From Flavobacteriales bacterium (GTDB taxonomy: Bacteria > Bacteroidota > Bacteroidia > Flavobacteriales_E > Vicingaceae): a DNA stretch of 64,000 nt. The DNA is taken from the NCBI GenBank assembly GCA_013359255.1, contig JABWCF010000008.1:62001-126000 (forward strand). The letters are read 5' to 3'. Under the pieces are notes generated by a model. It made no database searches. It was not told the DNA's origin and was given only the letters and a program-made list of their open reading frames with translations. Numbering within the stretch: position 1 is the first letter of the stretch; each line of letters starts with the position of its first letter. Positions 1 to 64,000 of the stretch are shown one piece after another. The position numbers and the translations under genes were made by a program.

Positions 1-1
1 T

Positions 2-625
2 AAACTGTTCTTGGATTTAGCTTGGATATTTGAAAGACTTGCACATTCTTCATCAGTAGTTTATTATAAAGCAATTAATCACCCTGGAAGACTTGGAACA
101 TGGAATTTTTTATCAAAATTTATTTCCGAAGATTATTTGGTTTTAGATTTAGGTTGCAGTTCTGGTGATTTGACCAATATTATTTCAAAAAAGGTTAAAA
201 AAATTGATGGAATAGATCATGATATTACTTCGATTAATCATGCAAAAATGAAATATGCAGGAGGTAATATTTCGTTTATACATGATGATGCACTTCAATA
301 CTTACAAAATTTAAGCTTTAAGTACGATATGATAATTATGTCTCATGTTTTAGAGCATATAGATAATCCTAAGAATTTTATTAAGGGTTACACCCCATTT
401 ACTTCTTATTTTTACATAGAAGTACCTGATTTTGAAAAAACATATCATAATATTTACAGAAAAGATGTCGGATGTAAATTGATTCATACAGATGATGACC
501 ATGTAGCAGAATTTGATAGAGAAGAGATGGAAGAAATTTTTAATGAATTAAACCTTTCAATTATTGCTCAAGAACTTAGATTTGGTGTGATGAAATTTAT
601 ACTCAAAACAAATAACGAACAATAA
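2..625 (+). CDS. class I SAM-dependent methyltransferase (5' partial)
   Basis: Probable small-molecule or sugar methyltransferase of the class I Rossmann fold. The SAM-binding motif I VLDLGCSSGD and the downstream block MSHVLEHIDNP are visible, as in methyltransferases that modify glycan or lipid intermediates. The reading frame is open to the left edge (AAA CTG TTC before the first possible TTG at 11), so the true start probably lies outside the window; the visible part is about 207 residues. The next gene begins 6 nt after the stop and eight further glycan genes follow on the same strand, so a role in surface polysaccharide modification is inferred. The methyl acceptor cannot be read from the sequence. 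Confidence 0.8.
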   Translation, partial: KLFLDLAWIFERLAHSSSVVYYKAINHPGRLGTWNFLSKFISEDYLVLDLGCSSGDLTNIISKKVKKIDGIDHDITSINHAKMKYAGGNISFIHDDALQYLQNLSFKYDMIIMSHVLEHIDNPKNFIKGYTPFTSYFYIEVPDFEKTYHNIYRKDVGCKLIHTDDDHVAEFDREEMEEIFNELNLSIIAQELRFGVMKFILKTNNEQ

Positions 626-631
626 TTTCTT

Positions 632-1507
632 GTGAAAAATATTTTTAAATTCATATATCGTATCATTCCTTTCAAGCTTTCTATTTTCAAAATAATTAGA
701 ATGTTTAATCTACCAGAGTCAATATACAAACATCTGTATTTCAAAGATGTCTTTAAGGTTAAAATAAAAGGGGGAAATACTTTTTTAATCCATCATTATG
801 GATTTCAAGTAGAAAACGAAATATTTTGGTCAGGTTTATTTGGACGGTGGGAAAAGGATTCGTTGTTGTTATGGAATAAACTGTGTGAAAATTCAGATGT
901 TATTTTTGATATTGGTGCCAACACAGGAATTTACGCTTTAATTGCCAAAACAGCAAAAAAAAATAATAATGTATATGCATTTGATCCTGTTTGTAGAGTT
1001 TATAAAAAGTTAGTAAAGAACATAGCATTGAATCATTATGATATTAAAGCATATCCAATTGCATTATCTAACCAGAGCGGAAAGGCGATTATATACGACA
1101 CAGATACTGAACATACGTATTCTGTTACAGTAAATAAAAACCTAAACACTACAAAAAGTTTGGTTAAAGAGATCCCAATAGATACGCTTCGTTTAGATGA
1201 GTTTATAGTTTCCAATAACATTAAAAAAATAGACTTGATGAAAATTGATGTAGAAACTCATGAGCCTGAAGTATTAGAAGGTATGGGGAGATACTTAAAA
1301 GATTTCAAACCAACTCTTTTGATAGAAATACTAAATAACGAGATAGCTGTAAAGATAGAAAATCTTATTAAAGGGTTAGGTTATATATACTTTAATATAA
1401 ATGAACAAGGTGCAATTAAAAAGGTGGATTGCTTAACCAAAAGCGATTATCATAATTTTTTAATTTGTTCAACAGATGTAGCATATAGTTTAAATCTCGA
1501 AAATTGA
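632..1507 (+). CDS. FkbM family methyltransferase
   Basis: SAM-dependent O-methyltransferase of the FkbM type (291 aa), a family common in polysaccharide clusters, where members methylate sugar hydroxyls. Motif I FDIGANTGIYALIAKT lies at about residues 92-107 and the family signature DLMKIDVETHEPEVLEG at about 201-217. It starts at GTG (632), the only start that keeps the basic N-terminus (MKNIFKFIYRIIPFK). It ends inside the start of the next glycosyltransferase (TTGA overlap), suggesting translational coupling. The specific acceptor is unknown. Confidence 0.88.
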   Translation: MKNIFKFIYRIIPFKLSIFKIIRMFNLPESIYKHLYFKDVFKVKIKGGNTFLIHHYGFQVENEIFWSGLFGRWEKDSLLLWNKLCENSDVIFDIGANTGIYALIAKTAKKNNNVYAFDPVCRVYKKLVKNIALNHYDIKAYPIALSNQSGKAIIYDTDTEHTYSVTVNKNLNTTKSLVKEIPIDTLRLDEFIVSNNIKKIDLMKIDVETHEPEVLEGMGRYLKDFKPTLLIEILNNEIAVKIENLIKGLGYIYFNINEQGAIKKVDCLTKSDYHNFLICSTDVAYSLNLEN

Positions 1508-2646
1508 AAATAAAAGTTATTCAAATAATAGCTAACACGAATAAATCACTTGCTTTTGAAATAATAGCGAAAGGATTGATGGGAAATAATATAGAGTTAC
1601 ATTATATTTTACTTCAAAACGGGGAAACCGAGTTTTCTAAATATTTGGAATCTATTGGGGTAAAACATTACATCATTTCTATTAAAGGAAAGACAAATAT
1701 TATAAAAGCATTTTTCAATTTATTCTCTTTGTTAATAAGCATCAAGCCAGATATTGTGCACACCCACATGAGGGAAGCAAACTTAATAGGATTGTTGGTT
1801 GCAAAAATAGTATTCATTAAAAATAGAATTTATACTAGACACCATTCTACTTCAAATTGGGAATACCATCCAAAAGCTGTAAAATGGGATAAGTTTACTA
1901 ATTATTTATCAACGCACATTGTTTCCATTTCTCATAATGTTACAACTGTGTTAACCTTAAAAGAGGACGTAGTATCGGAAAAGATAACCTATATTCCGCA
2001 CGGAATAAATATTAATAATTTTAAAAATACAGACGAAAAAAGAATTATTAATTTAAAAAACAAATACAATATAAAAGCAAACTCCCATCCTATTATTGGA
2101 GTTATTTCAAGGTATATACATTTAAAGGGCTTGCAATATATAATACCTGCTTTTTCAGATATAAAAAAAAAATACCCCGAAGCATTCTTTGTTTTTGCAA
2201 ATGCTTTTGGTAACGACTCAGCTCATATAAAAAATATGTTATCTCAACATTTAAATCAAGAAGATTACGTTGAGATAACTTTTGAAAATGATTTATATTC
2301 TCTTTACGGAATGTTTGATTTTTTTGTTCATGCTCCAATTAACAAAGAGATAGAGGCTTTTGGACAAACTTATATTGAATCGTTAGCTGCTGGAGTTCCC
2401 TCTGTTTTTACTTTGTCAGGTATAGCAAACGAGATAATTGTAAACGAATATAATGCTCTTGTGGTAAACTACCAATCATCATCTGAGATATTAGAATCTC
2501 TACAAAGATTGATAACTGATGACAAGTTAAGAAAAAAAATTATAGAAAATGGTTTACAGACCTCGCAATATTTTTCTGATAAATCATATATTGAGAATCA
2601 TTTAAATTTGTATAAAAATATATGTCTTCCGAAAGACAAGAAATAA
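1504..2646 (+). CDS. glycosyltransferase family 4 protein
   Basis: GT-B glycosyltransferase of 380 aa, probably retaining and nucleotide-sugar dependent. The N-terminal domain carries PDIVHTHMREANLIG (about 82-96). The hinge region has YIPHGINI (163-170). The C-terminal donor-binding domain begins with IIGVISRYIHLKGLQ (197-211) and has the E-x7-E type block EAFGQTYIESLAAGVPS (284-300). The start is TTG at 1504, overlapping the FkbM stop by 4 nt. Its own 3' end overlaps the next methyltransferase by 25 nt. Donor and acceptor sugars cannot be deduced. It probably acts at the cytoplasmic membrane during assembly of an O-antigen or exopolysaccharide repeat. Confidence 0.88.
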   Translation: MKIKVIQIIANTNKSLAFEIIAKGLMGNNIELHYILLQNGETEFSKYLESIGVKHYIISIKGKTNIIKAFFNLFSLLISIKPDIVHTHMREANLIGLLVAKIVFIKNRIYTRHHSTSNWEYHPKAVKWDKFTNYLSTHIVSISHNVTTVLTLKEDVVSEKITYIPHGININNFKNTDEKRIINLKNKYNIKANSHPIIGVISRYIHLKGLQYIIPAFSDIKKKYPEAFFVFANAFGNDSAHIKNMLSQHLNQEDYVEITFENDLYSLYGMFDFFVHAPINKEIEAFGQTYIESLAAGVPSVFTLSGIANEIIVNEYNALVVNYQSSSEILESLQRLITDDKLRKKIIENGLQTSQYFSDKSYIENHLNLYKNICLPKDKK

Positions 2647-3362
2647 ATGTTGTGAGTCCTTGGTGGGGAGAACATGTTCATAGATATTATGAGGTGTTAA
2701 AGTACATTAAAGGAAATGAAGTAGTTTTAGATATTGCCTGCGGAACTGGATTTGGTTCTTATCTACTCTCAAAAGCTACTAAATCAGAAGTGATTGGTGG
2801 AGATTTGTCTCATGAGGCAATTGGTTTATGTAACTCAAAATGGAAAAATTCCAATTTGTATTTTCAAAATATTGATGGAGCTAATCTTTCTTTTGCAGAC
2901 AATTATTTTGATGTAGTGGTTTCTTTTGAAACAATTGAACACACTGCTGAATTTAATAAAATGATTTCAGAATTTAAGCGTGTTTTAAAACCCAATGGGT
3001 TTGTTTTTTTATCAACGCCTAATTTTATTGTTAATAGCCCCACTGGTAGAGTTACAAATCCCTTTCATACACAAGAATGGGCTTATGAAGAGTTTGTAGA
3101 AATACTTCATTCGCATTTTAATGTTTTTTGTTTGTATGGCCAAAAGTATGATAGATATGGATTAAATAAACCAATGGGATATTATGTTGAAAAATTACTT
3201 TATAAAAGAGGACTAAGGAAAATACCAATTAACATTCAAGATGGTATAATGAAACTGTTTGGACAACCATCAATTTATCCATTACATTCTGAATTTATTT
3301 TAGTGAACGAATCCGAAGAAATTAAAAAATGTAAAACTTTCTTTGCTATATGTCAGAAATAG
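2622..3362 (+). CDS. class I SAM-dependent methyltransferase
   Basis: Methyltransferase of 246 aa with a standard Methyltransf_11 core: VVLDIACGTGFGSYLLSK (about 34-51), FDVVVSFETIEH (96-107) and VLKPNGFVFLSTPN (121-134). The ATG at 2622 lies within the preceding glycosyltransferase gene (25-nt overlap), and the gene overlaps the following GT2 gene by 13 nt, so translation is probably coupled. Cluster position suggests methylation of a glycan or its lipid-linked intermediate, but the substrate is not visible. A different role, such as quinone-type methylation, is unlikely given the neighbours. Confidence 0.87.
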   Translation: MSSERQEINVVSPWWGEHVHRYYEVLKYIKGNEVVLDIACGTGFGSYLLSKATKSEVIGGDLSHEAIGLCNSKWKNSNLYFQNIDGANLSFADNYFDVVVSFETIEHTAEFNKMISEFKRVLKPNGFVFLSTPNFIVNSPTGRVTNPFHTQEWAYEEFVEILHSHFNVFCLYGQKYDRYGLNKPMGYYVEKLLYKRGLRKIPINIQDGIMKLFGQPSIYPLHSEFILVNESEEIKKCKTFFAICQK

Positions 3363-4231
3363 ATTTTCCATTAGTTTCAATAGTTATACCTTGTTACAAT
3401 GCTGAAAAGTTTATAGGGGAAACAATAAAATCAATTCTTAGTCAATCATATAAAAATATTGAAGTTATCATTGTTAATGACGGTTCTACAGATGATTCAA
3501 TAAAAATTATAAAGAATTCTGAGGCAGAAAACATAAAAATTATCGAACAAAAAAATAGTGGAGTTTCTATAGCTAGAAATGTAGGTATGCAAGCATCTAT
3601 AGGGGAATTCATCATTTTTTTCGATGCAGACGATAGAATGTCTCCTGAATTTATTGAAAAAAGAATGAAAATATTTTACAATCATAGCTCTATTGATTAC
3701 GTATGCGGATTTATTCATTCTTTCGAAAAAGAAGGAGAATTTTTAACCCAACATATTAAAGGTGCTTCTGAAAACACAGAATTTGATGTTTTATTGTATA
3801 ATCCCGATATTGCAACCTGCCCTTCTAATTATTTAATTAAAAAGAAATCTCTTGTTTTAAATAAAATAAATTTTAATCCTTTGTTGGAAAGTTCTGCAGA
3901 TAGATTTTTTTTGTTGGAAATGGCTAAATATAATTTAAAAGGAGAAATGCTTACATCAGGTGGAGAATTATACTATCGTATTCACCCTAATAGCATGTCT
4001 CATAAACTATCAAATCGATTAGTTTCTGATACAGAAAAGTATTATTCAGAACTATTAAAACACAATATTATTCCAGATAAGCTAAGGCGGAAAGCTTTGT
4101 CGAAGGGATATTATATTATAAGTGGCTCTTATTTTAAATTAAAAAATATCAAATCCATAATCTATGCTTTACTATCAATTTACTATTCGCCCAAGTTGTT
4201 TTTAAGAAATATTTTAGATTCAATTAATTAA
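3350..4231 (+). CDS. glycosyltransferase family 2 protein
   Basis: GT-A fold inverting glycosyltransferase of 293 aa. The N-terminus has VSIVIPCYNAEKFIGETI (about 9-26) and VIIVNDGSTDDS (39-50). The metal and nucleotide-binding DxD-type motif is FFDADDRM (90-97). Conserved ARNVGMQAS (75-83) is also present. No membrane-spanning segment is seen, so it is probably a peripheral cytoplasmic enzyme adding one sugar to a lipid-linked glycan. It overlaps the upstream methyltransferase by 13 nt and lies 7 nt before asnB. Confidence 0.9.
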   Translation: MSEIDFPLVSIVIPCYNAEKFIGETIKSILSQSYKNIEVIIVNDGSTDDSIKIIKNSEAENIKIIEQKNSGVSIARNVGMQASIGEFIIFFDADDRMSPEFIEKRMKIFYNHSSIDYVCGFIHSFEKEGEFLTQHIKGASENTEFDVLLYNPDIATCPSNYLIKKKSLVLNKINFNPLLESSADRFFLLEMAKYNLKGEMLTSGGELYYRIHPNSMSHKLSNRLVSDTEKYYSELLKHNIIPDKLRRKALSKGYYIISGSYFKLKNIKSIIYALLSIYYSPKLFLRNILDSIN

Positions 4232-4238
4232 TTAAACC

Positions 4239-6110
4239 ATGTGTGGCATAGCCGGAATATATTCTAAAACTCAACCATTTTCTGAATCAGAAATAAGAGG
4301 AATGATTTCTGTTTTGAAACATCGAGGACCAGATGCGGACGGTATTTTTATAAGTGAAAATTGTGCGTTAGGTCATAAACGATTAAGTATTTTAGATTTA
4401 TCCGACAATGCAAATCAACCCATGACATCTCATAATAGCCGGTTTGTGATGGTGTATAATGGCGAAGTATATAATTATCGTGAAATTGCGGCTGAACTAA
4501 AACAATCGTTTCAATGTGAATTTAAAACATCTTCCGATACGGAAGTAATTTTGGAGGCGTTTGTAAACTACGGTGTCGGTTTTGTTGATAAACTAAACGG
4601 CATGTTTGCTATTGCCATTTTTGATAAACAAACCAAGGAACTTTTTTTATTCAGAGACAGATTAGGAATTAAACCATTGTATTATGCTTCTATTGAAGGC
4701 ACCATTTATTTTGCTTCAGAGTTAAAAGCCATAAAAAAAGGGGTTGGTAATAAATTAAAATTGAATTACGAAGCCATAGAATCTTTTTTACATGTAGGCT
4801 TTATATCCGCACCGTTTAGTATTTATAAAGAAGTTTCAAAATTGGAATCTGGGCATTACATAAAAATAAACACACAAGGAGTTGAAAAGCACAAGTACTG
4901 GTCATCATTTGATGTTATTACAGAAGGTACAATGACGAATGAGAAAGAGGCTTTGGTAAAATTTAGTGATTTACTTTCTAGTTCTGTTCAATATCAACTC
5001 AAAAGTGATGTGCCCTTTGGTGTGTTTTTATCCGGTGGCATCGACTCCAGTTTAATAACAGCTCAAGCGGCTGCTATATCAAGTGTTTCAGTAAATACTT
5101 TTTCGATTGGTTTTAAAGAAAATAGGTTTAACGAATCTATTTATGCCGAGCAGGTAGCAAAATATTTAAAAACAAATCATCATGAGTTTATTGTATCACA
5201 AAATGATGCGATTGAACTGATAGATGAATTAATGAACGTGTATGATGAACCTTTTGCAGACTCTTCGGCAATTCCCACCATGTTGGTTTCTAAGTTAGCA
5301 AGAAAACATGTTACGGTCTGTTTGTCGGGCGAAGGAGGCGATGAACTATTTTTAGGTTATGGAGCCTATCAATGGGCTAATAGATTGAATAATCCAATCG
5401 TTAGAAATTTTAAAAAACCCATTGCGTTTTTACTTGAAAATTCCGGAACTCGTTTTCAAAGACATGCGAGTTATTTCAAAAACAAGAACCAACAACTTCA
5501 GTATAGTCATATCCTTTCGCAAGAGCAATATTTTTTCTCATCTAGAGAAATTCAACAACTTTTCACTCCTTATGCCTTAGAGAAGATACCGAAGCAGCAG
5601 CTCTTATTTGTTGGCTTTAACGAAAAAATAAATCGGTTGCCCCGTACTTTAAACGACATGGAAAAACAAGCCATGTTCGATGTTAATTTTTATTTGCAAG
5701 AGGATTTGCTTACTAAGGTGGATAGAGCAAGCATGAAATATTCATTAGAAACACGGGTTCCTTTCTTAGACCATCGAATTGTAGAGTTTGCTCTAAACCT
5801 TTCTCCCAATTTGAAATACAAAAACGGAACTACCAAATATTTATTAAAGGAAATACTTTTCCAATATCTTCCAAAATCCTATTTCAACAGGTCCAAGCAG
5901 GGGTTTGCCATTCCTTTATCTAGCTGGTTGAAAACGGATTTATGTTTTTTAATAACGGATTATTTGAACGAATCGATTATTAATAAACTGGGTGTGGTTA
6001 AATACAGCGAAGTGGAACAATTAAAAAAACGATATTTATTGGGAGAAGATTATTTGTATAACAGAATCTGGATGTTGATAGTTTTGCATAAATTTTTAGA
6101 GAAAAATTAA
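4239..6110 (+). CDS. asnB: asparagine synthase (glutamine-hydrolyzing), AsnB type
   Basis: Glutamine-dependent amidotransferase of 623 aa. The mature N-terminal Cys follows the initiator Met (MCGIAGIYS), which is the class II glutaminase nucleophile. The glutaminase domain covers roughly 1-200 (HRGPDADG, YNGEVYNY). The synthetase domain has the ATP pyrophosphatase loop SGGIDS (265-270) and SGEGGDELFLGY further on. The family makes asparagine from aspartate, but copies inside polysaccharide clusters are often used to amidate uronic-acid sugars. Its position between glycosyltransferases makes that second role a reasonable inference, not something the sequence proves. The start matches the obligatory MC. 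Confidence 0.93.
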   Translation: MCGIAGIYSKTQPFSESEIRGMISVLKHRGPDADGIFISENCALGHKRLSILDLSDNANQPMTSHNSRFVMVYNGEVYNYREIAAELKQSFQCEFKTSSDTEVILEAFVNYGVGFVDKLNGMFAIAIFDKQTKELFLFRDRLGIKPLYYASIEGTIYFASELKAIKKGVGNKLKLNYEAIESFLHVGFISAPFSIYKEVSKLESGHYIKINTQGVEKHKYWSSFDVITEGTMTNEKEALVKFSDLLSSSVQYQLKSDVPFGVFLSGGIDSSLITAQAAAISSVSVNTFSIGFKENRFNESIYAEQVAKYLKTNHHEFIVSQNDAIELIDELMNVYDEPFADSSAIPTMLVSKLARKHVTVCLSGEGGDELFLGYGAYQWANRLNNPIVRNFKKPIAFLLENSGTRFQRHASYFKNKNQQLQYSHILSQEQYFFSSREIQQLFTPYALEKIPKQQLLFVGFNEKINRLPRTLNDMEKQAMFDVNFYLQEDLLTKVDRASMKYSLETRVPFLDHRIVEFALNLSPNLKYKNGTTKYLLKEILFQYLPKSYFNRSKQGFAIPLSSWLKTDLCFLITDYLNESIINKLGVVKYSEVEQLKKRYLLGEDYLYNRIWMLIVLHKFLEKN

Positions 6111-6195
6111 ACAAAAAATAAAAATAACTACACTATTTTATAAAGTTGAAGTGTTAATTAATAATACATCTGAGTATTTTTAGTAAAAGATAATA

Positions 6196-7422
6196 ATGAA
6201 TAAAAAACAAGTTTTATATCTCTCTTATGATGGTATGACGGATCCCTTAGGGCAAAGCCAGGTTTTACCTTATCTTATTGGATTGTCAAAACATGGTTAT
6301 TCATTTACACTTATTTCATGTGAAAAAAAAGAAAGGTTTTATCAAAACAAAGCGGCTATTGAACAAATCTGTAGTGATAATAATATTGACTGGCAACCTA
6401 TTTTTTATTCTAAAAAACCGCCCATTTTATCAACCGTTTGGGATGTGTATCAAATTAATAGAAAGGCAAAAAATCTTCATAAAAAAAAACAATTTCAACT
6501 TGTTCATTGTAGGAGTTACATTCCATCACTTATTGGTTTAGGGTTAAAAAAAATATATAATGTTAAATTTATATTTGACATGCGTGGATTTTGGGCGGAT
6601 GAACGTGTTGATGGTGGACTTTGGAATTTGAATCATCCATTGTTTAAGATGGTTTATAATTTTTTTAAAACAAAAGAAAAAGAGTTTTTAACCCATGCCG
6701 ACAAAGTCATTTCTTTAACTCAAAGTGGGAAACAAGAAATGTTAATGTGGAAGGTAAATGGATTAAGTGCTGAAAAAATAGAAGTTATTCCCTGTGCAGC
6801 AGATTATGACTTATTTGAGTTGATAAATCAAGAAAAAAGAACACAAGCAAAATTAAAACATGGATTACATTTCACACAATTTGTATTGGGATATGTTGGC
6901 TCTTTAGGTACTTGGTATTTAGTTGACGAAATGTTGCTTTTTTTCAGTGTGTTGAAACGAAAATATACAGATGCAAAGTTTTTATTTATAACACCAGACG
7001 ATAAAGAACAATTGATTTCATTAGGAAAAAAATACCAATTAGATGCAGACGATTTTATTGTAAAATTTTCTGCACGAAAAGATATACCTTCTATAGCACA
7101 TGCATTTGATTTTAGTATTTTTTTTATAGAAACCTCTTATTCTAAAAAATCAAGTTCACCAACCAAAATGGGGGAATTATTGGCAATGGGAATACCCTTA
7201 ATTTGTAACAGCAATGTGGGCGATGTGGAAGAAATTATGACAAAAACAAAAGCAGGATTTTGTTTAAATACATTAATTGATTCTAAATTTGTTGAGGTCG
7301 TAGAACAACTTTCCGATTGGAATGTAAGTACTCCATTAGAAAGAAGAGAGGCTTCCAAACAGTATTATGATTTAAAATTAGGTGTAAAATCTTATCTGGC
7401 AGTTTATCGTCAACTATTATAA
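6196..7422 (+). CDS. glycosyltransferase family 4 protein
   Basis: GT-B glycosyltransferase of 408 aa. The N-terminus contains YDGMTDPLGQSQVLPYL (11-27), LVHCRSYIPSLIG (102-114) and FIFDMRGFWADERVDGG (125-141), a set seen in GT4 enzymes of surface-glycan clusters. The C-terminal domain has GYVGSLGTWY and SSSPTKMGELLAMGIP (about 319-334), the donor-phosphate and hexose contacts. It is separated from asnB by 85 nt, the largest gap in the cluster. No clear promoter motif was found in that gap. Substrate unknown. Confidence 0.88.
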   Translation: MNKKQVLYLSYDGMTDPLGQSQVLPYLIGLSKHGYSFTLISCEKKERFYQNKAAIEQICSDNNIDWQPIFYSKKPPILSTVWDVYQINRKAKNLHKKKQFQLVHCRSYIPSLIGLGLKKIYNVKFIFDMRGFWADERVDGGLWNLNHPLFKMVYNFFKTKEKEFLTHADKVISLTQSGKQEMLMWKVNGLSAEKIEVIPCAADYDLFELINQEKRTQAKLKHGLHFTQFVLGYVGSLGTWYLVDEMLLFFSVLKRKYTDAKFLFITPDDKEQLISLGKKYQLDADDFIVKFSARKDIPSIAHAFDFSIFFIETSYSKKSSSPTKMGELLAMGIPLICNSNVGDVEEIMTKTKAGFCLNTLIDSKFVEVVEQLSDWNVSTPLERREASKQYYDLKLGVKSYLAVYRQLL

Positions 7423-7434
7423 AATATTCATTTC

Positions 7435-8352
7435 ATGGAATTTCTCGAATATAATCAATTACCACAACAACAAATTCCGATAAACGAAACCTCCTCTATA
7501 GCTTCTTTTATTATTGATAATGATAATAATATCGATGAAAAAACAATACAATCTTTTGGTGACGAATGGACGAAATTTAATTCATTTACCAAAGAAGAAA
7601 TTTGTATTGCAGGAAGCCAATATTTTGACATTGTTAAGCAGGAACATTTGAATAAAAATACCAATGTGTTAGATTTAGGATGTGGGAGTGGAAGGTGGAC
7701 CAAATTTATTGCAAGTCGAGTAAAATTAGTTGAGGCAATAGATCCAAGTGATGCGGTATTATCTGCATTTAACTTAAATCAGAACGAAAAAAATGTGAGA
7801 GTTACTCGTGCAAGCGTTGCAAATATACCTTTTGCTGATGAAAGCTTTGATTTTGTGGTTTGTTTGGGCGTTTTGCACCATATACCGGACACAAAAAAAG
7901 CATTATTGAATTTGGTGAAAAAAATGAAGATGGGCGGTTATGTTTTACTTTATATCTATTATAATTTAGATAACAGAGGAGTTTTATATAAATGGTTATA
8001 TAAAGGTTCCGTTTACCCTCGGATATTTATCTCAAAAATGCCTAAAAACACTAAAAAATTAATATGCGACTTAATTGCAGTATTCATTTATTTACCACTT
8101 ATTTGTATTGCGAAATCGATAAAATTTATTTTTCCAACAACAAAAATTTATAAGAAGTGGCCATTATCTTATTATATAGGTAAATCATTTAATATAATAA
8201 GAAATGATGCTTTAGATAGATTTGGAACACCTCTTGAACAACGATTTTCTAAAAATGAAATAGCAAATATGATGAAAAATTGTGGCTTGTCTGAAATCAA
8301 ATTCTCCGAGAATGCACCGTTTTGGCATGTACTGGGTAAAAGAGTAATATAA
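7435..8352 (+). CDS. class I SAM-dependent methyltransferase
   Basis: Methyltransferase of 305 aa with motif I NVLDLGCGSGRWTKFIAS (about 78-95), FDFVVCLGVLHHIPDTK (139-155) and a post-motif MGGYVLLYIYYN. The C-terminal third is hydrophobic and basic (PLICIAKSIKFIF), suggesting membrane association or a lipid-linked substrate. It starts 12 nt after the preceding glycosyltransferase and ends 4 nt before the next. It is probably part of the glycan operon; the acceptor is unknown. Confidence 0.86.
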   Translation: MEFLEYNQLPQQQIPINETSSIASFIIDNDNNIDEKTIQSFGDEWTKFNSFTKEEICIAGSQYFDIVKQEHLNKNTNVLDLGCGSGRWTKFIASRVKLVEAIDPSDAVLSAFNLNQNEKNVRVTRASVANIPFADESFDFVVCLGVLHHIPDTKKALLNLVKKMKMGGYVLLYIYYNLDNRGVLYKWLYKGSVYPRIFISKMPKNTKKLICDLIAVFIYLPLICIAKSIKFIFPTTKIYKKWPLSYYIGKSFNIIRNDALDRFGTPLEQRFSKNEIANMMKNCGLSEIKFSENAPFWHVLGKRVI

Positions 8353-8356
8353 TTCA

Positions 8357-9454
8357 ATGATGAAAAAAGTATTAATAATTACAAATCATAGAAAAAATAG
8401 ATCACCGGGACAGAGATTTAGATTTGAGCAATACTTAGATTTTTTAACATCTAATCATATAAAGTTTGAATGGGACATATTGTTGTCGAAAGAAGATGAT
8501 TTGATTTTTTATTCAGATAAAAGTATTGCTAAAATTTTATTATTAATAAAAATATTTTTCAAAAGATTAAATACTCTTAGAAAAGTAAAAAATTATGATG
8601 CTATTTTCATTTTTAGAGAAGCATTTGTTGTGGGTGGAGCATTTTTTGAAAGATGGATAAGTAAAAGAAATTCTAATATTATATTTGATTTTGACGATGC
8701 GATTTGGCTTAAGAATATTTCGAATCAGAATAAAAAATACGAATGGTTAAAAAAAACTAAAAAAACAAATGAAATTATCAAGATTTCAAAAGTAATTATT
8801 ACAGGAAATAGTTACTTGGCAGATTATGCTAGAAAATTTAATTCAAATATTCACATAATCCCCACTACAATTGATACTTCCTACCATTTACCCTGCTCAA
8901 ACAGAATAAATGATATAATAACAATAGGTTGGACAGGCTCATCTACAACATTGCCTTATTTTGAAGAGATTTTGCCCGAATTGGAGAAATTAAAACGAAG
9001 ATTTGGTAATAGAATTTGTTTCAGAATTATTGTTGATGTAAATAAGTATTATCCTACCCTTGATACCCATACAACATTTTGGTCTATGAATACCGAGATT
9101 GAAGATTTGCAAAAAATAGATATAGGATTAATGCCTTTGCCACATACAGAATGGGCTAAAGGGAAATGTGGTTTAAAAGGATTACAATTTATGGCACTAG
9201 AAATACCAACTATAATGTCGGCAGTGGGTGTAAATATGGAGATTATAAAAGATGGACAAAATGGATTTCTCGCATCATCAAAAATTGAATGGATTGAAAA
9301 GCTCACATATTTAATTGAATCGAGAGACTTGCGTTATAAAATTGGCCAAGCAGGAAGATTAATGGTTCTTGAAAAATATTCTGTAGAAGTAAATAAAGAA
9401 AAATATTTATCTATTTTTAATTCGCTTCTCTCCCAAAGAAATACAATAAACTAA
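8357..9454 (+). CDS. glycosyltransferase (GT4-like)
   Basis: Glycosyltransferase-like protein of 365 aa. The N-terminus has RSPGQRFRFEQYLDFL (15-30), typical of a GT4 subgroup in polysaccharide clusters. The C-terminal half has IGWTGSSTTLPYFEEILPE and the donor-binding stretch IDIGLMPLPHTEWAKGKCGL (from about 254). ATG codons at 8357 and 8360 are both possible. The last 48 nt overlap the end of the convergent membrane-protein gene. It is the last gene of the plus-strand glycan cluster. Sugar specificity is unknown. Confidence 0.83.
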   Translation: MMKKVLIITNHRKNRSPGQRFRFEQYLDFLTSNHIKFEWDILLSKEDDLIFYSDKSIAKILLLIKIFFKRLNTLRKVKNYDAIFIFREAFVVGGAFFERWISKRNSNIIFDFDDAIWLKNISNQNKKYEWLKKTKKTNEIIKISKVIITGNSYLADYARKFNSNIHIIPTTIDTSYHLPCSNRINDIITIGWTGSSTTLPYFEEILPELEKLKRRFGNRICFRIIVDVNKYYPTLDTHTTFWSMNTEIEDLQKIDIGLMPLPHTEWAKGKCGLKGLQFMALEIPTIMSAVGVNMEIIKDGQNGFLASSKIEWIEKLTYLIESRDLRYKIGQAGRLMVLEKYSVEVNKEKYLSIFNSLLSQRNTIN

Positions 9455-10735
9455 AATAAGACTAGTAATAAAAAACATCTCAGCAGGTATTTTATAGCGA
9501 GATAATGCCCCAAAATTATAAGAACTGATACCTACCACCACTCCAAAAATGAGGGCAAAAAGCATCATAAAATAGGCTTCCTTGTTTTTATAAATTTTTG
9601 TAAATAAACCCAGTCTTAATTTCACTAAAAGATATAAGCAAAACAGAAGTAAAACGAATCCCTCTATTGCACCAAGTAATGTGGGTAAGTTTCTTACCTC
9701 CCACAAATATGGCCTGAAATAAGTAACATTTAAAGAGGCCGGAACCTTAGATAATATACCAAGAGGAGTAAATTCAAATTCGCCAAAAGAATAACCCGAT
9801 TGGTCTTGTGTTGCTGCCAAAAAGCCATGCCAGCTATGAAAACCCTCTAATGTTTTTCCTAGTTTATCGAAACCGTATTTTCCTGCATCTTTCGATAGAT
9901 TTACAGAAATAAAATAGGATAATAAAATAAGCGAAATAAACAGTATAGGTAGTATGGTAACTTTAAAGAATATGCTTTTTATTTTTGCTTTATAAATAGA
10001 TTGTATCCAAATAAGCAAACAGGGTATATAAACGTAAAGTAAATAGGGTTTTAAATTAAATATGGCCCAAGAGGCAAGAAAAATAATAATAAATGAAACA
10101 GATTTTCGTCTTTTAAAAACAAATATATTAGAAACAGAGTATAAAATCCAACCGATGGCTCCTTGAGTAATGGTATCTTTTAAAATACCAGAACTCCACA
10201 TAATAGCGGTAGGCACTAGAAAAAAACCTATAAGTAAATATTTGGAGGCGTTTGGATACATTTTACACAAATTAGAATACCCCAGCCACAAACCAACAAA
10301 TGATATAAACGAAAAAAGTATGGTACATACCAAATAACTTTTTAAGCCTAAAAAGGAGATTATAGTGGTATGATAAACAATGGTTAAAACATCTCTTGAA
10401 CCATACATGTATTGGTGCAAAAAATCATGATTGTTTTTAAAAATATAGGGGTTTACAAAGAAGCCTATGTTTTCTGCCATATTTTCGGTAATATATTCAT
10501 TACAGGCTTTGCCGGCTTCAAAATAGAAAAGAGTGTCGCCTCCTTTGTAGTAGAAAACACTAAAAATAGCAAAATAGATTCCGCCAATCATTTTAGCCAA
10601 AAGACCAATATAAAAATACTTGTAATGAGGCTGGGTTTTTATTTTAAGTAACCTAACGTAAATGCAAGCAGCCGAAATAGCTACAATGTACAAGAATGCC
10701 AGAGCAAAATCGAGTATATTTATTTCTGTTTGCAA
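9407..10735 (-). CDS. polytopic membrane protein, unknown function
   Basis: Hydrophobic protein of 442 aa with roughly ten predicted membrane segments and short loops. Visible conserved-looking blocks are YYKGGDTLFYFEAGKACN near residue 64 and PTAIMWSSGILKDTI near 177. The overall look recalls glycan polymerases or membrane glycosyltransferases, and it sits at the end of a glycan cluster, but I cannot assign a family. It is transcribed against the cluster and its 3' end overlaps the last glycosyltransferase by 48 nt. The start at 10735 lies only 29 nt from the divergent rdgB start, so the two promoters must be very close or overlapping. Confidence 0.7.
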   Translation of the reverse strand: MQTEINILDFALAFLYIVAISAACIYVRLLKIKTQPHYKYFYIGLLAKMIGGIYFAIFSVFYYKGGDTLFYFEAGKACNEYITENMAENIGFFVNPYIFKNNHDFLHQYMYGSRDVLTIVYHTTIISFLGLKSYLVCTILFSFISFVGLWLGYSNLCKMYPNASKYLLIGFFLVPTAIMWSSGILKDTITQGAIGWILYSVSNIFVFKRRKSVSFIIIFLASWAIFNLKPYLLYVYIPCLLIWIQSIYKAKIKSIFFKVTILPILFISLILLSYFISVNLSKDAGKYGFDKLGKTLEGFHSWHGFLAATQDQSGYSFGEFEFTPLGILSKVPASLNVTYFRPYLWEVRNLPTLLGAIEGFVLLLFCLYLLVKLRLGLFTKIYKNKEAYFMMLFALIFGVVVGISSYNFGALSRYKIPAEMFFITSLILVYCISLGEKRIKNR

Positions 10736-10764
10736 ATTATGGGTTAATTTGTCTATAAAGTTTA

Positions 10765-11352
10765 ATGACCATGAATAGTCTTGTTTTTGCTACAAATAAC
10801 AATAATAAAATTAAAGAAATTAATAGTTTGCTTAATAATCGAATTAAAATTATAAGTCTTCACGATATAAATTGCATAGAGGAAGTTCCCGAAACGGGTG
10901 CAACTATTAAGGAAAATGCCTTACAAAAAGCGAGGTATGTTTTTGAAAAATATAAATACAATTGCTTTGCCGATGACACAGGATTAGAGGTGGAAGCGTT
11001 AAATGGTATGCCGGGAGTATTCTCTGCAAGGTATGCAGGAGAAGAAAAAGATGCAAATAAAAATATTGAGAAATTACTTTTAGAATTAAAAAATCATCCA
11101 AACCGAAAAGCTCGTTTTGTTACTGTAATAGCATTAATAATTGATGGAAATGAATTTCTGTTTGAGGGGATAATTAAGGGTAACATCACCGAAAATAGAT
11201 TTGGCAATAGTGGATTTGGATATGATCCTGTATTTATGCCCGATGGTTATAATTTAACTTTTGCTCAGATGAGTTTAGACCAAAAAAATAAAATAAGTCA
11301 TAGGGGCATTGCTACCCAAAAAATGATACATTTTTTAAACGAAAAGTGGTAA
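10765..11352 (+). CDS. rdgB: RdgB/HAM1 non-canonical purine NTP pyrophosphatase
   Basis: House-cleaning nucleotidase (about 195 aa) that hydrolyses dITP, XTP and ITP to monophosphates. The family motifs are present: VFATNNNNKIKEI near the N-terminus (substrate P-loop-like), FADDTGLEVEALNGMPGV with the catalytic acidic residues, SGFGYDPVF and KNKISHRGIA at the C-terminus. The length is normal for the family. ATG codons at 10765 and 10771 are both possible; the second, MNSLVFATNN, fits homologues better. The stop abuts the 3' end of convergent ddl with no spacer. Confidence 0.95.
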   Translation: MTMNSLVFATNNNNKIKEINSLLNNRIKIISLHDINCIEEVPETGATIKENALQKARYVFEKYKYNCFADDTGLEVEALNGMPGVFSARYAGEEKDANKNIEKLLLELKNHPNRKARFVTVIALIIDGNEFLFEGIIKGNITENRFGNSGFGYDPVFMPDGYNLTFAQMSLDQKNKISHRGIATQKMIHFLNEKW

Positions 11353-12324
11353 TTATTTCAACTCTTCTTTTACGAGTAAATCAAAAAAAGCGGATAATTC
11401 CATGCCCGATGCTTTTACCTGTTGCGGCACAATGCTTTGCTCAGAAAGACCTGGTACAGTATTTACTTCTAACAAAAAAGGGTTATTGTTAACTAATATA
11501 AAATCTATTCGGGCAAAACTTTTTAAGCCCAACAAATTAAAAGCGTTTACTGTAATATTTTGAATTTCGGAGTAAAGTTGTGTAGGGATATTTGCAGGAG
11601 TTATTTCTGCCGATTCTCCCTTGTATTTTGCCGCATAATCAAAAAATTCATTGTTGCTGATAATTTCTGTTATAGGCAAGGCCATCGTTTTTCCTTTGTG
11701 TTTGTATACTCCGCAGGTTACTTCTTTTCCTTCTAAAAATGATTCAATAATGGTTTCGCAGTCGTGTTCCAGTGCTTTATGAATAGCGGCATCCAATTCT
11801 TCGGTTTTTTTTACTTTGGTAACTCCAAAACTAGAGCCTCCATTATTGGGTTTAACAAAACAGGGTAAACCTGTTTTAGATAAAATATTTTCAGTTTTGT
11901 AGGCTTCTCCTTTTTTTACAATTACAGATGAGGCACAGCGTATTCCTGCTTGTTGCAAAAACGTATTGCAAAACCATTTATTAAAGGTTAGTGCAGCAGC
12001 AAGCGGAGAGGGGCCTGTGTACGGAATTCGCAACATTTCAAAATAAGAAGGAAGAAGTCCGTTCTCTCCGGGGCTTCCGTGTATAGCATTGAATACAATA
12101 TCGAAAGTAATTTTATGCTTATTGATTGTAATCGAAAAATCATTTTTATCAACATTTATTTTCTGATTATCAACTTCGGCAATCCAATGGTTTTCGGTGA
12201 TGTTAATGATGTAGCAATTATATAAATTGGGGTTTAAATATTTTTTTACTACGGCAGCACTTTTCAACGAAATTTCGGATTCTGAAGAGTAACCACCTGC
12301 AACAATGGCAATATTTTTTTTCAT
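11353..12324 (-). CDS. ddl: D-alanine--D-alanine ligase
   Basis: ATP-grasp ligase of 323 aa that makes D-Ala-D-Ala for peptidoglycan precursors in the cytoplasm. Visible motifs: GGYSSESEISLKS (11-23), HGSPGENGLLPSYFE in the N-terminal substrate region, CFVKPNNGGSSFGVTKV in the ATP-grasp domain and LLEVNTVPGLSEQSIVPQQ near the C-terminus (metal and D-Ala binding). Length is normal. It is the last gene of the minus-strand envelope run, 7 nt after the PD40/OmpA gene, and its 3' end abuts rdgB. Confidence 0.96.
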   Translation of the reverse strand: MKKNIAIVAGGYSSESEISLKSAAVVKKYLNPNLYNCYIINITENHWIAEVDNQKINVDKNDFSITINKHKITFDIVFNAIHGSPGENGLLPSYFEMLRIPYTGPSPLAAALTFNKWFCNTFLQQAGIRCASSVIVKKGEAYKTENILSKTGLPCFVKPNNGGSSFGVTKVKKTEELDAAIHKALEHDCETIIESFLEGKEVTCGVYKHKGKTMALPITEIISNNEFFDYAAKYKGESAEITPANIPTQLYSEIQNITVNAFNLLGLKSFARIDFILVNNNPFLLEVNTVPGLSEQSIVPQQVKASGMELSAFFDLLVKEELK

Positions 12325-12331
12325 TTATATT

Positions 12332-14419
12332 TTATTTTTCTACAATTAAAAATTCAGTTCTTCTGTTTTTTGCACGGTTTATTTCGTTGATATTTGGAAC
12401 GAGTGGGGCCGTTTTTCCAAAGCCTTTATAGTTTAAGCGTTGGCTGTCTATTCCTTTTTCTACAATGTATTCGTACACTACTCGTGCACGATTGTGAGAT
12501 AGGGCCAAATTATCTTCCGCTTTACCTACATCATCGGTATGTCCTTGAATAGCAATTTTTATTTTAGGATTTAACTTAAGAAAATCTACAAACTCGTCAA
12601 TCACAATTTTTGCACGGTGGTTTAATTCATACGAATTAGTTTCAAAGTTTATATCGTTTATTCGGTATGCTTTACCTACTTCAATAGGTTGTACCTCTAG
12701 TTTGGGTCGTTGCTGAGGTTTGCCTACTACATCTAAACCCGAAGATACTAACTGAGAGGAAAATGCGTATCCTTCTTTTTTGGCAGTAAGCAACACTTCT
12801 TCATCTTTTTTTACCGAAACTACAGCCACATATTTTCCTGTTTCACTATCTATTACACCCTCTGTTACTTTTCCTGTTTCGGTGTTTTTAAGTTCAATGG
12901 TAACATTGGCAGGTACTTCACCTTTTTCATTTGTAATTTCGCCTTCAACAAAAAGTACTTTTTCCGGACGTGCTTTTTCGGGTATTTCAAAGGAGTAAAT
13001 ATCAATACTGTTGCCATCAATGTTTGAGGCGAAATAACCCCTTTTTCCATCGGTACTTACAATAAATCCGTGTTCGTCTTTTTCTGTGTTAATGGGGTAA
13101 CCGATGTTTACGGGTTTTGTAAACTTCATGGTGTTTTCGTCTATTTTTGAGTAGTAAATATCTTGTCCTCCTATTCCTATATGCCCATTCGATGAAAAAT
13201 AGAGCGTGTAGCTGTCGGAATGAATAAATGGTGATTTTTCATCGTATTCGGTATTTATTACCGGGCCTAAATTAATAGGTTCTCCCCAAGTTCCGTTTGA
13301 GAGGCGTTCTGATTTGTAGATATCCATTCCTCCATAGTGTTCTTTATTTTTTGCATCGGCAGGTTGTGGGAAGTAGCGAATAAAGTAGAGGGTTTTGTTA
13401 TCGGACGATACGCTGGGCTGTCCTTCCCAACTATGAGTACCATTTATTGCATCGCCAACACTTTTTAATTTGCTCCATTCTCCGTTTATTTGTTCGCTAA
13501 AATAAATATCGCCATTTGCATAAAGCGGAGCAGAACCATCAGGATAGCGGCTAATGGGGCGGTTATCGGGTATCATTTCTACTAGTGTAATAAAAAGGAT
13601 TTTGTTATTTACCGAAACAGAAACACCTCCTTGATATTGCCCTTGGTTAAAAGGGGAACTCATAAATATTCCGGTGCTGAATGAGTCGATACGCATTCTT
13701 CTACTTTGGGTAAACATTTCTAAATCTACTTTTCCGAGAACTGATTTAGTATCTTCCTTTTTGATAGAGCGTGTATAAAACAGGTAACGATTATCTGGTG
13801 AGAGCATGGGTAAATATTCGTCCATTTCGGTAGAAGCTCCTTTTACTTTTTGAGGGTTGAACGGAATTGGGTTTTCTAAAATGGAGAAATAAGTTTCTAC
13901 TTCATTTAGGTAATTGACAGCTTTTTCTAAATCGCTTTTGTTTTTTGTTCCGGAGTTTACAAATTGTTTTAAGTATGGACGGGCTTCGGTGTATTTTTTT
14001 TGCAAGAAGTAATATTCGCTAAGTTTAAAGAAGTAATAGTATTCTCTGTAAGATGGGCAGCGTTCAATAATTTCATTACAGTATTTTAAGGCTATATTTT
14101 CGTGCTGTTTTATTTTTGACGGCTCTACTTGATTTTTGGATTTGCGAAAATTTATCTCTACCAAATCATCATAAACATCAATAAAATCAGGATATTTTTT
14201 AGTAATGCCAATAAGTAGGGTGTATTGTTCATCGTTGGTAAGCCCTTTTTGTTGCGTGGCCTGATAGGCTTTCTTTGCTTTTTTGCTTGGCTCGTAACAT
14301 TCATTTTGAGATGTAGCCTTATTTAGAGATAATAATATAAAACAAAACAGTAGCAGAAAAAGTCTGCTACTGTTTTTAGAAGTTGAAAAAGAACAAGTTT
14401 TATTGCAATTTATCGGCAT
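12332..14419 (-). CDS. OmpA-family protein with TPR and PD40 beta-propeller repeats
   Basis: Envelope protein of up to 695 aa. After a hydrophobic N-terminal segment (LFLLLFCFILLSL, cleavage probably near ATSQ) come helical TPR-like repeats (to about 180). Next are PD40/WD40-like propeller blades (SPDNRYLFYTRS, SSDNKTLYFIRYF, HSDSYTLYFSSN), a carboxypeptidase-regulatory-like beta domain, and a C-terminal OmpA peptidoglycan-binding domain with GHTDDVGKAEDNLALSHNRA. This architecture is common in Bacteroidota and is often periplasmic or outer-membrane anchored. The ATG at 14419 lies inside the end of the upstream AsmA gene (20-nt overlap). A 14-bp terminator-like hairpin falls within the signal-peptide codons, so the start is uncertain. 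It is a paralogue of the gene at 17740-19833. Confidence 0.85.
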   Translation of the reverse strand: MPINCNKTCSFSTSKNSSRLFLLLFCFILLSLNKATSQNECYEPSKKAKKAYQATQQKGLTNDEQYTLLIGITKKYPDFIDVYDDLVEINFRKSKNQVEPSKIKQHENIALKYCNEIIERCPSYREYYYFFKLSEYYFLQKKYTEARPYLKQFVNSGTKNKSDLEKAVNYLNEVETYFSILENPIPFNPQKVKGASTEMDEYLPMLSPDNRYLFYTRSIKKEDTKSVLGKVDLEMFTQSRRMRIDSFSTGIFMSSPFNQGQYQGGVSVSVNNKILFITLVEMIPDNRPISRYPDGSAPLYANGDIYFSEQINGEWSKLKSVGDAINGTHSWEGQPSVSSDNKTLYFIRYFPQPADAKNKEHYGGMDIYKSERLSNGTWGEPINLGPVINTEYDEKSPFIHSDSYTLYFSSNGHIGIGGQDIYYSKIDENTMKFTKPVNIGYPINTEKDEHGFIVSTDGKRGYFASNIDGNSIDIYSFEIPEKARPEKVLFVEGEITNEKGEVPANVTIELKNTETGKVTEGVIDSETGKYVAVVSVKKDEEVLLTAKKEGYAFSSQLVSSGLDVVGKPQQRPKLEVQPIEVGKAYRINDINFETNSYELNHRAKIVIDEFVDFLKLNPKIKIAIQGHTDDVGKAEDNLALSHNRARVVYEYIVEKGIDSQRLNYKGFGKTAPLVPNINEINRAKNRRTEFLIVEK
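14345..14380 (-). terminator. intrinsic terminator-like hairpin after the AsmA gene, inside the OmpA 5' coding region
   Basis: Perfect 14-bp arms at 14345-14358 and 14364-14377 with a 5-nt loop. On the minus strand the second arm ends in a T-run (TTTT G TTTT). It lies 23-55 nt past the AsmA-like stop codon but within the signal-peptide codons of the following PD40/OmpA gene, so it could terminate or attenuate read-through. Inferred from structure only. Confidence 0.55.
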
Positions 14420-17198
14420 TTTCTTTTGCTTTGTTTATTACATCATTGGCTTTTTTATCGGCCTCGTCAACAATTTGCTGTGCTTTTTTGTCGGTTTCTT
14501 TTCTCAGTTTATCGGCTGCTACTTTAGCTCCTGCTTTTTGTATTGGATTTTTGGCTTCGTCTTCTAATTTCTGAGCATTGGCATAACCTTCTTTTTTGGT
14601 TTGTTCGGAGAGTTTCTGAGCTTCGGCTCTAATTTGAGCTGCTTGTTTTTCGGCATCAGCAATTAGTTTTTGAGCTTGTTCTCTTGCTTTTTCTTTTGCC
14701 ATGTCCTTAACCTCTTCTATTTTTTCTTCTATTTTCTCTTTTATTTGTTCCTTAACTTCATCAACGGCTTTACCTGCAGTTTCTTTTAAATCTACGGCCA
14801 CTTTTGGGTCAGTAACGGTTCCTGTAACTTTTGCTTTAATATTTACCGTTTCGCCTAGGCTAAGGTTAAGACCTTGCTGAGATGCTTTTCCTAATAAACC
14901 GGCCACTGCAGCATTGGCATCGCTTCCAAATTCAGAACGTGGAATGGCAAAGTTCATATTGTAGTCTATGGTTTGATCGAAGCCATTTGAGCCAGAAATG
15001 GTGGCTAAACTTTTTCCAAATTTAACATCATAGGGGTCAACAAATACTCTGCCTTCTTTAAACTGATAGGTTACTTTGGTATTTCCCATGTTTAGATTTT
15101 TCAGTTCTTCTTTTTTAATGGCATCGGCTACTTTTACAAGGGGTTTAAAATCTTTTACTACAATATTGTTGGCAATCATTTCTCCTCCTCCGTTTAAAGA
15201 TTCCATTATGGGTTCCATTTTGTCGTCTAAAAAGCCTATAACGGTAAGTTTTGTAGAAAATTTGCCGTATGAACTTTTAATGATGGGAGCCATTTTCTCT
15301 ACGGTATTAAAAGTTTCTCCTGTTTGCTGAACATCGAAATCTTTAATATCTAAAGCGAAGTCTATTCCTGGTTTTTTAGGATTTGTTGTTTCGTAGCTTC
15401 CATTCATGCGCATGTTTCCGCCCATTAAATTCATGGAGAGGTTTTCCATATCTACTTTTTGATTTCGCATGGAAATTTTTCCGGTTACGTTTTCCATGGT
15501 AATGTTATCGTAAATAAGTTTTTGAAAATTGGAAGTGAGAACAAAATCAATATTTTTAGGTATTTCAAAAACTTCTAAAGGTTCTTCTTCAGCTGCTTCT
15601 CCTGTAGATGCAGTGGCAGAGGAATCTTCGGTCATAAATTCATTTAAATTCATGTAATTCGATACCATGTTGAAAGTTCCCGTAAGCACAACCGAATCGC
15701 TGAGGGCATATTCTATGAAATTCTCAAATTTTCCGTTTGCTTTTAAATCGGCACTTCCTATTTTAGAGTCGAATTTGGCAAGTTCCACGGCCTTCGGATT
15801 AAATAATAAAAGCATTTCGTTTAATGCCACATCATAGCCAAGGTCTTTTGATTTATATAGCATTTGATTGATGGCTAATTGTCCTTCGGCTTTAAATTCT
15901 TCGTATTTTTCGTTTTCTAGAGAAGACATTCTTCCTTTTACTGCTACATCGCTTGTAATGATTCCGTTCATTTCTTCTCCTTCTTCGCTTGGGATAATGT
16001 CTTTTACAGAAGCAAGGTCAATTTTTCCTTTAAACGAGGCATCGATATCCGGATCGGAAATGGGTGTTTTAAGTAAAAGAGTAATATCGAATGGATTTTT
16101 GGCCATTTCCATGTGAAATTTCTTTAGGTCTATCACAGTTAGGTCTTCGTTGCCCCCGGGGTTTTTTATATGTAAATCAATTTGAATATTATCTACCGAT
16201 TTGGGTAAATCGGGATATTTAAAATTTGCATTTTCTACCACTAAATCAAGAGCAAAGGCAGGCAAGGCGGTATCGGTATACTTTCCTTTGGCAAATCCGT
16301 TAAGAGCTAGTTTTCCAGATGTTTTTACATTGGCAAAATCGGTCATATAAACGGCCGGAACTAAAGATAAGATGTTTTTAAAGTCTGTTTTTTTTGCATC
16401 AAAGGTTAAATCCATATCCATGGTGCTATCGGGCATGGCAAACCATCCGTTTAGGCCAAGTTCCAGTTCGTTTAATTTAAAATTATTTTCTTTAAAGGTG
16501 TATTTGCTGTTGGCTAAGTCGGCATCTAGGTTTGATAAAATTTCAACCTTTGCTTTTTTCATATAGGGAATTCCCTCCATGGTATAGTCGAGGGTATCAA
16601 TAGTTAAAGAAGTTTCAATGGAAGTAGTTTCTGCGGTAAAATCACCGCTTAGGTTGAAGTTGAAATTTTTAATATTTGCATACATTTTCCCTTCTCGGTC
16701 GTCATAAATTACATTGGCATTTTCTATTTTAAATTCTTTTAATGCCAAACTAAAAGCAGTAGCTGCGGTATCGGGTTCCTCGGTGGTGGTGGTATCTTCG
16801 CTGGGTTTGGCAATATCCCAGTTTGCTTTTCCGTTTTCTAAAACAATAACGTGCATGTCGGGTTTAAGTATGGCTATGCGTTTAATTTTAATTTGGTCTC
16901 CGCTAATTACGCTCATTAAATCTACTACCAAATCTAGTTTTCCGATATGGGCAAGGGTAATGTCTTCGAATTCATCTACGCCTTCTACTTTAACATTATC
17001 TATGCTGAACATAAAGTTGGGGAATGTTTTAATGATGCTTAAGTCAAATTCGCCCCAATCTACTTTAGCATTAAGATTTTTATTGGCTTCTTCTTTTGCT
17101 ATTTCTATTATTTTTCCTTTAAACAAAAAGGGCAAACTGATTAGTACAATCAGTAAAAGGATGATGGAAATACCTGAAATTTTGAGTATTTTTTTCAT
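14400..17198 (-). CDS. AsmA-like envelope protein with long C-terminal coiled coil
   Basis: Protein of 932 aa with an N-terminal transmembrane anchor (ILKISGISIILLLIVLISLPFLF region, about 3-26) and the AsmA start pattern LNAKVDWGEFDLSIIKTFPN. Long beta-rich repeats follow, then an AsmA_2-like C-terminal domain (LNMGNTKVTYQFKEGRVFVD). AsmA/TamB-like proteins are thought to form bridge-like conduits or affect outer-membrane assembly and lipid traffic. The unusual part is the last ~110 residues, an Ala/Lys/Glu-rich charged coiled coil (EKAREQAQKLIADAEKQAAQ and onward). It sits 101 nt after an LRR gene and overlaps the next gene by 20 nt. Confidence 0.85.
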   Translation of the reverse strand: MKKILKISGISIILLLIVLISLPFLFKGKIIEIAKEEANKNLNAKVDWGEFDLSIIKTFPNFMFSIDNVKVEGVDEFEDITLAHIGKLDLVVDLMSVISGDQIKIKRIAILKPDMHVIVLENGKANWDIAKPSEDTTTTEEPDTAATAFSLALKEFKIENANVIYDDREGKMYANIKNFNFNLSGDFTAETTSIETSLTIDTLDYTMEGIPYMKKAKVEILSNLDADLANSKYTFKENNFKLNELELGLNGWFAMPDSTMDMDLTFDAKKTDFKNILSLVPAVYMTDFANVKTSGKLALNGFAKGKYTDTALPAFALDLVVENANFKYPDLPKSVDNIQIDLHIKNPGGNEDLTVIDLKKFHMEMAKNPFDITLLLKTPISDPDIDASFKGKIDLASVKDIIPSEEGEEMNGIITSDVAVKGRMSSLENEKYEEFKAEGQLAINQMLYKSKDLGYDVALNEMLLLFNPKAVELAKFDSKIGSADLKANGKFENFIEYALSDSVVLTGTFNMVSNYMNLNEFMTEDSSATASTGEAAEEEPLEVFEIPKNIDFVLTSNFQKLIYDNITMENVTGKISMRNQKVDMENLSMNLMGGNMRMNGSYETTNPKKPGIDFALDIKDFDVQQTGETFNTVEKMAPIIKSSYGKFSTKLTVIGFLDDKMEPIMESLNGGGEMIANNIVVKDFKPLVKVADAIKKEELKNLNMGNTKVTYQFKEGRVFVDPYDVKFGKSLATISGSNGFDQTIDYNMNFAIPRSEFGSDANAAVAGLLGKASQQGLNLSLGETVNIKAKVTGTVTDPKVAVDLKETAGKAVDEVKEQIKEKIEEKIEEVKDMAKEKAREQAQKLIADAEKQAAQIRAEAQKLSEQTKKEGYANAQKLEDEAKNPIQKAGAKVAADKLRKETDKKAQQIVDEADKKANDVINKAKENADKLQ

Positions 17199-17299
17199 AA
17201 AAAATATTTAAGATACGAAATTATAAAAATTAAGGGCTATCATGTAAAGTGTGTAAAACTATTCTTTAGATGCAATCATTGCATAAATGGAATAAAAAA

Positions 17300-17725
17300 T
17301 TATTCTTCTTTAGTAATTACTTTAAGATGAGAATATTCTTTTATAATGGCTTCTATTTTTGCTGTATTCCATTCCGGAATTTCCAAAATTTTTAATTCTT
17401 TCAGATTTGGAATTTCTTTTACAACCGGTGGAATATTTTTCATTCTTCGGCAGCCCGAAATGTCTAGCACACGAAGTTTCTTAAGTGTTACTAGTTCGGC
17501 AGGGAGGTCGGTAAGGTGGTTAAAAGAAAGTTCTAAAATTTCGAGGTTCACAAATTTTTCAATTTCGGGAGGAAGTGTTTTTAGTTGCTTTAACGATAAG
17601 TCGAGGTGTTGTACTTTTTCGGGTTCTTTCATAGCTTCGTCCCAATAACTATACACTTTAAGGGTTTGAGTAAAAGCCGAAATGCTTATAGCCAGAGCAA
17701 ATAAAGTGGTGGCGATTTTTTTCAT
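17300..17725 (-). CDS. small leucine-rich-repeat protein, exported
   Basis: Protein of 141 aa with a signal peptide (MKKIATTLFALAISISAFTQ). About four bacterial-type leucine-rich repeats follow: LDLSLKQLKTLPPEIEKF, LEILELSFNHLTDLPAEL, LRVLDISGCRRMKNIP and LKELKILEIPEW. LRR proteins mediate protein contacts; no catalytic residues are visible. It lies 14 nt downstream of a PD40/OmpA gene on the same strand, so co-transcription is likely. No specific function can be assigned. Confidence 0.8.
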   Translation of the reverse strand: MKKIATTLFALAISISAFTQTLKVYSYWDEAMKEPEKVQHLDLSLKQLKTLPPEIEKFVNLEILELSFNHLTDLPAELVTLKKLRVLDISGCRRMKNIPPVVKEIPNLKELKILEIPEWNTAKIEAIIKEYSHLKVITKEE

Positions 17726-17739
17726 AGTGGTTGTAGTTT

Positions 17740-19833
17740 TTATTTTGATAATATTTTAAATTCTGTTCTGCGGTTTTGTTGATGGGCTTCTTCCTTTTCT
17801 TCTTCCGATTTTATTTTGGCTATTTGAGCATCACTGATTAGTAATTGTTGTTTGCCGTATCCTTTGGCAATAAGGCGGTCTTTGCTTATACCTTTTTGAG
17901 TAAGGTAATCAACACAAGACTGGGCTCTTTCTTCAGATAATTTATTGTTGTAAGCATCGCCTCCTCTGGAGTCGGTATGGGCAGAAAGTTCAACTTTTAA
18001 GGAAGGGTTTTTAACCAATAGGTTGTACAAACGGTCTAATTCGTTCATTGAAGAGGGGCGAAGCGTAGCTTTATTGTAATCGTAAAAAATGTTTTTAAGA
18101 ATAATCTTACTTCCCACCTCGAGTTTTTGAAGTAGAATATCTTTTTCAATTTCTTTAAAAGCGTGGTCATCGGGAATATTAAAATTTTCGGAATGGAAAA
18201 GGTATCCTTCGGCTTTTACGGCTAATCCGTAGTTTTTACCGGAGGGGAGAGATACTAAGTATTTACCGGAGGAGGAGTTTGATTCGAAGGTAGCAAGGAT
18301 GGTATTCTCTTCCACATCGATTAGTTCTATTTCGGCTTTGATAGGTTTAAGCGAGCCCATTTCTTTTATGGCTCCTTTAAGAATGGTAATTTTTTTAGAG
18401 GAAGATTCTACCGGTTTTTCTATAATTTTTTCGGTTACCGGAGCTGTTCTGCTGGCAAGTAAATTGTCTTCGTTGCTTAGTAAGTAGGGTTTTTCGGGTC
18501 CAAGAAAAGTGATAACATAAACATCTTTTTCGCCATAAGTGTCTTTTTTTACAGACGAGTAGTACCCTCTTCGACCGCTGCCCGAAATAACAAAGAATAC
18601 ATCATCATCGGGTGTATTAATAGGGTAGCCTATATTTTCAGGTTTTTGCCAAGAACCGTTTTTTAGTTCTGATTTAAAGATATCGTATCCGCCAGAACTA
18701 CTGTGCCCTTCGGAACTAAAGTAAAGTGTTTTTCCATCGGGGTGAATAACAACACTTTCTTCGTTATATTTGGTGTTAATGGTGGCTCCCATATTGATGG
18801 CGGCTCCCCATTTTTGGTTTTTATCGTCCCATCTCGAATACCAAATGTCTCTACCTCCTAATCCGCCTTGGCGGTTACTTACAAAATAAAGTGTTTTTCC
18901 ATCGGCTGCATACGAAGCTGATGATTCGTGTTCCTTCGTGTTAATGGTGTTGTTATCGAGTTTTTTTGGTTTCGACCATGTCGCTCCTTCTAATCTACAT
19001 TCATATAAATTGCCGTCTCCCTTGTCGTCAATATAAATAATTAATTTCTGCCCATCGGGTGCAAGGGCAACCGATGCATCGTGCCCTTCGGTATTTACAG
19101 GTTTGCCAATGTTTTGTGCGGGCAGCCATTTTCCTTTTTCCTTGTATGCAATGTAAATATCTTCAAAGTATTCATTGATGAAAGGGTCTTGTTGTCCTCC
19201 GGTTGTATTAGGTCTTCTGGAAGTAAAAATCATCATAGATTCATCGGCCGAAATAATGGCACCATATTCAGGGCCATCGGTATTTATATCTTTTCCGATG
19301 TTATCAATAAAAACACGGTCATCGGTTTTCTCTTCATATTTTTTACCATAGCCACATTCTTCAATGCGTTTATCTACTTCAGCAAAGCGTTCGGGGGCAT
19401 TTATGCCGCTAATGGTATTTCTGTATTTTTTGTATTCGGAAATGGCTTTATCCCATTGTTTTTCTAGGTGATAGGCACGACCAAGAAAGTAGCGAATATC
19501 TTGTGCTACATTTGGGTTTAGTTCTAGTGCTTTTTCTAAATATGGAGTGGCTTTTGTTTTGTAACTAGAGTATAAGTAACACTTGCCTACTTTGTAGTTT
19601 ACTTCTGCATTGTTGGGATTAAAATTCTGAGCTTTCAGAAAAAGCGAAAGTGCTACTTTGTAGGCCTGATAACCTTGTTCGTATAGAGTGTTAGCCTCAT
19701 CTAAAGCCGATTTGGCGTCTTTAAATTCATCTTTACGGTCTTTAAAGTAGCTTTTTTCAAAAGGAATATCTTGTGCTTTTATTATGAAAGAAGTGATAAA
19801 AAAGAGAGTAATGATTGTACTTATTTTTTTCAT
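17740..19833 (-). CDS. OmpA-family protein with TPR and PD40 beta-propeller repeats
   Basis: Envelope protein of 697 aa with signal peptide MKKISTIITLFFITSFIIKAQ. It has TPR repeats (about 40-165), PD40 propeller blades (SADESMMIFTSRRP, APDGQKLIIYIDD, AADGKTLYFVSNRQGGLGGR, HPDGKTLYFSSEG), a carboxypeptidase-regulatory-like domain and a C-terminal OmpA domain (AHTDSRGGDAYNNKLSEERA, YGKQQLLI). It has the same domain order and size as the protein at 12332-14419, so the two are paralogues. Such proteins occur near T9SS or gliding genes in Bacteroidota, but no T9SS core gene is adjacent here. Gaps are 42 nt to the upstream TPR gene and 14 nt to the LRR gene. Confidence 0.9.
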   Translation of the reverse strand: MKKISTIITLFFITSFIIKAQDIPFEKSYFKDRKDEFKDAKSALDEANTLYEQGYQAYKVALSLFLKAQNFNPNNAEVNYKVGKCYLYSSYKTKATPYLEKALELNPNVAQDIRYFLGRAYHLEKQWDKAISEYKKYRNTISGINAPERFAEVDKRIEECGYGKKYEEKTDDRVFIDNIGKDINTDGPEYGAIISADESMMIFTSRRPNTTGGQQDPFINEYFEDIYIAYKEKGKWLPAQNIGKPVNTEGHDASVALAPDGQKLIIYIDDKGDGNLYECRLEGATWSKPKKLDNNTINTKEHESSASYAADGKTLYFVSNRQGGLGGRDIWYSRWDDKNQKWGAAINMGATINTKYNEESVVIHPDGKTLYFSSEGHSSSGGYDIFKSELKNGSWQKPENIGYPINTPDDDVFFVISGSGRRGYYSSVKKDTYGEKDVYVITFLGPEKPYLLSNEDNLLASRTAPVTEKIIEKPVESSSKKITILKGAIKEMGSLKPIKAEIELIDVEENTILATFESNSSSGKYLVSLPSGKNYGLAVKAEGYLFHSENFNIPDDHAFKEIEKDILLQKLEVGSKIILKNIFYDYNKATLRPSSMNELDRLYNLLVKNPSLKVELSAHTDSRGGDAYNNKLSEERAQSCVDYLTQKGISKDRLIAKGYGKQQLLISDAQIAKIKSEEEKEEAHQQNRRTEFKILSK

Positions 19834-19875
19834 TTTAGTAAAAGTTAATCGTTCGTTGAAGTGATAAAGTTATTT

Positions 19876-20946
19876 TTATTCATTGCAGCTTTGTTCTACA
19901 AAAAGTTTGGCATTTTTAAGTGCACCAAATTCGTATGCTTTGTTCCAATCTTCGCAGGCCCCTTTGTCATCTCTCAGCATTTCCTTTGCAATGCCTCTGT
20001 TTAAGTAGGCGGCTGCATATTCTCGGTCAATGGCAATGGCTTTGGTGCAGGCCTCAACAGAGCCTTTGTAATCTTTTAATTTATATTTTGCAATGGCAAT
20101 ATTATTGTGGGCAAAGGCATATTCTTTATTTATTTGAATTACTTTTTCAAAATCCTGAATAGCCCCTTTAAAATCGCCCATTTCTAATTTAGCCGAACCT
20201 CTGTTGTTGTAGGCTATATAATAATCGGGTTTTAGTTTAATGGCTTCGTTATAGTTTTGAATGGCCTCTTTGTTTTTTCCTAATTTTCGATAAGCACTAC
20301 CCATATTATTGTAAACAAACGAAAGCTTAGGGTCTAGATTCAGTGCTTTTTGGTAATCATTTATGGCTCCGTTGTAGTCTTCTTTTTGTTTTTTGGTGCT
20401 CCCTCTGTCATTGTAAGCATAGGCATAATCGGGTTTTAATTTTAGAGCTTCATTAAAGTCAAATAAGGCATCATCGAAATTACCTAGTTCAAAATGTACA
20501 TTTCCTCTGTAATAAAAAGCAAATGCATTGCTTGGGCTGGTAAGTATTGCTTTGTTAAGGTCTTCTATGGAAGTTAAAAAATCATTTTTTAGGTAATGTG
20601 CCTTACCTCGCATAAAATAATAGGTTGCATTGGTTTCTTTGTTCAGTTGTATAGCTTTATTTAAGTCACTAATCGCTTCATCGGTATTTGATTTTTCCAG
20701 CTTAATTACTCCTCTGTTATAGTATGCCTGGTGGAATTCAGGCGCAAGAGAGATGGCCTGATTAAAGAAATCTAATGCACTATTATAGTTCTGGACATTG
20801 TAAAATTCAATGGCTTTATTGTATGCCTCCATGGCTTGTGCATTACTTATAATGGTAGAATCGCCAATAATTACATCGCCTTTTTGTGCCGATGAATAAA
20901 GAATAGTACTAAAAAGAAAAGAGGTTAGAATAATTTTTTTACGCAT
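19876..20946 (-). CDS. exported tetratricopeptide-repeat protein
   Basis: Protein of about 356 aa starting MRKKIILTSFLFSTILYSSAQ, a clear signal peptide. An upstream ATG (20970) would add eight residues before it, and I prefer 20946. Nearly all of the mature protein is TPR units with the usual A-x-x-x-Y-N-R-G pattern (DYAYAYNDRGSTKKQKEDY, DYYIAYNNRGSAKLEMGDF), about nine repeats, acting as a protein-protein scaffold in the periplasm. It is first in the minus-strand envelope run, 42 nt before the PD40/OmpA gene. Partners are unknown. Confidence 0.88.
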   Translation of the reverse strand: MRKKIILTSFLFSTILYSSAQKGDVIIGDSTIISNAQAMEAYNKAIEFYNVQNYNSALDFFNQAISLAPEFHQAYYNRGVIKLEKSNTDEAISDLNKAIQLNKETNATYYFMRGKAHYLKNDFLTSIEDLNKAILTSPSNAFAFYYRGNVHFELGNFDDALFDFNEALKLKPDYAYAYNDRGSTKKQKEDYNGAINDYQKALNLDPKLSFVYNNMGSAYRKLGKNKEAIQNYNEAIKLKPDYYIAYNNRGSAKLEMGDFKGAIQDFEKVIQINKEYAFAHNNIAIAKYKLKDYKGSVEACTKAIAIDREYAAAYLNRGIAKEMLRDDKGACEDWNKAYEFGALKNAKLFVEQSCNE

Positions 20947-21096
20947 ATATCGGGTTTTAAAACATGGCACAAGTTACAAAAAAATATACTTTATAAGGAA
21001 TGTTTTTTCTTCCTTCATCAAAGGTCTTGCCATACCCGTCTAAAATATATTTAATTACATTTATTTTTTTCTACCTTCGCCTAATAAAAAAGAAAT

Positions 21097-22212
21097 ATGA
21101 GTGCAAAAAAAAATAAAAAAAACGAAAAAAAAGACAAAAGCATATTAGATACCAAGTCTCTTAATTTTTTAGAGAAATATATAAATAATCCATCGCCAAC
21201 AGGATTTGAATCAGATGGCCAAAAAATTTGGTTAGACTATATAAAGCCTTGTGTTGACGAATATTTTGTAGATACCTATGGTTCGGTGGTGGGAGTAATA
21301 AACCCAAAGGCCGCCTATAAAGTGGTAATAGAAGCCCATGCTGATGAAATATCTTGGTTTGTACATTATATAAACGAAAAGGGATTTATTTATTTACGCA
21401 GAAATGGTGGTTCCGACCACCAAATAGCACCCTCTAAGAGAGTAAATATTCATACCGAAAAAGGCATTGTTAAAGCTGTTTTTGGTTGGCCCGCTATACA
21501 TACCCGTTCGGCTAAAGAGGAGACACCTCAGTTAAACAATATTTTTTTAGATTGTGGTTGTACCTCTCGCGAAGAAGTTGAAAAACTAGGAATTCATGTA
21601 GGTTGTGTAATTACTTACGAGGACGAATTTATGGTGCTGAACAACCGTTACTATGTGGGTAGAGCCTTAGACAACCGCATGGGTGGATTTATGATAGCAC
21701 AGGTAGCCCGATTACTTAAAGAAAATAAAATTAAATTACCTTTTGGTTTGTATATTACCAATTCTGTTCAGGAAGAGGTGGGTTTGCGGGGTGCTGAAAT
21801 GATTGTGCAAACCATAAAACCCAATGTAGCTATTTGTACCGATGTTTGCCACGATACACAAACACCACTTATTAATAAAGTGGAACAAGGCGATAATTAT
21901 TGTGGAAAAGGTCCGGTGTTAACATATGGTCCAGCGGTTCAGAATAATTTACTGAAGCTAATTATTGAAACAGCCAATAAAAATAAAATTTCTTTTCAGC
22001 GAGCAGCCGCTTCCAGAGCTACCGGTACCGATACTGATGCATTTGCCTACGCTACCGGAGGCGTTGCTTCGGCCCTTATCTCGTTGCCGCTTCGATATAT
22101 GCACACTACCGTAGAAATGGTGCATAAAGAAGATGTAGAAAGTGTAATCAAATTAATTTATCACGCACTTCAGAATATTAAAAACAACCAAGATTTTAGG
22201 TATTTAAAATAA
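21097..22212 (+). CDS. M42 family metallo-aminopeptidase
   Basis: Cytoplasmic di-metal aminopeptidase or glutamyl aminopeptidase/endoglucanase-type peptidase of 371 aa. The expected ligands of the M42/M20 fold can be read: H81 and D83 in EAHADEI, D192 in GRALDNRMGG, catalytic E226 and ligand E227 in VQEEVGLRGAE, D249 in TDVCHD and H336 in RYMHTTVEMVH. A Lys-rich N-terminal tail (about 15 residues) precedes the fold. No signal peptide is seen. It is monocistronic; its divergent neighbour is the TPR gene. Confidence 0.92.
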   Translation: MSAKKNKKNEKKDKSILDTKSLNFLEKYINNPSPTGFESDGQKIWLDYIKPCVDEYFVDTYGSVVGVINPKAAYKVVIEAHADEISWFVHYINEKGFIYLRRNGGSDHQIAPSKRVNIHTEKGIVKAVFGWPAIHTRSAKEETPQLNNIFLDCGCTSREEVEKLGIHVGCVITYEDEFMVLNNRYYVGRALDNRMGGFMIAQVARLLKENKIKLPFGLYITNSVQEEVGLRGAEMIVQTIKPNVAICTDVCHDTQTPLINKVEQGDNYCGKGPVLTYGPAVQNNLLKLIIETANKNKISFQRAAASRATGTDTDAFAYATGGVASALISLPLRYMHTTVEMVHKEDVESVIKLIYHALQNIKNNQDFRYLK

Positions 22213-22242
22213 AATGTTTTTTAGTGCAGCATTTTATAGGGA

Positions 22243-23376
22243 TTAATCGGGTTTAGAAAATTTTGGATTGGTTATAAAAGAGGTGTCGTTCAACATCATT
22301 AGAAAGGCTTTTAACGCTTGTTTCTCTTGTGGACTAAGTTGAACTCCATTGTCGTTTATGTTTTTCATAAGTGGGTCAATGGTAGAAGAATGTTGTAATC
22401 CGGAACTGTAAAAATTAATTACTTCGTCTATGGTTTGGAAACGGCTATCGTGCATGTAAGGAGCAGAAAATGCCCAATTACGTAAAGTGGGTGTTCTGAA
22501 TTTTCCAAAATCCGAAGGGTTTCCGGTAAGTTCTCCTAGTCCATTATCGGCAAAGGGTTCGTTATCTAATCCGTTGTTGTGTAATAAAAAATCAGTAAAC
22601 ATTCCATTAGAGTGGGGGTGACAGTGAAAGCAGTCTGCTCCCGAAATTCCGGCATTTACGTTACGGTCGGTAATAAATAAATTAAACCCTTGTAATTCGA
22701 GAGCGGTGGGAATAATTTCTTGTTTAATCCACCTATCGAAACGGGAGTTTCCACTTATCAGTGTTCTTTCAAACTGAGCAATGGCTTTTACCACTAAATT
22801 AGAATCTATATTGGCAGTTCCAAAAGCCTCGTAAAAAAGCCGTGGGTATTGCGTGTGTAACTGAAGTTTATTGCTTGCATTTTTCCATGTATTATGCATT
22901 TCAATGGGGTTTACAACAGGTCCCAATGCCTGATGTTCGAGCGAATGGGCTCTGCCGTCCCAAAACAAAGAGTGAGGTGCCCAAGCTAAATTAATGAGGG
23001 TCATTGCGTTTCTGTTTCCCTGAAGTCCGTCTATTCCGGTGCTAAATGGGGATGGGTCAGTAAATGCATTGGCTTGCTTGTGGCAATCGGCACAGGCTTG
23101 TGTGCCATCTCCCGAAAGAATGGGGTCGTAAAATAATTTTCGTCCTAATTCTACTCCTTGCATGGTGAGAGGATTATCTATAGGAAAACTGATGGGAGGA
23201 AAATGCTGTGGGTAACTTAGATTAAAAGGAACGGGATTGTACTCCCATTCCGGTGGGGTGGAAGGAATATTCAGTTTAGGCTTTTCCGGTTTGCAATTCC
23301 ATATACTTAGAACGACAAACAAAAGAATGGGTATGTATATCTTTTTTTTGTACACGAACACTAAGTTAAGAATCAT
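22243..23376 (-). CDS. di-heme cytochrome c peroxidase / MauG-family lipoprotein
   Basis: Exported di-heme c-type protein of 377 aa. A hydrophobic N-terminus ends at Cys28 (IWNCKPEKP), suggesting a lipoprotein. Two CxxCH heme sites are present, CADCH (95-99) and CFHCH (249-253), with the family motifs GRKLFYDPILSGDG and FRTPTLRNWAFSAPYMHDS. Family members reduce peroxide or, as in MauG/MbnH, oxidise residues of a partner protein. It is divergent from the MbnP-family gene (about 100 nt between starts), and a second di-heme gene follows that, so a partner role is plausible but not proven. Confidence 0.92.
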   Translation of the reverse strand: MILNLVFVYKKKIYIPILLFVVLSIWNCKPEKPKLNIPSTPPEWEYNPVPFNLSYPQHFPPISFPIDNPLTMQGVELGRKLFYDPILSGDGTQACADCHKQANAFTDPSPFSTGIDGLQGNRNAMTLINLAWAPHSLFWDGRAHSLEHQALGPVVNPIEMHNTWKNASNKLQLHTQYPRLFYEAFGTANIDSNLVVKAIAQFERTLISGNSRFDRWIKQEIIPTALELQGFNLFITDRNVNAGISGADCFHCHPHSNGMFTDFLLHNNGLDNEPFADNGLGELTGNPSDFGKFRTPTLRNWAFSAPYMHDSRFQTIDEVINFYSSGLQHSSTIDPLMKNINDNGVQLSPQEKQALKAFLMMLNDTSFITNPKFSKPD

Positions 23377-23478
23377 TTTTTATTTAGACATTAATCATGA
23401 ATATTTATGATATAAATTAGTTTATTTAAATTCTTTAACTTTGGTAGGTTTCGTTTAAAAAAAATAAATTCTTGATAC

Positions 23479-24249
23479 ATGAGAACAGTTCAAAATGCTC
23501 TTTTGTTTTTTTTGCTTCTACTATCCTTTGCCTCGTGTGAAAAGAAACTAAAGCCACCAACGGGGGAGGGAAATGCATCTTTCATTCCTGCCTATATTAA
23601 GCTTAGGGCATCGTTTCATTATTCGGGAAACCATTTTTCATTAAATCAGGTAGTAAACGACCAATTGGGAAGAGCTATTAAAATAGAGCTCTTAAAATTT
23701 TATATTTCTAATATTCATCTGCATTTTTTGCAAGGCGGAACGGTTAAAATAGAAGATGTTTTACTGATTAACTTTAATCAATCTGCCGGAGCCGAATTTT
23801 TAATAAAGGCACCAATAGGAACTTTTAATGGAATTTCTTTTGGTCTTGGTTTAGATGCTCAGCAAAATGCATCAGATCCCTCTACTTTTCCGGCTACCCA
23901 TCCTTTAAGTGTTTTACAAAATACGTATTGGACATGGGCTACTAAATATCGTTTTATTATGTTAGATGGAAAAGGAGATGGTAACGGAGATGGCAACTTA
24001 AATAATTTATTCTCCTACCATGCAGGTGATGATTTGTTGTATAACACGCTTCAGTTTAGTACTGCTTCCTTTCAGGTAAAAACAAAGCAAATACCTTCCA
24101 TAGAAATAAAATTAGATATAGATAAAGTTTTCTTTGGTTCTAATGGTTCTATAGATTTCGTTACCGAATCATCTACACATGCCACCAATCCTACTGCTTT
24201 TAAGTTTGCCGGTAATTTTGCCGATGCACTTAGTGTGAGTACTTACTAA
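23479..24249 (+). CDS. MbnP-family lipoprotein (copper-associated)
   Basis: Protein of 256 aa with a lipoprotein signal (LSFASCEKK, Cys20) and the MbnP-type pattern: FYISNIHLH (about 74-82), a Trp pair in NTYWTWATKYRF (W151, W153) and SYHAGDD. In characterised MbnP/MbnH pairs a di-heme MbnH modifies a Trp of MbnP, creating a copper-binding protein in the periplasm. Here the gene is followed 2 nt later by a di-heme gene, which supports such a pair. An Asp/Gly-rich loop (DGKGDGNGDGN, about 163-173) might bind a divalent cation. Copper as the ligand is inference. Confidence 0.85.
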   Translation: MRTVQNALLFFLLLLSFASCEKKLKPPTGEGNASFIPAYIKLRASFHYSGNHFSLNQVVNDQLGRAIKIELLKFYISNIHLHFLQGGTVKIEDVLLINFNQSAGAEFLIKAPIGTFNGISFGLGLDAQQNASDPSTFPATHPLSVLQNTYWTWATKYRFIMLDGKGDGNGDGNLNNLFSYHAGDDLLYNTLQFSTASFQVKTKQIPSIEIKLDIDKVFFGSNGSIDFVTESSTHATNPTAFKFAGNFADALSVSTY

Positions 24250-24251
24250 TA

Positions 24252-25274
24252 ATGAAATGGCTATTAACCATATTGATTTTATTTACGGCTTGTAAAAAAG
24301 CAGTCGAAAAAAAAACTTTTATAGAATCTGAAAGCGATTATCAATACCATTTAATCATACCAAATGGCTTTCCTCTTCCTCTTATTCCGGTTGATAATGA
24401 ACTTACAGAGAGTAGGGTGTTATTAGGCAAAACTCTTTTTTACGACCCTATTTTATCCTCTGATTCTTCAGTTTCTTGTGCCACTTGTCACCGTTTAAAT
24501 TTAGCTTTTACCGATGGACTAGAGCTAAGTAAAGGTGTAGAAAATCGCACGGGTATGCGAAATACCCCTACGTTAACCAATATAGCGTATGCTTATTTGT
24601 TGATGTTTGACGGAGGTGCTGAAACGCTGGAACTTCAGGCATTAGCTCCTATTGCCGACCATAACGAGATGAACTCGGATATGAAGTTGGTGATTGAACG
24701 GTTAAAGAAAAATAAAAAATATATTTCACTTTTCAAAAAAGCATACCAAAGAGACCTCGATGCCTTTGGTATAACACGTTCTATCGCTGCATTTCAGCGA
24801 ACACTGATAAGCGGAAATTCGCCTTTTGATAAGTATTATTTTCGAGGAGATACAACGGCTCTTTCCGCATCTGAACAGCGAGGAATGAAATTATTTTTTT
24901 CTGAATCATTGTCCTGCTCGGAATGCCACGGTGGTTTTAATTTTACGAATAATCATTTTGAGAACAATGGTTTATATACTGTTTATGCCGATACAGGCAG
25001 AGCAAGAATAACAAACCTTAGCAGCGATGTAGGAAAGTTTAAAGTGCCTACTCTGCGAAACGTGGAATACACTTCTCCATATATGCACGATGGCAGTTTC
25101 TCGTCTTTAGAAGAAGTAATAGCACACTATGCTTTAGGAGGTAAGAACCATGTAAATAAAAGTGTGCTAGTAAAAGGGTTTAACATTTCTGAAGCAGAAA
25201 AACAAGATTTGATAAATTTCTTAAAATCCTTAAGCGATAAGGAATTTCTTAACAATAAAAATTTTATTCCGTAG
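24252..25274 (+). CDS. di-heme cytochrome c peroxidase / MbnH-MauG family lipoprotein
   Basis: Exported protein of 340 aa with a lipoprotein signal (ILFTACKK, Cys14) and two heme c sites, CATCH (76-80) and CSECH (222-226). The motifs GKTLFYDPILSSD, FQRTLISGNSPFD and FKVPTLRNVEYTSPYMHDG are present. It starts 2 nt after the MbnP-family gene, so the two are almost certainly co-transcribed. This makes it the likely MbnH-type partner that oxidises MbnP. Its 3' end overlaps the convergent DUF2520-type gene by 11 nt. Confidence 0.92.
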   Translation: MKWLLTILILFTACKKAVEKKTFIESESDYQYHLIIPNGFPLPLIPVDNELTESRVLLGKTLFYDPILSSDSSVSCATCHRLNLAFTDGLELSKGVENRTGMRNTPTLTNIAYAYLLMFDGGAETLELQALAPIADHNEMNSDMKLVIERLKKNKKYISLFKKAYQRDLDAFGITRSIAAFQRTLISGNSPFDKYYFRGDTTALSASEQRGMKLFFSESLSCSECHGGFNFTNNHFENNGLYTVYADTGRARITNLSSDVGKFKVPTLRNVEYTSPYMHDGSFSSLEEVIAHYALGGKNHVNKSVLVKGFNISEAEKQDLINFLKSLSDKEFLNNKNFIP

Positions 25275-26043
25275 CCTTTTCTTGTATAGCTTGCGTAAGT
25301 AGACGATACATTTTTTTTGCTTTTTTGTTTTTTTCAAGCACTTGAAGGTGTTTTCTTATGGTGCTGTAATCTTTACGAATAGCTGGTCCTGTTTGCAACG
25401 TAAATACCTTTTCTTTCTTTGCATTTTCGGCTGTTTGTTTAATGAGAGGGTAAAGAAGGTTTATTTTAAAATGGCTTTGATTTAAAATATCTTCAGAAAC
25501 CGAGTAAAGGTAGTTAGTAAAGTTACATGCCAGTACAGCCGCAAGGTGTATGTTTAAACGTTGTTTGGAATTGGCCCGCAGCCTATTGGCAGAAACTGCC
25601 AATGCCAGTTTTTCAAGTTTTGAGTAGAATTTCGTGTCATTTGCTTCGAGCAGGATAGGAAAGTTGCTTACACCCAACTTATTTTTTTTCGAAAAAGTTT
25701 GTAAGGGATAAAAGCAACCGAATGTTTTAAACTTGTTTTTATAAAACACTTCTGTGCTTACCGTTCCTGATGTGTGTACAATGGGAATGTTTTTATTTTT
25801 TATTTTTTTAGATACAGTTTCTATTACATCATCTTTAAGAGCAATAATGTATAAATCGGCATCAGCTATATTTTGTATATGGTTTGTGGCTTTTGCTTTT
25901 ACTTTTTTTGCCAGTACTTGGGCATTGTGGAGGTTTTTGCTATACACCTGAGAGATGGTATATTTTTTCTTAAAAAGATGTATGGCTAAAGCAGTTGCCA
26001 CGTTTCCCGATCCGATAAACGATATGGTTTTTATTTCTTGCAT
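25264..26043 (-). CDS. Rossmann-fold / DUF2520-type oxidoreductase-like protein
   Basis: Protein of 259 aa. The N-terminal half is an NAD(P)-binding fold with IGSGNVATALAIHLF (about 10-24) and IALKDDVIETVSKKI. The C-terminal helical half (RLNIHLAAVLACNFTNYLY) matches the DUF2520 type found fused to it in Bacteroidota. The reaction is not known; the fold resembles pyrroline-5-carboxylate reductase or F420-NADP oxidoreductase. It lies 7 nt after smpB on the same strand. Its stop is 11 nt inside the end of the di-heme gene. Confidence 0.82.
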   Translation of the reverse strand: MQEIKTISFIGSGNVATALAIHLFKKKYTISQVYSKNLHNAQVLAKKVKAKATNHIQNIADADLYIIALKDDVIETVSKKIKNKNIPIVHTSGTVSTEVFYKNKFKTFGCFYPLQTFSKKNKLGVSNFPILLEANDTKFYSKLEKLALAVSANRLRANSKQRLNIHLAAVLACNFTNYLYSVSEDILNQSHFKINLLYPLIKQTAENAKKEKVFTLQTGPAIRKDYSTIRKHLQVLEKNKKAKKMYRLLTQAIQEKATE

Positions 26044-26050
26044 AAGGCGA

Positions 26051-26506
26051 TTACCTTGTTTTTTTTAATCTGTCTAACTGGCGATTTACGTCTTTGGCTT
26101 TAATAGACTCGCGTTTATCGAAAAGTTTTTTCCCTTTTGCCAGAGCAATTTCTACTTTTGCCAACCCTTTTTCGTTTATAAATAAGCGTAAAGGGATAAG
26201 TGTAATCCCTTTGTCTTTAAGTTTTTTCTTTAGTTTATCAATTTCCTGTCGGTTTAGTAATAATTTGCGTTTGCGTTTAGGTTCATGATTTGTATGTGAG
26301 CCGTGAGTATATTCGGCAATAAGCGTGTTTATCATCCATATTTCGTTGTGTAAAACAGTGCAAAATCCATCGGTTAAATTTGCTTTTCCTTCTCTGAGTG
26401 ATTTAATTTCGGTGCCGGTTAATTGTATTCCGGCAATATATTTGTCTAATAGTTCGTATTCGAACCAAGCCTTTTTGTTTTTAATATTTATATTGGAAAG
26501 CGACAT
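26051..26506 (-). CDS. smpB: SsrA-binding protein SmpB
   Basis: RNA-binding partner of tmRNA in trans-translation (151 aa, normal length). Typical blocks are visible: KKAWFEYELLDKYIAGIQLT, GTEIKSLREGKANL and the basic C-terminal tail with KLFDKRESIKAKD. A -7 element TATATTTG on the minus strand lies 5 nt before the ATG, so the leader is very short and the start is well fixed. No ssrA gene is visible in the window. Confidence 0.97.
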   Translation of the reverse strand: MSLSNINIKNKKAWFEYELLDKYIAGIQLTGTEIKSLREGKANLTDGFCTVLHNEIWMINTLIAEYTHGSHTNHEPKRKRKLLLNRQEIDKLKKKLKDKGITLIPLRLFINEKGLAKVEIALAKGKKLFDKRESIKAKDVNRQLDRLKKTR

Positions 26507-26511
26507 GCTTG

Positions 26512-26519
26512 CAAATATA
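26512..26519 (-). promoter_or_regulatory. Bacteroidota -7 promoter element of smpB
   Basis: TATATTTG on the minus strand matches the consensus TAnnTTTG and ends 5 nt before the smpB ATG, implying an almost leaderless transcript. No clear -33 TTG was seen. Confidence 0.55.
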
Positions 26520-26554
26520 GGTAGTAAACGTGGTATATGATATATAGAAACGAA

Positions 26555-27376
26555 TTAACCTAATGCCACGTCTAATATCATCATTACTACAAAGCCTGCA
26601 ATTAATCCAAGTGTAGCATTGTCTGTATATTTGTCTCTTTGTGTTTCAGGAACTACTTCTTCAATAACAACATATACCATGGCTCCGGCTGCAAACGAAA
26701 GTGCATAAGGAAGTATAGGTTCCATAAATATAACAGCAGCAGCTCCTATAACTCCTGCAACTGGCTCTACAATAGCTGATAATTGCCCCCACCAGAAACT
26801 TTTAAATTTGCTCACTCCTTGTCTTCTTAAAGGCATGGCAACGGCAATACCTTCCGGAAAGTTTTGTAATCCAATACCAATGGCAAGAGCGATGGCAGCA
26901 CCTATATCGGCATGTGGTAAACCTGCACCAACGGCACCAAAAGCAACTCCAACAGCTAGGCCTTCCGGAATATTGTGCAGCGTTATGGCAAGTACAAGAA
27001 GAATGGTTTTATTCCAATCGGTTTTTACACCTTCTTGTTCTTTTTTATCGGCATAAATATGTAAATGAGGAAGATATTTATCTAAAAAAAATAAAAATAA
27101 AGCTCCTGCAATAAAGCCTATTGCTGCAGGAAACCAAGAGGGAACACTCCTGCCTTCCGACATCTCTATGGCTGGGTTTAATAATGACCAAAAGCTTGCG
27201 GCAAGCATTACTCCTCCTGTAAATCCAAGCATTGTATCGAGCAATCTTCTGCTCATTTCTTTAAAAAGAAATACGAGAGAGGCTCCTGATGCGGTTATTA
27301 ACCATGTAAATGTTGTGGCTAAAAGTGCTTGAATAATGGGGTTTAAAGATAAAAACCAATGTAAGTGTTGTTCCAT
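26555..27376 (-). CDS. ZIP family metal transporter
   Basis: Integral membrane divalent-metal transporter of 273 aa with about eight membrane segments. The two metal-pathway helices are clear: HNIPEGLAVGVAFGA (TM4) and QNFPEGIAVAMPLR (TM5), as in ZupT/GufA-type ZIPs. A short charged cytoplasmic stretch (HLHIYADKKEQEGVKTD) follows TM3. The start is 1 nt after the stop of the DtxR-type regulator (TAG-A-ATG), so the two form an operon, which suggests metal-controlled import of Zn, Mn or Fe. The metal cannot be chosen from sequence. Confidence 0.92.
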   Translation of the reverse strand: MEQHLHWFLSLNPIIQALLATTFTWLITASGASLVFLFKEMSRRLLDTMLGFTGGVMLAASFWSLLNPAIEMSEGRSVPSWFPAAIGFIAGALFLFFLDKYLPHLHIYADKKEQEGVKTDWNKTILLVLAITLHNIPEGLAVGVAFGAVGAGLPHADIGAAIALAIGIGLQNFPEGIAVAMPLRRQGVSKFKSFWWGQLSAIVEPVAGVIGAAAVIFMEPILPYALSFAAGAMVYVVIEEVVPETQRDKYTDNATLGLIAGFVVMMILDVALG

Positions 27377-27377
27377 T

Positions 27378-28043
27378 CTATTTTTTAATTTTTACAAGTA
27401 CGTTTTTACTAATTTGCTGAGATACTAAAACTTTTGTTTTTTTTGAAGGGATAGCAATTTTTAAGGAATGGTCAAATTCAAATATTTCTTCTACTTTAAT
27501 AAGAGTTCCAATGGTAAGACCTATATTTTCGATGAGTTTAAGAAATGAAACAGAACTATCAATAACTCCGCAAACGGTAACGGTTTCGCCTATAGGTATT
27601 GCAAATAGAGTTAGAAAAGGAATTTCTTCAAAGTAGCCATCGGCATCAGGTATAGGATCACCGTGCGGATCGTATTTAGGAAAACCTAGGAGTTTATCTA
27701 TTCTGTTGATTAGTTCGTCCGACTGTATGTGTTCTAGTTGTTCGGCTATCTCGTGTACCTCGTCCCATCTGAAGTTTAATTTTTCTACCAAAAAATATTC
27801 CCATAGCCTGTGTTTTCTTATTACCTGTAATGCTTTTTGTTTTCCTTTTTTTGAAAGAATTACACCTTGGTATTTTTTGTAATGTACTAATTTTTTTGAT
27901 GATAATTTTTTGAGCATATCGGTAACAGATGATGCTTTGGTTTGCAAGTAGGCAGCAATGTCGTTGGTGTATGCTCCTTCCGGTGCTTGCACGGTAAGGT
28001 GGTAAAGGGCTTTTAGATAATTCTCTTCAGCTAAAGTATTCAT
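27378..28043 (-). CDS. DtxR/MntR-family metal-dependent transcriptional repressor
   Basis: Repressor of 221 aa. It has an N-terminal winged helix (YLKALYHL, TNDIAAYLQTKASSVTDMLK), a dimerisation and metal-binding region (RKHRLWEYFLVEKL, WDEVHEIAEQLEHIQSD) and a C-terminal FeoA/SH3-like domain (about 145-221). It is first in an operon with the ZIP transporter and divergent from a TonB receptor. A TTTAGA-N4-TCTAAA palindrome lies between them and is the probable operator. Mn or Fe is the likely corepressor, but the sequence does not decide. Confidence 0.92.
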   Translation of the reverse strand: MNTLAEENYLKALYHLTVQAPEGAYTNDIAAYLQTKASSVTDMLKKLSSKKLVHYKKYQGVILSKKGKQKALQVIRKHRLWEYFLVEKLNFRWDEVHEIAEQLEHIQSDELINRIDKLLGFPKYDPHGDPIPDADGYFEEIPFLTLFAIPIGETVTVCGVIDSSVSFLKLIENIGLTIGTLIKVEEIFEFDHSLKIAIPSKKTKVLVSQQISKNVLVKIKK

Positions 28044-28049
28044 GGGTAC

Positions 28050-28057
28050 AAATGTAC
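28050..28057 (-). promoter_or_regulatory. -7 promoter element of the DtxR/ZIP operon
   Basis: TACATTTG on the minus strand (the plus-strand complement CAAATGTA starts at 28050) ends a few nt before the ATG at 28043. It matches TAnnTTTG and implies a near-leaderless mRNA. Confidence 0.5.
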
Positions 28058-28081
28058 TATTTGTTTTAATAAAAAATAATA

Positions 28082-28097
28082 TTTAGATAAGTCTAAA
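28082..28097. promoter_or_regulatory. palindromic operator candidate for the DtxR/MntR-type repressor
   Basis: TTTAGATAAGTCTAAA has 6-bp inverted arms (TTTAGA/TCTAAA) with a 4-nt centre. It sits between the divergent regulator and TonB receptor genes. A further half-site-like TTTAGA overlaps the receptor's -7 element at about 28104-28109. Placement and symmetry suit a metal repressor box; binding is inferred. Confidence 0.6.
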
Positions 28098-28105
28098 AAA
28101 TAATT

Positions 28106-28113
28106 TAGATTTG
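28106..28113 (+). promoter_or_regulatory. -7 promoter element of the TonB receptor gene
   Basis: TAGATTTG matches TAnnTTTG and ends 4 nt before the ATG at 28118. The palindrome at 28082-28097 lies where the -33 region would be, so a bound repressor would block this promoter. Confidence 0.55.
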
Positions 28114-28117
28114 TAAA

Positions 28118-30409
28118 ATGAAATATTTGTGTTTGTTTTCTTTTTGTTTTTTACACCTTACTTTAAGTTCTCAAAGCAATGTAACAGTTGAAGTTTTTGT
28201 TACAAATCAATATGGTAAGCCATTAGAAAAAGCACATGTTTATATAAATAATAGTGTTTTATTAACCGATTCATCTGGTTTTGTAGCAATAAAAAATATC
28301 GAAAAATCAGAACTGAAATTAAAAGTAAGCTATATTGGGTTCGGGACACAAGAGAGGCTCCTTTCTTTAAAGGATAGTACGAATAAAATTACAAGTATTT
28401 TTAAACTATCTCCCTTATCTGTTCAGCTAGGAGAGTGGATTGTTGTAGAAAAATATATTGAAGATAGTATTCGCTATAGAATGATTCATACTTATATGAT
28501 AGATAAGAAAACAATATCGAAGTTGCCCAATACTTCCTCTTTGATGGATTTAGTGTATTATGTGAATGGTATAAATGAAACGGTGGCTTGCGGAGTTTGT
28601 GGCACTAATTCGATAAGCACGAGGGGTTTGCCTGGAAGTCACACTTTGCTGCTGATTGATGGCATTCCGGTGTATGGCAGTTTAGCGGCCACGTATAGTT
28701 TAAACGGCATTCCGGTAACAATGATAGAGTCAGTTGAGGTTACAAAAGGCTCTCATTCTGCCTTATATGGCTCAGGAGCAGTGGCTGGTGTTGTAAATGT
28801 AACAACAAAAAAGAATGAAGATATGCCCATGTTCTCAGTGAATACAAACTATAACTCTTTAAAACAAAAAGACATTAATTTTTCTAGTGGTTATGAAAAT
28901 TACGTTATTAAATTTATGCTAGGCATCAGTAGTGGAAGTGCTCATCACTTTGCCGATAAGAATCATGATGGATTTGGTGATAATATAAATTTTAGTAAGT
29001 ATAACTTGTTTTCAAAGCTTAGCGTAAAAAGAAAATCAAAAAAACAATTCGAGTTTTTTGCAAAATATTTATTAGAAGACAGAAGAAACGGGGTAGAAGC
29101 CTATTTACAAAATAACGCTTATTCTTACTTGAGGGGTAGCGACTTTATTTATGGAGAAAGCATTTACACCAACCGATTTGAAATATCAGGAATTTATCAA
29201 TTTCCCTTTTCCTTTTATTCTTCGGTAGATTTTTCTTTTTCTTCTCATGCTCAGGATAGTTACTATGGAAATTATTTTTTTTACGCAAAACAAAATATGT
29301 TTACCTTAAACTCCATTGAAAAAATTAAGTATAAAAAAAGCATTTTTAAATATGGAAAATCGATTCGAATTTCTTATTACGATGACAATACATTTCTTAC
29401 AAAAAAGAGGATAAACTCAACCGAATTAAATGAGCCTGTTTATATAGTAAACCCTGCACTGTTTATTCAGAATGATTTATTGTTATCTGATAAAATATCC
29501 TTTTTAATGGGAGCAAGGGCAGATTTCTATAAAACGCATAAATTCATTTACTCTTCACAATTTAACTTAAAGTATTCTCCATTTATAATGTTAGATATTC
29601 GTTTGCATGCGGGAACCGGATTTAATGTTGTAAACCTTTTTGCCGAAGAACATGCCTTTGTAAATGGACAAAGAAAATTGCTTTTAACCGATAATCTTTT
29701 ACCTGAAAAGGCGAGAACAATTTCTCTGTCGAGTACCTACTATTATAAACTGTTTAAAAATATAAATCAATTTGAAATCGATTTTTATAGTACTTCATTT
29801 TCTCAAAAAATCTTACCCGATTATTCACAACCCGGTTTGGTTATTTATTCAAACACAAAAAATAAAGTATTTTCCAAAGGGGTAGAAATAAATGTTAATC
29901 AGAAAGTGGCCGATATACTTGAGTTTAACGCAGGCGGAAATTTTCAAAATGTTTTTGAGTATAATGCGGATAGTTTAGGTAAAAAGGTTCTATCCTATTT
30001 GCCTTATAGCACGAAATTCAACACTCAATTTATTTGTATACTTTATTTGTTTAATAAAAAGATTAATGTAAGTTACACATGGAAATACACTGGAACTACT
30101 CAAATGCCAGAGGTTTATAATGTAAGCAACGAGGGAGTAATACTAAATAAAAGAAATGAAACAGCGCCCGCCTTTCATCTTCATAATGTAGAGTGTAAAT
30201 ATAACTATTCTAAGCAGGGACAATTTTATTTTGGGGTTAAAAATATATTCCATTTTTTTCCTTCCGACTCGCCCATAAGTGGGTTTAATGATAAAAATTA
30301 TCCGGCAGGATTTAGCCCCTTTTTTGATACTTCGTACAATTATGCACCTTTAGCAGGGAGAATGTTTTATTTAGGAGTAAAATGGAACTTAGATAAAATA
30401 AAAAAATAA
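28118..30409 (+). CDS. TonB-dependent outer-membrane receptor
   Basis: Outer-membrane beta-barrel receptor of 763 aa. It has a signal peptide (MKYLCLFSFCFLHLTLSSQ), an N-terminal carboxypeptidase-D-like beta domain (about 22-95, NQYGKPLEKAHVYINN), a plug domain with STRGLPGSHTLLLIDGIPVY and VEVTKGSHSALYGSGAVAGV, and a barrel ending NIFHFFPSDSP...FYLGVKWNL. A CGVCGT motif in the plug (about 157-162) is unusual and could bind metal. Divergent placement with the DtxR regulator and ZIP operon suggests uptake of a metal or metal complex across the outer membrane; the ligand is inferred. Confidence 0.92.
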   Translation: MKYLCLFSFCFLHLTLSSQSNVTVEVFVTNQYGKPLEKAHVYINNSVLLTDSSGFVAIKNIEKSELKLKVSYIGFGTQERLLSLKDSTNKITSIFKLSPLSVQLGEWIVVEKYIEDSIRYRMIHTYMIDKKTISKLPNTSSLMDLVYYVNGINETVACGVCGTNSISTRGLPGSHTLLLIDGIPVYGSLAATYSLNGIPVTMIESVEVTKGSHSALYGSGAVAGVVNVTTKKNEDMPMFSVNTNYNSLKQKDINFSSGYENYVIKFMLGISSGSAHHFADKNHDGFGDNINFSKYNLFSKLSVKRKSKKQFEFFAKYLLEDRRNGVEAYLQNNAYSYLRGSDFIYGESIYTNRFEISGIYQFPFSFYSSVDFSFSSHAQDSYYGNYFFYAKQNMFTLNSIEKIKYKKSIFKYGKSIRISYYDDNTFLTKKRINSTELNEPVYIVNPALFIQNDLLLSDKISFLMGARADFYKTHKFIYSSQFNLKYSPFIMLDIRLHAGTGFNVVNLFAEEHAFVNGQRKLLLTDNLLPEKARTISLSSTYYYKLFKNINQFEIDFYSTSFSQKILPDYSQPGLVIYSNTKNKVFSKGVEINVNQKVADILEFNAGGNFQNVFEYNADSLGKKVLSYLPYSTKFNTQFICILYLFNKKINVSYTWKYTGTTQMPEVYNVSNEGVILNKRNETAPAFHLHNVECKYNYSKQGQFYFGVKNIFHFFPSDSPISGFNDKNYPAGFSPFFDTSYNYAPLAGRMFYLGVKWNLDKIKK

Positions 30410-30460
30410 TTTATTCATTTCTCTACAAGTTCGTTTTACAAAAGTATTTTTGCCCATAGT

Positions 30461-31495
30461 ATGTATAAAATTATCAGGCTTATCTTATTTTGTTTTTCTC
30501 CGGAAACGGCTCATCGTATAGCTATGGAATGGATAAAAGTGTTGTGTTATATTCCGGGTGGGGACTGTTTTTTGAAAAATATATTTACCACCTCAAATAA
30601 TACGTTGGAAAAAGTAGTTTCCGGTTTAAAATTTAAGAATCCGGTTGGGCTTGCTGCGGGTTTCGATAAAGATGCAAAATACCTGAAAGAATTAGCCGTA
30701 CTTGGCTTTGGGTTTATAGAAATAGGAACCCTAACTCCGAAACCTCAAAGTGGAAATGAAAAGCCACGATTATTTCGTTTGTCCAAAGATAAAGCATTAA
30801 TAAACCGCATGGGTTTTAATAATGAAGGGGTACTTGTTGCAAAGGAACGATTGAAAAAGAAACCTGAAAATATAATTGTTGGCGGAAATATTGGTAAAAA
30901 TAAAACCACTTCAAACGAAGACGCGGTAAACGATTATATTTTCTGTTTTAATGAATTGTTCGAGGTGGTAGATTATTTTGCCGTAAATGTAAGTTCGCCC
31001 AACACCCCTAATCTACGTGAGTTACAAGAAAAAGAGCCTTTAAAAAAAATATTGCAGGCATTACAAGAAATAAATAAAAACAAGGAAAAACCAAAACCTG
31101 TTTTTTTAAAAATAGCACCCGATTTAAGCAATTCTCAGCTAGATGATGTGGTAGATATTATTTTAGAAACAGGAATAGCAGGAGTTATAGCTACCAATAC
31201 AACCATTTCGAGAGAGAATTTAAAAGCAAATAAACAAGAAATACAAGAAATAGGAAATGGAGGGCTAAGCGGAAAACCACTTTCTAAAAGAGCCACAGAT
31301 GTAATTGGCTATATTTCGAAAAAATCGAACAACGCTTTTCCTATTATTGGAGTGGGAGGTATTCATTCGCCCGAAGAGGCTTTAGAAAAACTGAATGCAG
31401 GAGCCGATTTAGTGCAGATTTATACCGGTTTCATTTACGAAGGACCTTCACTTGTAAAAAAAATAAATCAATTTATTTTAAAAAGCAAAGCATGA
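30461..31495 (+). CDS. pyrD: quinone-dependent dihydroorotate dehydrogenase (class 2)
   Basis: Membrane-associated flavoenzyme (344 aa) oxidising dihydroorotate to orotate with quinone in pyrimidine synthesis. Visible motifs: an N-terminal helical membrane-binding segment, [55 protein letters not shown] with the class 2 catalytic Ser, ATNTTISRE and [20 protein letters not shown]. Length fits class 2. Its end overlaps the next gene by 4 nt (ATGA), so the two are coupled. Confidence 0.97.
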
Positions 31496-32334
31496 TAAAG
31501 TTAATTGAATGTCCGCGTGACGCCATGCAAGGAATTAAGCATTTTATTCCAACTTCCCAAAAAATTGAATATTTGAATCGTTTGCTTAAAATAGGGTTTG
31601 ATACTCTCGATTTTGGCAGTTTTGTTTCGCCCAAAGCTATTCCGCAAATGGCCGATACGCAAGAGGTGCTAGAAAAATTAGACGAAAGTAAAACCCAATT
31701 GTTAGCTATCGTAGCCAATCTAAGAGGAGCGGAGCAAGCCTGTAATTTCGGCCGGATTTCTTTTCTTGGATATCCGTTTTCTATTTCCGAAACTTTTCAG
31801 TTGCGAAACACTAATTCGAGCATAGCAGACTCTCTTAAAAATGTAAACGAAATGAATGAATTATGCGAAAAGCATAAAAAAAAACTAGTGGTTTATTTAT
31901 CTATGGCATTCGGAAATCCTTATGGCGATGAATGGCACAAAGACATTGCTTTGGAGTGGTGCAGTAAACTAGCAAAGGTAGGAGTAAAAACCATCGCTTT
32001 ATCTGACACTGTGGGTGTGTCCAATCCTCAAAATATAAACGAAATATTTTCTCTTCTTCAAAAGAATTTACCCGAAATAGAGTTGGGGGCCCACCTGCAT
32101 ACCACACCCGATACATGGGAAGAAAAAATGAGTGCTGCGTACTTTGCGGGTTGCCGTAGATTTGATGGTGCCTTGGGCGGATACGGAGGTTGCCCCATGG
32201 CTAAAGATGAGTTAACGGGAAATATGCCTACCGAAAAAATGGTGCAGTGGCTACTAAAAACAAAAGAAAATTTAGAAATAGACTTCGAAAAACTAGAAGA
32301 GGCCGCCATTTATTCCGGTCATCTTATGAATTAA
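31492..32334 (+). CDS. hydroxymethylglutaryl-CoA lyase-like enzyme
   Basis: TIM-barrel aldolase-type lyase of 280 aa in the HMGL-like family. Visible: N-terminal [11 protein letters not shown] with the metal and substrate Arg-Asp pair, [23 protein letters not shown], the metal His pair in [11 protein letters not shown] and the active-site loop [20 protein letters not shown] with the catalytic Cys. HMG-CoA lyase splits HMG-CoA to acetoacetate and acetyl-CoA in leucine degradation. The family also holds related aldolases, so the exact substrate is likely but not certain. It is coupled to pyrD by an ATGA overlap and ends at a bidirectional terminator. Confidence 0.9.
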
Positions 32335-32362
32335 AAAAGCCCCGAAATTTTGGGGCTTTTTT
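32333..32362. terminator. bidirectional intrinsic terminator
   Basis: GC-rich stem AAAAAAGCCCC / GGGGCTTTTTT with a short AT loop, flanked by A-run and T-run. It lies between the HMG-CoA-lyase-like gene (+) and the convergent GAPDH gene (-) and can serve both. Confidence 0.9.
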
Positions 32363-32364
32363 AG

Positions 32365-33834
32365 TTAGTAGTAAATTAAGCGGGTAACCTTTGCAAAATA
32401 TTTAGCAAGACGAATTACTTGCTTGGTGTATCCGAATTCGTTGTCGTACCAAACATAGAGTACAATATTTTTTTTATCGTTAGAAACTATGGTTGCCGGG
32501 CTATCAAAAACCGAGCAACAAGAATTACCTATAATATCACTCGAAACCAATTCTTCTTCGTATGAATAGTGAATTTGATTTACTAAATCGCCTTCCAGAG
32601 AAGCCTTTCTTAGAATAAAATTTACATCTTCTTTAGTGGTTTCTTTTTTTACTGTTAGGCTTAAAATAGCCAAAGAGCCATTTGGTACAGGTACTCTAAC
32701 CGCATTGGCTGTAAGTTTATCCTTGAGTTCTGGTATTACTTTAGTAACGGCTTTTCCTGCACCTGTTTCGGTGATTACCATATTAATGGCAGCAGAACGG
32801 CCTCTGCGGGCTTTTTTGTGCATATTATCCAGCAAATTCTGATCGTTGGTGTAAGCATGCACGGTTTCAATATGTCCTTTTTCTATACCTAGTGTGTCGT
32901 TAATGGCTTTTAAAACAGGTACAATAGCATTGGTAGTACACGATGCAGCCGAAACTATTTTTTCTGCTTCTTTATCGAATGATTTCTGATTTACACCGTA
33001 CACAATATTAGGAACTTCCTTTCCTGGAGCGGTAAGCAGAACCCTGCTTACACCTTTTGCCTTTAAATGGCGGCTTAGGGCTTCTTTGTCTTTAAATACT
33101 CCGGTATTATCAATTACCAATGCATTTTTAATTTCGTATTTTTCGTAATCTACTTCTTCAGGGTTATTTGCATTAATCATATGCACAATTTGCCCGTTTA
33201 TAATTAACGCTTTATTTTCTAAATCTTCAATAACGGAACCTTGAAAAGGCCCATGAACAGAGTCCATACGAAGCAAAGCAGCTCTTTTTACAATATCACT
33301 GTCAGAATTACCTCGGGTAACAATGGCTCGAAGTCTTAGTTGTTGGCCTTTTCCGGCTTGTTTAATTAGTTCGCGGGCACAAAGGCGACCAATACGGCCA
33401 AATCCGAATAAAACAATGTCTCGTGGAATGAGTGGGTGGGTATCTTGCCCTATAAAATCTTTTAAAATAGTGGTTAAAAATTCAGTTTTCGATGGGTGTT
33501 TTTCCTTACTCTCTGTCCAGTCGGCAGTTAGTTTGCCTACATCTAGTTTTGATGCGGCTAAATCCATACTATTTAATGCCTGAGCAATTTCGCAGGTATC
33601 GTAAATCGAAATATTTTTCTTCACTACTTCTTTGGCGTATTTATGTAAGTTCAGTATTTCCGAAACATTGCGATCTACCATATGATTTCTGAAAAAAACC
33701 AATTCAACTCCTTTATTGTATAATAACTGTCCGGTACAACTAATTAAATCTACTGCGGCTTTTTCAAGTTCAATCCAGTTTTTTAATTCGGTATCGTAAG
33801 TGGTTACGGCTTTGTTTACTAAATCAGTTCCCAT
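32365..33834 (-). CDS. gap: glyceraldehyde-3-phosphate dehydrogenase, long form
   Basis: Glycolytic/gluconeogenic GAPDH of 489 aa, about 150 residues longer than the usual ~335. The extra N-terminal part (about 1-135) is helical and has no obvious domain. The NAD-binding fold begins at VLFGFGRIGRLCARELI (about 143-159). The catalytic Cys is in SAASCTTNAIVPVLKAI, and HAYTNDQNLLDN and WYDNEFGYTKQVIRLA are normal. Long GAPDHs of this kind occur in Bacteroidota. A -7 element TAAATTTG lies about 22 nt upstream of the ATG. Confidence 0.95.
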   Translation of the reverse strand: MGTDLVNKAVTTYDTELKNWIELEKAAVDLISCTGQLLYNKGVELVFFRNHMVDRNVSEILNLHKYAKEVVKKNISIYDTCEIAQALNSMDLAASKLDVGKLTADWTESKEKHPSKTEFLTTILKDFIGQDTHPLIPRDIVLFGFGRIGRLCARELIKQAGKGQQLRLRAIVTRGNSDSDIVKRAALLRMDSVHGPFQGSVIEDLENKALIINGQIVHMINANNPEEVDYEKYEIKNALVIDNTGVFKDKEALSRHLKAKGVSRVLLTAPGKEVPNIVYGVNQKSFDKEAEKIVSAASCTTNAIVPVLKAINDTLGIEKGHIETVHAYTNDQNLLDNMHKKARRGRSAAINMVITETGAGKAVTKVIPELKDKLTANAVRVPVPNGSLAILSLTVKKETTKEDVNFILRKASLEGDLVNQIHYSYEEELVSSDIIGNSCCSVFDSPATIVSNDKKNIVLYVWYDNEFGYTKQVIRLAKYFAKVTRLIYY

Positions 33835-33856
33835 ATTTATGTATTTATTGTTGCGG

Positions 33857-33864
33857 CAAATTTA
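33857..33864 (-). promoter_or_regulatory. -7 promoter element of gap
   Basis: TAAATTTG on the minus strand matches TAnnTTTG, 22 nt before the gap start codon. No convincing -33 TTG was seen. Confidence 0.5.
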
Positions 33865-33932
33865 GCCTATTTTTAAAACAGAGGTATGATTTTTATTAGT
33901 TTTGAAATTCAAATTTCAACAGTTCGATAAAA

Positions 33933-33960
33933 TTAAAGCTTTGATAAATCAAGGCTTTAA
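33933..33960 (-). terminator. probable terminator downstream of the HtrA gene
   Basis: 12-bp arms at 33933-33944 and 33949-33960 with one G-T wobble and a TAAA loop. On the minus strand it is followed by TTTTAT. It lies about 30 nt past the htrA stop. AT-rich, so strength is uncertain. Confidence 0.5.
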
Positions 33961-33990
33961 AAGGCTTTAAGTTCTTCTGTTTATAAATTT

Positions 33991-35445
33991 TTATACGCCT
34001 AATCCGAAATACGCTTTTACTCCGTTTGGATAAATCCCCTCTAATAATAATCCTCCTTTTTTATTTTGAATAATCTTAGAAAAATGTTCTACATCTTTTA
34101 CTGGAATATTATCTACTTTGGTAATGATAAATCCTTCCTTTACGCCCATGTTTTTTAGTTTTCCTGAAAATAATTTAGAAACCTTTATGCCATTAGTAAT
34201 TTTTAGTTTGCTCGCTTCTTCTCTGTTTATTTCTTCTAATTCTGCTCCCAACAGTTTTACTTTAGAAGCAGAATAACGATTGCTTAGAAGTTCTGTTTTT
34301 CCTTCAATGTTTCTTAGCACCAATTCGAATTCCATCTCTTTACCGCCTCTGAGTACGGTGGTCATTACTTTGTTTCCCGGTCTGTATTGACCAATTTTTT
34401 CTTGCAATTCGGCTACATCATTTACCGGAGTTCCGTCTATGTGGGTAATAATATCGCCCTTTTTTATTCCGGCTTTTTCTGCTGCTCCGTTATTTGAAAG
34501 GTCATTGATATACACTCCATTTAATGAGTTCAGGTTGTTTTCGGCAGAAATTTTTTCGTCAACATCGCTAATATTCACTCCAATAAAAGCTCTTTGAACG
34601 CTTCCAAATTCAATAATATCGGCAATAGTTTTCTTCACTATATTTACAGGAACCGCAAAAGAATAGCCTGCATACGAACCGGTGTTTGATTTAATAGCCG
34701 TATTAATTCCAATCAGTTCGCCCTTGGTGTTTACTAAAGCCCCTCCACTATTTCCGGGGTTTACGGCTGCATCGGTTTGTATAAACGATTCGATGGGAGA
34801 AATACCACTTGAGGGATCTCGGTTGAGTATATTAATATTTCTTCCTTTAGCACTTATTATTCCTGCTGTTACGGTAGAGGTAAGATTAAATGGATTTCCT
34901 ACTGCCAGCACCCATTCTCCTACTTTTGCTTCGTTCGAATTACCATATGTTAGGTAAGGCAGATTTTCGGTTTCTATTTTTAAGAGAGCAATATCGGTTT
35001 GGGGGTCGGTTCCTACAAGCGTTGCCTTGTATGTTTTTTTGTTATTCAGAATAATTTCTATTTCATCAGATCCTTCTATTACATGGTTATTGGTAACAAT
35101 ATGCCCATTTGAACTGACTATTACGCCTGAGCCGGCACTTTGTAGCTCAAATTCCTTGGGGTTATTGGGCCCATAAAAAAACTGATAAAATGGATTTTGA
35201 TAGTTTGGATTTTCTGCTGTAGCGGTAGTTTTTATATGCACTACGGCATTTACAGATTTTTCGGCAGCTAAAGTAAAATCGGTATAGGCTTCTGCGGAAG
35301 GTTGGTAGCTCACTAATTTAGACTCTTTATCCTTTTTTTGTTCTACTACATATTTTATAGGATCGTTTTCTATTGCCTTAAAAATACCTAAGGAAATAAA
35401 GCCGCCAAGCATTGCATAAACAATTGGAAGAATTATCTTTTTCAT
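33991..35445 (-). CDS. Do/DegP/HtrA-family serine protease
   Basis: Periplasmic envelope-stress protease and chaperone of 484 aa with an N-terminal membrane anchor or signal (about 3-24). The catalytic triad is His121 (VTNNHVIEG), Asp151 (QTDIALLKI) and Ser233 (NPGNSGGALV). Two PDZ domains follow, the first with VYINDLSNNGAAEKAGIKKG and the second, more divergent, ending near FGLGV. Length and order fit DegP/DegQ. The upstream region contains a 51-nt sequence that recurs at 38520, beyond the adjacent accessory segment. Confidence 0.94.
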   Translation of the reverse strand: MKKIILPIVYAMLGGFISLGIFKAIENDPIKYVVEQKKDKESKLVSYQPSAEAYTDFTLAAEKSVNAVVHIKTTATAENPNYQNPFYQFFYGPNNPKEFELQSAGSGVIVSSNGHIVTNNHVIEGSDEIEIILNNKKTYKATLVGTDPQTDIALLKIETENLPYLTYGNSNEAKVGEWVLAVGNPFNLTSTVTAGIISAKGRNINILNRDPSSGISPIESFIQTDAAVNPGNSGGALVNTKGELIGINTAIKSNTGSYAGYSFAVPVNIVKKTIADIIEFGSVQRAFIGVNISDVDEKISAENNLNSLNGVYINDLSNNGAAEKAGIKKGDIITHIDGTPVNDVAELQEKIGQYRPGNKVMTTVLRGGKEMEFELVLRNIEGKTELLSNRYSASKVKLLGAELEEINREEASKLKITNGIKVSKLFSGKLKNMGVKEGFIITKVDNIPVKDVEHFSKIIQNKKGGLLLEGIYPNGVKAYFGLGV

Positions 35446-35499
35446 AAGTTAAGGGTTTTAAAATTTGCAACAAATTTTTTATCAAAATTAATGCCTTAT

Positions 35500-35550
35500 G
35501 AACTTTTGTCAGCCCTTATTATTACTGTTTTCCTGTTAAAAAATGTTAAG
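35500..35550. repeat. 51-nt imperfect direct repeat, copy A
   Basis: Begins GAACTTTTGTC and ends GTTAAAAAATGTTAAG. It aligns without gaps to 38520-38570, 42 of 51 identical by eye, with both ends perfectly conserved. It lies upstream of htrA and bounds the accessory segment on its left. Confidence 0.7.
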
Positions 35551-35587
35551 CTATTGGTAAATTATATGTGCATTACAATGCTAAAGT

Positions 35588-36016
35588 TTAAAAATCGTCC
35601 CAGTTGTAATCTTCTAGGCAAACAGCACTAACAATGCTGCCATTTTTTAACTTAAATAAGTGCGGAAGTCCAATATTTGTCTCATATTTAATAATATTAT
35701 TTTTTTCATCGGACACCACTTTATAACCATTTTTTATTAGATGTCTAATTTGATATGAATGTCGATTTGAAATTAATCCAGTGATTATAACAATTTTTTT
35801 TGTTGCATCTTTATTTTTTTGTAAGAGATGATGAATGGTTTCATTAACGCAGGGTTCACATGAATTAATCGGTAATATGATCATTAACTCGATGTCTTCT
35901 AAAGTACTTATATTAAAAGTGTCTTTTATATATTCACGAATTCCTTCTTCATATTTATAGGAATTACAAGAGAGAATAAGGGTGATAAAAAAATATTTTA
36001 TAATGCGAACACTCAT
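35588..36016 (-). CDS. small thioredoxin-like lipoprotein with CxxC
   Basis: Protein of 142 aa with a short lipoprotein signal (FFITLILSCNSY, Cys17). A CEPC motif (53-56) follows a beta strand (IELMIILPINS), the position of a thioredoxin-fold redox pair. A thioredoxin-like strand follows (ATKKIVIITGLI). The C-terminal GLPHLFKLKNGSIVSAVCLE resembles the cis-Pro region of thioredoxins. A role in redox handling of cysteines in the secreted peptide two genes upstream is an inference from the operon. It starts 25 nt after the propeller-like gene. I cannot name a characterised family. Confidence 0.65.
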   Translation of the reverse strand: MSVRIIKYFFITLILSCNSYKYEEGIREYIKDTFNISTLEDIELMIILPINSCEPCVNETIHHLLQKNKDATKKIVIITGLISNRHSYQIRHLIKNGYKVVSDEKNNIIKYETNIGLPHLFKLKNGSIVSAVCLEDYNWDDF

Positions 36017-36041
36017 AATATTTAGATTGGCTTTCTTTAAG

Positions 36042-37172
36042 CTAGTTTAGGTTTAAGATTTCAAATTTTAAATTTCTGTCATCTGCAACTTGTATGAATA
36101 AACCTCTTTTGGAAACGAAAGAAAATAAGTAGTTATATCTATTTTTGGGCATTAATATTTCATATTTTGTATTTAAAACAGAGTCTAATACGATAATTGA
36201 CCAACTTCCATCAAATCGTCCATTTAGCAAACCGTTCTCATTCTTTAGATTTTGAGGATGTTTTACAATTCTGTAATATAAATTTTTATATGGATCTTTT
36301 AATAGCTTTAAGTAAAATCCAGTAGTAATTAAATAATTGGCAACTTCTTGATAATCCGCGTCAAAATCAACACCATTATTAGATTCATTAATAAATGCCG
36401 ATTTAATTATTTTTTTTTCATAAACATTGTTAGAATAATTTGTGTAAGTATATACAAATGGGTCAAAGCCAAAAGAAATGTAACATTTTTTATTATCTAT
36501 TACGAAAGATGGCTCAGAAAAAACTGGAAAGTATTTGTTTTCATTGAATAAATCTATTTGTTTCTTAGGCCAATTTCCAAATGTTAAAATTAGTTTTTGT
36601 TGATTTAGGGAATATTCGCCAATTAAATGTGTGTTGTATGGTTTATTGTTATTTTCGATATCCTTAGGAGAAAGTTTTATAAAGATATTATTATTATCTA
36701 AAATTAATCTCTGTTCGATGAATTGATCGGAACAAAAAGAATACTTGTCTATGTTTATATAATTTGTAGTTAATACACTATCGTTGAAATTAAGTTTTGT
36801 GAGCTGAAAATTTTTATCAAGAAAAATCAACGAGTCCTTAAATAAAATAAAATCCCTTATTCTATTTATTCGTCCTTTCTCTTTGTAAATTATATCGCCC
36901 ATCACAACAGAGCTACTATCGAGACTATATTTTTCGATTTTATAATATTCGTTATTGAGATGACAGACTACCAAATGTGTAGAATCAAAAAGATTAAAGG
37001 AGATTTTATCAATATTATCGATTGTAATTCCTTTTAAAATTATACTATCAACATTTTCAATATTAGTATAGGGGATTATATTTTTATTTTTTATATCAAT
37101 CGTTTCGATACAAGAGTTTAAAAAACAAAGAAGGAAACAAAAGATAATTGACAAAGTGATTTTCTTTATCAA
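36042..37172 (-). CDS. lipoprotein resembling six-bladed beta-propeller / DUF4221-type proteins
   Basis: Exported protein of about 376 aa. The best start is TTG at 37172 (MIKKITLSIIFCFLL) or GTG at 37178, both placing a lipobox at FLNSC. An upstream in-frame ATG at 37277 would translate through a 22-bp hairpin and is unlikely. The mature part is beta-rich with repeated blade-like strands (FKDSLIFLDKNFQLTKLNF, KYEILMPKNRYNYLFSF). DPYKNLYYRIVKHP and WSIIVLDSV recall Bacteroidota propeller lipoproteins found beside small secreted peptides. Function unknown. It lies between the Cys-rich peptide gene and the CxxC lipoprotein gene in one operon. Confidence 0.65.
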   Translation of the reverse strand: MIKKITLSIIFCFLLCFLNSCIETIDIKNKNIIPYTNIENVDSIILKGITIDNIDKISFNLFDSTHLVVCHLNNEYYKIEKYSLDSSSVVMGDIIYKEKGRINRIRDFILFKDSLIFLDKNFQLTKLNFNDSVLTTNYINIDKYSFCSDQFIEQRLILDNNNIFIKLSPKDIENNNKPYNTHLIGEYSLNQQKLILTFGNWPKKQIDLFNENKYFPVFSEPSFVIDNKKCYISFGFDPFVYTYTNYSNNVYEKKIIKSAFINESNNGVDFDADYQEVANYLITTGFYLKLLKDPYKNLYYRIVKHPQNLKNENGLLNGRFDGSWSIIVLDSVLNTKYEILMPKNRYNYLFSFVSKRGLFIQVADDRNLKFEILNLN

Positions 37173-37183
37173 ACCCACTTGAG

Positions 37184-37231
37184 CATATAATAACAAAAGA
37201 GGAGATTTTTCTCCTCTTTTGTTATTATATG
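37184..37231 (-). terminator. 22-bp perfect inverted repeat: attenuator/terminator between peptide and propeller genes
   Basis: Arms at 37184-37205 and 37210-37231 are perfectly complementary with a 4-nt loop. The core on the minus strand is GAGGAGA-AAAA-TCTCCTC followed by TTTTGTTATTAT, which suits an intrinsic terminator. It lies 15 nt past the peptide stop and about 12 nt before the propeller start, so it could partly terminate transcription and give excess peptide mRNA. Confidence 0.7.
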
Positions 37232-37246
37232 AGACTCTAAATAATC

Positions 37247-37489
37247 TCATGGACATAATATCCATGGTGCAGAACAATTTGGAATAGCTTCTTCAAGCTC
37301 ACTACCATTACATTGTGGGGGAAGACAATTACCTCCAATACAATCCCAATTAGTGCCGTTGCAACATATTCTCTTGTGGTAACAATATTTTTTTGTTTTT
37401 TCTTCCGCTTTTGAATTAGAGCTAAAAACAAAAAAAGCACTAATTGCCAACATTGTAATAATTCCTGATGATAAAATTAATTTTTTCAT
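37247..37489 (-). CDS. small secreted cysteine-rich peptide
   Basis: Peptide of 80 aa with N-terminal signal MKKLILSSGIITMLAISAFF. The mature region (about 50 aa) is rich in Cys: eight residues, in contexts CYHKRICC, DCIGGNC, PPQC, NCSAPWILC. In size and operon setting it resembles the NVEALA-type secreted peptides of Bacteroidota, but the NVEALA motif is absent. It is followed by a strong hairpin, a propeller-like lipoprotein and a CxxC lipoprotein on the same strand. Disulfide-bonded or metal-binding forms are both possible. Function unknown. Confidence 0.72.
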   Translation of the reverse strand: MKKLILSSGIITMLAISAFFVFSSNSKAEEKTKKYCYHKRICCNGTNWDCIGGNCLPPQCNGSELEEAIPNCSAPWILCP

Positions 37490-37546
37490 AAGAGTATAAT
37501 TTTTAGTTTATGAGCAAATGTCTGATGAAAAATTAAACAAACAATA

Positions 37547-37581
37547 ACGTAAATGCCTATTTTTGATAGGTAAAATTACGT
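37547..37581. promoter_or_regulatory. nested palindrome upstream of the peptide gene
   Basis: Outer arms ACGTAA (37547-37552) and TTACGT (37576-37581) enclose inner arms TGCCTAT (37554-37560) and ATAGGTA (37566-37572). It lies about 60 nt upstream of the peptide ATG and is a good candidate for a dimeric regulator site. The regulator is unknown. Confidence 0.5.
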
Positions 37582-37823
37582 AAAAATCAAGATGGTTATG
37601 TTCAAGTCTATACAAGAAATGCAAATTTATACGAACTGGGATAAGTAAAAAATAAAACAGTGAAAAAATAGAGGGTTATTTTTTATATAAATATCTTCAT
37701 AGGATAATTGAAATACCTAAACTATTTTTAAGGAATAGTTAAAACTATTGAAGAGTGTTTTTCATTTGAAAAATATCTTATAAAGAAATATTGTTAGTTC
37801 TTGGTTTTTTTGCTTAAATCACA
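37582..37823. other. intergenic stretch without recognisable genes
   Basis: AT-rich spacer between the peptide-operon upstream region and the left REP palindrome of the transposase unit. I see no open frame of useful length, no RNA gene and no further clear repeat. Confidence 0.5.
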
Positions 37824-37874
37824 CCATCTGTCCGTAGTTTGAAGCGAAGGTAAAGAGCGAAGGCAACTACGGAC
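37824..37874. repeat. REP-like palindrome, left flank of transposase
   Basis: Contains inverted arms GTCCGTAGTT (37830-37839) and AACTACGGAC (37865-37874). Its first 22 nt (37824-37845) are an exact reverse complement of 38497-38518, so it pairs with the right palindrome as a terminal inverted repeat of a 695-bp unit. Confidence 0.85.
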
Positions 37875-37914
37875 ATAAACCTACAAAGCCAACAATAATT
37901 ATTACTTTTGAAAC

Positions 37915-38464
37915 ATGTCGGCAGGAGGTCACAAAATACGAAACCAACAAGGATTGCATTTTATAACATTTGCGGTAGTTGAATGGGTTGATATGTTTAC
38001 AAGACAACAATACCGAGAAATAATAATAGAAAGTTTGGAGTATTGTATTAAGCAAAAGGGGGTAAATTTACATGCATGGGTAATAACGAGTAATCATGTT
38101 CATTTTATAATTTCGGCAAAAGACGAAAATAAAATAAGTGATATTTTAAGAGATTTTAAAAAATTTACCTCAATTAAAATTTTAAATTCAATTAAAAATA
38201 CTCCATCAGAAAGTAGAAAGGAATGGATGTTATCAATATTTAAAGCCAAAGGGCAAGAGAATAGTAGGAACTCAACTTATCAATTTTGGAGGCAAGATAA
38301 TCGACCAATTGAACTTGTAGTTAATATGATGATAGACCAACGGTTAAATTATATTCAACAATCCGGTGGAAGCCGGTATTGTTGAAAATGCTGAAAAATA
38401 TATTTACAGTAGTGCAAAAGATTACTGTGGAGAGCAGGGTTTGATAAAAATTGAGTTGTTATGA
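37915..38464 (+). pseudogene. REP-associated tyrosine transposase (RAYT, IS200/Y1 type), frameshifted
   Basis: Y1-transposase-type protein with the HUH metal motif in TSNHVHFIIS (H61, H63) and the likely catalytic Tyr146 in QRLNYI. As written, the frame ends at 38385 with a 156-aa product. The conserved tail is intact in another frame from 38360: NPVEAGIVENAEKYIYSSAK and on to a stop at 38462-38464. The normal family sequence at this point is YIHNNPV, so two bases seem to be missing near 38356-38361 (or one is extra). It is flanked by inverted REP palindromes. Either it is inactivated or the sequence has an error here. Confidence 0.85.
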
Positions 38465-38465
38465 A

Positions 38466-38518
38466 GTCCGTAGTTGCCATTACACACAACGGCTTTGCTT
38501 CAAACTACGGACAGATGG
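38466..38518. repeat. REP-like palindrome, right flank of transposase
   Basis: Arms GTCCGTAGTT (38466-38475) and AACTACGGAC (38503-38512). Its last 22 nt are the exact reverse complement of the start of the left palindrome, and its first 13 nt match the left one's end in inverted orientation. It begins 1 nt after the restored transposase stop. Confidence 0.85.
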
Positions 38519-38519
38519 A

Positions 38520-38570
38520 GAACTTTTGTCGGTCTTAATTATTGCAGGTTTGTTGTTAAAAAATGTTAAG
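38520..38570. repeat. 51-nt imperfect direct repeat, copy B
   Basis: Ungapped match to 35500-35550 (42 of 51 identical by eye) in the same orientation. It begins 1 nt after the right REP palindrome and ends just before the terminator at 38581. Confidence 0.7.
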
Positions 38571-38580
38571 TGTTTTTGCA

Positions 38581-38613
38581 AAAAAAAGCCCCGAAATCTT
38601 CGGGGCTTTTTTT
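38581..38613. terminator. intrinsic terminator after the T9SS sialidase-like gene
   Basis: AAAAAAAGCCCCGAA / TTCGGGGCTTTTTTT stem with ATC loop, flanked by A- and T-runs, so active in both directions. It serves the minus-strand gene ending at 38630 and would also stop plus-strand transcription from the transposase unit. Confidence 0.9.
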
Positions 38614-38629
38614 CTTTTTTAAAAGTTGA

Positions 38630-40522
38630 TTATTGTTTCACAAATTTTTGTGTTTTTACTTTTCCGTTTTCGTTTATGTTAAGGAAATAAATTCCGCTTT
38701 GTAAAGCGGAAATATCCATGCTTATATTATTGTATCCTGTATTGTGCAAGGTGTTTGTAAACACAGCTACATTTTCGCCAAGTATATTGGAAACAGAAAG
38801 TTCTATGTTTCCTGAGGTAGTAGATTCAAAACCTACTTGAATGTAATCGTTGGCAGGGTTTGGGTAAACGCTTATTTTGCTTTCGTTTTTACTTACTTCG
38901 GTAACACCTACAGAAGAAATTCCGGCAGTATCTGCACGCATATAAACAATGTCGTTAGAACCAAAAGCATCTTCATCGCCTCTAACGGCTAAGCCGGGCT
39001 CGGTATCTCTTTGGTAAACCACATGTATTTTAGTATCTACGTTTCTGGCTAAGGAACCGAAAACACATTCTTCGAAATCGTTTCCGTAGTTCAAATCAAT
39101 AGGGTCCGACCAATTATTTCCATTATCGTTTGAGTAGATGGTGTAAATATGGCGATAATGCTGGCTACCATTGTCTTTATTTTCCATAAAAGCCGAGTAA
39201 GTAACAAAGATGGCTCCGTTAGAACCAATGCCTACGCTTGGCATACTGGAAAGTGAGGCAAAGTATTTTGCAATGCTGGCAACGTCATTGTTTAAAATGT
39301 CAATACCTCCACTGTTGTCAATGTCTAATGCTCCGGTAATAGTTACAGCTGAGTTTACATTCATCGATTCGTTCCAGTAGTCTAATCCGTTTGTTCCGGG
39401 GAAATAACTTGTATTAGCATCTACTGCAGGGTCATCATCTAAAATTCTCATTCTTCCGTACCAAACATGTACCTGATTGCTGTTATCTATTAAAACGGCA
39501 CCGTAATTATCGGTAGTAGCAATGGTATCTGCTTGCAAATCATTGTTTACATCGGAAATAGCGTTTGCCGCTTGTGGATTATAAGCCATAAAACCGGTGG
39601 TAATGAAATTTGTTTTAGTCCAATTAGAACCATTATCGGTAGATTTTAAAATAAAAGAATTTTCAAAATCGCTAAAAACGGCAATGGTTACTACATCACC
39701 TTTAGAATCTATGGCGTAGGAGTCTCCACCAAAACCGTAAAATTCGGCAGGGGTAACCGGGGTAGGAGTAACTGCATTGATATCCCAGGTATTTCCACCG
39801 TCTGTAGAGCGGTAATAAAGGAGTGCTCCATCGAACCCGTTGTAAATAGTCCCATTCAGGGGTGCGGGCGTTGGAGTTGTAATTGCTATTAAGTGTATAG
39901 TGTTTCCATTAGAACCACCGGAAACTGCTCTTGGCCATAAAATACCTTGTCCCGGAGGGTTTGGCACGGCAACTTCAGTCCATGCTCCCGAACCTGCAGG
40001 GGTTCTATGCATTAACCAAAGGCCATCTGCACCTTTGTGGCTAATTACACATTCTCTTCCGTTTGCAAGTCGCATAAGATTTGACCAGCCTGTACGTGTT
40101 GCCGCTTCTTCTCTAACACTGGGATTTGCATTCCAAACGCCTGCAACGCCACGATTGTAGCCTGTTCCACGGTCGGCAGCCGCTAAATCTCCGCTTTGGC
40201 TAAATGTCCAAGTTGCACCAACATTACCCGAACCTTGGTTTATCGTTCTTGGAGCAATAGCAGCATTCGATTGAAGGTCGTAAGTGGTAGTGCCAATTAC
40301 ATCTTCGTTTAAGGCTTTATTGCCTTGGGCAACTACCGTTTTGTTTGGTTTTTGAACCAGCTGTTGTTGTAATTCCATACCTGTATGTTTGTAAGTAGGC
40401 TTTATAGCACTTACGTTTGATAAAGCAGGCTGGTACACTTTTACAGGTGAGGTAGGCTGTGTTTGGGCCACCAATCCTGTGATGGCCGCAACAGAAGCGA
40501 CACTAAGTAACAGTTTTTTCAT
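38630..40522 (-). CDS. T9SS type A sorting-domain protein, sialidase-like propeller
   Basis: Secreted protein of 630 aa. It has a signal peptide (MKKLLLSVASVAAITGLVAQ) and an N-terminal linker. A large region (about 130-530) has BNR/Asp-box-like repeats (STDGGNTWDINA, STDNGSNWTKTNF, SNDNGNNWSDPID), the pattern of sialidase-type beta-propellers. A C-terminal type A sorting domain (about 551-630, VYPNPANDYIQVGFES ... GIYFLNINENGKVKTQKFVKQ) targets it to the T9SS. The Asp-box fold is no proof of sialidase activity; I see no clear catalytic Arg triad. The gene ends at a strong terminator and appears monocistronic. Confidence 0.88.
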   Translation of the reverse strand: MKKLLLSVASVAAITGLVAQTQPTSPVKVYQPALSNVSAIKPTYKHTGMELQQQLVQKPNKTVVAQGNKALNEDVIGTTTYDLQSNAAIAPRTINQGSGNVGATWTFSQSGDLAAADRGTGYNRGVAGVWNANPSVREEAATRTGWSNLMRLANGRECVISHKGADGLWLMHRTPAGSGAWTEVAVPNPPGQGILWPRAVSGGSNGNTIHLIAITTPTPAPLNGTIYNGFDGALLYYRSTDGGNTWDINAVTPTPVTPAEFYGFGGDSYAIDSKGDVVTIAVFSDFENSFILKSTDNGSNWTKTNFITTGFMAYNPQAANAISDVNNDLQADTIATTDNYGAVLIDNSNQVHVWYGRMRILDDDPAVDANTSYFPGTNGLDYWNESMNVNSAVTITGALDIDNSGGIDILNNDVASIAKYFASLSSMPSVGIGSNGAIFVTYSAFMENKDNGSQHYRHIYTIYSNDNGNNWSDPIDLNYGNDFEECVFGSLARNVDTKIHVVYQRDTEPGLAVRGDEDAFGSNDIVYMRADTAGISSVGVTEVSKNESKISVYPNPANDYIQVGFESTTSGNIELSVSNILGENVAVFTNTLHNTGYNNISMDISALQSGIYFLNINENGKVKTQKFVKQ

Positions 40523-40645
40523 GATGTTTTTTTTTAGTTTATAATATGATTATTTTTTCAATGGCTCAAAGTTAATTAATTATGGTATTACTTCCAATAG
40601 TTTTTAAATTGGTTCAAAAGGTAAGTAAAATAAGGCTTTTTCAGA

Positions 40646-41809
40646 TTATTGTTTGCATTTCTGATAAATCATAAAATATTCTTTTCCTATTTGTTGTATT
40701 CCATATTTTTTAAGGGCATTGAATCTAATGATTTCCGAAGAGTTTTTTTTATTTATTCTGGTAAAGCTAAGCAAGGCTTCAGTTAGTTGGGTTTCGTTTC
40801 CTGGTTCTACCAGTATTCCATTTTCTTCGTTTATCATTTCCGGAATACCTCCAACATTAGTTGCAATAACAGGAATACCCACCATGTGGGCTTCGCTTAT
40901 TACACAGGGTAAATTTTCGTAGTGGCTGAATAATACAAAAACATCGGCTTTTTGCATAGAATACGCAATTTCTTGTAATGTTTTTTCTCCTTCAATATGG
41001 AGTAAAGAGGGGTGTATGTGCATATCATCGGCTATTTTCTGATAAGGAGCAGGGTTGCCATCGCCCATAATGGTAAAATGAAAATGTGTGGTAATTTTTG
41101 AAAGTGATTGAATGGCTCTTATTATTCCGGATACATTTTTATGTTCATCGTTTAAATTCGATACGTGTAGGAAGTGAGTCTTTTCATTTTGTTTTTTTTC
41201 TTTTGGCGGAACAAATAGAGATTCGTCAACAACGTTTGCTATTACCTTATAATTACCCTGTAAGCCTAATTTCTGCATGCATTGTTTCAGGTTAAAAGAT
41301 ACAGGACAAATAAATGTTGCTTTGGCGATAGCATATTTTGCCAACTGTTTTTGAATCCAAGGAAGCTGGTCTTGTCGGTTTTTTAAAAAGCCGGTCCAGT
41401 GTTCGGTTAAAATATAGGGAATATTAAGTTTTTCGGAAAGTCTTCGAACCATAAGTCCTGCCGGTAAAATTATGTTTCCGTGCAATACATCAGGTTTTCC
41501 AAATTGGGCTTCTATTTTTTTATATCCGAAAAGAATGGCTTTTTTGTAATTAAAATATTTTTTTAAAAATGAGAATAAAGTGTTCTTTGTTTTTGGATAG
41601 TACACAATTACAGTGTACACTCCGTTAATGGTTTCTTCAGTTATTTCGTACCCACTTTTAACATTCGAATCTGAAATAACAAATAATGAAGCTGTGTTGC
41701 AGTAACGGGCCACAGTTTCGGCATGACGTTGAATAAAATTTCCGTTAGTGGGTGTAACCCTGCACGGATACCACGATGAAATAAAGAGTACTTTTATTTC
41801 GGAATTCAT
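40646..41809 (-). CDS. glycosyltransferase family 4 protein
   Basis: GT-B glycosyltransferase of 387 aa, with N-terminal VLFISSWYPCRVTPTNGNF (about 7-25) and QRHAETVARY, acceptor domain PDVLHGNIILPAGLM, and C-terminal donor domain with HVSNLNDEHKNVSGII, MGDGNPAPY and SHYENLPCVISEAHMVGIP (E-x7-E). It probably builds a cell-surface glycan; the substrate is unknown. It stands alone, away from the glycan cluster at the window start, and lies 68 nt downstream of copA on the same strand. Confidence 0.9.
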   Translation of the reverse strand: MNSEIKVLFISSWYPCRVTPTNGNFIQRHAETVARYCNTASLFVISDSNVKSGYEITEETINGVYTVIVYYPKTKNTLFSFLKKYFNYKKAILFGYKKIEAQFGKPDVLHGNIILPAGLMVRRLSEKLNIPYILTEHWTGFLKNRQDQLPWIQKQLAKYAIAKATFICPVSFNLKQCMQKLGLQGNYKVIANVVDESLFVPPKEKKQNEKTHFLHVSNLNDEHKNVSGIIRAIQSLSKITTHFHFTIMGDGNPAPYQKIADDMHIHPSLLHIEGEKTLQEIAYSMQKADVFVLFSHYENLPCVISEAHMVGIPVIATNVGGIPEMINEENGILVEPGNETQLTEALLSFTRINKKNSSEIIRFNALKKYGIQQIGKEYFMIYQKCKQ

Positions 41810-41877
41810 TGGGCTAAAATACTATTTTGCAGGAATGAAATCATTTTATAGCTTGGTAGAAGTAGGTAACATTTGGG

Positions 41878-43995
41878 CTAGTTCGTTTTTTTTATTTTTA
41901 ACCACAAAGAATTTCCTACTACAATTACATCGGAAAAAGCCATGGAAAGGGCTGCAACAATAGGGCTTAAAAAACCGGCAGCCGCTACAGGAATAGCCAA
42001 CGTGTTATAAAAAAAAGCCCAAAATAAATTTTGTTTAATGGTTTGCAATGTTTTTTGGCTTACCGTAAAAGTTTCGTAAACAGGATATAAACTTTGATTT
42101 GAGAGTAAAATAATGTTGGCACTTTGTATAGCAACCTCGGTGGCGTTGCTTAATGAAATACCAATGTGTGCTTTAGAAAGGGCAGGGGCATCGTTAATGC
42201 CATCGCCTACCATTACTGTAATGCCTTTTTGAGAATACGATTCGATGATTTGCAATTTTTCTTCGGGCGATTTTTCATAGTACACTTTTTCTATTCCGGA
42301 TAGAGCAGCTACTTCTTTGCACTTGCTTTCGGTGTCGCCACTTAGTAAAATAGGCGTAATGCCTTTTTTTATCAGGGCGGAAATAGTTTCTTTTACCTCC
42401 TTTTTTAATTCATCGGTAATGTATATTTCTGAAATAAGAACATGGTTTTTAAAAAGAAGAATTTTATTTTTTTCGTTTTGATTTATTCCTGATAAAGAAG
42501 AAGACCCTAGCAGGTAATTGTTGTTTTTGCTATCGGAAAAGGATAAACCCTTGCCTTTTATTTCAATTATTTTCTGCAAAGGAAGTTGTACGGCTGTTTC
42601 TATTAACTCTTCTACGATTGATTTGGCTATGGGGTGAGAGGAATGTTTTTCGGCAGAGTATAGAATATTCCTTACATCGTTTTCCGAAATGCCTTCGTAT
42701 GTTTTAATGGTATTTATTTTAAACTTTCCGGTAGTAATGGTTCCTGTTTTATCAAAAACAAAATATTGGGCTTTGGCCAGTGTTTCAATGGTATCTCCTC
42801 CTTTAATTAATATTCCTTCTTTTGCCAGTCGCCCTACGCCTACCATTACAGCCGTGGGAGTAGCAAGCCCCATAGCACAAGGGCAAGAAATAACCAAAAC
42901 GGCTATGGCACTCATTAATGCCTGTTGAATGCTTACGGAGAAAAAAACAACCGAAAGAATAAAAGTTAAAAAAGAAATTAGAATAACAATGGGTACAAAA
43001 ACGGCACTTACCTTATCGCCCAATTTTTGAATATTAGGCTGATTTTGTTGTGCCGATTTTACAAGCGAAATAATTTTTGAAAGCGTGGTATCGCTCCCAA
43101 TTTTTTCTGCTTTTATTTTTATACTTCCGTTATCTACTATGGTTCCACCTATAACATTTGCATTTATTCCTTTTCTATTCGGAATACTTTCCCCGGTAAG
43201 CATAGCCTCGTTTATATAAGCTTCGCCCCAAATTATTTTTCCGTCAACCGGAATTTTATCGCCTGAATTAACAAGCAATACATCGCCAATACAAATACTC
43301 TCAGCTTCAATTTCTAAAATGGTTTCTGTGTGGTTGAGCGTTTGTATTTTTTTTGCTTTTACTTTTTGTAAAGCGGTTAGTTCTTTAATGGCACTAGTGG
43401 TTTTACGAACCGAACGGTGCTCCATTAAATTACCTAGTAATACAAGCGTAATAATAGATGCAGCTGTTTCGAAAAAAAGATAATTGCTTACTTCGGGCGA
43501 ATGGCGGTATAATATGTAGCCCGCTATACTGTAAATGAATGCCGATGAGGAGCCTATACTAATCAGAACATCCATATTGGGAATTCCGTTTTTTAGGGAG
43601 TTCCATGCACTTTTGGCAAAGTGCGGAAAACCAACCAGCATTACAGGTAATGTAAGAGCAAATTGTACCAACGGATGATGAAGAATGTGCCAATGAATGA
43701 ACATGTGTAAGAGCAAAGGAAGAGTAAAGATGAAACAAAACAAAAATTTGCGTTCCGGTGTAAAAAAGTTTTTTTCAGATTGAGTATTAACTACTTTATA
43801 TCCGGCATCTTCGATGCTTTTTATATAAAGAGATAAAGTTTGTTGCGGAGGTTTAAAAAAAATAGTTTCACCACTGGAAAAGTCAACCGAAATATTTTCT
43901 GCCCCTTGTTTTTCCAATGTTTTTTTTACACTCAACGCACAGTTGGTACAACTCATACCCTGAACATTCAGTTCTATTTTTTCATTTTTATTCAT
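41878..43995 (-). CDS. copA: copper-translocating P1B-type ATPase
   Basis: Inner-membrane Cu+ exporter of 705 aa. It has an N-terminal heavy-metal domain with GMSCTNCALSVKK, eight membrane helices, the metal-site helix SCPCAMGLATPT, the phosphorylation site DKTGTITTGKF, the HP motif SSHPIAKS and MVGDGINDAPALSKA. CPC with the following pattern marks Cu+ specificity. The start is ATG 43995: an upstream ATG at 44010 would translate the -7 element TACCTTTG, which ends 4 nt before 43995. It is followed by a glycosyltransferase gene 68 nt later. Function: copper tolerance, perhaps linked to the MbnP/MbnH genes elsewhere in the window. Confidence 0.95.
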   Translation of the reverse strand: MNKNEKIELNVQGMSCTNCALSVKKTLEKQGAENISVDFSSGETIFFKPPQQTLSLYIKSIEDAGYKVVNTQSEKNFFTPERKFLFCFIFTLPLLLHMFIHWHILHHPLVQFALTLPVMLVGFPHFAKSAWNSLKNGIPNMDVLISIGSSSAFIYSIAGYILYRHSPEVSNYLFFETAASIITLVLLGNLMEHRSVRKTTSAIKELTALQKVKAKKIQTLNHTETILEIEAESICIGDVLLVNSGDKIPVDGKIIWGEAYINEAMLTGESIPNRKGINANVIGGTIVDNGSIKIKAEKIGSDTTLSKIISLVKSAQQNQPNIQKLGDKVSAVFVPIVILISFLTFILSVVFFSVSIQQALMSAIAVLVISCPCAMGLATPTAVMVGVGRLAKEGILIKGGDTIETLAKAQYFVFDKTGTITTGKFKINTIKTYEGISENDVRNILYSAEKHSSHPIAKSIVEELIETAVQLPLQKIIEIKGKGLSFSDSKNNNYLLGSSSLSGINQNEKNKILLFKNHVLISEIYITDELKKEVKETISALIKKGITPILLSGDTESKCKEVAALSGIEKVYYEKSPEEKLQIIESYSQKGITVMVGDGINDAPALSKAHIGISLSNATEVAIQSANIILLSNQSLYPVYETFTVSQKTLQTIKQNLFWAFFYNTLAIPVAAAGFLSPIVAALSMAFSDVIVVGNSLWLKIKKTN

Positions 43996-43999
43996 CACA

Positions 44000-44007
44000 C
44001 AAAGGTA
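44000..44007 (-). promoter_or_regulatory. -7 promoter element of copA
   Basis: TACCTTTG on the minus strand, 4 nt before the ATG at 43995. It decides the start codon against the upstream ATG at 44010. Confidence 0.6.
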
Positions 44008-44049
44008 CATTCATTTACAGTATGATATGGCAGAATTTAGAGCGCATTA

Positions 44050-44076
44050 TTGCATTTTAAAAAAAATGTATATTTG
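44050..44076 (+). promoter_or_regulatory. promoter of tRNA-His
   Basis: TTG at 44050-44052 and TATATTTG at 44069-44076 match the Bacteroidota -33/-7 pattern with 16 nt between. The tRNA begins 12 nt further on. This is the best complete promoter seen in the window. Confidence 0.75.
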
Positions 44077-44087
44077 CAGCCTTAAAT

Positions 44088-44162
44088 GGTAGCCGTAGCT
44101 CAGCTGGTTAGAGCACTAGATTGTGGTTCTAGGGGTCGTGGGTTCAAGTCCCATCGGTTACC
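44088..44162 (+). tRNA. tRNA-His (GTG anticodon)
   Basis: Cloverleaf is complete. The acceptor stem GTAGCCG pairs with CGGTTAC, and the extra G(-1) at 44088 pairs with C73, the identity element of tRNA-His. D-arm GCTCAGCTGGTTAGAGC, anticodon stem CTAGA/TCTAG with loop TTGTGGT (anticodon GTG) and T-arm GTGGGTTCAAGTCCCAT are all present. CCA is not encoded. Flanked by its own promoter and terminator. Confidence 0.97.
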
Positions 44163-44175
44163 CTACTATTTATTT

Positions 44176-44204
44176 AAAGCCCTCGTACTAAACGAGGGCT
44201 TTTT
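44176..44204 (+). terminator. intrinsic terminator of tRNA-His
   Basis: AAAGCCCTCGT / ACGAGGGCTTT stem (44176-44186, 44192-44202) with a 5-nt loop and following T-run. It lies 13 nt after the tRNA and ends before the next lipoprotein gene. Confidence 0.9.
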
Positions 44205-44231
44205 ACGTTTTATAAATCAAATACCAACTCC

Positions 44232-44699
44232 ATGAAAAAGCTGTTTGTAACCTGTGCTGTATTTGCCTTTACCTGTTCATGTACTGAAACTGACGAGATG
44301 CAATATGTGAAAAAACTGGGCGGAAAGTGGGCTTCAGAAGAAAATGAGAATTCACGCTTTTTTGAAGAGTGGGATGTATTGGCAGAAGGGAATTTAATAG
44401 GAAAAGGATTTTTGCTTACCGATGGTGTTGATACCACTGTTTCGGAAGAATTAAAAATTGAAAAAATAAAGAATGAAATATTTTATGTGGCCACAGTAAA
44501 AAACGAAAACGACAACAAACCCGTAAAATTTCTTTTGGTAGAAAACGATTCTCAACACTTAGTTTTTGAAAATAAATTGCACGATTTTCCGCAACGAATA
44601 AAGTACTTTTTTTTAAACGACAGAGAATTAAAAGTGGTAGTAGAAGGAGAGTATAAAGGGCAAAATGAAAGCAACGAAATGTTGCTGAGTAAATGGTAA
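44232..44699 (+). CDS. DUF6265-like lipoprotein
   Basis: Protein of 155 aa with lipoprotein signal MKKLFVTCAVFAFTCSC. The mature part has the lipocalin-like pattern KKLGGKWASEE, FFEEWDVLAEGNLIGKGF and FENKLHDFPQRIKYFF, which I recognise as the DUF6265 type. Its function is unknown; the fold class often binds small hydrophobic ligands. It is a single gene between the tRNA terminator and the convergent 47-aa membrane peptide gene, whose stop is only a few nt away. Confidence 0.72.
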   Translation: MKKLFVTCAVFAFTCSCTETDEMQYVKKLGGKWASEENENSRFFEEWDVLAEGNLIGKGFLLTDGVDTTVSEELKIEKIKNEIFYVATVKNENDNKPVKFLLVENDSQHLVFENKLHDFPQRIKYFFLNDRELKVVVEGEYKGQNESNEMLLSKW

Positions 44700-44704
44700 T
44701 GGGG

Positions 44705-44848
44705 TTAGCAATTAATTAAATTCCCTAAGCCCCAAAATACAGCTAACCAAACCAATCCTTTAATAAAGAAAAATAAAAAACCAGCCCAACCAAAGCGTTT
44801 AAGCCATTTTCTAACTTTTCCCTTTGTTTCGGTATTACTTTCCGTCAT
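44705..44848 (-). CDS. 47-aa membrane peptide
   Basis: A short frame from ATG 44848 to TAA 44705 encodes a peptide with a charged N-terminus (MTESNTETKGKVRKWLKRF) and one strong membrane segment (WAGFLFFFIKGLVWLAVFW). The ATG shares one base with the stop of the preceding T9SS gene (TAATG), the arrangement expected for translational coupling. The basic-then-hydrophobic pattern and the coupling support a real small gene. No family is recognised. Confidence 0.65.
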   Translation of the reverse strand: MTESNTETKGKVRKWLKRFGWAGFLFFFIKGLVWLAVFWGLGNLINC

Positions 44849-46914
44849 TATTGTTTTACCATTTTTTCTTTCAGCAAATTAGTCTGGTTATTATCTATTC
44901 GCAGAATATAGGTGCCACTGCTTACATTGTGGGTAGAGAAGGAAAATAAGTTTCTGCCTTTTTTGGCTGTTCCTTCGTAAAGAGTTTTTACCAGTTTTCC
45001 GGTTCGGTCGTATAGTTTTACACTAACATTATCGGTAGCGGGCATTTCAAAAAATACAGAAAATTCGTTCAATACCGGATTTGGAAAAACCGAGTTTACA
45101 GGATTTCCTTGTCCAACAAAAAGAGTGTCGGATTTTTTACAATTGTATTTGTCCCATGCCGAAACCGTATAATTTCCGGTGCATAAATTTTCAATAGTAG
45201 TTGATGTGGAAGAATTAAAATCCCACAAATAGGTATAAGGTTGGTAACCAAATAGGGGAACTAAATTTGAAATCATTCCATCGCATGCACCATAGCTGGA
45301 AGTAGGAGTAGAGGTGTAGGCAAACAAAGAATCCGGGTTACTCGCAGAGGTGCTAGGACTCAATATTTCGGCAAGCCAAGTGCCGTTGGTATTATTTGTT
45401 TTACCGAAAGAACCGGCCATAAAAACTTTGCCGGGGTGATTGTAAATTCGTTGAGAGCCGGAGTAATCGCCCCAACGTTCGTACACACCGCTTAGTACGT
45501 TTACATAATTATCGCCAGTTTTAATGGTAAGACGGTTGGAATATTCCAACTCGTTTGAAAAGAAAATAGCCGAGGCTCCAGAAAATACGGTGCTATCGGT
45601 ATGGTTAAAAGTAATAAGGGCTTCGTTATCACAAAGTTTTTTGCCGGTATAAGAAATATTCGGATAGCCGTAATCCAAGCCATTTTCAGAAATAATGTTT
45701 CCTGTACATGAAATTGGATTTAAGGTGGTATTTATAAATCCGTGATAAATGGCCGATCTTCCGTTAGAGGTATCGGTAGTGCTTTGCACAAACTGAATTC
45801 TTCCGTCTTCGTAAAGACCGCCTAATATACGAGAGTCGTTGGTATCAAAAGTGTGCCCATTGGCTTGAATGGCACTCACGGGTAAAAAATATTTTTTATC
45901 TGTTTTGAGGGTGGTAATTTTCATTTCGGTATTCGCATCGTTTACTTTTCCTGTAATTTCTAAAAGGTAAAAGGTATCATTTTCCAATTTTAGGTTTTTG
46001 TTAGAAAGGCAGTACATATTGGGGCCGTACGATGTTGAGCCACCTTTAATGGGGGTAATGTTAAAAATGGAATCGTTAGTAGGTTTTAAAATATCATGGT
46101 AGTATTTTGTGCTAAGAGTGGTATCGCCAGAAAATCCGGCTGTTTTATCTATTTGCCACAGGCAAGATTCTTTAAAGCCAGAATTATTTTGAGAGCCGTT
46201 GTAAAATGTATTGATGCCAATAAATAATTCGTTTTGATTGATGCCAATTACGGGATAATCGCTCCATGTGTTGTTGTTTAAGGGATTTCCTTTCAGTTTA
46301 TAAAAATGCCAGGGGTCGGCCGGGTTGCTGGTAGATGAGAATGCCACAATAATCCACGAACTCTGGTAGGTATAGCCTCTTAAAATAACCACTATAAACC
46401 GGTTATTTTCGGGGTCGTAAACCACCTTTGGGTCGTATTGCGTACCTCCTAAACTAAGAGGTTGAGTAAAATTGGCAAGAGTTTTTTGGAAAATAAGGCT
46501 ATTGGTATTTAAGTTATAAGCCCATACATTGGTGTTTTTAACCGAGACCAAATACCCGTCATTAGAAACAGCGATGTCATTATCATTTGGAACGCTGTTA
46601 TTATAAGTATTTCCCTCAAAGTTTGCCCCCAGTGTAGGACTGTCTGCGGAATGAATACGGTTTGCAGAAGTTGTATTTTTTATCGGAAAATTTTCTCTTT
46701 GTTGTTTTTTTAGAATTTGCAAATTACCTCTTGGAGTTCCGGGCTTAGGTAGTTCAAGGTGTTGAATAGTAGCATTCCAGTCCTCTTCTATATTTTGCAC
46801 CGAAAAAGTGGCCGCTTTTTTGAACTGAAAATACTCTGCTTTATACAGGGTGTTTTGCTGTTGCGAAAAAATAGAAAGTGGGAGAATTATAAAAAGGAGT
46901 AGAAGTTTATTCAT
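44848..46914 (-). CDS. T9SS type A sorting-domain protein with SprB-like repeat
   Basis: Secreted protein of about 688 aa. The start is probably the second ATG (46914), giving MNKLLLLFIILPLSIFS as signal peptide; ATG 46920 adds two residues. The middle is a large beta-rich domain of unknown activity (YDPENNRFIVVILRGYTYQSS, NTWSDYPVIGIN). A SprB-like repeat follows (DGMISNLVPLFGYQPYTYLW, about 555-615), then a type A sorting domain (VFPNPVLNEFSVFF ... GTYILRIDNNQTNLLKEKMVKQ). It is exported by the T9SS to the surface. It lies 30 nt after the MFS gene and is coupled to the 47-aa peptide. Confidence 0.87.
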   Translation of the reverse strand: MNKLLLLFIILPLSIFSQQQNTLYKAEYFQFKKAATFSVQNIEEDWNATIQHLELPKPGTPRGNLQILKKQQRENFPIKNTTSANRIHSADSPTLGANFEGNTYNNSVPNDNDIAVSNDGYLVSVKNTNVWAYNLNTNSLIFQKTLANFTQPLSLGGTQYDPKVVYDPENNRFIVVILRGYTYQSSWIIVAFSSTSNPADPWHFYKLKGNPLNNNTWSDYPVIGINQNELFIGINTFYNGSQNNSGFKESCLWQIDKTAGFSGDTTLSTKYYHDILKPTNDSIFNITPIKGGSTSYGPNMYCLSNKNLKLENDTFYLLEITGKVNDANTEMKITTLKTDKKYFLPVSAIQANGHTFDTNDSRILGGLYEDGRIQFVQSTTDTSNGRSAIYHGFINTTLNPISCTGNIISENGLDYGYPNISYTGKKLCDNEALITFNHTDSTVFSGASAIFFSNELEYSNRLTIKTGDNYVNVLSGVYERWGDYSGSQRIYNHPGKVFMAGSFGKTNNTNGTWLAEILSPSTSASNPDSLFAYTSTPTSSYGACDGMISNLVPLFGYQPYTYLWDFNSSTSTTIENLCTGNYTVSAWDKYNCKKSDTLFVGQGNPVNSVFPNPVLNEFSVFFEMPATDNVSVKLYDRTGKLVKTLYEGTAKKGRNLFSFSTHNVSSGTYILRIDNNQTNLLKEKMVKQ

Positions 46915-46944
46915 AGGCAATTTTGCATAAAATTACGAAAAAAA

Positions 46945-48237
46945 TTACATGGTTTCTATATAGTTTAGGTCTTTCGCAAAAGTTTCCTTTAGTTTGGAGG
47001 CCGATAAAAATGCAACAATTATTACTATGCAACCTACTAGAAAAGCGCTTCCAATATTTCCTCCGGCTGTGCTTAAGAGCAATCCAAACGATATGGTAAT
47101 AAGGGGAACAGAACCTCTTACAAAATTGGGTACCGTATTGGTAACCGTAGAGCGTATGTTTGTGCCAAATTGTTCCGAAGCAATGGTTACAAAAATAGCC
47201 CAATAGCCTGCTGATGTTCCCAGTAAGAAGCAAGTAAAATAATATTCACCGGAACTTCCTCCGTTTAGGCCAAACAGAAAGAAAATGATTAACAGAAGCG
47301 AAAAGCATAAATAGAGATAAACAATTTTTTTTCTGCTTCTAAACCATTGACTGAGTATGCCGCTAATTAAATCGCCAAAGGACAAACCTAGATAGGCGTA
47401 CATTAAAGCAGTTCCGTTTATTACTTCACCCTTAATATTTAATTCTACGGCAAAAATTTCTTGAGAGTTGGCCACCAGCAAACCTATGATGTACCAAATG
47501 GGTACGCCTATTAAAATGCAGTTTAAATATTTAAAAAAGCGTTCTTTGTTGTTAAATAAAATGCGAATGTCGCCTTTGCTCACTTCCGATTTTTTTATGT
47601 TTTTAAACATACCCGATTCTATGGTTCCAATGCGTAAGAAGAGCAATAGTAGGCCTAAGGTTCCGCCAATAATATAGGCTACCTGCCAGTTGGCAAAATG
47701 AGTGCCTGTAATACTTTTTAGAAAAATTCCGATTACTTCGCCTTCGGCTCCTACTAGAGCAGCTACTACGGCACCTAAAGCTCCAAAGGTTACAATAATC
47801 ATGGTGCCATAGCCTCTGTTTTCTTTGCTCATGGTTTCGGCTACCAAAGTAATTCCTGCTCCTAATTCACCGGCTAAGCCTATGCCTGCTATTACTCGTA
47901 TTACGGCATATAAAGGAATATCCGTAACAAAGGCATTAGCTAAATTAGCCGCAGAATACAACATAATGGAACCAAATAATACGGAAAGCCTTCCTTTTTT
48001 ATCGCCCCAAATGCCCCATAAAATTCCACCTATCAGCATACCTGTCATTTGCATATTAAATAAAAAGATTCCTGTATTTTTTATGGTGTCGGCACTTGCT
48101 TGGGGAAGTAATTGGAGCAAGCTTTCTTTTTTTACTACATTAAACAACACTAAATCGTAGATGTCTACAAAGTAGCCTAATGCCGCAACAATAATAATGA
48201 GAACATGCGGACCTTTAAAAGGGTGTTGTTTATTCAT
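46945..48237 (-). CDS. major facilitator superfamily transporter
   Basis: Polytopic transporter of 430 aa with 12 membrane segments. Typical MFS loop motif WGIWGDKKGRLSVLFG appears after TM2, with VIRVIAGIGLAGELGAGITL in TM4 as in the sugar/organic acid:H+ symporter group. Substrate is not evident. The gene starts 4 nt after the UbiA-type gene and is followed by a T9SS gene 30 nt later, so these may be one operon. Confidence 0.88.
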   Translation of the reverse strand: MNKQHPFKGPHVLIIIVAALGYFVDIYDLVLFNVVKKESLLQLLPQASADTIKNTGIFLFNMQMTGMLIGGILWGIWGDKKGRLSVLFGSIMLYSAANLANAFVTDIPLYAVIRVIAGIGLAGELGAGITLVAETMSKENRGYGTMIIVTFGALGAVVAALVGAEGEVIGIFLKSITGTHFANWQVAYIIGGTLGLLLLFLRIGTIESGMFKNIKKSEVSKGDIRILFNNKERFFKYLNCILIGVPIWYIIGLLVANSQEIFAVELNIKGEVINGTALMYAYLGLSFGDLISGILSQWFRSRKKIVYLYLCFSLLLIIFFLFGLNGGSSGEYYFTCFLLGTSAGYWAIFVTIASEQFGTNIRSTVTNTVPNFVRGSVPLITISFGLLLSTAGGNIGSAFLVGCIVIIVAFLSASKLKETFAKDLNYIETM

Positions 48238-48241
48238 ACAA

Positions 48242-49117
48242 TTAGTTTAAGTAAAGGTCTAAAGTAACAAAAATTGAATACACCACACTCGCTATTCCGT
48301 TTGATGTAAAAAAAGCAAGATTTACTTTGCTTAAATCATTGGGTTTAACGAGTGTGTGCTGGTAAAATAAGAGGGTAATAAACAACGTAGCACCAATGTA
48401 ATAAAGAGCACCAAAATGCCCTAATATTCCGGCCAATATAATACCTATAGCAGTTAAAAAGTGTAGACCCACTGATAAACGAAGTGCTTTCTTTTTTCCC
48501 AACAGAACGGGAATGGAATAGAGTTTTTGTTCTCTGTCAAATTCTTCGTCTTGCAAGGCATAAATAATATCGAAGCCACTTACCCAACATAAAACTAAAA
48601 ACGAAAAAAGAACCGGAAGGAAATGAAACTGGGCAGTAATGGCAAGGTAGGCTCCAATAGGAGCTAATGCCAACCCTACGCCCAATACAAAGTGGCAAAG
48701 TGGTGTAAATCGTTTGGTATAGCTGTAGCCTAAAATAACCAGTAATGCTAGGGGAGATAAATAAAAACACATTGTATTTATAAACCAAGATGAAGTAATA
48801 AATAAAAACACATTTATTATTACAAACCACAACGCATTGTTGGCAGAAATTACACCTCTTGGAATTTCTCTTACGTTTGCCGTTCTTGGGTTAGAGGCAT
48901 CAATGTTGCGATCTAAATACCGGTTGAATGCCATGGCTGCCGAGCGAGCAAACACCATGCAAGCGATTACCAACAAAAGTAGTTTTACATCGAAAGAAGA
49001 AGAGGTTGTTTTTATAGCTAAAAAAAAACCAATGAATGCAAAAGGTAGAGCAAAAAGAGTATGACTGAATTTTACCAGAGAAAGATAATCGCTGAATACT
49101 GCTTTATTTTTGGGCAT
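48242..49117 (-). CDS. UbiA-family prenyltransferase (menaquinone-type)
   Basis: Membrane-embedded aromatic prenyltransferase of 291 aa with about eight or nine helices. The two Asp-rich motifs that bind Mg-prenyl diphosphate are AFNRYLDRNIDASNPRTANV (first) and YALQDEEFDREQKLYSIP (second). The family members include 4-hydroxybenzoate prenyltransferases and the futalosine-pathway enzyme MqnP. Bacteroidota usually use menaquinone, so the second role is likely but not shown. A -7 element TATCTTTG precedes the ATG by 9 nt. First gene of a minus-strand run with the MFS transporter. Confidence 0.88.
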   Translation of the reverse strand: MPKNKAVFSDYLSLVKFSHTLFALPFAFIGFFLAIKTTSSSFDVKLLLLVIACMVFARSAAMAFNRYLDRNIDASNPRTANVREIPRGVISANNALWFVIINVFLFITSSWFINTMCFYLSPLALLVILGYSYTKRFTPLCHFVLGVGLALAPIGAYLAITAQFHFLPVLFSFLVLCWVSGFDIIYALQDEEFDREQKLYSIPVLLGKKKALRLSVGLHFLTAIGIILAGILGHFGALYYIGATLFITLLFYQHTLVKPNDLSKVNLAFFTSNGIASVVYSIFVTLDLYLN

Positions 49118-49126
49118 AGTGCTGCA

Positions 49127-49134
49127 AAGATAAT
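49127..49134 (-). promoter_or_regulatory. -7 promoter element of the UbiA-type gene
   Basis: TATCTTTG on the minus strand, 9 nt before the ATG at 49117, matches TAnnTTTG. Confidence 0.5.
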
Positions 49135-49246
49135 TTGAAAACAGAAACTGACCCCATTTTTATTTTTCTCCATATGGTTCTGAAATTATCTGTCGGATTT
49201 TTTAACTGTTTCCTTGCGGATTTACAGTCTTTATTATTTTATAGTT

Positions 49247-49353
49247 ACCCGTTGTGCATTTGGAAAAAAAAGTGTGTTCTCGATACTTTTTTTGCGAAAA
49301 AACTCGAACTGACACTTTTTTATTGAAAATTACACCTAAACGCACAAGGGGTT
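49247..49353. repeat. dispersed palindromic repeat, copy 1
   Basis: Terminal arms ACCCGTTGTGCATTT and AAACGCACAAGGGGTT are inverted copies. Inside, AGTGTGTTCTCGATA and CTCGAACTGACAC form a further imperfect inverted pair. The inner part matches copy 2 (about 54556-54650) in opposite orientation. It fills most of the gap between the UbiA-type and NhaD genes. The rest of that gap (49135-49246, 49354-49460) shows nothing recognisable. Confidence 0.75.
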
Positions 49354-49464
49354 ATAGTTTTATTTATTTAAAATCTTTCAAAGTATGTTGGTCTCTTATA
49401 AAAAACTGAGTGAAATATAGCAGAAGAATTAGGAGGTTACTTTATGCGGCCTATTCCATAGCCG

Positions 49465-49497
49465 CCACCCGCTCTACTTTGCAAGAGGGTGGTGGTG
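49465..49497 (-). terminator. hairpin downstream of nhaD
   Basis: CCACCCGCTCT and AGAGGGTGG pair with a single-base bulge. It lies just past the nhaD stop (minus strand). There is no T-run, so it may be a weak terminator or an mRNA-stabilising hairpin. Confidence 0.4.
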
Positions 49498-49504
49498 GAA
49501 AAGT

Positions 49505-50770
49505 TTAAAATCCAAGTGTAAACAAATAAAAAAACGCTCCAGCAAAATATCCTATTAGAGCCCATAAACTTATGTTTTTTATGTACCAAAAAAAATCAAT
49601 TTTTACCAATCCCATTGCAGCAACACCGGCAGCAGAACCGATTATTAAAATACTGCCACCTGTTCCTGCACAATAAGCAATGAGTTCCCAAAAATAATGA
49701 TCCATAGGATAGGTTTGCATATCGTACATGCCCATTGCTGCGGCAACCAAGGGTACATTGTCTATTATAGCAGAAAGAAGACCTAAAGAAATGGAAATTA
49801 TTTTTATGTTTCCTACTGCATCATTCATAGCTGCAGCAAGACTTGTAAGCAGCCCGGTAGATTCTAGAGATGCAACCGCAACTAAAATACCTAGAAAGAA
49901 TAATATGCTAGGAGTATCAATTTTTTGTAAAGCATGCGAAACAGAAATTTTATTTTCTTCTTCTTTATTTTTGTGCAAAAGTTCCGTAACCACCCACAAT
50001 ACGGCTAAACCTGCAAGAATTCCCAAAAAGGGTGGCAAATGAGTTATTGTTTTAAAAATAGGAGCAAAAATTAATGCCGACATCCCTAAAATAAAAACAA
50101 CCTTTTTTTCAGAAGAAGAAACCTTTGATTTAGATTCTATTTTGTTTGGTTTTTCTAACTCTCCTTTTATTTTAAATGAGATTAATGCTAAAGGCACCAC
50201 CATACTTATAAGTGATGGAAGAAATAATTTTAACATAATGTTTGCGGTAGAAATTTGACCTCCAATCCACAACATGGTAGTGGTTACATCTCCAATGGGT
50301 GTCCATGCCCCTCCTGCATTTGCTGAAATTACAATTATTCCAACAAACAACAATAGATCTTTTTTATTTTTCAATAATTTACGAATAATTGTAATCATTA
50401 CTATTGTTGTAGTAAGGTTATCTAGTAATGCAGAAAGAAAAAATGTAATAAAACAGATTACCCAAAGTAATACTACTGTTTTATTGGTTGTTAAAAATTT
50501 AGTAATCACATCAAATCCATGGTATGAATCGATTAGTTCTACAATGGTCATTGCTCCTATTAAGAAAAATATAATTTGCGAGATGCTTCCTACATGTTCA
50601 ACTAGTTGAGAAATTACAATTTCTGAACCGGTTGATGTTTGTATAACATAAATTGTCCAACAAATTACTCCTGTAAGTATGGCTATAGCTGCTTTATTTA
50701 CATGAATTTTGTTTTCAATGGTAATAAAAAAGTAGCCTATAACAAAAGCGATAATAATAAGGGTATCCAT
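49505..50770 (-). CDS. nhaD: NhaD-type Na+/H+ antiporter
   Basis: Polytopic antiporter of 421 aa of the ion-transporter superfamily. The NhaD pattern is visible: HVNKAAIAILTGVICW near the N-terminus, LLDNLTTTIVMITIIRKLL, SANAGGAWTPIGDVTTTMLW and the repeat-half counterpart AIIDNVPLVAAAMGMYDM. It exchanges Na+ (or Li+) for protons at the cytoplasmic membrane. It starts 11 nt after the stop of a small membrane protein gene, probably in one operon. Related arsenite permeases are less likely because of the NhaD-specific motifs. Confidence 0.92.
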   Translation of the reverse strand: MDTLIIIAFVIGYFFITIENKIHVNKAAIAILTGVICWTIYVIQTSTGSEIVISQLVEHVGSISQIIFFLIGAMTIVELIDSYHGFDVITKFLTTNKTVVLLWVICFITFFLSALLDNLTTTIVMITIIRKLLKNKKDLLLFVGIIVISANAGGAWTPIGDVTTTMLWIGGQISTANIMLKLFLPSLISMVVPLALISFKIKGELEKPNKIESKSKVSSSEKKVVFILGMSALIFAPIFKTITHLPPFLGILAGLAVLWVVTELLHKNKEEENKISVSHALQKIDTPSILFFLGILVAVASLESTGLLTSLAAAMNDAVGNIKIISISLGLLSAIIDNVPLVAAAMGMYDMQTYPMDHYFWELIAYCAGTGGSILIIGSAAGVAAMGLVKIDFFWYIKNISLWALIGYFAGAFFYLFTLGF

Positions 50771-50781
50771 AATTTTAAATA

Positions 50782-51282
50782 TTAAACCGTTTGATTTATT
50801 CGTTGATTGTTATGTTTTAGTAATTCGTTTATTTTTTTTTCCCATCGTTCAACTAGTAGTAAGTCGTCACCCAACTGCATTCTGTTATCTGAACTATATA
50901 GTTCTAGTATAGTGTCTGGATTTTTTTTTGTTTTAGATAGAAAATGCAATTCAAGCCTATCAATTTTTTTTATGCTGCCGTTTGTTCTGCTAATGTTGAT
51001 TGTTTTACAACTTTGAATTTCAGAAAGATTAAGAAATTGACTAAATTCTGTGTCCTTAATCTGCTTGAAAAAGAGAAGAAAATTTGAGGTTTCGTCTATT
51101 CCTATAATATAATCATCAGAACATTCGTATTGAGTTATTTTACAATTTTGTTTAGTAGCAATGTTTGAAAGAGATTGAAAAAGTTTTCTTTCTCGTTTTC
51201 TTCTGTTTCTTTGTGCTAATACAAATGGCAGAATACTTAATACAATTAATATAATTCCTACTATAATGATTCCTGTATCCAT
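50782..51282 (-). CDS. small single-pass membrane protein, unknown function
   Basis: Protein of 166 aa with one N-terminal membrane helix (IIIVGIILIVLSILPFVLA, about 5-23), a basic stop-transfer (QRNRRKRERK) and a soluble mixed alpha/beta C-terminal domain. I do not recognise a family. It lies 11 nt upstream of nhaD on the same strand, so it may be co-expressed; an effect on sodium/proton exchange is only a guess from position. Confidence 0.7.
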   Translation of the reverse strand: MDTGIIIVGIILIVLSILPFVLAQRNRRKRERKLFQSLSNIATKQNCKITQYECSDDYIIGIDETSNFLLFFKQIKDTEFSQFLNLSEIQSCKTINISRTNGSIKKIDRLELHFLSKTKKNPDTILELYSSDNRMQLGDDLLLVERWEKKINELLKHNNQRINQTV

Positions 51283-51322
51283 TTTAAGTTTTTTTAGTTA
51301 AACTGTAATAAATAAAAATTCT

Positions 51323-51343
51323 TTAGAACATTTAAAGTTCTAA
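51323..51343 (-). terminator. possible weak terminator of the 120-aa gene
   Basis: TTAGAAC (51323-51329) and GTTCTAA (51337-51343) with a 7-nt loop, followed on the minus strand by a T-rich stretch. AT-rich; could instead be an operator for the downstream gene. Confidence 0.35.
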
Positions 51344-51396
51344 GAAACGGCAATTGCAATACGGGAAGATGTTTGCAATGGCTTATTTAAAATGGA

Positions 51397-51759
51397 TTAC
51401 CAGAAATAATGGAAAGGAAAAATAATGTCAACCTTCCTAAATCGATAAAGAAAGTTTCTTGAAAAAAAAGAGTATTGCGAAAATGCATTTACAATAATCT
51501 CATCGGTTGACTTTAAAAGGAGAGAAAATTCGTTAAAAGGGTTTTTAATGATTGGAAGTGGGGGGCAGTTGGTTTGAATAGCTCCTTCTGACTGTGATGT
51601 AACAGGATTAAAATTGCCAGAAAAAAAAGCAACAGTTTTGTTATTTTCTAACGTGGGCTCGTTAGAAGTATTAGATTCTCTGTTGTATAACGTGCTTATC
51701 GTAAAACAATAAACAACAACTGCCAATGCTATCCCTAAAACATTAAAGTTTTTTTTCAC
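51397..51759 (-). CDS. small anchored or exported protein, unknown function
   Basis: Protein of 120 aa starting at GTG 51759, with an N-terminal hydrophobic segment (VLGIALAVVVYCFTISTLY). The rest is polar with a Pro/Cys patch (QTNCPPLPIIKNP). No family recognised. A -7 element TACCTTTG lies 5 nt before the GTG, which supports the start and that this is a real gene. It is separated from its downstream neighbour by 114 nt. Confidence 0.55.
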   Translation of the reverse strand: MKKNFNVLGIALAVVVYCFTISTLYNRESNTSNEPTLENNKTVAFFSGNFNPVTSQSEGAIQTNCPPLPIIKNPFNEFSLLLKSTDEIIVNAFSQYSFFSRNFLYRFRKVDIIFPFHYFW

Positions 51760-51763
51760 ACCA

Positions 51764-51771
51764 CAAAGGTA
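51764..51771 (-). promoter_or_regulatory. -7 promoter element of the 120-aa gene
   Basis: TACCTTTG on the minus strand just before the GTG start at 51759; matches TAnnTTTG and supports the non-ATG start. Confidence 0.5.
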
Positions 51772-51811
51772 AATGGTTAATCAATTCGTTTGTTTTAATA
51801 TTCAATATTTT

Positions 51812-52618
51812 TTATGGATTGTTAGTTTCCATTACCTTTCTAACACTACCATATTTTAGCAGTAGTTTTTCTGCTTTGGTATAAGGGATATTCAGTTCTT
51901 TCATAAGCATTTTGCAGCCCCTATCTACCAGTTTATTATTGCTTAGCTGCATATCTACCATCTTATTTCCCTTTACTCTGCCCAATTTTATCATTAGCGA
52001 TGTGCTAATCATATTCAGAATAAGTTTTTGGGCAGTGCCAGATTTCATGCGGGTGCTGCCGGTAACAAATTCAGGGCCAACCACTACTTCGATAGGATAT
52101 TGGCTAACCTCAGCCAATGGACTGCCTGTGTTACAGGTAATGCAGGCCGTAAGTATTTTTCTTTTATTACATTCTTTCAAAGCACCAATTACATAGGGTG
52201 TAGTTCCTGAAGCAGCAATGCCAATTACGGTATCGTTACCGGTAATTTTATATTTTTGTAAATCTTTCCAACCTTGAGTGGTGCTGTCTTCAGCAAACTC
52301 CACCGCCTTGCGTATGGCGGCATCTCCACCGGCTATTAAGCCAATTACTAAACCTTGTGGCACACCAAAAGTAGGCGGGCATTCCGAAGCATCTACAATG
52401 CCTAATCTTCCGCTGGTACCCGCACCCATATAAAATAACCTTCCGCCTTTTTTTATGCGTTTTAAAATTTCAGGAATTAGTTTTTCTATTTTAGGAATAC
52501 ACTTTTCTACTGCCGTAGCCACCTTCTTATCTTCTTTGTTTATATTCTTCAGAAGTTCCAAAACACTCATTTTTTCCAGATGCTTGTATTTCGAATCCGA
52601 TTCGGTAATTTTTTTCAT
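51812..52618 (-). CDS. murQ: N-acetylmuramic acid 6-phosphate etherase
   Basis: Cytoplasmic SIS-fold enzyme (268 aa) that cleaves the lactyl ether of MurNAc-6-P to GlcNAc-6-P in cell-wall recycling. Clear motifs: GRLFYMGAGTSGRLGIVDAS, ECPPTFGVPQGLV, GIAASGTTPYVIGALK and GSTRMKSGTAQKLILNMIS. Length is slightly short but usual for Bacteroidota. No recycling partner genes (anmK, murK) are adjacent. A -7 TACCTTTG element lies 4 nt before the ATG. Confidence 0.96.
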   Translation of the reverse strand: MKKITESDSKYKHLEKMSVLELLKNINKEDKKVATAVEKCIPKIEKLIPEILKRIKKGGRLFYMGAGTSGRLGIVDASECPPTFGVPQGLVIGLIAGGDAAIRKAVEFAEDSTTQGWKDLQKYKITGNDTVIGIAASGTTPYVIGALKECNKRKILTACITCNTGSPLAEVSQYPIEVVVGPEFVTGSTRMKSGTAQKLILNMISTSLMIKLGRVKGNKMVDMQLSNNKLVDRGCKMLMKELNIPYTKAEKLLLKYGSVRKVMETNNP

Positions 52619-52622
52619 GCAC

Positions 52623-52630
52623 CAAAGGTA
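52623..52630 (-). promoter_or_regulatory. -7 promoter element of murQ
   Basis: TACCTTTG on the minus strand, 4 nt before the murQ ATG; near-leaderless arrangement. Confidence 0.55.
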
Positions 52631-52745
52631 AGAAAGAACCCCATTTCGTTTTTTTATGATTTGTGTTTATAATGCTAAACATTTCTCTTGGAGGTTTAAA
52701 TTTAATTTTATAAATTAGCCTCATAAACTTTTAGAACCAAAAACC

Positions 52746-53275
52746 ATGGAAACAAAAAACTTAAAAAAGATGGCGTTCAGATGGTTGAATAGTCTATCTA
52801 TCTATCTATCTATCTATTAGTCTTACCCATTCGTTCTAATGGGCAAGTAAACGAGACCAATGTAGTAATGCTTGAACCGGCAAAATCACAGGGTTATTTA
52901 GTAATTAACTATCCGCAGTACGAAAATATGGCGAGATGGGAAATTGAAATTTATAAAAATACAGGAGTAGATACCCTTGATTACAAACTCGAAGAAACAA
53001 TTGTAAAACGGAATACTACATACCATCATTTTGACTCCACCTATTTTCTAGTTCCAGGTCAATACCAATATACCGTTAAATTATATGGCAACAACAACCA
53101 GTTGTTAGCTTTGCAGGGCAATACAAATATGTCATTTGATGACCCCTTAAAATGCGATGGCTGCGGTACTTTTAATAAACTATGTGTACACAAATGTGTG
53201 GGTTCAGATCATGCCTACGAATTGCAACGATGGTTTCACCCCAACAATGGCAGCCTGAGCCTGAGTTGCGAGTAA
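52746..53275 (+). CDS. putative phase-variable exported protein (frame interrupted at TCTA repeat, OFF state)
   Basis: ATG 52746 opens a frame (METKNLKKMAFRWLNS) that enters the TCTA tract and stops at TAG 52818-52820, right after it. In the next frame a coding region runs from the tract (LVLPIRSNGQVNETN) through MLEPAKSQGYLVINY to the stop at 53273-53275. Joining them needs one more TCTA unit or two fewer. This would give a signal peptide with an (LSIY)n core and a cut site near SNGQ. The mature protein (about 150 aa) is beta-rich with a Cys cluster CDGCGTFNKLCVHKC near the end. No family recognised. The alternative is a short protein from ATG 52868 with no signal. Confidence 0.65.
52793..52817 (+). 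repeat. (TCTA)6 tetranucleotide tract
   Basis: Six perfect TCTA units plus one T. The tract sits inside the would-be signal-peptide codons, where each unit changes the reading frame by one. This placement is typical of contingency loci switched by slipped-strand mispairing. Confidence 0.9.
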
Positions 53276-53363
53276 AAATAGAGCAATACAATTCCTTAAA
53301 AAAGAGGGTAAAAAATAAAATAGACGAACGATATTATTAATGTTTTTCTAAATACTTAAGCCA

Positions 53364-54008
53364 ATGCAGTACCGCCAAATCTACAATTTAAAAAGATTCA
53401 TAAAAGCAAGTACGATTATTCTGCCATGCTTCATTTTTTTGTTTGGCATTGCCCATGCACAAGAGCCCTTAAAAAAAGAAAGCAGAAAAAAAATAATTCA
53501 CCAAATAAAAAAAGAAAAGGAAGCATATTATAGCAATACTGTTTTTAACTGCTCCGTGCAGCAACTGAAAGAAGGCATACAAAAGTATTTTGAAAACAGA
53601 AAAGGATTTAGTTATAATTACGATACATATAACAGCGTTTGTTATACCACCTATTACACCCGCAGAGTTAGAGAGTATGTTGTTTGTGGTAATAATACAA
53701 ACCCTAACGAGCCGGCTTTATGCCTTTTAAGAGGAAGCGACAATCTTCGTTACTTTCTTTATATTGATATTGTTAAAGAGGGTGATTCCTTATTAAAAGT
53801 AGAAGTAGATGAGATGGGCGACCGAATGGAATTATATCGCAGTGGCACTACTATCAGCAACTTTAAATACTGGAATCTAATACATTTTTTAAATAGATAT
53901 ATTTATTCTAAATGGCAACCAGCACAAGAATTACAGACCAAAATAGACAGGTACAATGATAGTACATTGCGTACAAAAAGAAAAATAACAGAAGGAAAAG
54001 ACTATTGA
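53364..54008 (+). CDS. exported protein of unknown function
   Basis: Protein of 214 aa with a hydrophobic signal-like segment ([18 protein letters not shown], about 16-33). The mature part is charged ([20 protein letters not shown]) and then mixed alpha/beta with many Tyr. No recognised domain. It lies 88 nt after the repeat-interrupted gene on the same strand, so the two may be functionally related. Its end overlaps by 4 nt a long frame opening into ndk, but ndk itself starts about 100 nt later. Confidence 0.65.
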
Positions 54009-54072
54009 TTTTATTTCCGACTTTTCAAAATTTCGCTTTTCAAAATTTAGCCTTTCTTCCATCAACTTTCCT

Positions 54073-54080
54073 TAAGTTTG
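54073..54080 (+). promoter_or_regulatory. -7 promoter element of ndk
   Basis: TAAGTTTG matches TAnnTTTG, 26 nt before the ndk ATG at 54107. It supports the shorter ndk start. Confidence 0.5.
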
Positions 54081-54106
54081 CCGCCAAATTTATAAAAAGT
54101 AAGAGC

Positions 54107-54526
54107 ATGTTAGGAAACAGAACATTTACCATGATTAAGCCCGATGCCGTGGCAAAAAACAACATAGGCAATATTTTGGCTATGATAAACAATGCCGGGT
54201 TTAAAATTATTGCCCTAAAATACACACAACTTAGTAGGGAGCAAGCCGGAACGTTTTACGAAGTACACAAGGAACGCCCTTTTTATACCGAGTTGGTAGA
54301 ATTTATGAGCAGTGGGCCCATTGTAGCAGCCATACTTGAAAAAAATAATGCCGTAGCTGATTTCAGAACCCTTATTGGAGCTACCGACCCTGCCGAAGCA
54401 GCCGAAAATACCATTCGTAAAAAATATGCCGAAAGCAAAGGCAAAAATGCAGTACATGGCTCCGATAGCGATGAAAATGCCCAAATAGAAGGAAGTTTTT
54501 TCTTTTCGGGCTTGGAAAGATTTTAA
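54107..54526 (+). CDS. ndk: nucleoside-diphosphate kinase
   Basis: NDP kinase of 139 aa, transferring phosphate from ATP to NDPs through a phospho-His. Motifs: [19 protein letters not shown] at the N-terminus and [16 protein letters not shown] with the catalytic His. The start is ATG 54107 ([13 protein letters not shown]). An open frame from 54005 would add 34 residues unlike any NDK and lies upstream of the -7 element. Length is normal. Confidence 0.96.
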
Positions 54527-54550
54527 CATTCTCTTTGCCATTTATTAATT

Positions 54551-54735
54551 CGATAAACCCCTTGTGCATTTTAGAAGAATTTTTAATAAAAAAAGGTGTC
54601 AGTTCGAGTTTTTCTGAAAGAAAAATATCGAGAACACACTTTTTTTATTGAGAATTTGTATTCTCGATACATTCCGCAATGCTGTGGAACACTAGAATTG
54701 ACAAATTTTCTTTCAAATGCACAGCGGGTTTCGAT
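54551..54735. repeat. dispersed palindromic repeat, copy 2
   Basis: Outer arms CGATAAACCCCTTGTGCATTT-like (54551-54571) and an inverted partner near 54715-54735 (AAATGCACAGCGGGTTTCGA). Inside, GTGTCAGTTCGAG and ATCGAGAACACAC form an inverted pair, and GAGAATTTGTATTCTC gives a further hairpin. The left half matches copy 1 (49247-49353) in inverse orientation. It occupies most of the ndk to DUF5684 gap; the remaining 54736-54852 is AT-rich with no feature seen. Confidence 0.75.
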
Positions 54736-54852
54736 AAAATAATAGTTTTTAACTATTGTTAATAATTATTTTTCGATGAATTTGGTAATTGAAAAGAATT
54801 ATTGCAGTTTTGGAAAATAAACCAATCTAAGTTAAACTAAAACTAAAAAATT

Positions 54853-55200
54853 ATGGCAGCAGTAATGATTATTTATTTAGCAATTATTGTATTAATGATT
54901 GCATCAATGTGGAAAGTATTTACAAAAGCAGGTAAACCGGGCTGGGCAGCCATTGTGCCTATCTACAACATTATCGTGCTTTTACAAATTGTAGGTCGCC
55001 CAACTTGGTGGATTATTCTTTTTCTTATCCCCATCGTAAGTTTTATCATTATGATTATGGTAATGATAGACGTAGCTAAATCTTTCGGAAAAGGCGGAGG
55101 ATTTGCCGCAGGTCTTATTTTATTAGGCATTATTTTCTGGCCTATTTTAGCTTTTGGCGATGCACAGTATGTTGGTCCTGCTGCTGCACCTAAAGCATAA
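54853..55200 (+). CDS. DUF5684-like small membrane protein
   Basis: Protein of 115 aa with three membrane helices. A short motif KAGKPGWAAIVPIYNIIVLL follows TM1, then VGRPTWWIILFLIP and KSFGKGGGFAAGLILLG. This is the DUF5684 pattern, seen in many bacteria and near signal peptidase genes; function unknown. It is followed 20 nt later by a strong terminator, so it is probably a single-gene transcript. Confidence 0.82.
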   Translation: MAAVMIIYLAIIVLMIASMWKVFTKAGKPGWAAIVPIYNIIVLLQIVGRPTWWIILFLIPIVSFIIMIMVMIDVAKSFGKGGGFAAGLILLGIIFWPILAFGDAQYVGPAAAPKA

Positions 55201-55220
55201 TTAAAAAAAAGAATTATAAT

Positions 55221-55254
55221 AAAAGCCCTTCCTTTTTTTTGGAAGGGCTTTTTT
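55221..55254. terminator. intrinsic terminator after the DUF5684-like gene
   Basis: AAAAGCCCTTCC / GGAAGGGCTTTT stem with an eight-T loop and a following T-run, 20 nt past the stop. Separates this gene from the next. Confidence 0.9.
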
Positions 55255-55266
55255 ATCAAAAATAAA

Positions 55267-55650
55267 ATGGAACCAAGCTCACAACACCCAAACCCGCATC
55301 AACCACCTTTTTTTCAATTACCGGCTGTGCCAAACTCTACGGCCGTATTAGTATTAGGAATTTTATCTATTGTATTTTTTTGCTGTTGCTACGGCTTTTT
55401 AGGATTGGCATTAGGTATCATTGCTATAGTGCTGGCTTCTCAGGGACTAAAAAAATATTCTGAAAATCCATCTGCTTATTCCCAAGGTTCTTTTAATAAT
55501 TTAAAGGGTGGCAGAATTTGTGCAATTATTGGGGTTATTCTTTCGGCCCTTATTTTTGTGGTATACTTAGCCATTATTATTTTTAGCGGCACTTCCTGGA
55601 TGTACGATACCACTTACTGGCAAGAAATTTTGCAAGAAATAAATAAGTAA
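55267..55650 (+). CDS. CCC-motif / DUF4190-like membrane protein
   Basis: Protein of 127 aa. A Pro/His-rich N-terminal tail (SSQHPNPHQPPFFQLPAVPN) is followed by two or three membrane helices. The first contains a triple cysteine (IVFFCCCYGFLGLALG), and the second is RICAIIGVILSALIFVVYLA. This matches the small CCC-motif membrane family of Bacteroidota; function unknown. It lies just after a terminator, so it needs its own promoter. Confidence 0.78.
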   Translation: MEPSSQHPNPHQPPFFQLPAVPNSTAVLVLGILSIVFFCCCYGFLGLALGIIAIVLASQGLKKYSENPSAYSQGSFNNLKGGRICAIIGVILSALIFVVYLAIIIFSGTSWMYDTTYWQEILQEINK

Positions 55651-55698
55651 ACAAGGCTGCTTAAAATTAACAAGCCGCATCGTTTTTTATTTTTACTG

Positions 55699-55706
55699 TA
55701 AGTTTG
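55699..55706 (+). promoter_or_regulatory. -7 promoter element of yicC
   Basis: TAAGTTTG matches TAnnTTTG, 15 nt before the ATG at 55722, and is in line with the ATG rather than the TTG at 55716 being the start. Confidence 0.5.
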
Positions 55707-55721
55707 CCAAAATAATTGTGC

Positions 55722-56594
55722 ATGGTTTATTCAATGACGGGTTTTGGCAAAGCCACCGAAATATTTCAAAATAAAAAAATTACGGTAGAAATACGTTGTC
55801 TTAACAGCAAACAACTCGATTTAAGTTTGCGTTTACCCTCTTTGTACCGCGAAAAGGAAAATACGATCCGCCAACTAATAGCTGCCAAAATAATAAGAGG
55901 GAAAACCGATTTTTCTGTTTATTCAGAAAGTAGCGTACAAGAAGAGATAAAAGGGATAAACAAAGAAATATTTAAACAGCATTATGCAGAACTGAAAAAA
56001 CTGGCCGAAGAACTCCATGCCGATTCTTCCGATGTGTTTTCACAAACCTTTAAAATGCCCGATATCTTTAAAACTTCGGAAGAAACACTCTGTGATGAAG
56101 AATGGATTCTTTTGCAGCAGATTATCAACAAGGCTGTGAACGAAGTATGTGTTTTTAGAAAACAAGAAGGGCAGAGTACCAAAAACGATTTAAAGCAAAG
56201 AATAAAAGCCATAGAGAATTGCCTGAAAGAAATTGAAACCTTTGAGTCGGAAAGAAAATCCGCTATCATAGAACGTCTTAAGCAATCTTTATCTGATTTA
56301 CTAAACGATAGCAGTTTTGATAAGGCCAGGTTTGAACAAGAACTGATTTACTATCTGGAAAAAATAGATATTAACGAAGAAAAAGTGCGGTTGCAAAATC
56401 ATTTAGTCTATTTCCTTGAAACCATTTCTACCGAAGAAGAACATGGCCGGAAATTAGGTTTCATTGCTCAAGAAATGGGCCGAGAAATAAATACCATGGG
56501 CTCTAAAGCAAACCATACAGGTATGCAAAAAGTGGTAGTACAAATGAAAGACGAATTAGAGAAAATAAAAGAACAAGTGTTAAATATTCTTTAG
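55722..56594 (+). CDS. YicC/YloC-family endoribonuclease
   Basis: Protein of 290 aa with the canonical start MVYSMTGFGKATEIFQNKK and ITVEIRCLNSKQLDLSLRLP in the N-terminal YicC domain. The C-terminal DUF1732 domain has EEHGRKLGFIAQEMGREINTMGSKAN. YicC proteins are reported as endoribonucleases affecting small RNA turnover. An in-frame TTG at 55716 is also possible, but MVYSMTGF fits the family. It lies 1 nt before gmk, a frequent neighbour of yicC in bacteria, so yicC-gmk-nadD form one operon. Confidence 0.94.
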   Translation: MVYSMTGFGKATEIFQNKKITVEIRCLNSKQLDLSLRLPSLYREKENTIRQLIAAKIIRGKTDFSVYSESSVQEEIKGINKEIFKQHYAELKKLAEELHADSSDVFSQTFKMPDIFKTSEETLCDEEWILLQQIINKAVNEVCVFRKQEGQSTKNDLKQRIKAIENCLKEIETFESERKSAIIERLKQSLSDLLNDSSFDKARFEQELIYYLEKIDINEEKVRLQNHLVYFLETISTEEEHGRKLGFIAQEMGREINTMGSKANHTGMQKVVVQMKDELEKIKEQVLNIL

Positions 56595-56595
56595 C

Positions 56596-57159
56596 ATGCC
56601 TAAATGTATTATAATATGTGCCCCCTCCGGAGCAGGAAAAACAACCATTGTACACTATCTGCTTAAACAGAATAAAAATTTACAATTTTCAGTATCGGCT
56701 ACAACCCGCCAAAAGCGAGAAAACGAGCAGCACGGAAAAGATTATTATTTTATAACGGTTGAAGAATTTAAAAAAAATATTTCCGAAAATAAATTTGTGG
56801 AATGGGAAGAGGTGTACGAAGGAACCTATTACGGAACACTGAAAAAAGAAATTGAAAGATGCTGGAACAACGGTCATCACGTAGTATTTGATGTAGATGT
56901 AGAAGGCGGGTTGAATCTAAAAAAATATTTTGGAGAAAAAGCCATCGCTCTGTTTATTCACCCCCCCTCGTTGGAAGTGCTGAAACAACGCTTGCAAAAA
57001 CGAGGCACAGAAACCTCCGAAAAAATAGAAAGTCGCATTGTCAAAGCCGAAAAAGAACTGGCATACGCTCCTCTTTTTACTCATGTTATTATGAATAATC
57101 AATTAGAAGTGGCATGCGAGGAAACTCTTGCTATTATTGATAAATTTTTAAACGAATGA
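56596..57159 (+). CDS. gmk: guanylate kinase
   Basis: Cytoplasmic kinase (187 aa) converting GMP to GDP with ATP. P-loop APSGAGKTTIVHYLL (about 8-22), GMP-binding TTRQKRENEQHGKDYYF, WEEVYEGTYYGT and VFDVDVEGGLNLKKYF are all present. Length is normal. It starts 1 nt after yicC and its stop overlaps the nadD start by 4 nt (ATGA). Confidence 0.97.
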   Translation: MPKCIIICAPSGAGKTTIVHYLLKQNKNLQFSVSATTRQKRENEQHGKDYYFITVEEFKKNISENKFVEWEEVYEGTYYGTLKKEIERCWNNGHHVVFDVDVEGGLNLKKYFGEKAIALFIHPPSLEVLKQRLQKRGTETSEKIESRIVKAEKELAYAPLFTHVIMNNQLEVACEETLAIIDKFLNE

Positions 57160-57746
57160 AAATCGGGCTGTTTTTTGGCACATTTAACCCAATACACACA
57201 GGGCATTTGGTAATAGCCAATTACATGGCTAACTACACCGATTTAAATAAAGTTTGGCTGGTCGTTACACCTCATAATCCGCTCAAACAAAAGGAAACAT
57301 TGCTCAAAGATCATCATCGGCTAATGCTTACCAAATTAGCCACAGAAGATAACCCGAAATTAAAAGTAAGTGATATTGAATTTAAGCTAACACAGCCTTC
57401 TTTCACCATTAATACATTATTACATCTAAAAGAAAAATACCCGGTTAAAGAGTTTGTATTAATAATGGGCGAAGACAATTTAAAAACACTGCATAAATGG
57501 AAAAACTACGAGGAAATTATAAACCAATTTTCTATTTATGTTTATCCTCGTATTCAGTGTGGCATTTCAGAACAGGAAGTGTTAGAAAATAAAAAATATC
57601 CGAATGTTAAAATATTTCCCGATGTACCAATGATGAATATTTCCTCTACCTTTATTCGCCAGGCTATTAAGGAAAAAAAAGATATTACCTACCTTGTGCC
57701 TGAGAAAGTTAGGAATTATATAATAGAAATGAATTTTTACAGGTAG
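57156..57746 (+). CDS. nadD: nicotinate-nucleotide adenylyltransferase
   Basis: NAD biosynthesis enzyme (196 aa) joining ATP and nicotinate mononucleotide. HIGH-superfamily start IGLFFGTFNPIHTGHLVIAN with GxFNPxHxGH, HNPLKQKETLLKDHHRLML, EFVLIMGEDNLKTLHKW and the ISSTFIRQAIKE motif. Overlaps gmk by 4 nt (ATGA). Length is usual. Confidence 0.96.
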   Translation: MKIGLFFGTFNPIHTGHLVIANYMANYTDLNKVWLVVTPHNPLKQKETLLKDHHRLMLTKLATEDNPKLKVSDIEFKLTQPSFTINTLLHLKEKYPVKEFVLIMGEDNLKTLHKWKNYEEIINQFSIYVYPRIQCGISEQEVLENKKYPNVKIFPDVPMMNISSTFIRQAIKEKKDITYLVPEKVRNYIIEMNFYR

Positions 57747-57829
57747 TACAACTAATTTTTAGTTTTTTTCGTCATTCTTGAGCTTTTAAAGTTAAATTTG
57801 TTACAATCAATTATTAAAATCTTTCTTTT

Positions 57830-60364
57830 ATGAAGATATATTACAAGCTCATTTATTTGTCCTTATTTTTTATCCCCTCTCTTGCGTATACTCAGGTTGT
57901 CATCAATGAATACTCTTGTTCCAATATCAGTGGACCTACTGATGGTTCAGGCCGAAGAGAAGACTGGATAGAGTTATATAATAAAACAGCATCGCCTATT
58001 AACTTAGCGGGTTATTACATGAGCGATAAGAAGAACGATTTTCAGAAATGGCAATTCCCTGCAGGAATAAGTATTCCGGCAAATGGCAGAATAGTAGTGT
58101 GGGCATCGGGTAGGGATTCTATTTTACCGGGAAGCGAACCCCATACCAACTTTAAACTTACCCAAACACAAAACAGCGAATGGATTATTTTAGCGAATCC
58201 ATCGGGAACACTGGTAGATAGTATTAAAGTAAAACCCGCACAGCAAGACCATAGCAGAGGTAGAACAACCGATGGAGCCAACACTTGGAGCGTATTTACC
58301 ACCCCAACATCCAATGCGGCCAATACCGGAGCAAAAAAAGAATATGCCAAACGGCCTGTGTTTAGCCAAGCTGCCGGATTTTTTACATCTTCCGTTTCTC
58401 TAACATTAACTACATCAGAACCTAATACCACTATTTATTACACCACCAATGGTTCAACACCCACTACAGGTTCAACCTTATATGCCGGAGCAATTGCAAT
58501 TTCGGCAACCACAGTAGTAAGAGCAAGAGCCTTTAGCGGAGACCCCGATGTGCCTGCCAGTTTTATAGAAACAAACACTTATTTCATCAATGCAAACCAT
58601 ACCGTACCGGTAGTTTCTGTGTGTGGAGACCAAATTGCCACGCTTTTAGGCGGAAACAGTGGACTACAACCTCAAGGGCATTTCGAATTCTTTGACCGAA
58701 ACAAAACGCTGAAAGACGAAGCTCTTGGACAATACAACAAACATGGGAACGACTCTTGGGCTTATCAGCAAAGAGGGTTCGATTACGTTGTACGCGACCA
58801 GTATGGTTATAACTATGCTATAAACGATAAATTGTTTCCAAATAAAGACCGCAAAAGTTTTCAACGATTAATTTTTAAACCGGCAGCCAATGATAACTAT
58901 CCTTTTGCTCCAGGGCAAGGGGCTCATATCAGAGATGCCTATGTTCATGCCATTTCTCAAATTGCAGAATTACGAGTAGACGAGCGTACCAACGATGCCT
59001 GTGTAATGTATGTAAACGGGCAATATTGGGGTGTTTACGAAACAAGAGAAAAGGTTGACGATGACGATTTCTTAGACTACTACTATAACCAATACGAAAG
59101 GCACCCCGATTCGCCTTATTATATTCAATTCCTTAAAACGTGGGGTGGCACATGGGCAGAGTACGGTGGTGCACAGGCCACAGCCGATTGGAACACATTT
59201 AAAAATTGGGTGGGTGCAACCAACATGGCCTTAATGCCAAACTACGATTCCTTGCGTAAAGTTTATAATGTGGGCAGTTTAATAGATTACATTGTGCTAA
59301 ACTCTTATGTAGTTTGCTCCGACTGGCTAAACTGGAATACCGCATGGTGGAGAGGGTTGAATCCTAATGGAGATAAAAGAAAGTGGAGATATGTGCTTTG
59401 GGATATGGATGCCACTTTTGGTCACTATATTGATTATACAGGGGTAGGAAATAAAGGCCCTAATGCAGACCCCTGTAAGCCCGAAGCCCTAAATGATCCG
59501 GGCGGACAAGGGCATATTCCTATTCTGAACAAACTCTTGCAAAACGATACCTTTAAGCAGGAATACATTTCTCGATTCATTGATTTATCAAACACAACTT
59601 TCAGCTGCACCAGCATGCTGCATATACTCGATAGTATGATAACCCAAATAGACCCCGAAATGCCTGGACAAATTACCAGATGGGGTGTTGGTTCATACAA
59701 CGGTTGGCAAAACAATGTAACCTCACTTCGCAACTGGATTTCTGCACGCTGCGATTCTTTGGCCAAAGGATTGAAAAGCTGTTATAATTTGAAAGGCCCT
59801 TACGATTTTGTGGTTGATGTGCAACCTGCCAATGCAGGTAAAGTAAAAGTGAATAGTATTTGGGCTCCCGTTTATCCATGGACAGCTAAATATTATGGTA
59901 ATCTCGATATTATTTTTCAGGCAAAAGCTAATTCAGGGTATGTTTTCGACCATTGGACTTTTGATAACCATACTCCAGCACCCAGTGATACCACTATTAT
60001 TGTAAAAATTAAGTGCGATACCACCGACAATGTTACCGCACATTTTATTGCCATTGAAAACATTACTCCCGAAGATTCTCTCTTTACCGGTGAATTAGCA
60101 ATACCTACCGCTTTCTCACCAAACGGTGATGGGTTTAATGACTTGTTCCGCCTATTAGGTGGAAAAGGAGTACAAGAAGTAGAACTTTCCATTTTTAACC
60201 GTTGGGGCGAAAGAGTTTTTCATACTACCGATTTAAGAGGGGCATGGGATGGAACATACAAAGGAAAGTTACAAAACTCCGGTGTGTTTGCCTACACCCT
60301 GAAAGCTGTTTTTACTAATGGAGAGGTGTTGAATAAAAAAGGGAATATAACCATGTTGAAGTAA
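57830..60364 (+). CDS. CotH-kinase-family surface protein with lamin-tail domain and T9SS type B sorting domain
   Basis: Exported multidomain protein of 844 aa. Signal peptide to about residue 21 (PSLAYTQ). A lamin-tail domain follows (VVINEYSCSNISG, WIELYNKTASPINLAGYYMS, about 23-110), then a chitobiase C-terminal-like domain (TTIYYTTNGSTPTTGSTLY, about 165-245). The CotH kinase domain is in the middle (about 270-620, VNGQYWGVYETREKVDDDDF, RYVLWDMDATFGH). The C-terminal type B (CHU_C) sorting domain is AFSPNGDGFNDLFRLLG ... LSIFNRWGERVFHT. CotH members can be atypical kinases; activity here is unproven. A PorP/SprF gene follows on the same strand. Confidence 0.9.
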   Translation: MKIYYKLIYLSLFFIPSLAYTQVVINEYSCSNISGPTDGSGRREDWIELYNKTASPINLAGYYMSDKKNDFQKWQFPAGISIPANGRIVVWASGRDSILPGSEPHTNFKLTQTQNSEWIILANPSGTLVDSIKVKPAQQDHSRGRTTDGANTWSVFTTPTSNAANTGAKKEYAKRPVFSQAAGFFTSSVSLTLTTSEPNTTIYYTTNGSTPTTGSTLYAGAIAISATTVVRARAFSGDPDVPASFIETNTYFINANHTVPVVSVCGDQIATLLGGNSGLQPQGHFEFFDRNKTLKDEALGQYNKHGNDSWAYQQRGFDYVVRDQYGYNYAINDKLFPNKDRKSFQRLIFKPAANDNYPFAPGQGAHIRDAYVHAISQIAELRVDERTNDACVMYVNGQYWGVYETREKVDDDDFLDYYYNQYERHPDSPYYIQFLKTWGGTWAEYGGAQATADWNTFKNWVGATNMALMPNYDSLRKVYNVGSLIDYIVLNSYVVCSDWLNWNTAWWRGLNPNGDKRKWRYVLWDMDATFGHYIDYTGVGNKGPNADPCKPEALNDPGGQGHIPILNKLLQNDTFKQEYISRFIDLSNTTFSCTSMLHILDSMITQIDPEMPGQITRWGVGSYNGWQNNVTSLRNWISARCDSLAKGLKSCYNLKGPYDFVVDVQPANAGKVKVNSIWAPVYPWTAKYYGNLDIIFQAKANSGYVFDHWTFDNHTPAPSDTTIIVKIKCDTTDNVTAHFIAIENITPEDSLFTGELAIPTAFSPNGDGFNDLFRLLGGKGVQEVELSIFNRWGERVFHTTDLRGAWDGTYKGKLQNSGVFAYTLKAVFTNGEVLNKKGNITMLK

Positions 60365-60481
60365 GGAATCGAGTAACAAATCAATGTGTAATCTACTCCA
60401 CATAATTTAGACTGTTCATTGAGTTAAAATAGTAGATAAATTAAACCATAAAAACAGTTAAATTCATAAAAGAATAATAAT

Positions 60482-60489
60482 TAGCTTTG
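60482..60489 (+). promoter_or_regulatory. -7 promoter element of the PorP/SprF-like gene
   Basis: TAGCTTTG matches TAnnTTTG, 15 nt before the ATG at 60505. It overlaps the alternative TTG start at 60487, arguing against it. Confidence 0.5.
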
Positions 60490-60504
60490 CAAGTGTACCG
60501 CTTT

Positions 60505-61542
60505 ATGAAAAAGATTATTGCCATACTGTTTTCTGTTTATACCGTGTTTGCTTATGCACAAGATGTACATTACTCGCAAATGCACATGGCTCCCTTGTTA
60601 GCCAATCCTGCCAATGCAGGTTTGTTTACAGGAAATTTTAGGGGCATAATCAATTATCGCGACCAATGGACAAGCTTCGGCAGCCCTTATAAAACTTTTG
60701 GAGGCTCATTCGATATGAATTTCTTTAAAGACCCTAAAAAGCCAATTCAAAAAGCACATCTGGGAACGGGTTTACATATTATCAAAGATGTGGCCGGTGA
60801 TGCCAATTACGGATTAACGAATGTAAGCTTATCTACCTCAGCCATTCTTCCTTTAAATGAAACCAGTCGTTTGGCAATGGGTATTAACACCGGTTTTGCT
60901 CAGGTAACAGCCGATATCACTAAGTTGCAATGGGAAAGCCAATACAACGGAAAGGAATTTGATTTAACAAAACCCTCTAATGAGTACGATAATTTATCTC
61001 GCCCTTTATTTGCCGATGTAGGTACAGGTATTATTTACGATTATGCCAACAAAATAGACAATTTTACCGATGATGATATTACAAAGTTTTCGATTGGACT
61101 TTCCGGGTTTCATTTAATAAAACCTCGGCAGAGCATCTTAATTTCAGGAGTTGATAGGCTAGAAAGAAAAATAATCGCTCATACTTCTTTTTATTATGAT
61201 TTGCCCAATACAAAAATGGCATTAATTTTTAATGCTTACCATTTTATACAGGCAAGAGCCTCTCAAACATTGGTGGGAGCAATGGCTAGGTTTAAATTTA
61301 AAGGCAATTCAAAACTTACCAATGTGTTTACCGAATCTTCTTTGTATCTTGGAGTAAATGCACGCATAGGCGATGCGTTGATTCCACAGCTCATGTTTGA
61401 ATTTTTTAATATAGCTCTTGGGGTTTCGTATGATGCCACCATGATGTCGAAGTTGGGCAAAACCAATGGAATGAGTGGAGGGTACGAAATATCCTTACGT
61501 TATACGAATGTGAGCAGTTTGTTTAAAGGTTTTAAAGACTAA
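60505..61542 (+). CDS. PorP/SprF-family outer-membrane protein (T9SS-associated)
   Basis: Beta-barrel-type outer-membrane protein of about 345 aa. Signal peptide MKKIIAILFSVYTVFAYAQ, then the family start DVHYSQMHMAPLLANPANAG and NYRDQWTSFGSPYKTFGGSF. The barrel ends with GGYEISLRYTNV. PorP/SprF proteins are partners of type B T9SS cargo, often encoded beside it, and anchor or assist its export. The CotH protein directly upstream carries such a domain, so this pair is likely functional together. The ATG at 60505 is preferred over the upstream TTG at 60487. Confidence 0.93.
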   Translation: MKKIIAILFSVYTVFAYAQDVHYSQMHMAPLLANPANAGLFTGNFRGIINYRDQWTSFGSPYKTFGGSFDMNFFKDPKKPIQKAHLGTGLHIIKDVAGDANYGLTNVSLSTSAILPLNETSRLAMGINTGFAQVTADITKLQWESQYNGKEFDLTKPSNEYDNLSRPLFADVGTGIIYDYANKIDNFTDDDITKFSIGLSGFHLIKPRQSILISGVDRLERKIIAHTSFYYDLPNTKMALIFNAYHFIQARASQTLVGAMARFKFKGNSKLTNVFTESSLYLGVNARIGDALIPQLMFEFFNIALGVSYDATMMSKLGKTNGMSGGYEISLRYTNVSSLFKGFKD

Positions 61543-61545
61543 TTT

Positions 61546-62238
61546 TTACACAGCCACGGCATCTAAAATAGAGCGGAAAATTTCTTTTCCGTCTGTATTG
61601 CCGAGTTCTACGTCTGCAGCTCGTTCAGGGTGGGGCATCATTCCAAAAATATTTTTCTTTTCGTTGCAAATACCGGCAATATTTTGCAAAGATCCGTTGG
61701 GATTAGATTCAGGTGTTACATCGCCTCTTGCATCGCAGTATCGAAACAGAATTTGTTTTTTTTCATTTAAATTTTTAAGCGTTTCTTGATCGGTGTAAAA
61801 TTTTCCTTCGCCATGTGCAATGGGAATCTTATAAGCCTTCGTGGTATTCAAGGAAGCCGTAATAAGAGAATTTGCATGTTCGGGCTTAATAAAAACATTT
61901 TTACAAATAAATTTTCTGGAAGAGTTGTGCAAAAGGGCTCCGGGTAATAATCCGGCTTCGCACAAAATCTGAAATCCGTTGCAAACACCTAACACAAAAC
62001 CTCCTTCAGAAGCAAAACCAGCTACTTGCTGCATAATGGGTGAAAAGCGAGCAATGGCTCCTGAACGCAAGTAATCGCCATAAGAAAATCCACCGGGTAA
62101 AATAACCAAGTTACAGTTTTGTAAATTATTGCTTTTGTGCCAAAGATTTACAACCTCTTGTTCTAAAAGTTGCTCCCAAACATAAATCATATCTCTATCG
62201 CAGTTAGAACCCGGAAATGTAATTACGCCAATTTTCAT
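61546..62238 (-). CDS. purQ: phosphoribosylformylglycinamidine synthase subunit PurQ
   Basis: Glutaminase subunit (230 aa) of the three-part FGAM synthase in purine synthesis. Class I amidotransferase triad: catalytic Cys86 in VLGVCNGFQILCE, and the His/Glu pair in GMMPHPERAADVE. N-terminal VITFPGSNCDRDM and LPGGFSYGDYLRSG are normal. Its 3' end is 3 nt from the convergent PorP gene. purS and purL are not visible; purD lies 1.3 kb upstream on the same strand. Confidence 0.96.
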   Translation of the reverse strand: MKIGVITFPGSNCDRDMIYVWEQLLEQEVVNLWHKSNNLQNCNLVILPGGFSYGDYLRSGAIARFSPIMQQVAGFASEGGFVLGVCNGFQILCEAGLLPGALLHNSSRKFICKNVFIKPEHANSLITASLNTTKAYKIPIAHGEGKFYTDQETLKNLNEKKQILFRYCDARGDVTPESNPNGSLQNIAGICNEKKNIFGMMPHPERAADVELGNTDGKEIFRSILDAVAV

Positions 62239-62279
62239 TTTTTAAATAATTTAAAGCCTGCACAAAAGTACATGCTTTC

Positions 62280-63263
62280 TTAAAACGAAAACCAGTTGTT
62301 GATAGAAATATGATTAAACAAAAAAAAGACTAAAAGCAGAACCATTATTAATTCGGGTAGCCATTTTCTTTTTTCAAGCACAAAAAGAAAATCGGTAAGT
62401 AAAATACTGAAGGGTATGGCAAATAATCCAGTGGTAGTTCTTATGTTTCCGTTAAAGGATAGAATTGAAAGAAAAATAATAATGAATAACCAAAGGTAGG
62501 AGAGATATAGATTTCTTACTCTTACCGATTTGCGTTGCAAGTTCATGAAATATGTTAGCAATGCAGCAGCAATTAGTGCAAAAATAAACCCAAAAGAAAT
62601 CATATCGGAAGCAGAGAGAACAATAAGAGCGTTGAAAAATGATACCAATTGAATGGATGAATCTATAGATTTGTCGAAATAGAAAAGAAAAAAAGTATAA
62701 AATAGGTAGGGGGTTATAAAACCTGCAATAGGAATAAAAAAATCTCGCCACGTAATAGGTTTAAAAATAAGAGTAGTGATGTAAATCCAAATTAATAAAA
62801 AGCCGGAAGGTAAATAAAACAAGGAAGATAATGATAGGAGTAATCCACAATCGAATAGTATGGAGTAGGGTTTTTCAACCATATATAGATTGCTAATTCT
62901 AATTAAAACCAGTAAAACAAAAAATGAGCTGATGTGTAGTTGCAATAAGCCCGATATTTTGGGTGAAATAGCAATTAAAAGGATGTAAATAACGGAGGTA
63001 ATATGATTTGATTTTACAAAAATACTTTGCTTGTCGGTAAGTTGATGAATTAACACACTATTTACCGATAGAATAAAAAAGCTTATTAAATAGATTACCC
63101 AATTCGAATTAGAAATAGCTATAAAAAGTTCTGATATAAATACAGTTTGCTGGTAAAAAACTGTGGGTGTTGGGCCAAATCCAATTGGTAGTAATAATGC
63201 AACTGCCAGCAATGGTACAAAAAATAAAACGTAAGGCTGGTTGGAACTAAAAAACCGAAACAT
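62280..63263 (-). CDS. DUF6427-like polytopic membrane protein
   Basis: Hydrophobic protein of 327 aa with about ten membrane segments, starting FRFFSSNQPYVLFFVPLLAV. It has the YLPSGFLLIWIYITTLIFKP pattern in the middle. Size, start and position near purD match the DUF6427 family of Bacteroidota; function unknown. It is 41 nt upstream of purQ on the same strand and divergent from the 60-aa membrane peptide. Confidence 0.7.
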   Translation of the reverse strand: MFRFFSSNQPYVLFFVPLLAVALLLPIGFGPTPTVFYQQTVFISELFIAISNSNWVIYLISFFILSVNSVLIHQLTDKQSIFVKSNHITSVIYILLIAISPKISGLLQLHISSFFVLLVLIRISNLYMVEKPYSILFDCGLLLSLSSLFYLPSGFLLIWIYITTLIFKPITWRDFFIPIAGFITPYLFYTFFLFYFDKSIDSSIQLVSFFNALIVLSASDMISFGFIFALIAAALLTYFMNLQRKSVRVRNLYLSYLWLFIIIFLSILSFNGNIRTTTGLFAIPFSILLTDFLFVLEKRKWLPELIMVLLLVFFLFNHISINNWFSF

Positions 63264-63335
63264 AAAAAACTTTACTTACGATTGTTTTAACTTAAAAATA
63301 TAAATTACATTTGCCATCAATAAAACCTAAAAGCT

Positions 63336-63518
63336 ATGTTAAATAAGTTTTTTTCTTCTATTGGTCATTTTTTCGAATGGTTGTTTATATATATCCAAAA
63401 ACTAGAAAATTTACCAAATATACTTTTTATTATTATAGGCTTTGTTGCTCTTGCATTCTGGCTTTCGGAGCAGGCTCGTTATAACAAGCAAGCTAAAGAA
63501 AGCGGAGGTTTAAAATAA
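63336..63518 (+). CDS. 60-aa membrane protein, DUF6341-like
   Basis: Short protein with an amphipathic start (MLNKFFSSIGHFFEWLFIYI) and one membrane helix (LPNILFIIIGFVALAFWLSE), then a polar tail (QARYNKQAKESGG). Resembles the DUF6341 family, which sits next to DUF6427 and purD genes in flavobacteria. The neighbour set here supports that call. Function unknown. The stop is 2 nt from the convergent purD end. Confidence 0.65.
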   Translation: MLNKFFSSIGHFFEWLFIYIQKLENLPNILFIIIGFVALAFWLSEQARYNKQAKESGGLK

Positions 63519-63520
63519 TT

Positions 63521-64000
63521 TTATAAATCAAATCCTATGTCTTTTCGGAAGTACATTTTTTCGAAATGTATTTTCGAGAGTGAGTTGTACGACTTTTCAA
63601 GTGCTTCGTTTTTGTTTTTCCCAAGAGAGGTGACCGCTAATACTCTTCCTCCGTTGCTTTGTATTTTTTGGTTTACAAGTGTAGTTCCCGAATGAAATAC
63701 TATACTTTCGGTTACGGAATTTAAACCTATAATTTCTTTATTTTTTTCATATTCTTCAGGATAACCGCCTGAAACGGCAATTACGGTGGTAGCAATCCGT
63801 TCGTCAGTATCTATTGTGCATAAATCTAGTGTATTGTTCGCTAATGCAAGAAACAATTCTAGTATATCGTTTTTAATGCGAGGTATCACAACTTCAGTTT
63901 CGGGGTCGCCCATGCGACAGTTGTATTCTATAACATAAGGCTCACCTTTTACATTAATTAATCCAAAAAAAACAAAGCCATTGTAATCAATGTTTTCTTT
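63521..64000 (-). CDS. purD: phosphoribosylamine--glycine ligase, C-terminal part (5' end outside window)
   Basis: The last 160 residues of the ATP-grasp enzyme PurD, which makes GAR in purine synthesis. The visible part starts within the ATP-grasp core (YNGFVFFGLINVKGEPYVIE), has YNCRMGDPETEVVIPRIKND with the metal-binding residues, and the C-terminal domain AVSGGYPEEYEKNKEIIGL ... GGRVLAVTSLGKNKNEALEK. The frame is open to the right edge (minus strand), so the gene is truncated by the window and not broken. Confidence 0.95.
   Translation of the reverse strand, partial: KENIDYNGFVFFGLINVKGEPYVIEYNCRMGDPETEVVIPRIKNDILELFLALANNTLDLCTIDTDERIATTVIAVSGGYPEEYEKNKEIIGLNSVTESIVFHSGTTLVNQKIQSNGGRVLAVTSLGKNKNEALEKSYNSLSKIHFEKMYFRKDIGFDL

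Follow-up and report, generated by a model that had tools for sequence, protein, structure and literature searches.

A TCTA repeat in signal-peptide codons as the probable switch of a secreted-protein gene in Flavobacteriales, with a truncated copy in the analyzed genome

Results

A TCTA tract between a start codon and the gene body

The window, by which we mean the whole stretch of 64,000 nucleotides that was analyzed, contains a perfect (TCTA)6.25 tract at positions 52793-52817 on the + strand, as detected with TRF. Dinucleotide shuffles of the window gave an expectation of 0 matches for tracts of at least four TCTA units. The 2.9-Mb genome to which the window belongs has no second TCTA tract of at least four units. 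In a tetranucleotide repeat census of an 847-kb sample, taken as stretches of this genome, the TCTA tract was the only repeat with at least four copies. The same gene is present in a sister species (genome G001, locus L009). In the list of features given here, OFF denotes an allele in which the start codon and the gene body are in different frames.

52628..52745, + strand: upstream (promoter) region, conserved in the sister copy as well (blastn against L009 from 5886)
52746..52792, + strand: start codon and signal-peptide n-region (METKNLKKMAFRWLN) (translation; alignment with the sister)
52793..52817, + strand: (TCTA)6 tract, OFF at six units, whose codons give repeated LSIY in the core of the signal peptide (TRF, shuffles, frame table)
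52818..52820, + strand: TAG that closes the frame of ATG 52746 right behind the tract (translation)
52820..53254, + strand: downstream frame with the end of the signal peptide (VLPIRSNGQ) and the first ~136 mature residues
53246..53254, + strand: deletion junction AATGGCAGC, a microhomology that is nearly exact in both parents of the join (alignment)
53255..53340, + strand: 3' remnant of a second gene (frame WQPEPELRVKIEQYN...), resembling the tail of the gene at 53364-54008
53364..54008, + strand: gene for a 214-aa exported protein

The frame that starts at ATG 52746 reads METKNLKKMAFRWLNSLSIYLSIY and is closed by the TAG immediately 3' of the tract, and the downstream coding frame reads VLPIRSNGQVNETNVV..., also written VLPIRSNGQVNETNVVMLEPAKSQGYLVINYPQ.... 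The tract lies within signal-peptide codons, and its unit length of 4 is not a multiple of three. According to a frame table covering 1-10 units, the two frames are joined at n = 1, 4, 7 and 10, and apart at n = 2, 3, 5, 6, 8 and 9; the window allele, with six units, is OFF. Read from the codons of the + strand, TCTA repeats specify a Leu-Ser-Ile-Tyr cycle free of stops in all frames, because 4 and 3 have no common factor. An earlier sequence-only reading of this DNA had placed the tract in signal-peptide codons, had noted that the ATG 52746 frame stops right after it, and had predicted that the gain of one unit or the loss of two would join the frames. These three claims agree with the ordinary signal peptides that homologues have at that position, with the TAG at 52818-52820 and with the frame table, respectively.

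Homologues place the tract in a signal peptide

When 395 genomes of the class were searched with a family profile, 12 gave matches. The full-length homologues have an N-terminal signal peptide, as judged by inspection, and the full-length members from other families begin with MKKIVLIAACLQLWCSLGKAQ, MKKIFVTGLLSLCGLMTFGQ, MKKIILITVLLTLILSNQLRAQ and similar sequences that contain no repeat. In the alignment, their invariant Gln at the cleavage site falls on the Gln of SNGQ in the window. Because these repeat-free, distant homologues all have ordinary signal peptides at this position, the tract sits inside a genuine signal peptide, the repeat is derived, and the start of the frame lies upstream of ATG 52868. 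The conserved signal peptide that the sequence-only reading had proposed to look for among homologues was found, and ATG 52868 was rejected as the true start on these grounds.

The products of the full-length relatives comprise ~490-545 residues and end in a domain of the YPxP...LYD...DGS kind, which resembles a type IX secretion (T9SS) sorting domain. A clear PF18962 domain is present in one more homologue (G249), and one of the six A2 members of the cargo family gave a weak match to a T9SS model; most members, including the sister protein, score below the curated sorting-domain models. The window's genome contains 116 matches to type A sorting domains. No family was found for the mature protein in Pfam, NCBIfam or PDB, nothing was found in Rfam, and neither the window ORF nor the sister protein matched an Opa or porin family in Pfam.

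Related copies differ in unit number and bear traces of selection

In the sister species the tract occupies the same place with five units and the gene is OFF, its downstream frame being open for about 515 codons. In another genus of the same family (G007), a gene carries the tract in the same position, again with five units; this gene is OFF, and would be ON at 4 or 7 units (MKKLSIYLSTIGVNVLAQ...), and its protein is only about 27% identical. Unit numbers thus differ among related genomes (6 in the window, 5 in G001, 5 in G007). A contig search for further genomes with the sister protein returned the sister alone.

The window and the sister share 82% DNA identity over 52628-53254 (blastn; L009 from 5886), and the product of 52820..53254 is 81% identical to the sister protein. 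Over these 145 codons dN/dS is 0.18, and the differences at codon positions 1, 2 and 3 number 17, 14 and 45. Both values show that purifying selection maintained the downstream frame in the past, though the window and sister alleles are both OFF; they also uphold the view of the sequence-only reading that this frame is coding. In the sister, a longer A run (A8) upstream of the tract causes an extra frameshift with a stop before the tract, so the sister copy may be decaying or may need two changes.

The window copy is cut short

Homology to the sister stops at 53254, where about 145 of the 515 codons remain; about 370 C-terminal codons, including those for the C-terminal T9SS-like domain, are missing. 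The bases 53255-53340 continue in another frame than that of the upstream gene and resemble the end of a 213/214-aa exported-protein gene. The gene at 53364-54008 and the third gene of the sister cassette (L009 8919-9560) share 94% identity at their 3' ends. A deletion has thus joined the window copy to the tail of another gene. Since the order in the sister is TCTA gene, T9SS type A gene and 213-aa gene, the window has lost most of the TCTA gene, all of the second gene and the start of the third. Owing to the deletion, the joined window product would have only 169-181 aa and no C-terminal domain (frame table), and its last six residues, LSLSCE, lie after 53254 and are foreign to the original gene. 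Being OFF and deleted in large part, the window copy is probably a non-functional relic today. An intact gene elsewhere in the window's genome was considered and rejected, as the lost 370 codons were not found there (only a weak 28% match at contig C21); no plasmid copies of the gene were found. The suggestion in the sequence-only reading that the window encodes an ON/OFF exported protein finds no support for this copy, from which the ~370 C-terminal codons beyond the junction at 53254 are gone, and its supposed C-terminal Cys cluster turns out to be an internal motif in the full-length relatives.

The gene that follows the TCTA gene in the sister carries TIGR04183 (T9SS type A domain). This gene (L009 7658-8918) has a ten-G run and is read in frames of 226 aa and then 160 aa, with the T9SS domain in a separate frame.

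The window and sister TCTA copies are not at matching positions. The ~4-kb cassette of the sister (L009 5620-9644) is absent from the window species' genome, G000, at L129 9113-9148, an empty site. Because contig C18 of G000 aligns with both sister flanks without the 4 kb, the gene set occupies a different position in each of the two species. No terminal repeats of the cassette were found. A dispersed intergenic repeat of ~200 bp occurs in the window (54556-54729 and 49287-49355) and at L009 5627-5832, L129 511-714 and L156 8753-8881; in the sister it adjoins the TCTA cassette, and in G000 a poly-C head copy (see below).

TCTA tracts in other exported-protein genes of the class

The 395 genomes of the class yielded 15 TCTA tracts with a length of about five units or more. 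Five of them fall within the signal peptide of a long exported frame, namely in the three homologues and in two unrelated genes; the other 10 are outside such exported genes, and the class also has intergenic tracts of similar length. The two unrelated exported genes belong to other families of the class, and each has an LSIY-coding tract in its signal peptide: one, with a dockerin domain (G106), has 6 units and is OFF, to be ON at 4 or 7, and the other, with FG-GAP and UnbV_ASPIC domains (G173), has 9 units and is OFF, to be ON at 7 or 10. All five signal-peptide tracts are sense-oriented and require n = 1 mod 3 for ON (in the sister, with the A run set aside). As assembled, all five TCTA genes are OFF, an outcome with a chance of about 13% if one third of such genes were ON. 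The arrangement is rare: an ATGA shortly before four units was found in 1 of 395 genomes (phylum-wide sample).

Poly-C tracts in signal peptides of the window's genus

Several genes of the window's genus start with ATGAA(A/G)(C/T)A(C/T)TT(A) and continue with a run of 8 to 12 C, so that a poly-C tract lies in the n-region of the signal peptide (e.g. MKHLPPPIFGTLKTLVFAVFVNVTSMLHAQ). Some of these genes are ON and others OFF.

Poly-C (8-12) exported-protein genes in G000: C4:231003, C6:211, C18:200638
Poly-C (8-12) exported-protein genes in G001: C28:58484, C31:71803, C45:102588, C65:34379, C72:3932

Tract lengths differ at matching positions, with C8 in G001 (contig C45) versus C9 in G000 (contig C18), and C11-12 in G001 (contig C72) versus C9 in G000 (contig C4). 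Two of the poly-C proteins carry PKD domains. In the C45/C18 pair, the head and the upstream region are common to both genes whereas the start of the mature part is different. A switchable head that is common to genes with different mature proteins suggests that poly-C heads and bodies may also be shuffled. In the first 560 bases of L129 (G000 contig C18) we observed a poly-C head copy with an interrupted tract (CCCCTCCC), which is probably no longer able to slip. Long G runs were also seen near the ends of G000 contigs (C3:96-110, C22:101-111, C24:107-120, C27:367-377, C34:489-499); these could be assembly-breaking repeats or a sequencing artefact.

Discussion

The present data are best accounted for by an opa-type contingency locus, in which a TCTA repeat in the signal peptide would switch a secreted-protein gene, the window copy being truncated and probably a relic. 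We regard this as likely, judging from the sequence comparisons. Slippage during DNA replication would change the number of TCTA units, and translation and Sec export would then switch as one, because the start codon would be in frame with the gene body only at 1, 4, 7, etc. units. Since LSIY is encoded in every frame without a stop, extra units would merely extend the hydrophobic core. That the switch is reversible and that the product is located at the surface is what we infer from this arrangement.

A different origin of the pattern would be a plain pseudogene, in which slippage has lengthened a neutral microsatellite of a dead or decaying gene and nothing is switched. The window copy is both truncated and OFF, the sister copy is OFF too with an additional frameshift, every TCTA gene found is OFF, and TCTA tracts of similar length lie between genes in the class, all of which this explanation would accommodate. 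It nevertheless seems unlikely to us, because a frame open over ~515 codons in the sister and a dN/dS of 0.18 are unexpected for a long-dead gene. It would also leave aside that a gene of another genus, at ~27% identity, has the tract in the same position, and that this arrangement recurs in unrelated exported genes.

The OFF state of all five TCTA genes would, indirectly, also fit a rescue without any change in the DNA, in which the repeat causes either programmed ribosomal frameshifting or transcriptional slippage. However, the unit numbers of 6, 5, 5, 6 and 9 leave remainders mod 3 of 0, 2, 2, 0 and 0, where ON needs 1, and because these remainders differ, one fixed shift would not rescue all five genes; we therefore give such a rescue very little credence. 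Just as improbable is translation from ATG 52868 or another internal start, which would yield a protein with no signal peptide and leave the repeat untranslated. An in-frame ATG does exist at 52868, and the sister has one at the same place, but in several other families of the class the homologues carry a signal peptide and, after it, sequence that aligns upstream of this ATG, and the identity between window and sister runs on, in frame, upstream of it.

Beyond the opa-type locus itself, one may tentatively ask whether this Flavobacteriales lineage keeps secreted-protein genes with slippage-prone signal peptides, switching probable type IX cargo at the export signal, with shuffling of poly-C heads and bodies as a suggested addition. 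This broader reading, which covers both TCTA in the core and poly-C in the n-region, we hold to be somewhat short of an even chance. It is characteristic of Neisseria and Helicobacter that signal-peptide repeats switch secreted proteins, and known switching in Bacteroidota proceeds mostly by DNA inversion. In the full-text open-licence literature, we found no report of signal-peptide repeat switching in Bacteroidota. If confirmed, the present observations would mean that environmental Bacteroidota apply the same trick to exported proteins, probably type IX cargo.

With respect to T9SS cargo (PF18962/TIGR04183), the family is alike in combining a signal peptide with a C-terminal domain that resembles such sorting domains, and differs in that most members fall below the curated models and the window copy is without this region. 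In Helicobacter pylori, slipped-strand mispairing at CT repeats in the signal peptide of oipA switches an outer-membrane protein (PMC10564699). The likeness to oipA lies in a repeat in signal-peptide codons that here would act as a frame switch, whereas the repeat, the protein and the phylum differ, and the product here is probable secreted cargo rather than a Hop-family outer-membrane protein. The opa genes of Neisseria have CTCTT repeats in the leader peptide (PMC3960869), also described as CTTCT tracts (PMC5953494). As in opa, a short signal-peptide repeat that encodes hydrophobic residues would switch the frame of an exported protein, the switching in our case being deduced from the sequence. 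Unlike in opa, the unit is TCTA, the protein family is unrelated, the lineage is one with type IX secretion, and the window copy is truncated. The TCTA unit resembles the opa repeat in the property of being stop-free and encoding hydrophobic residues whatever the frame, and would represent an independent solution with a similar property.
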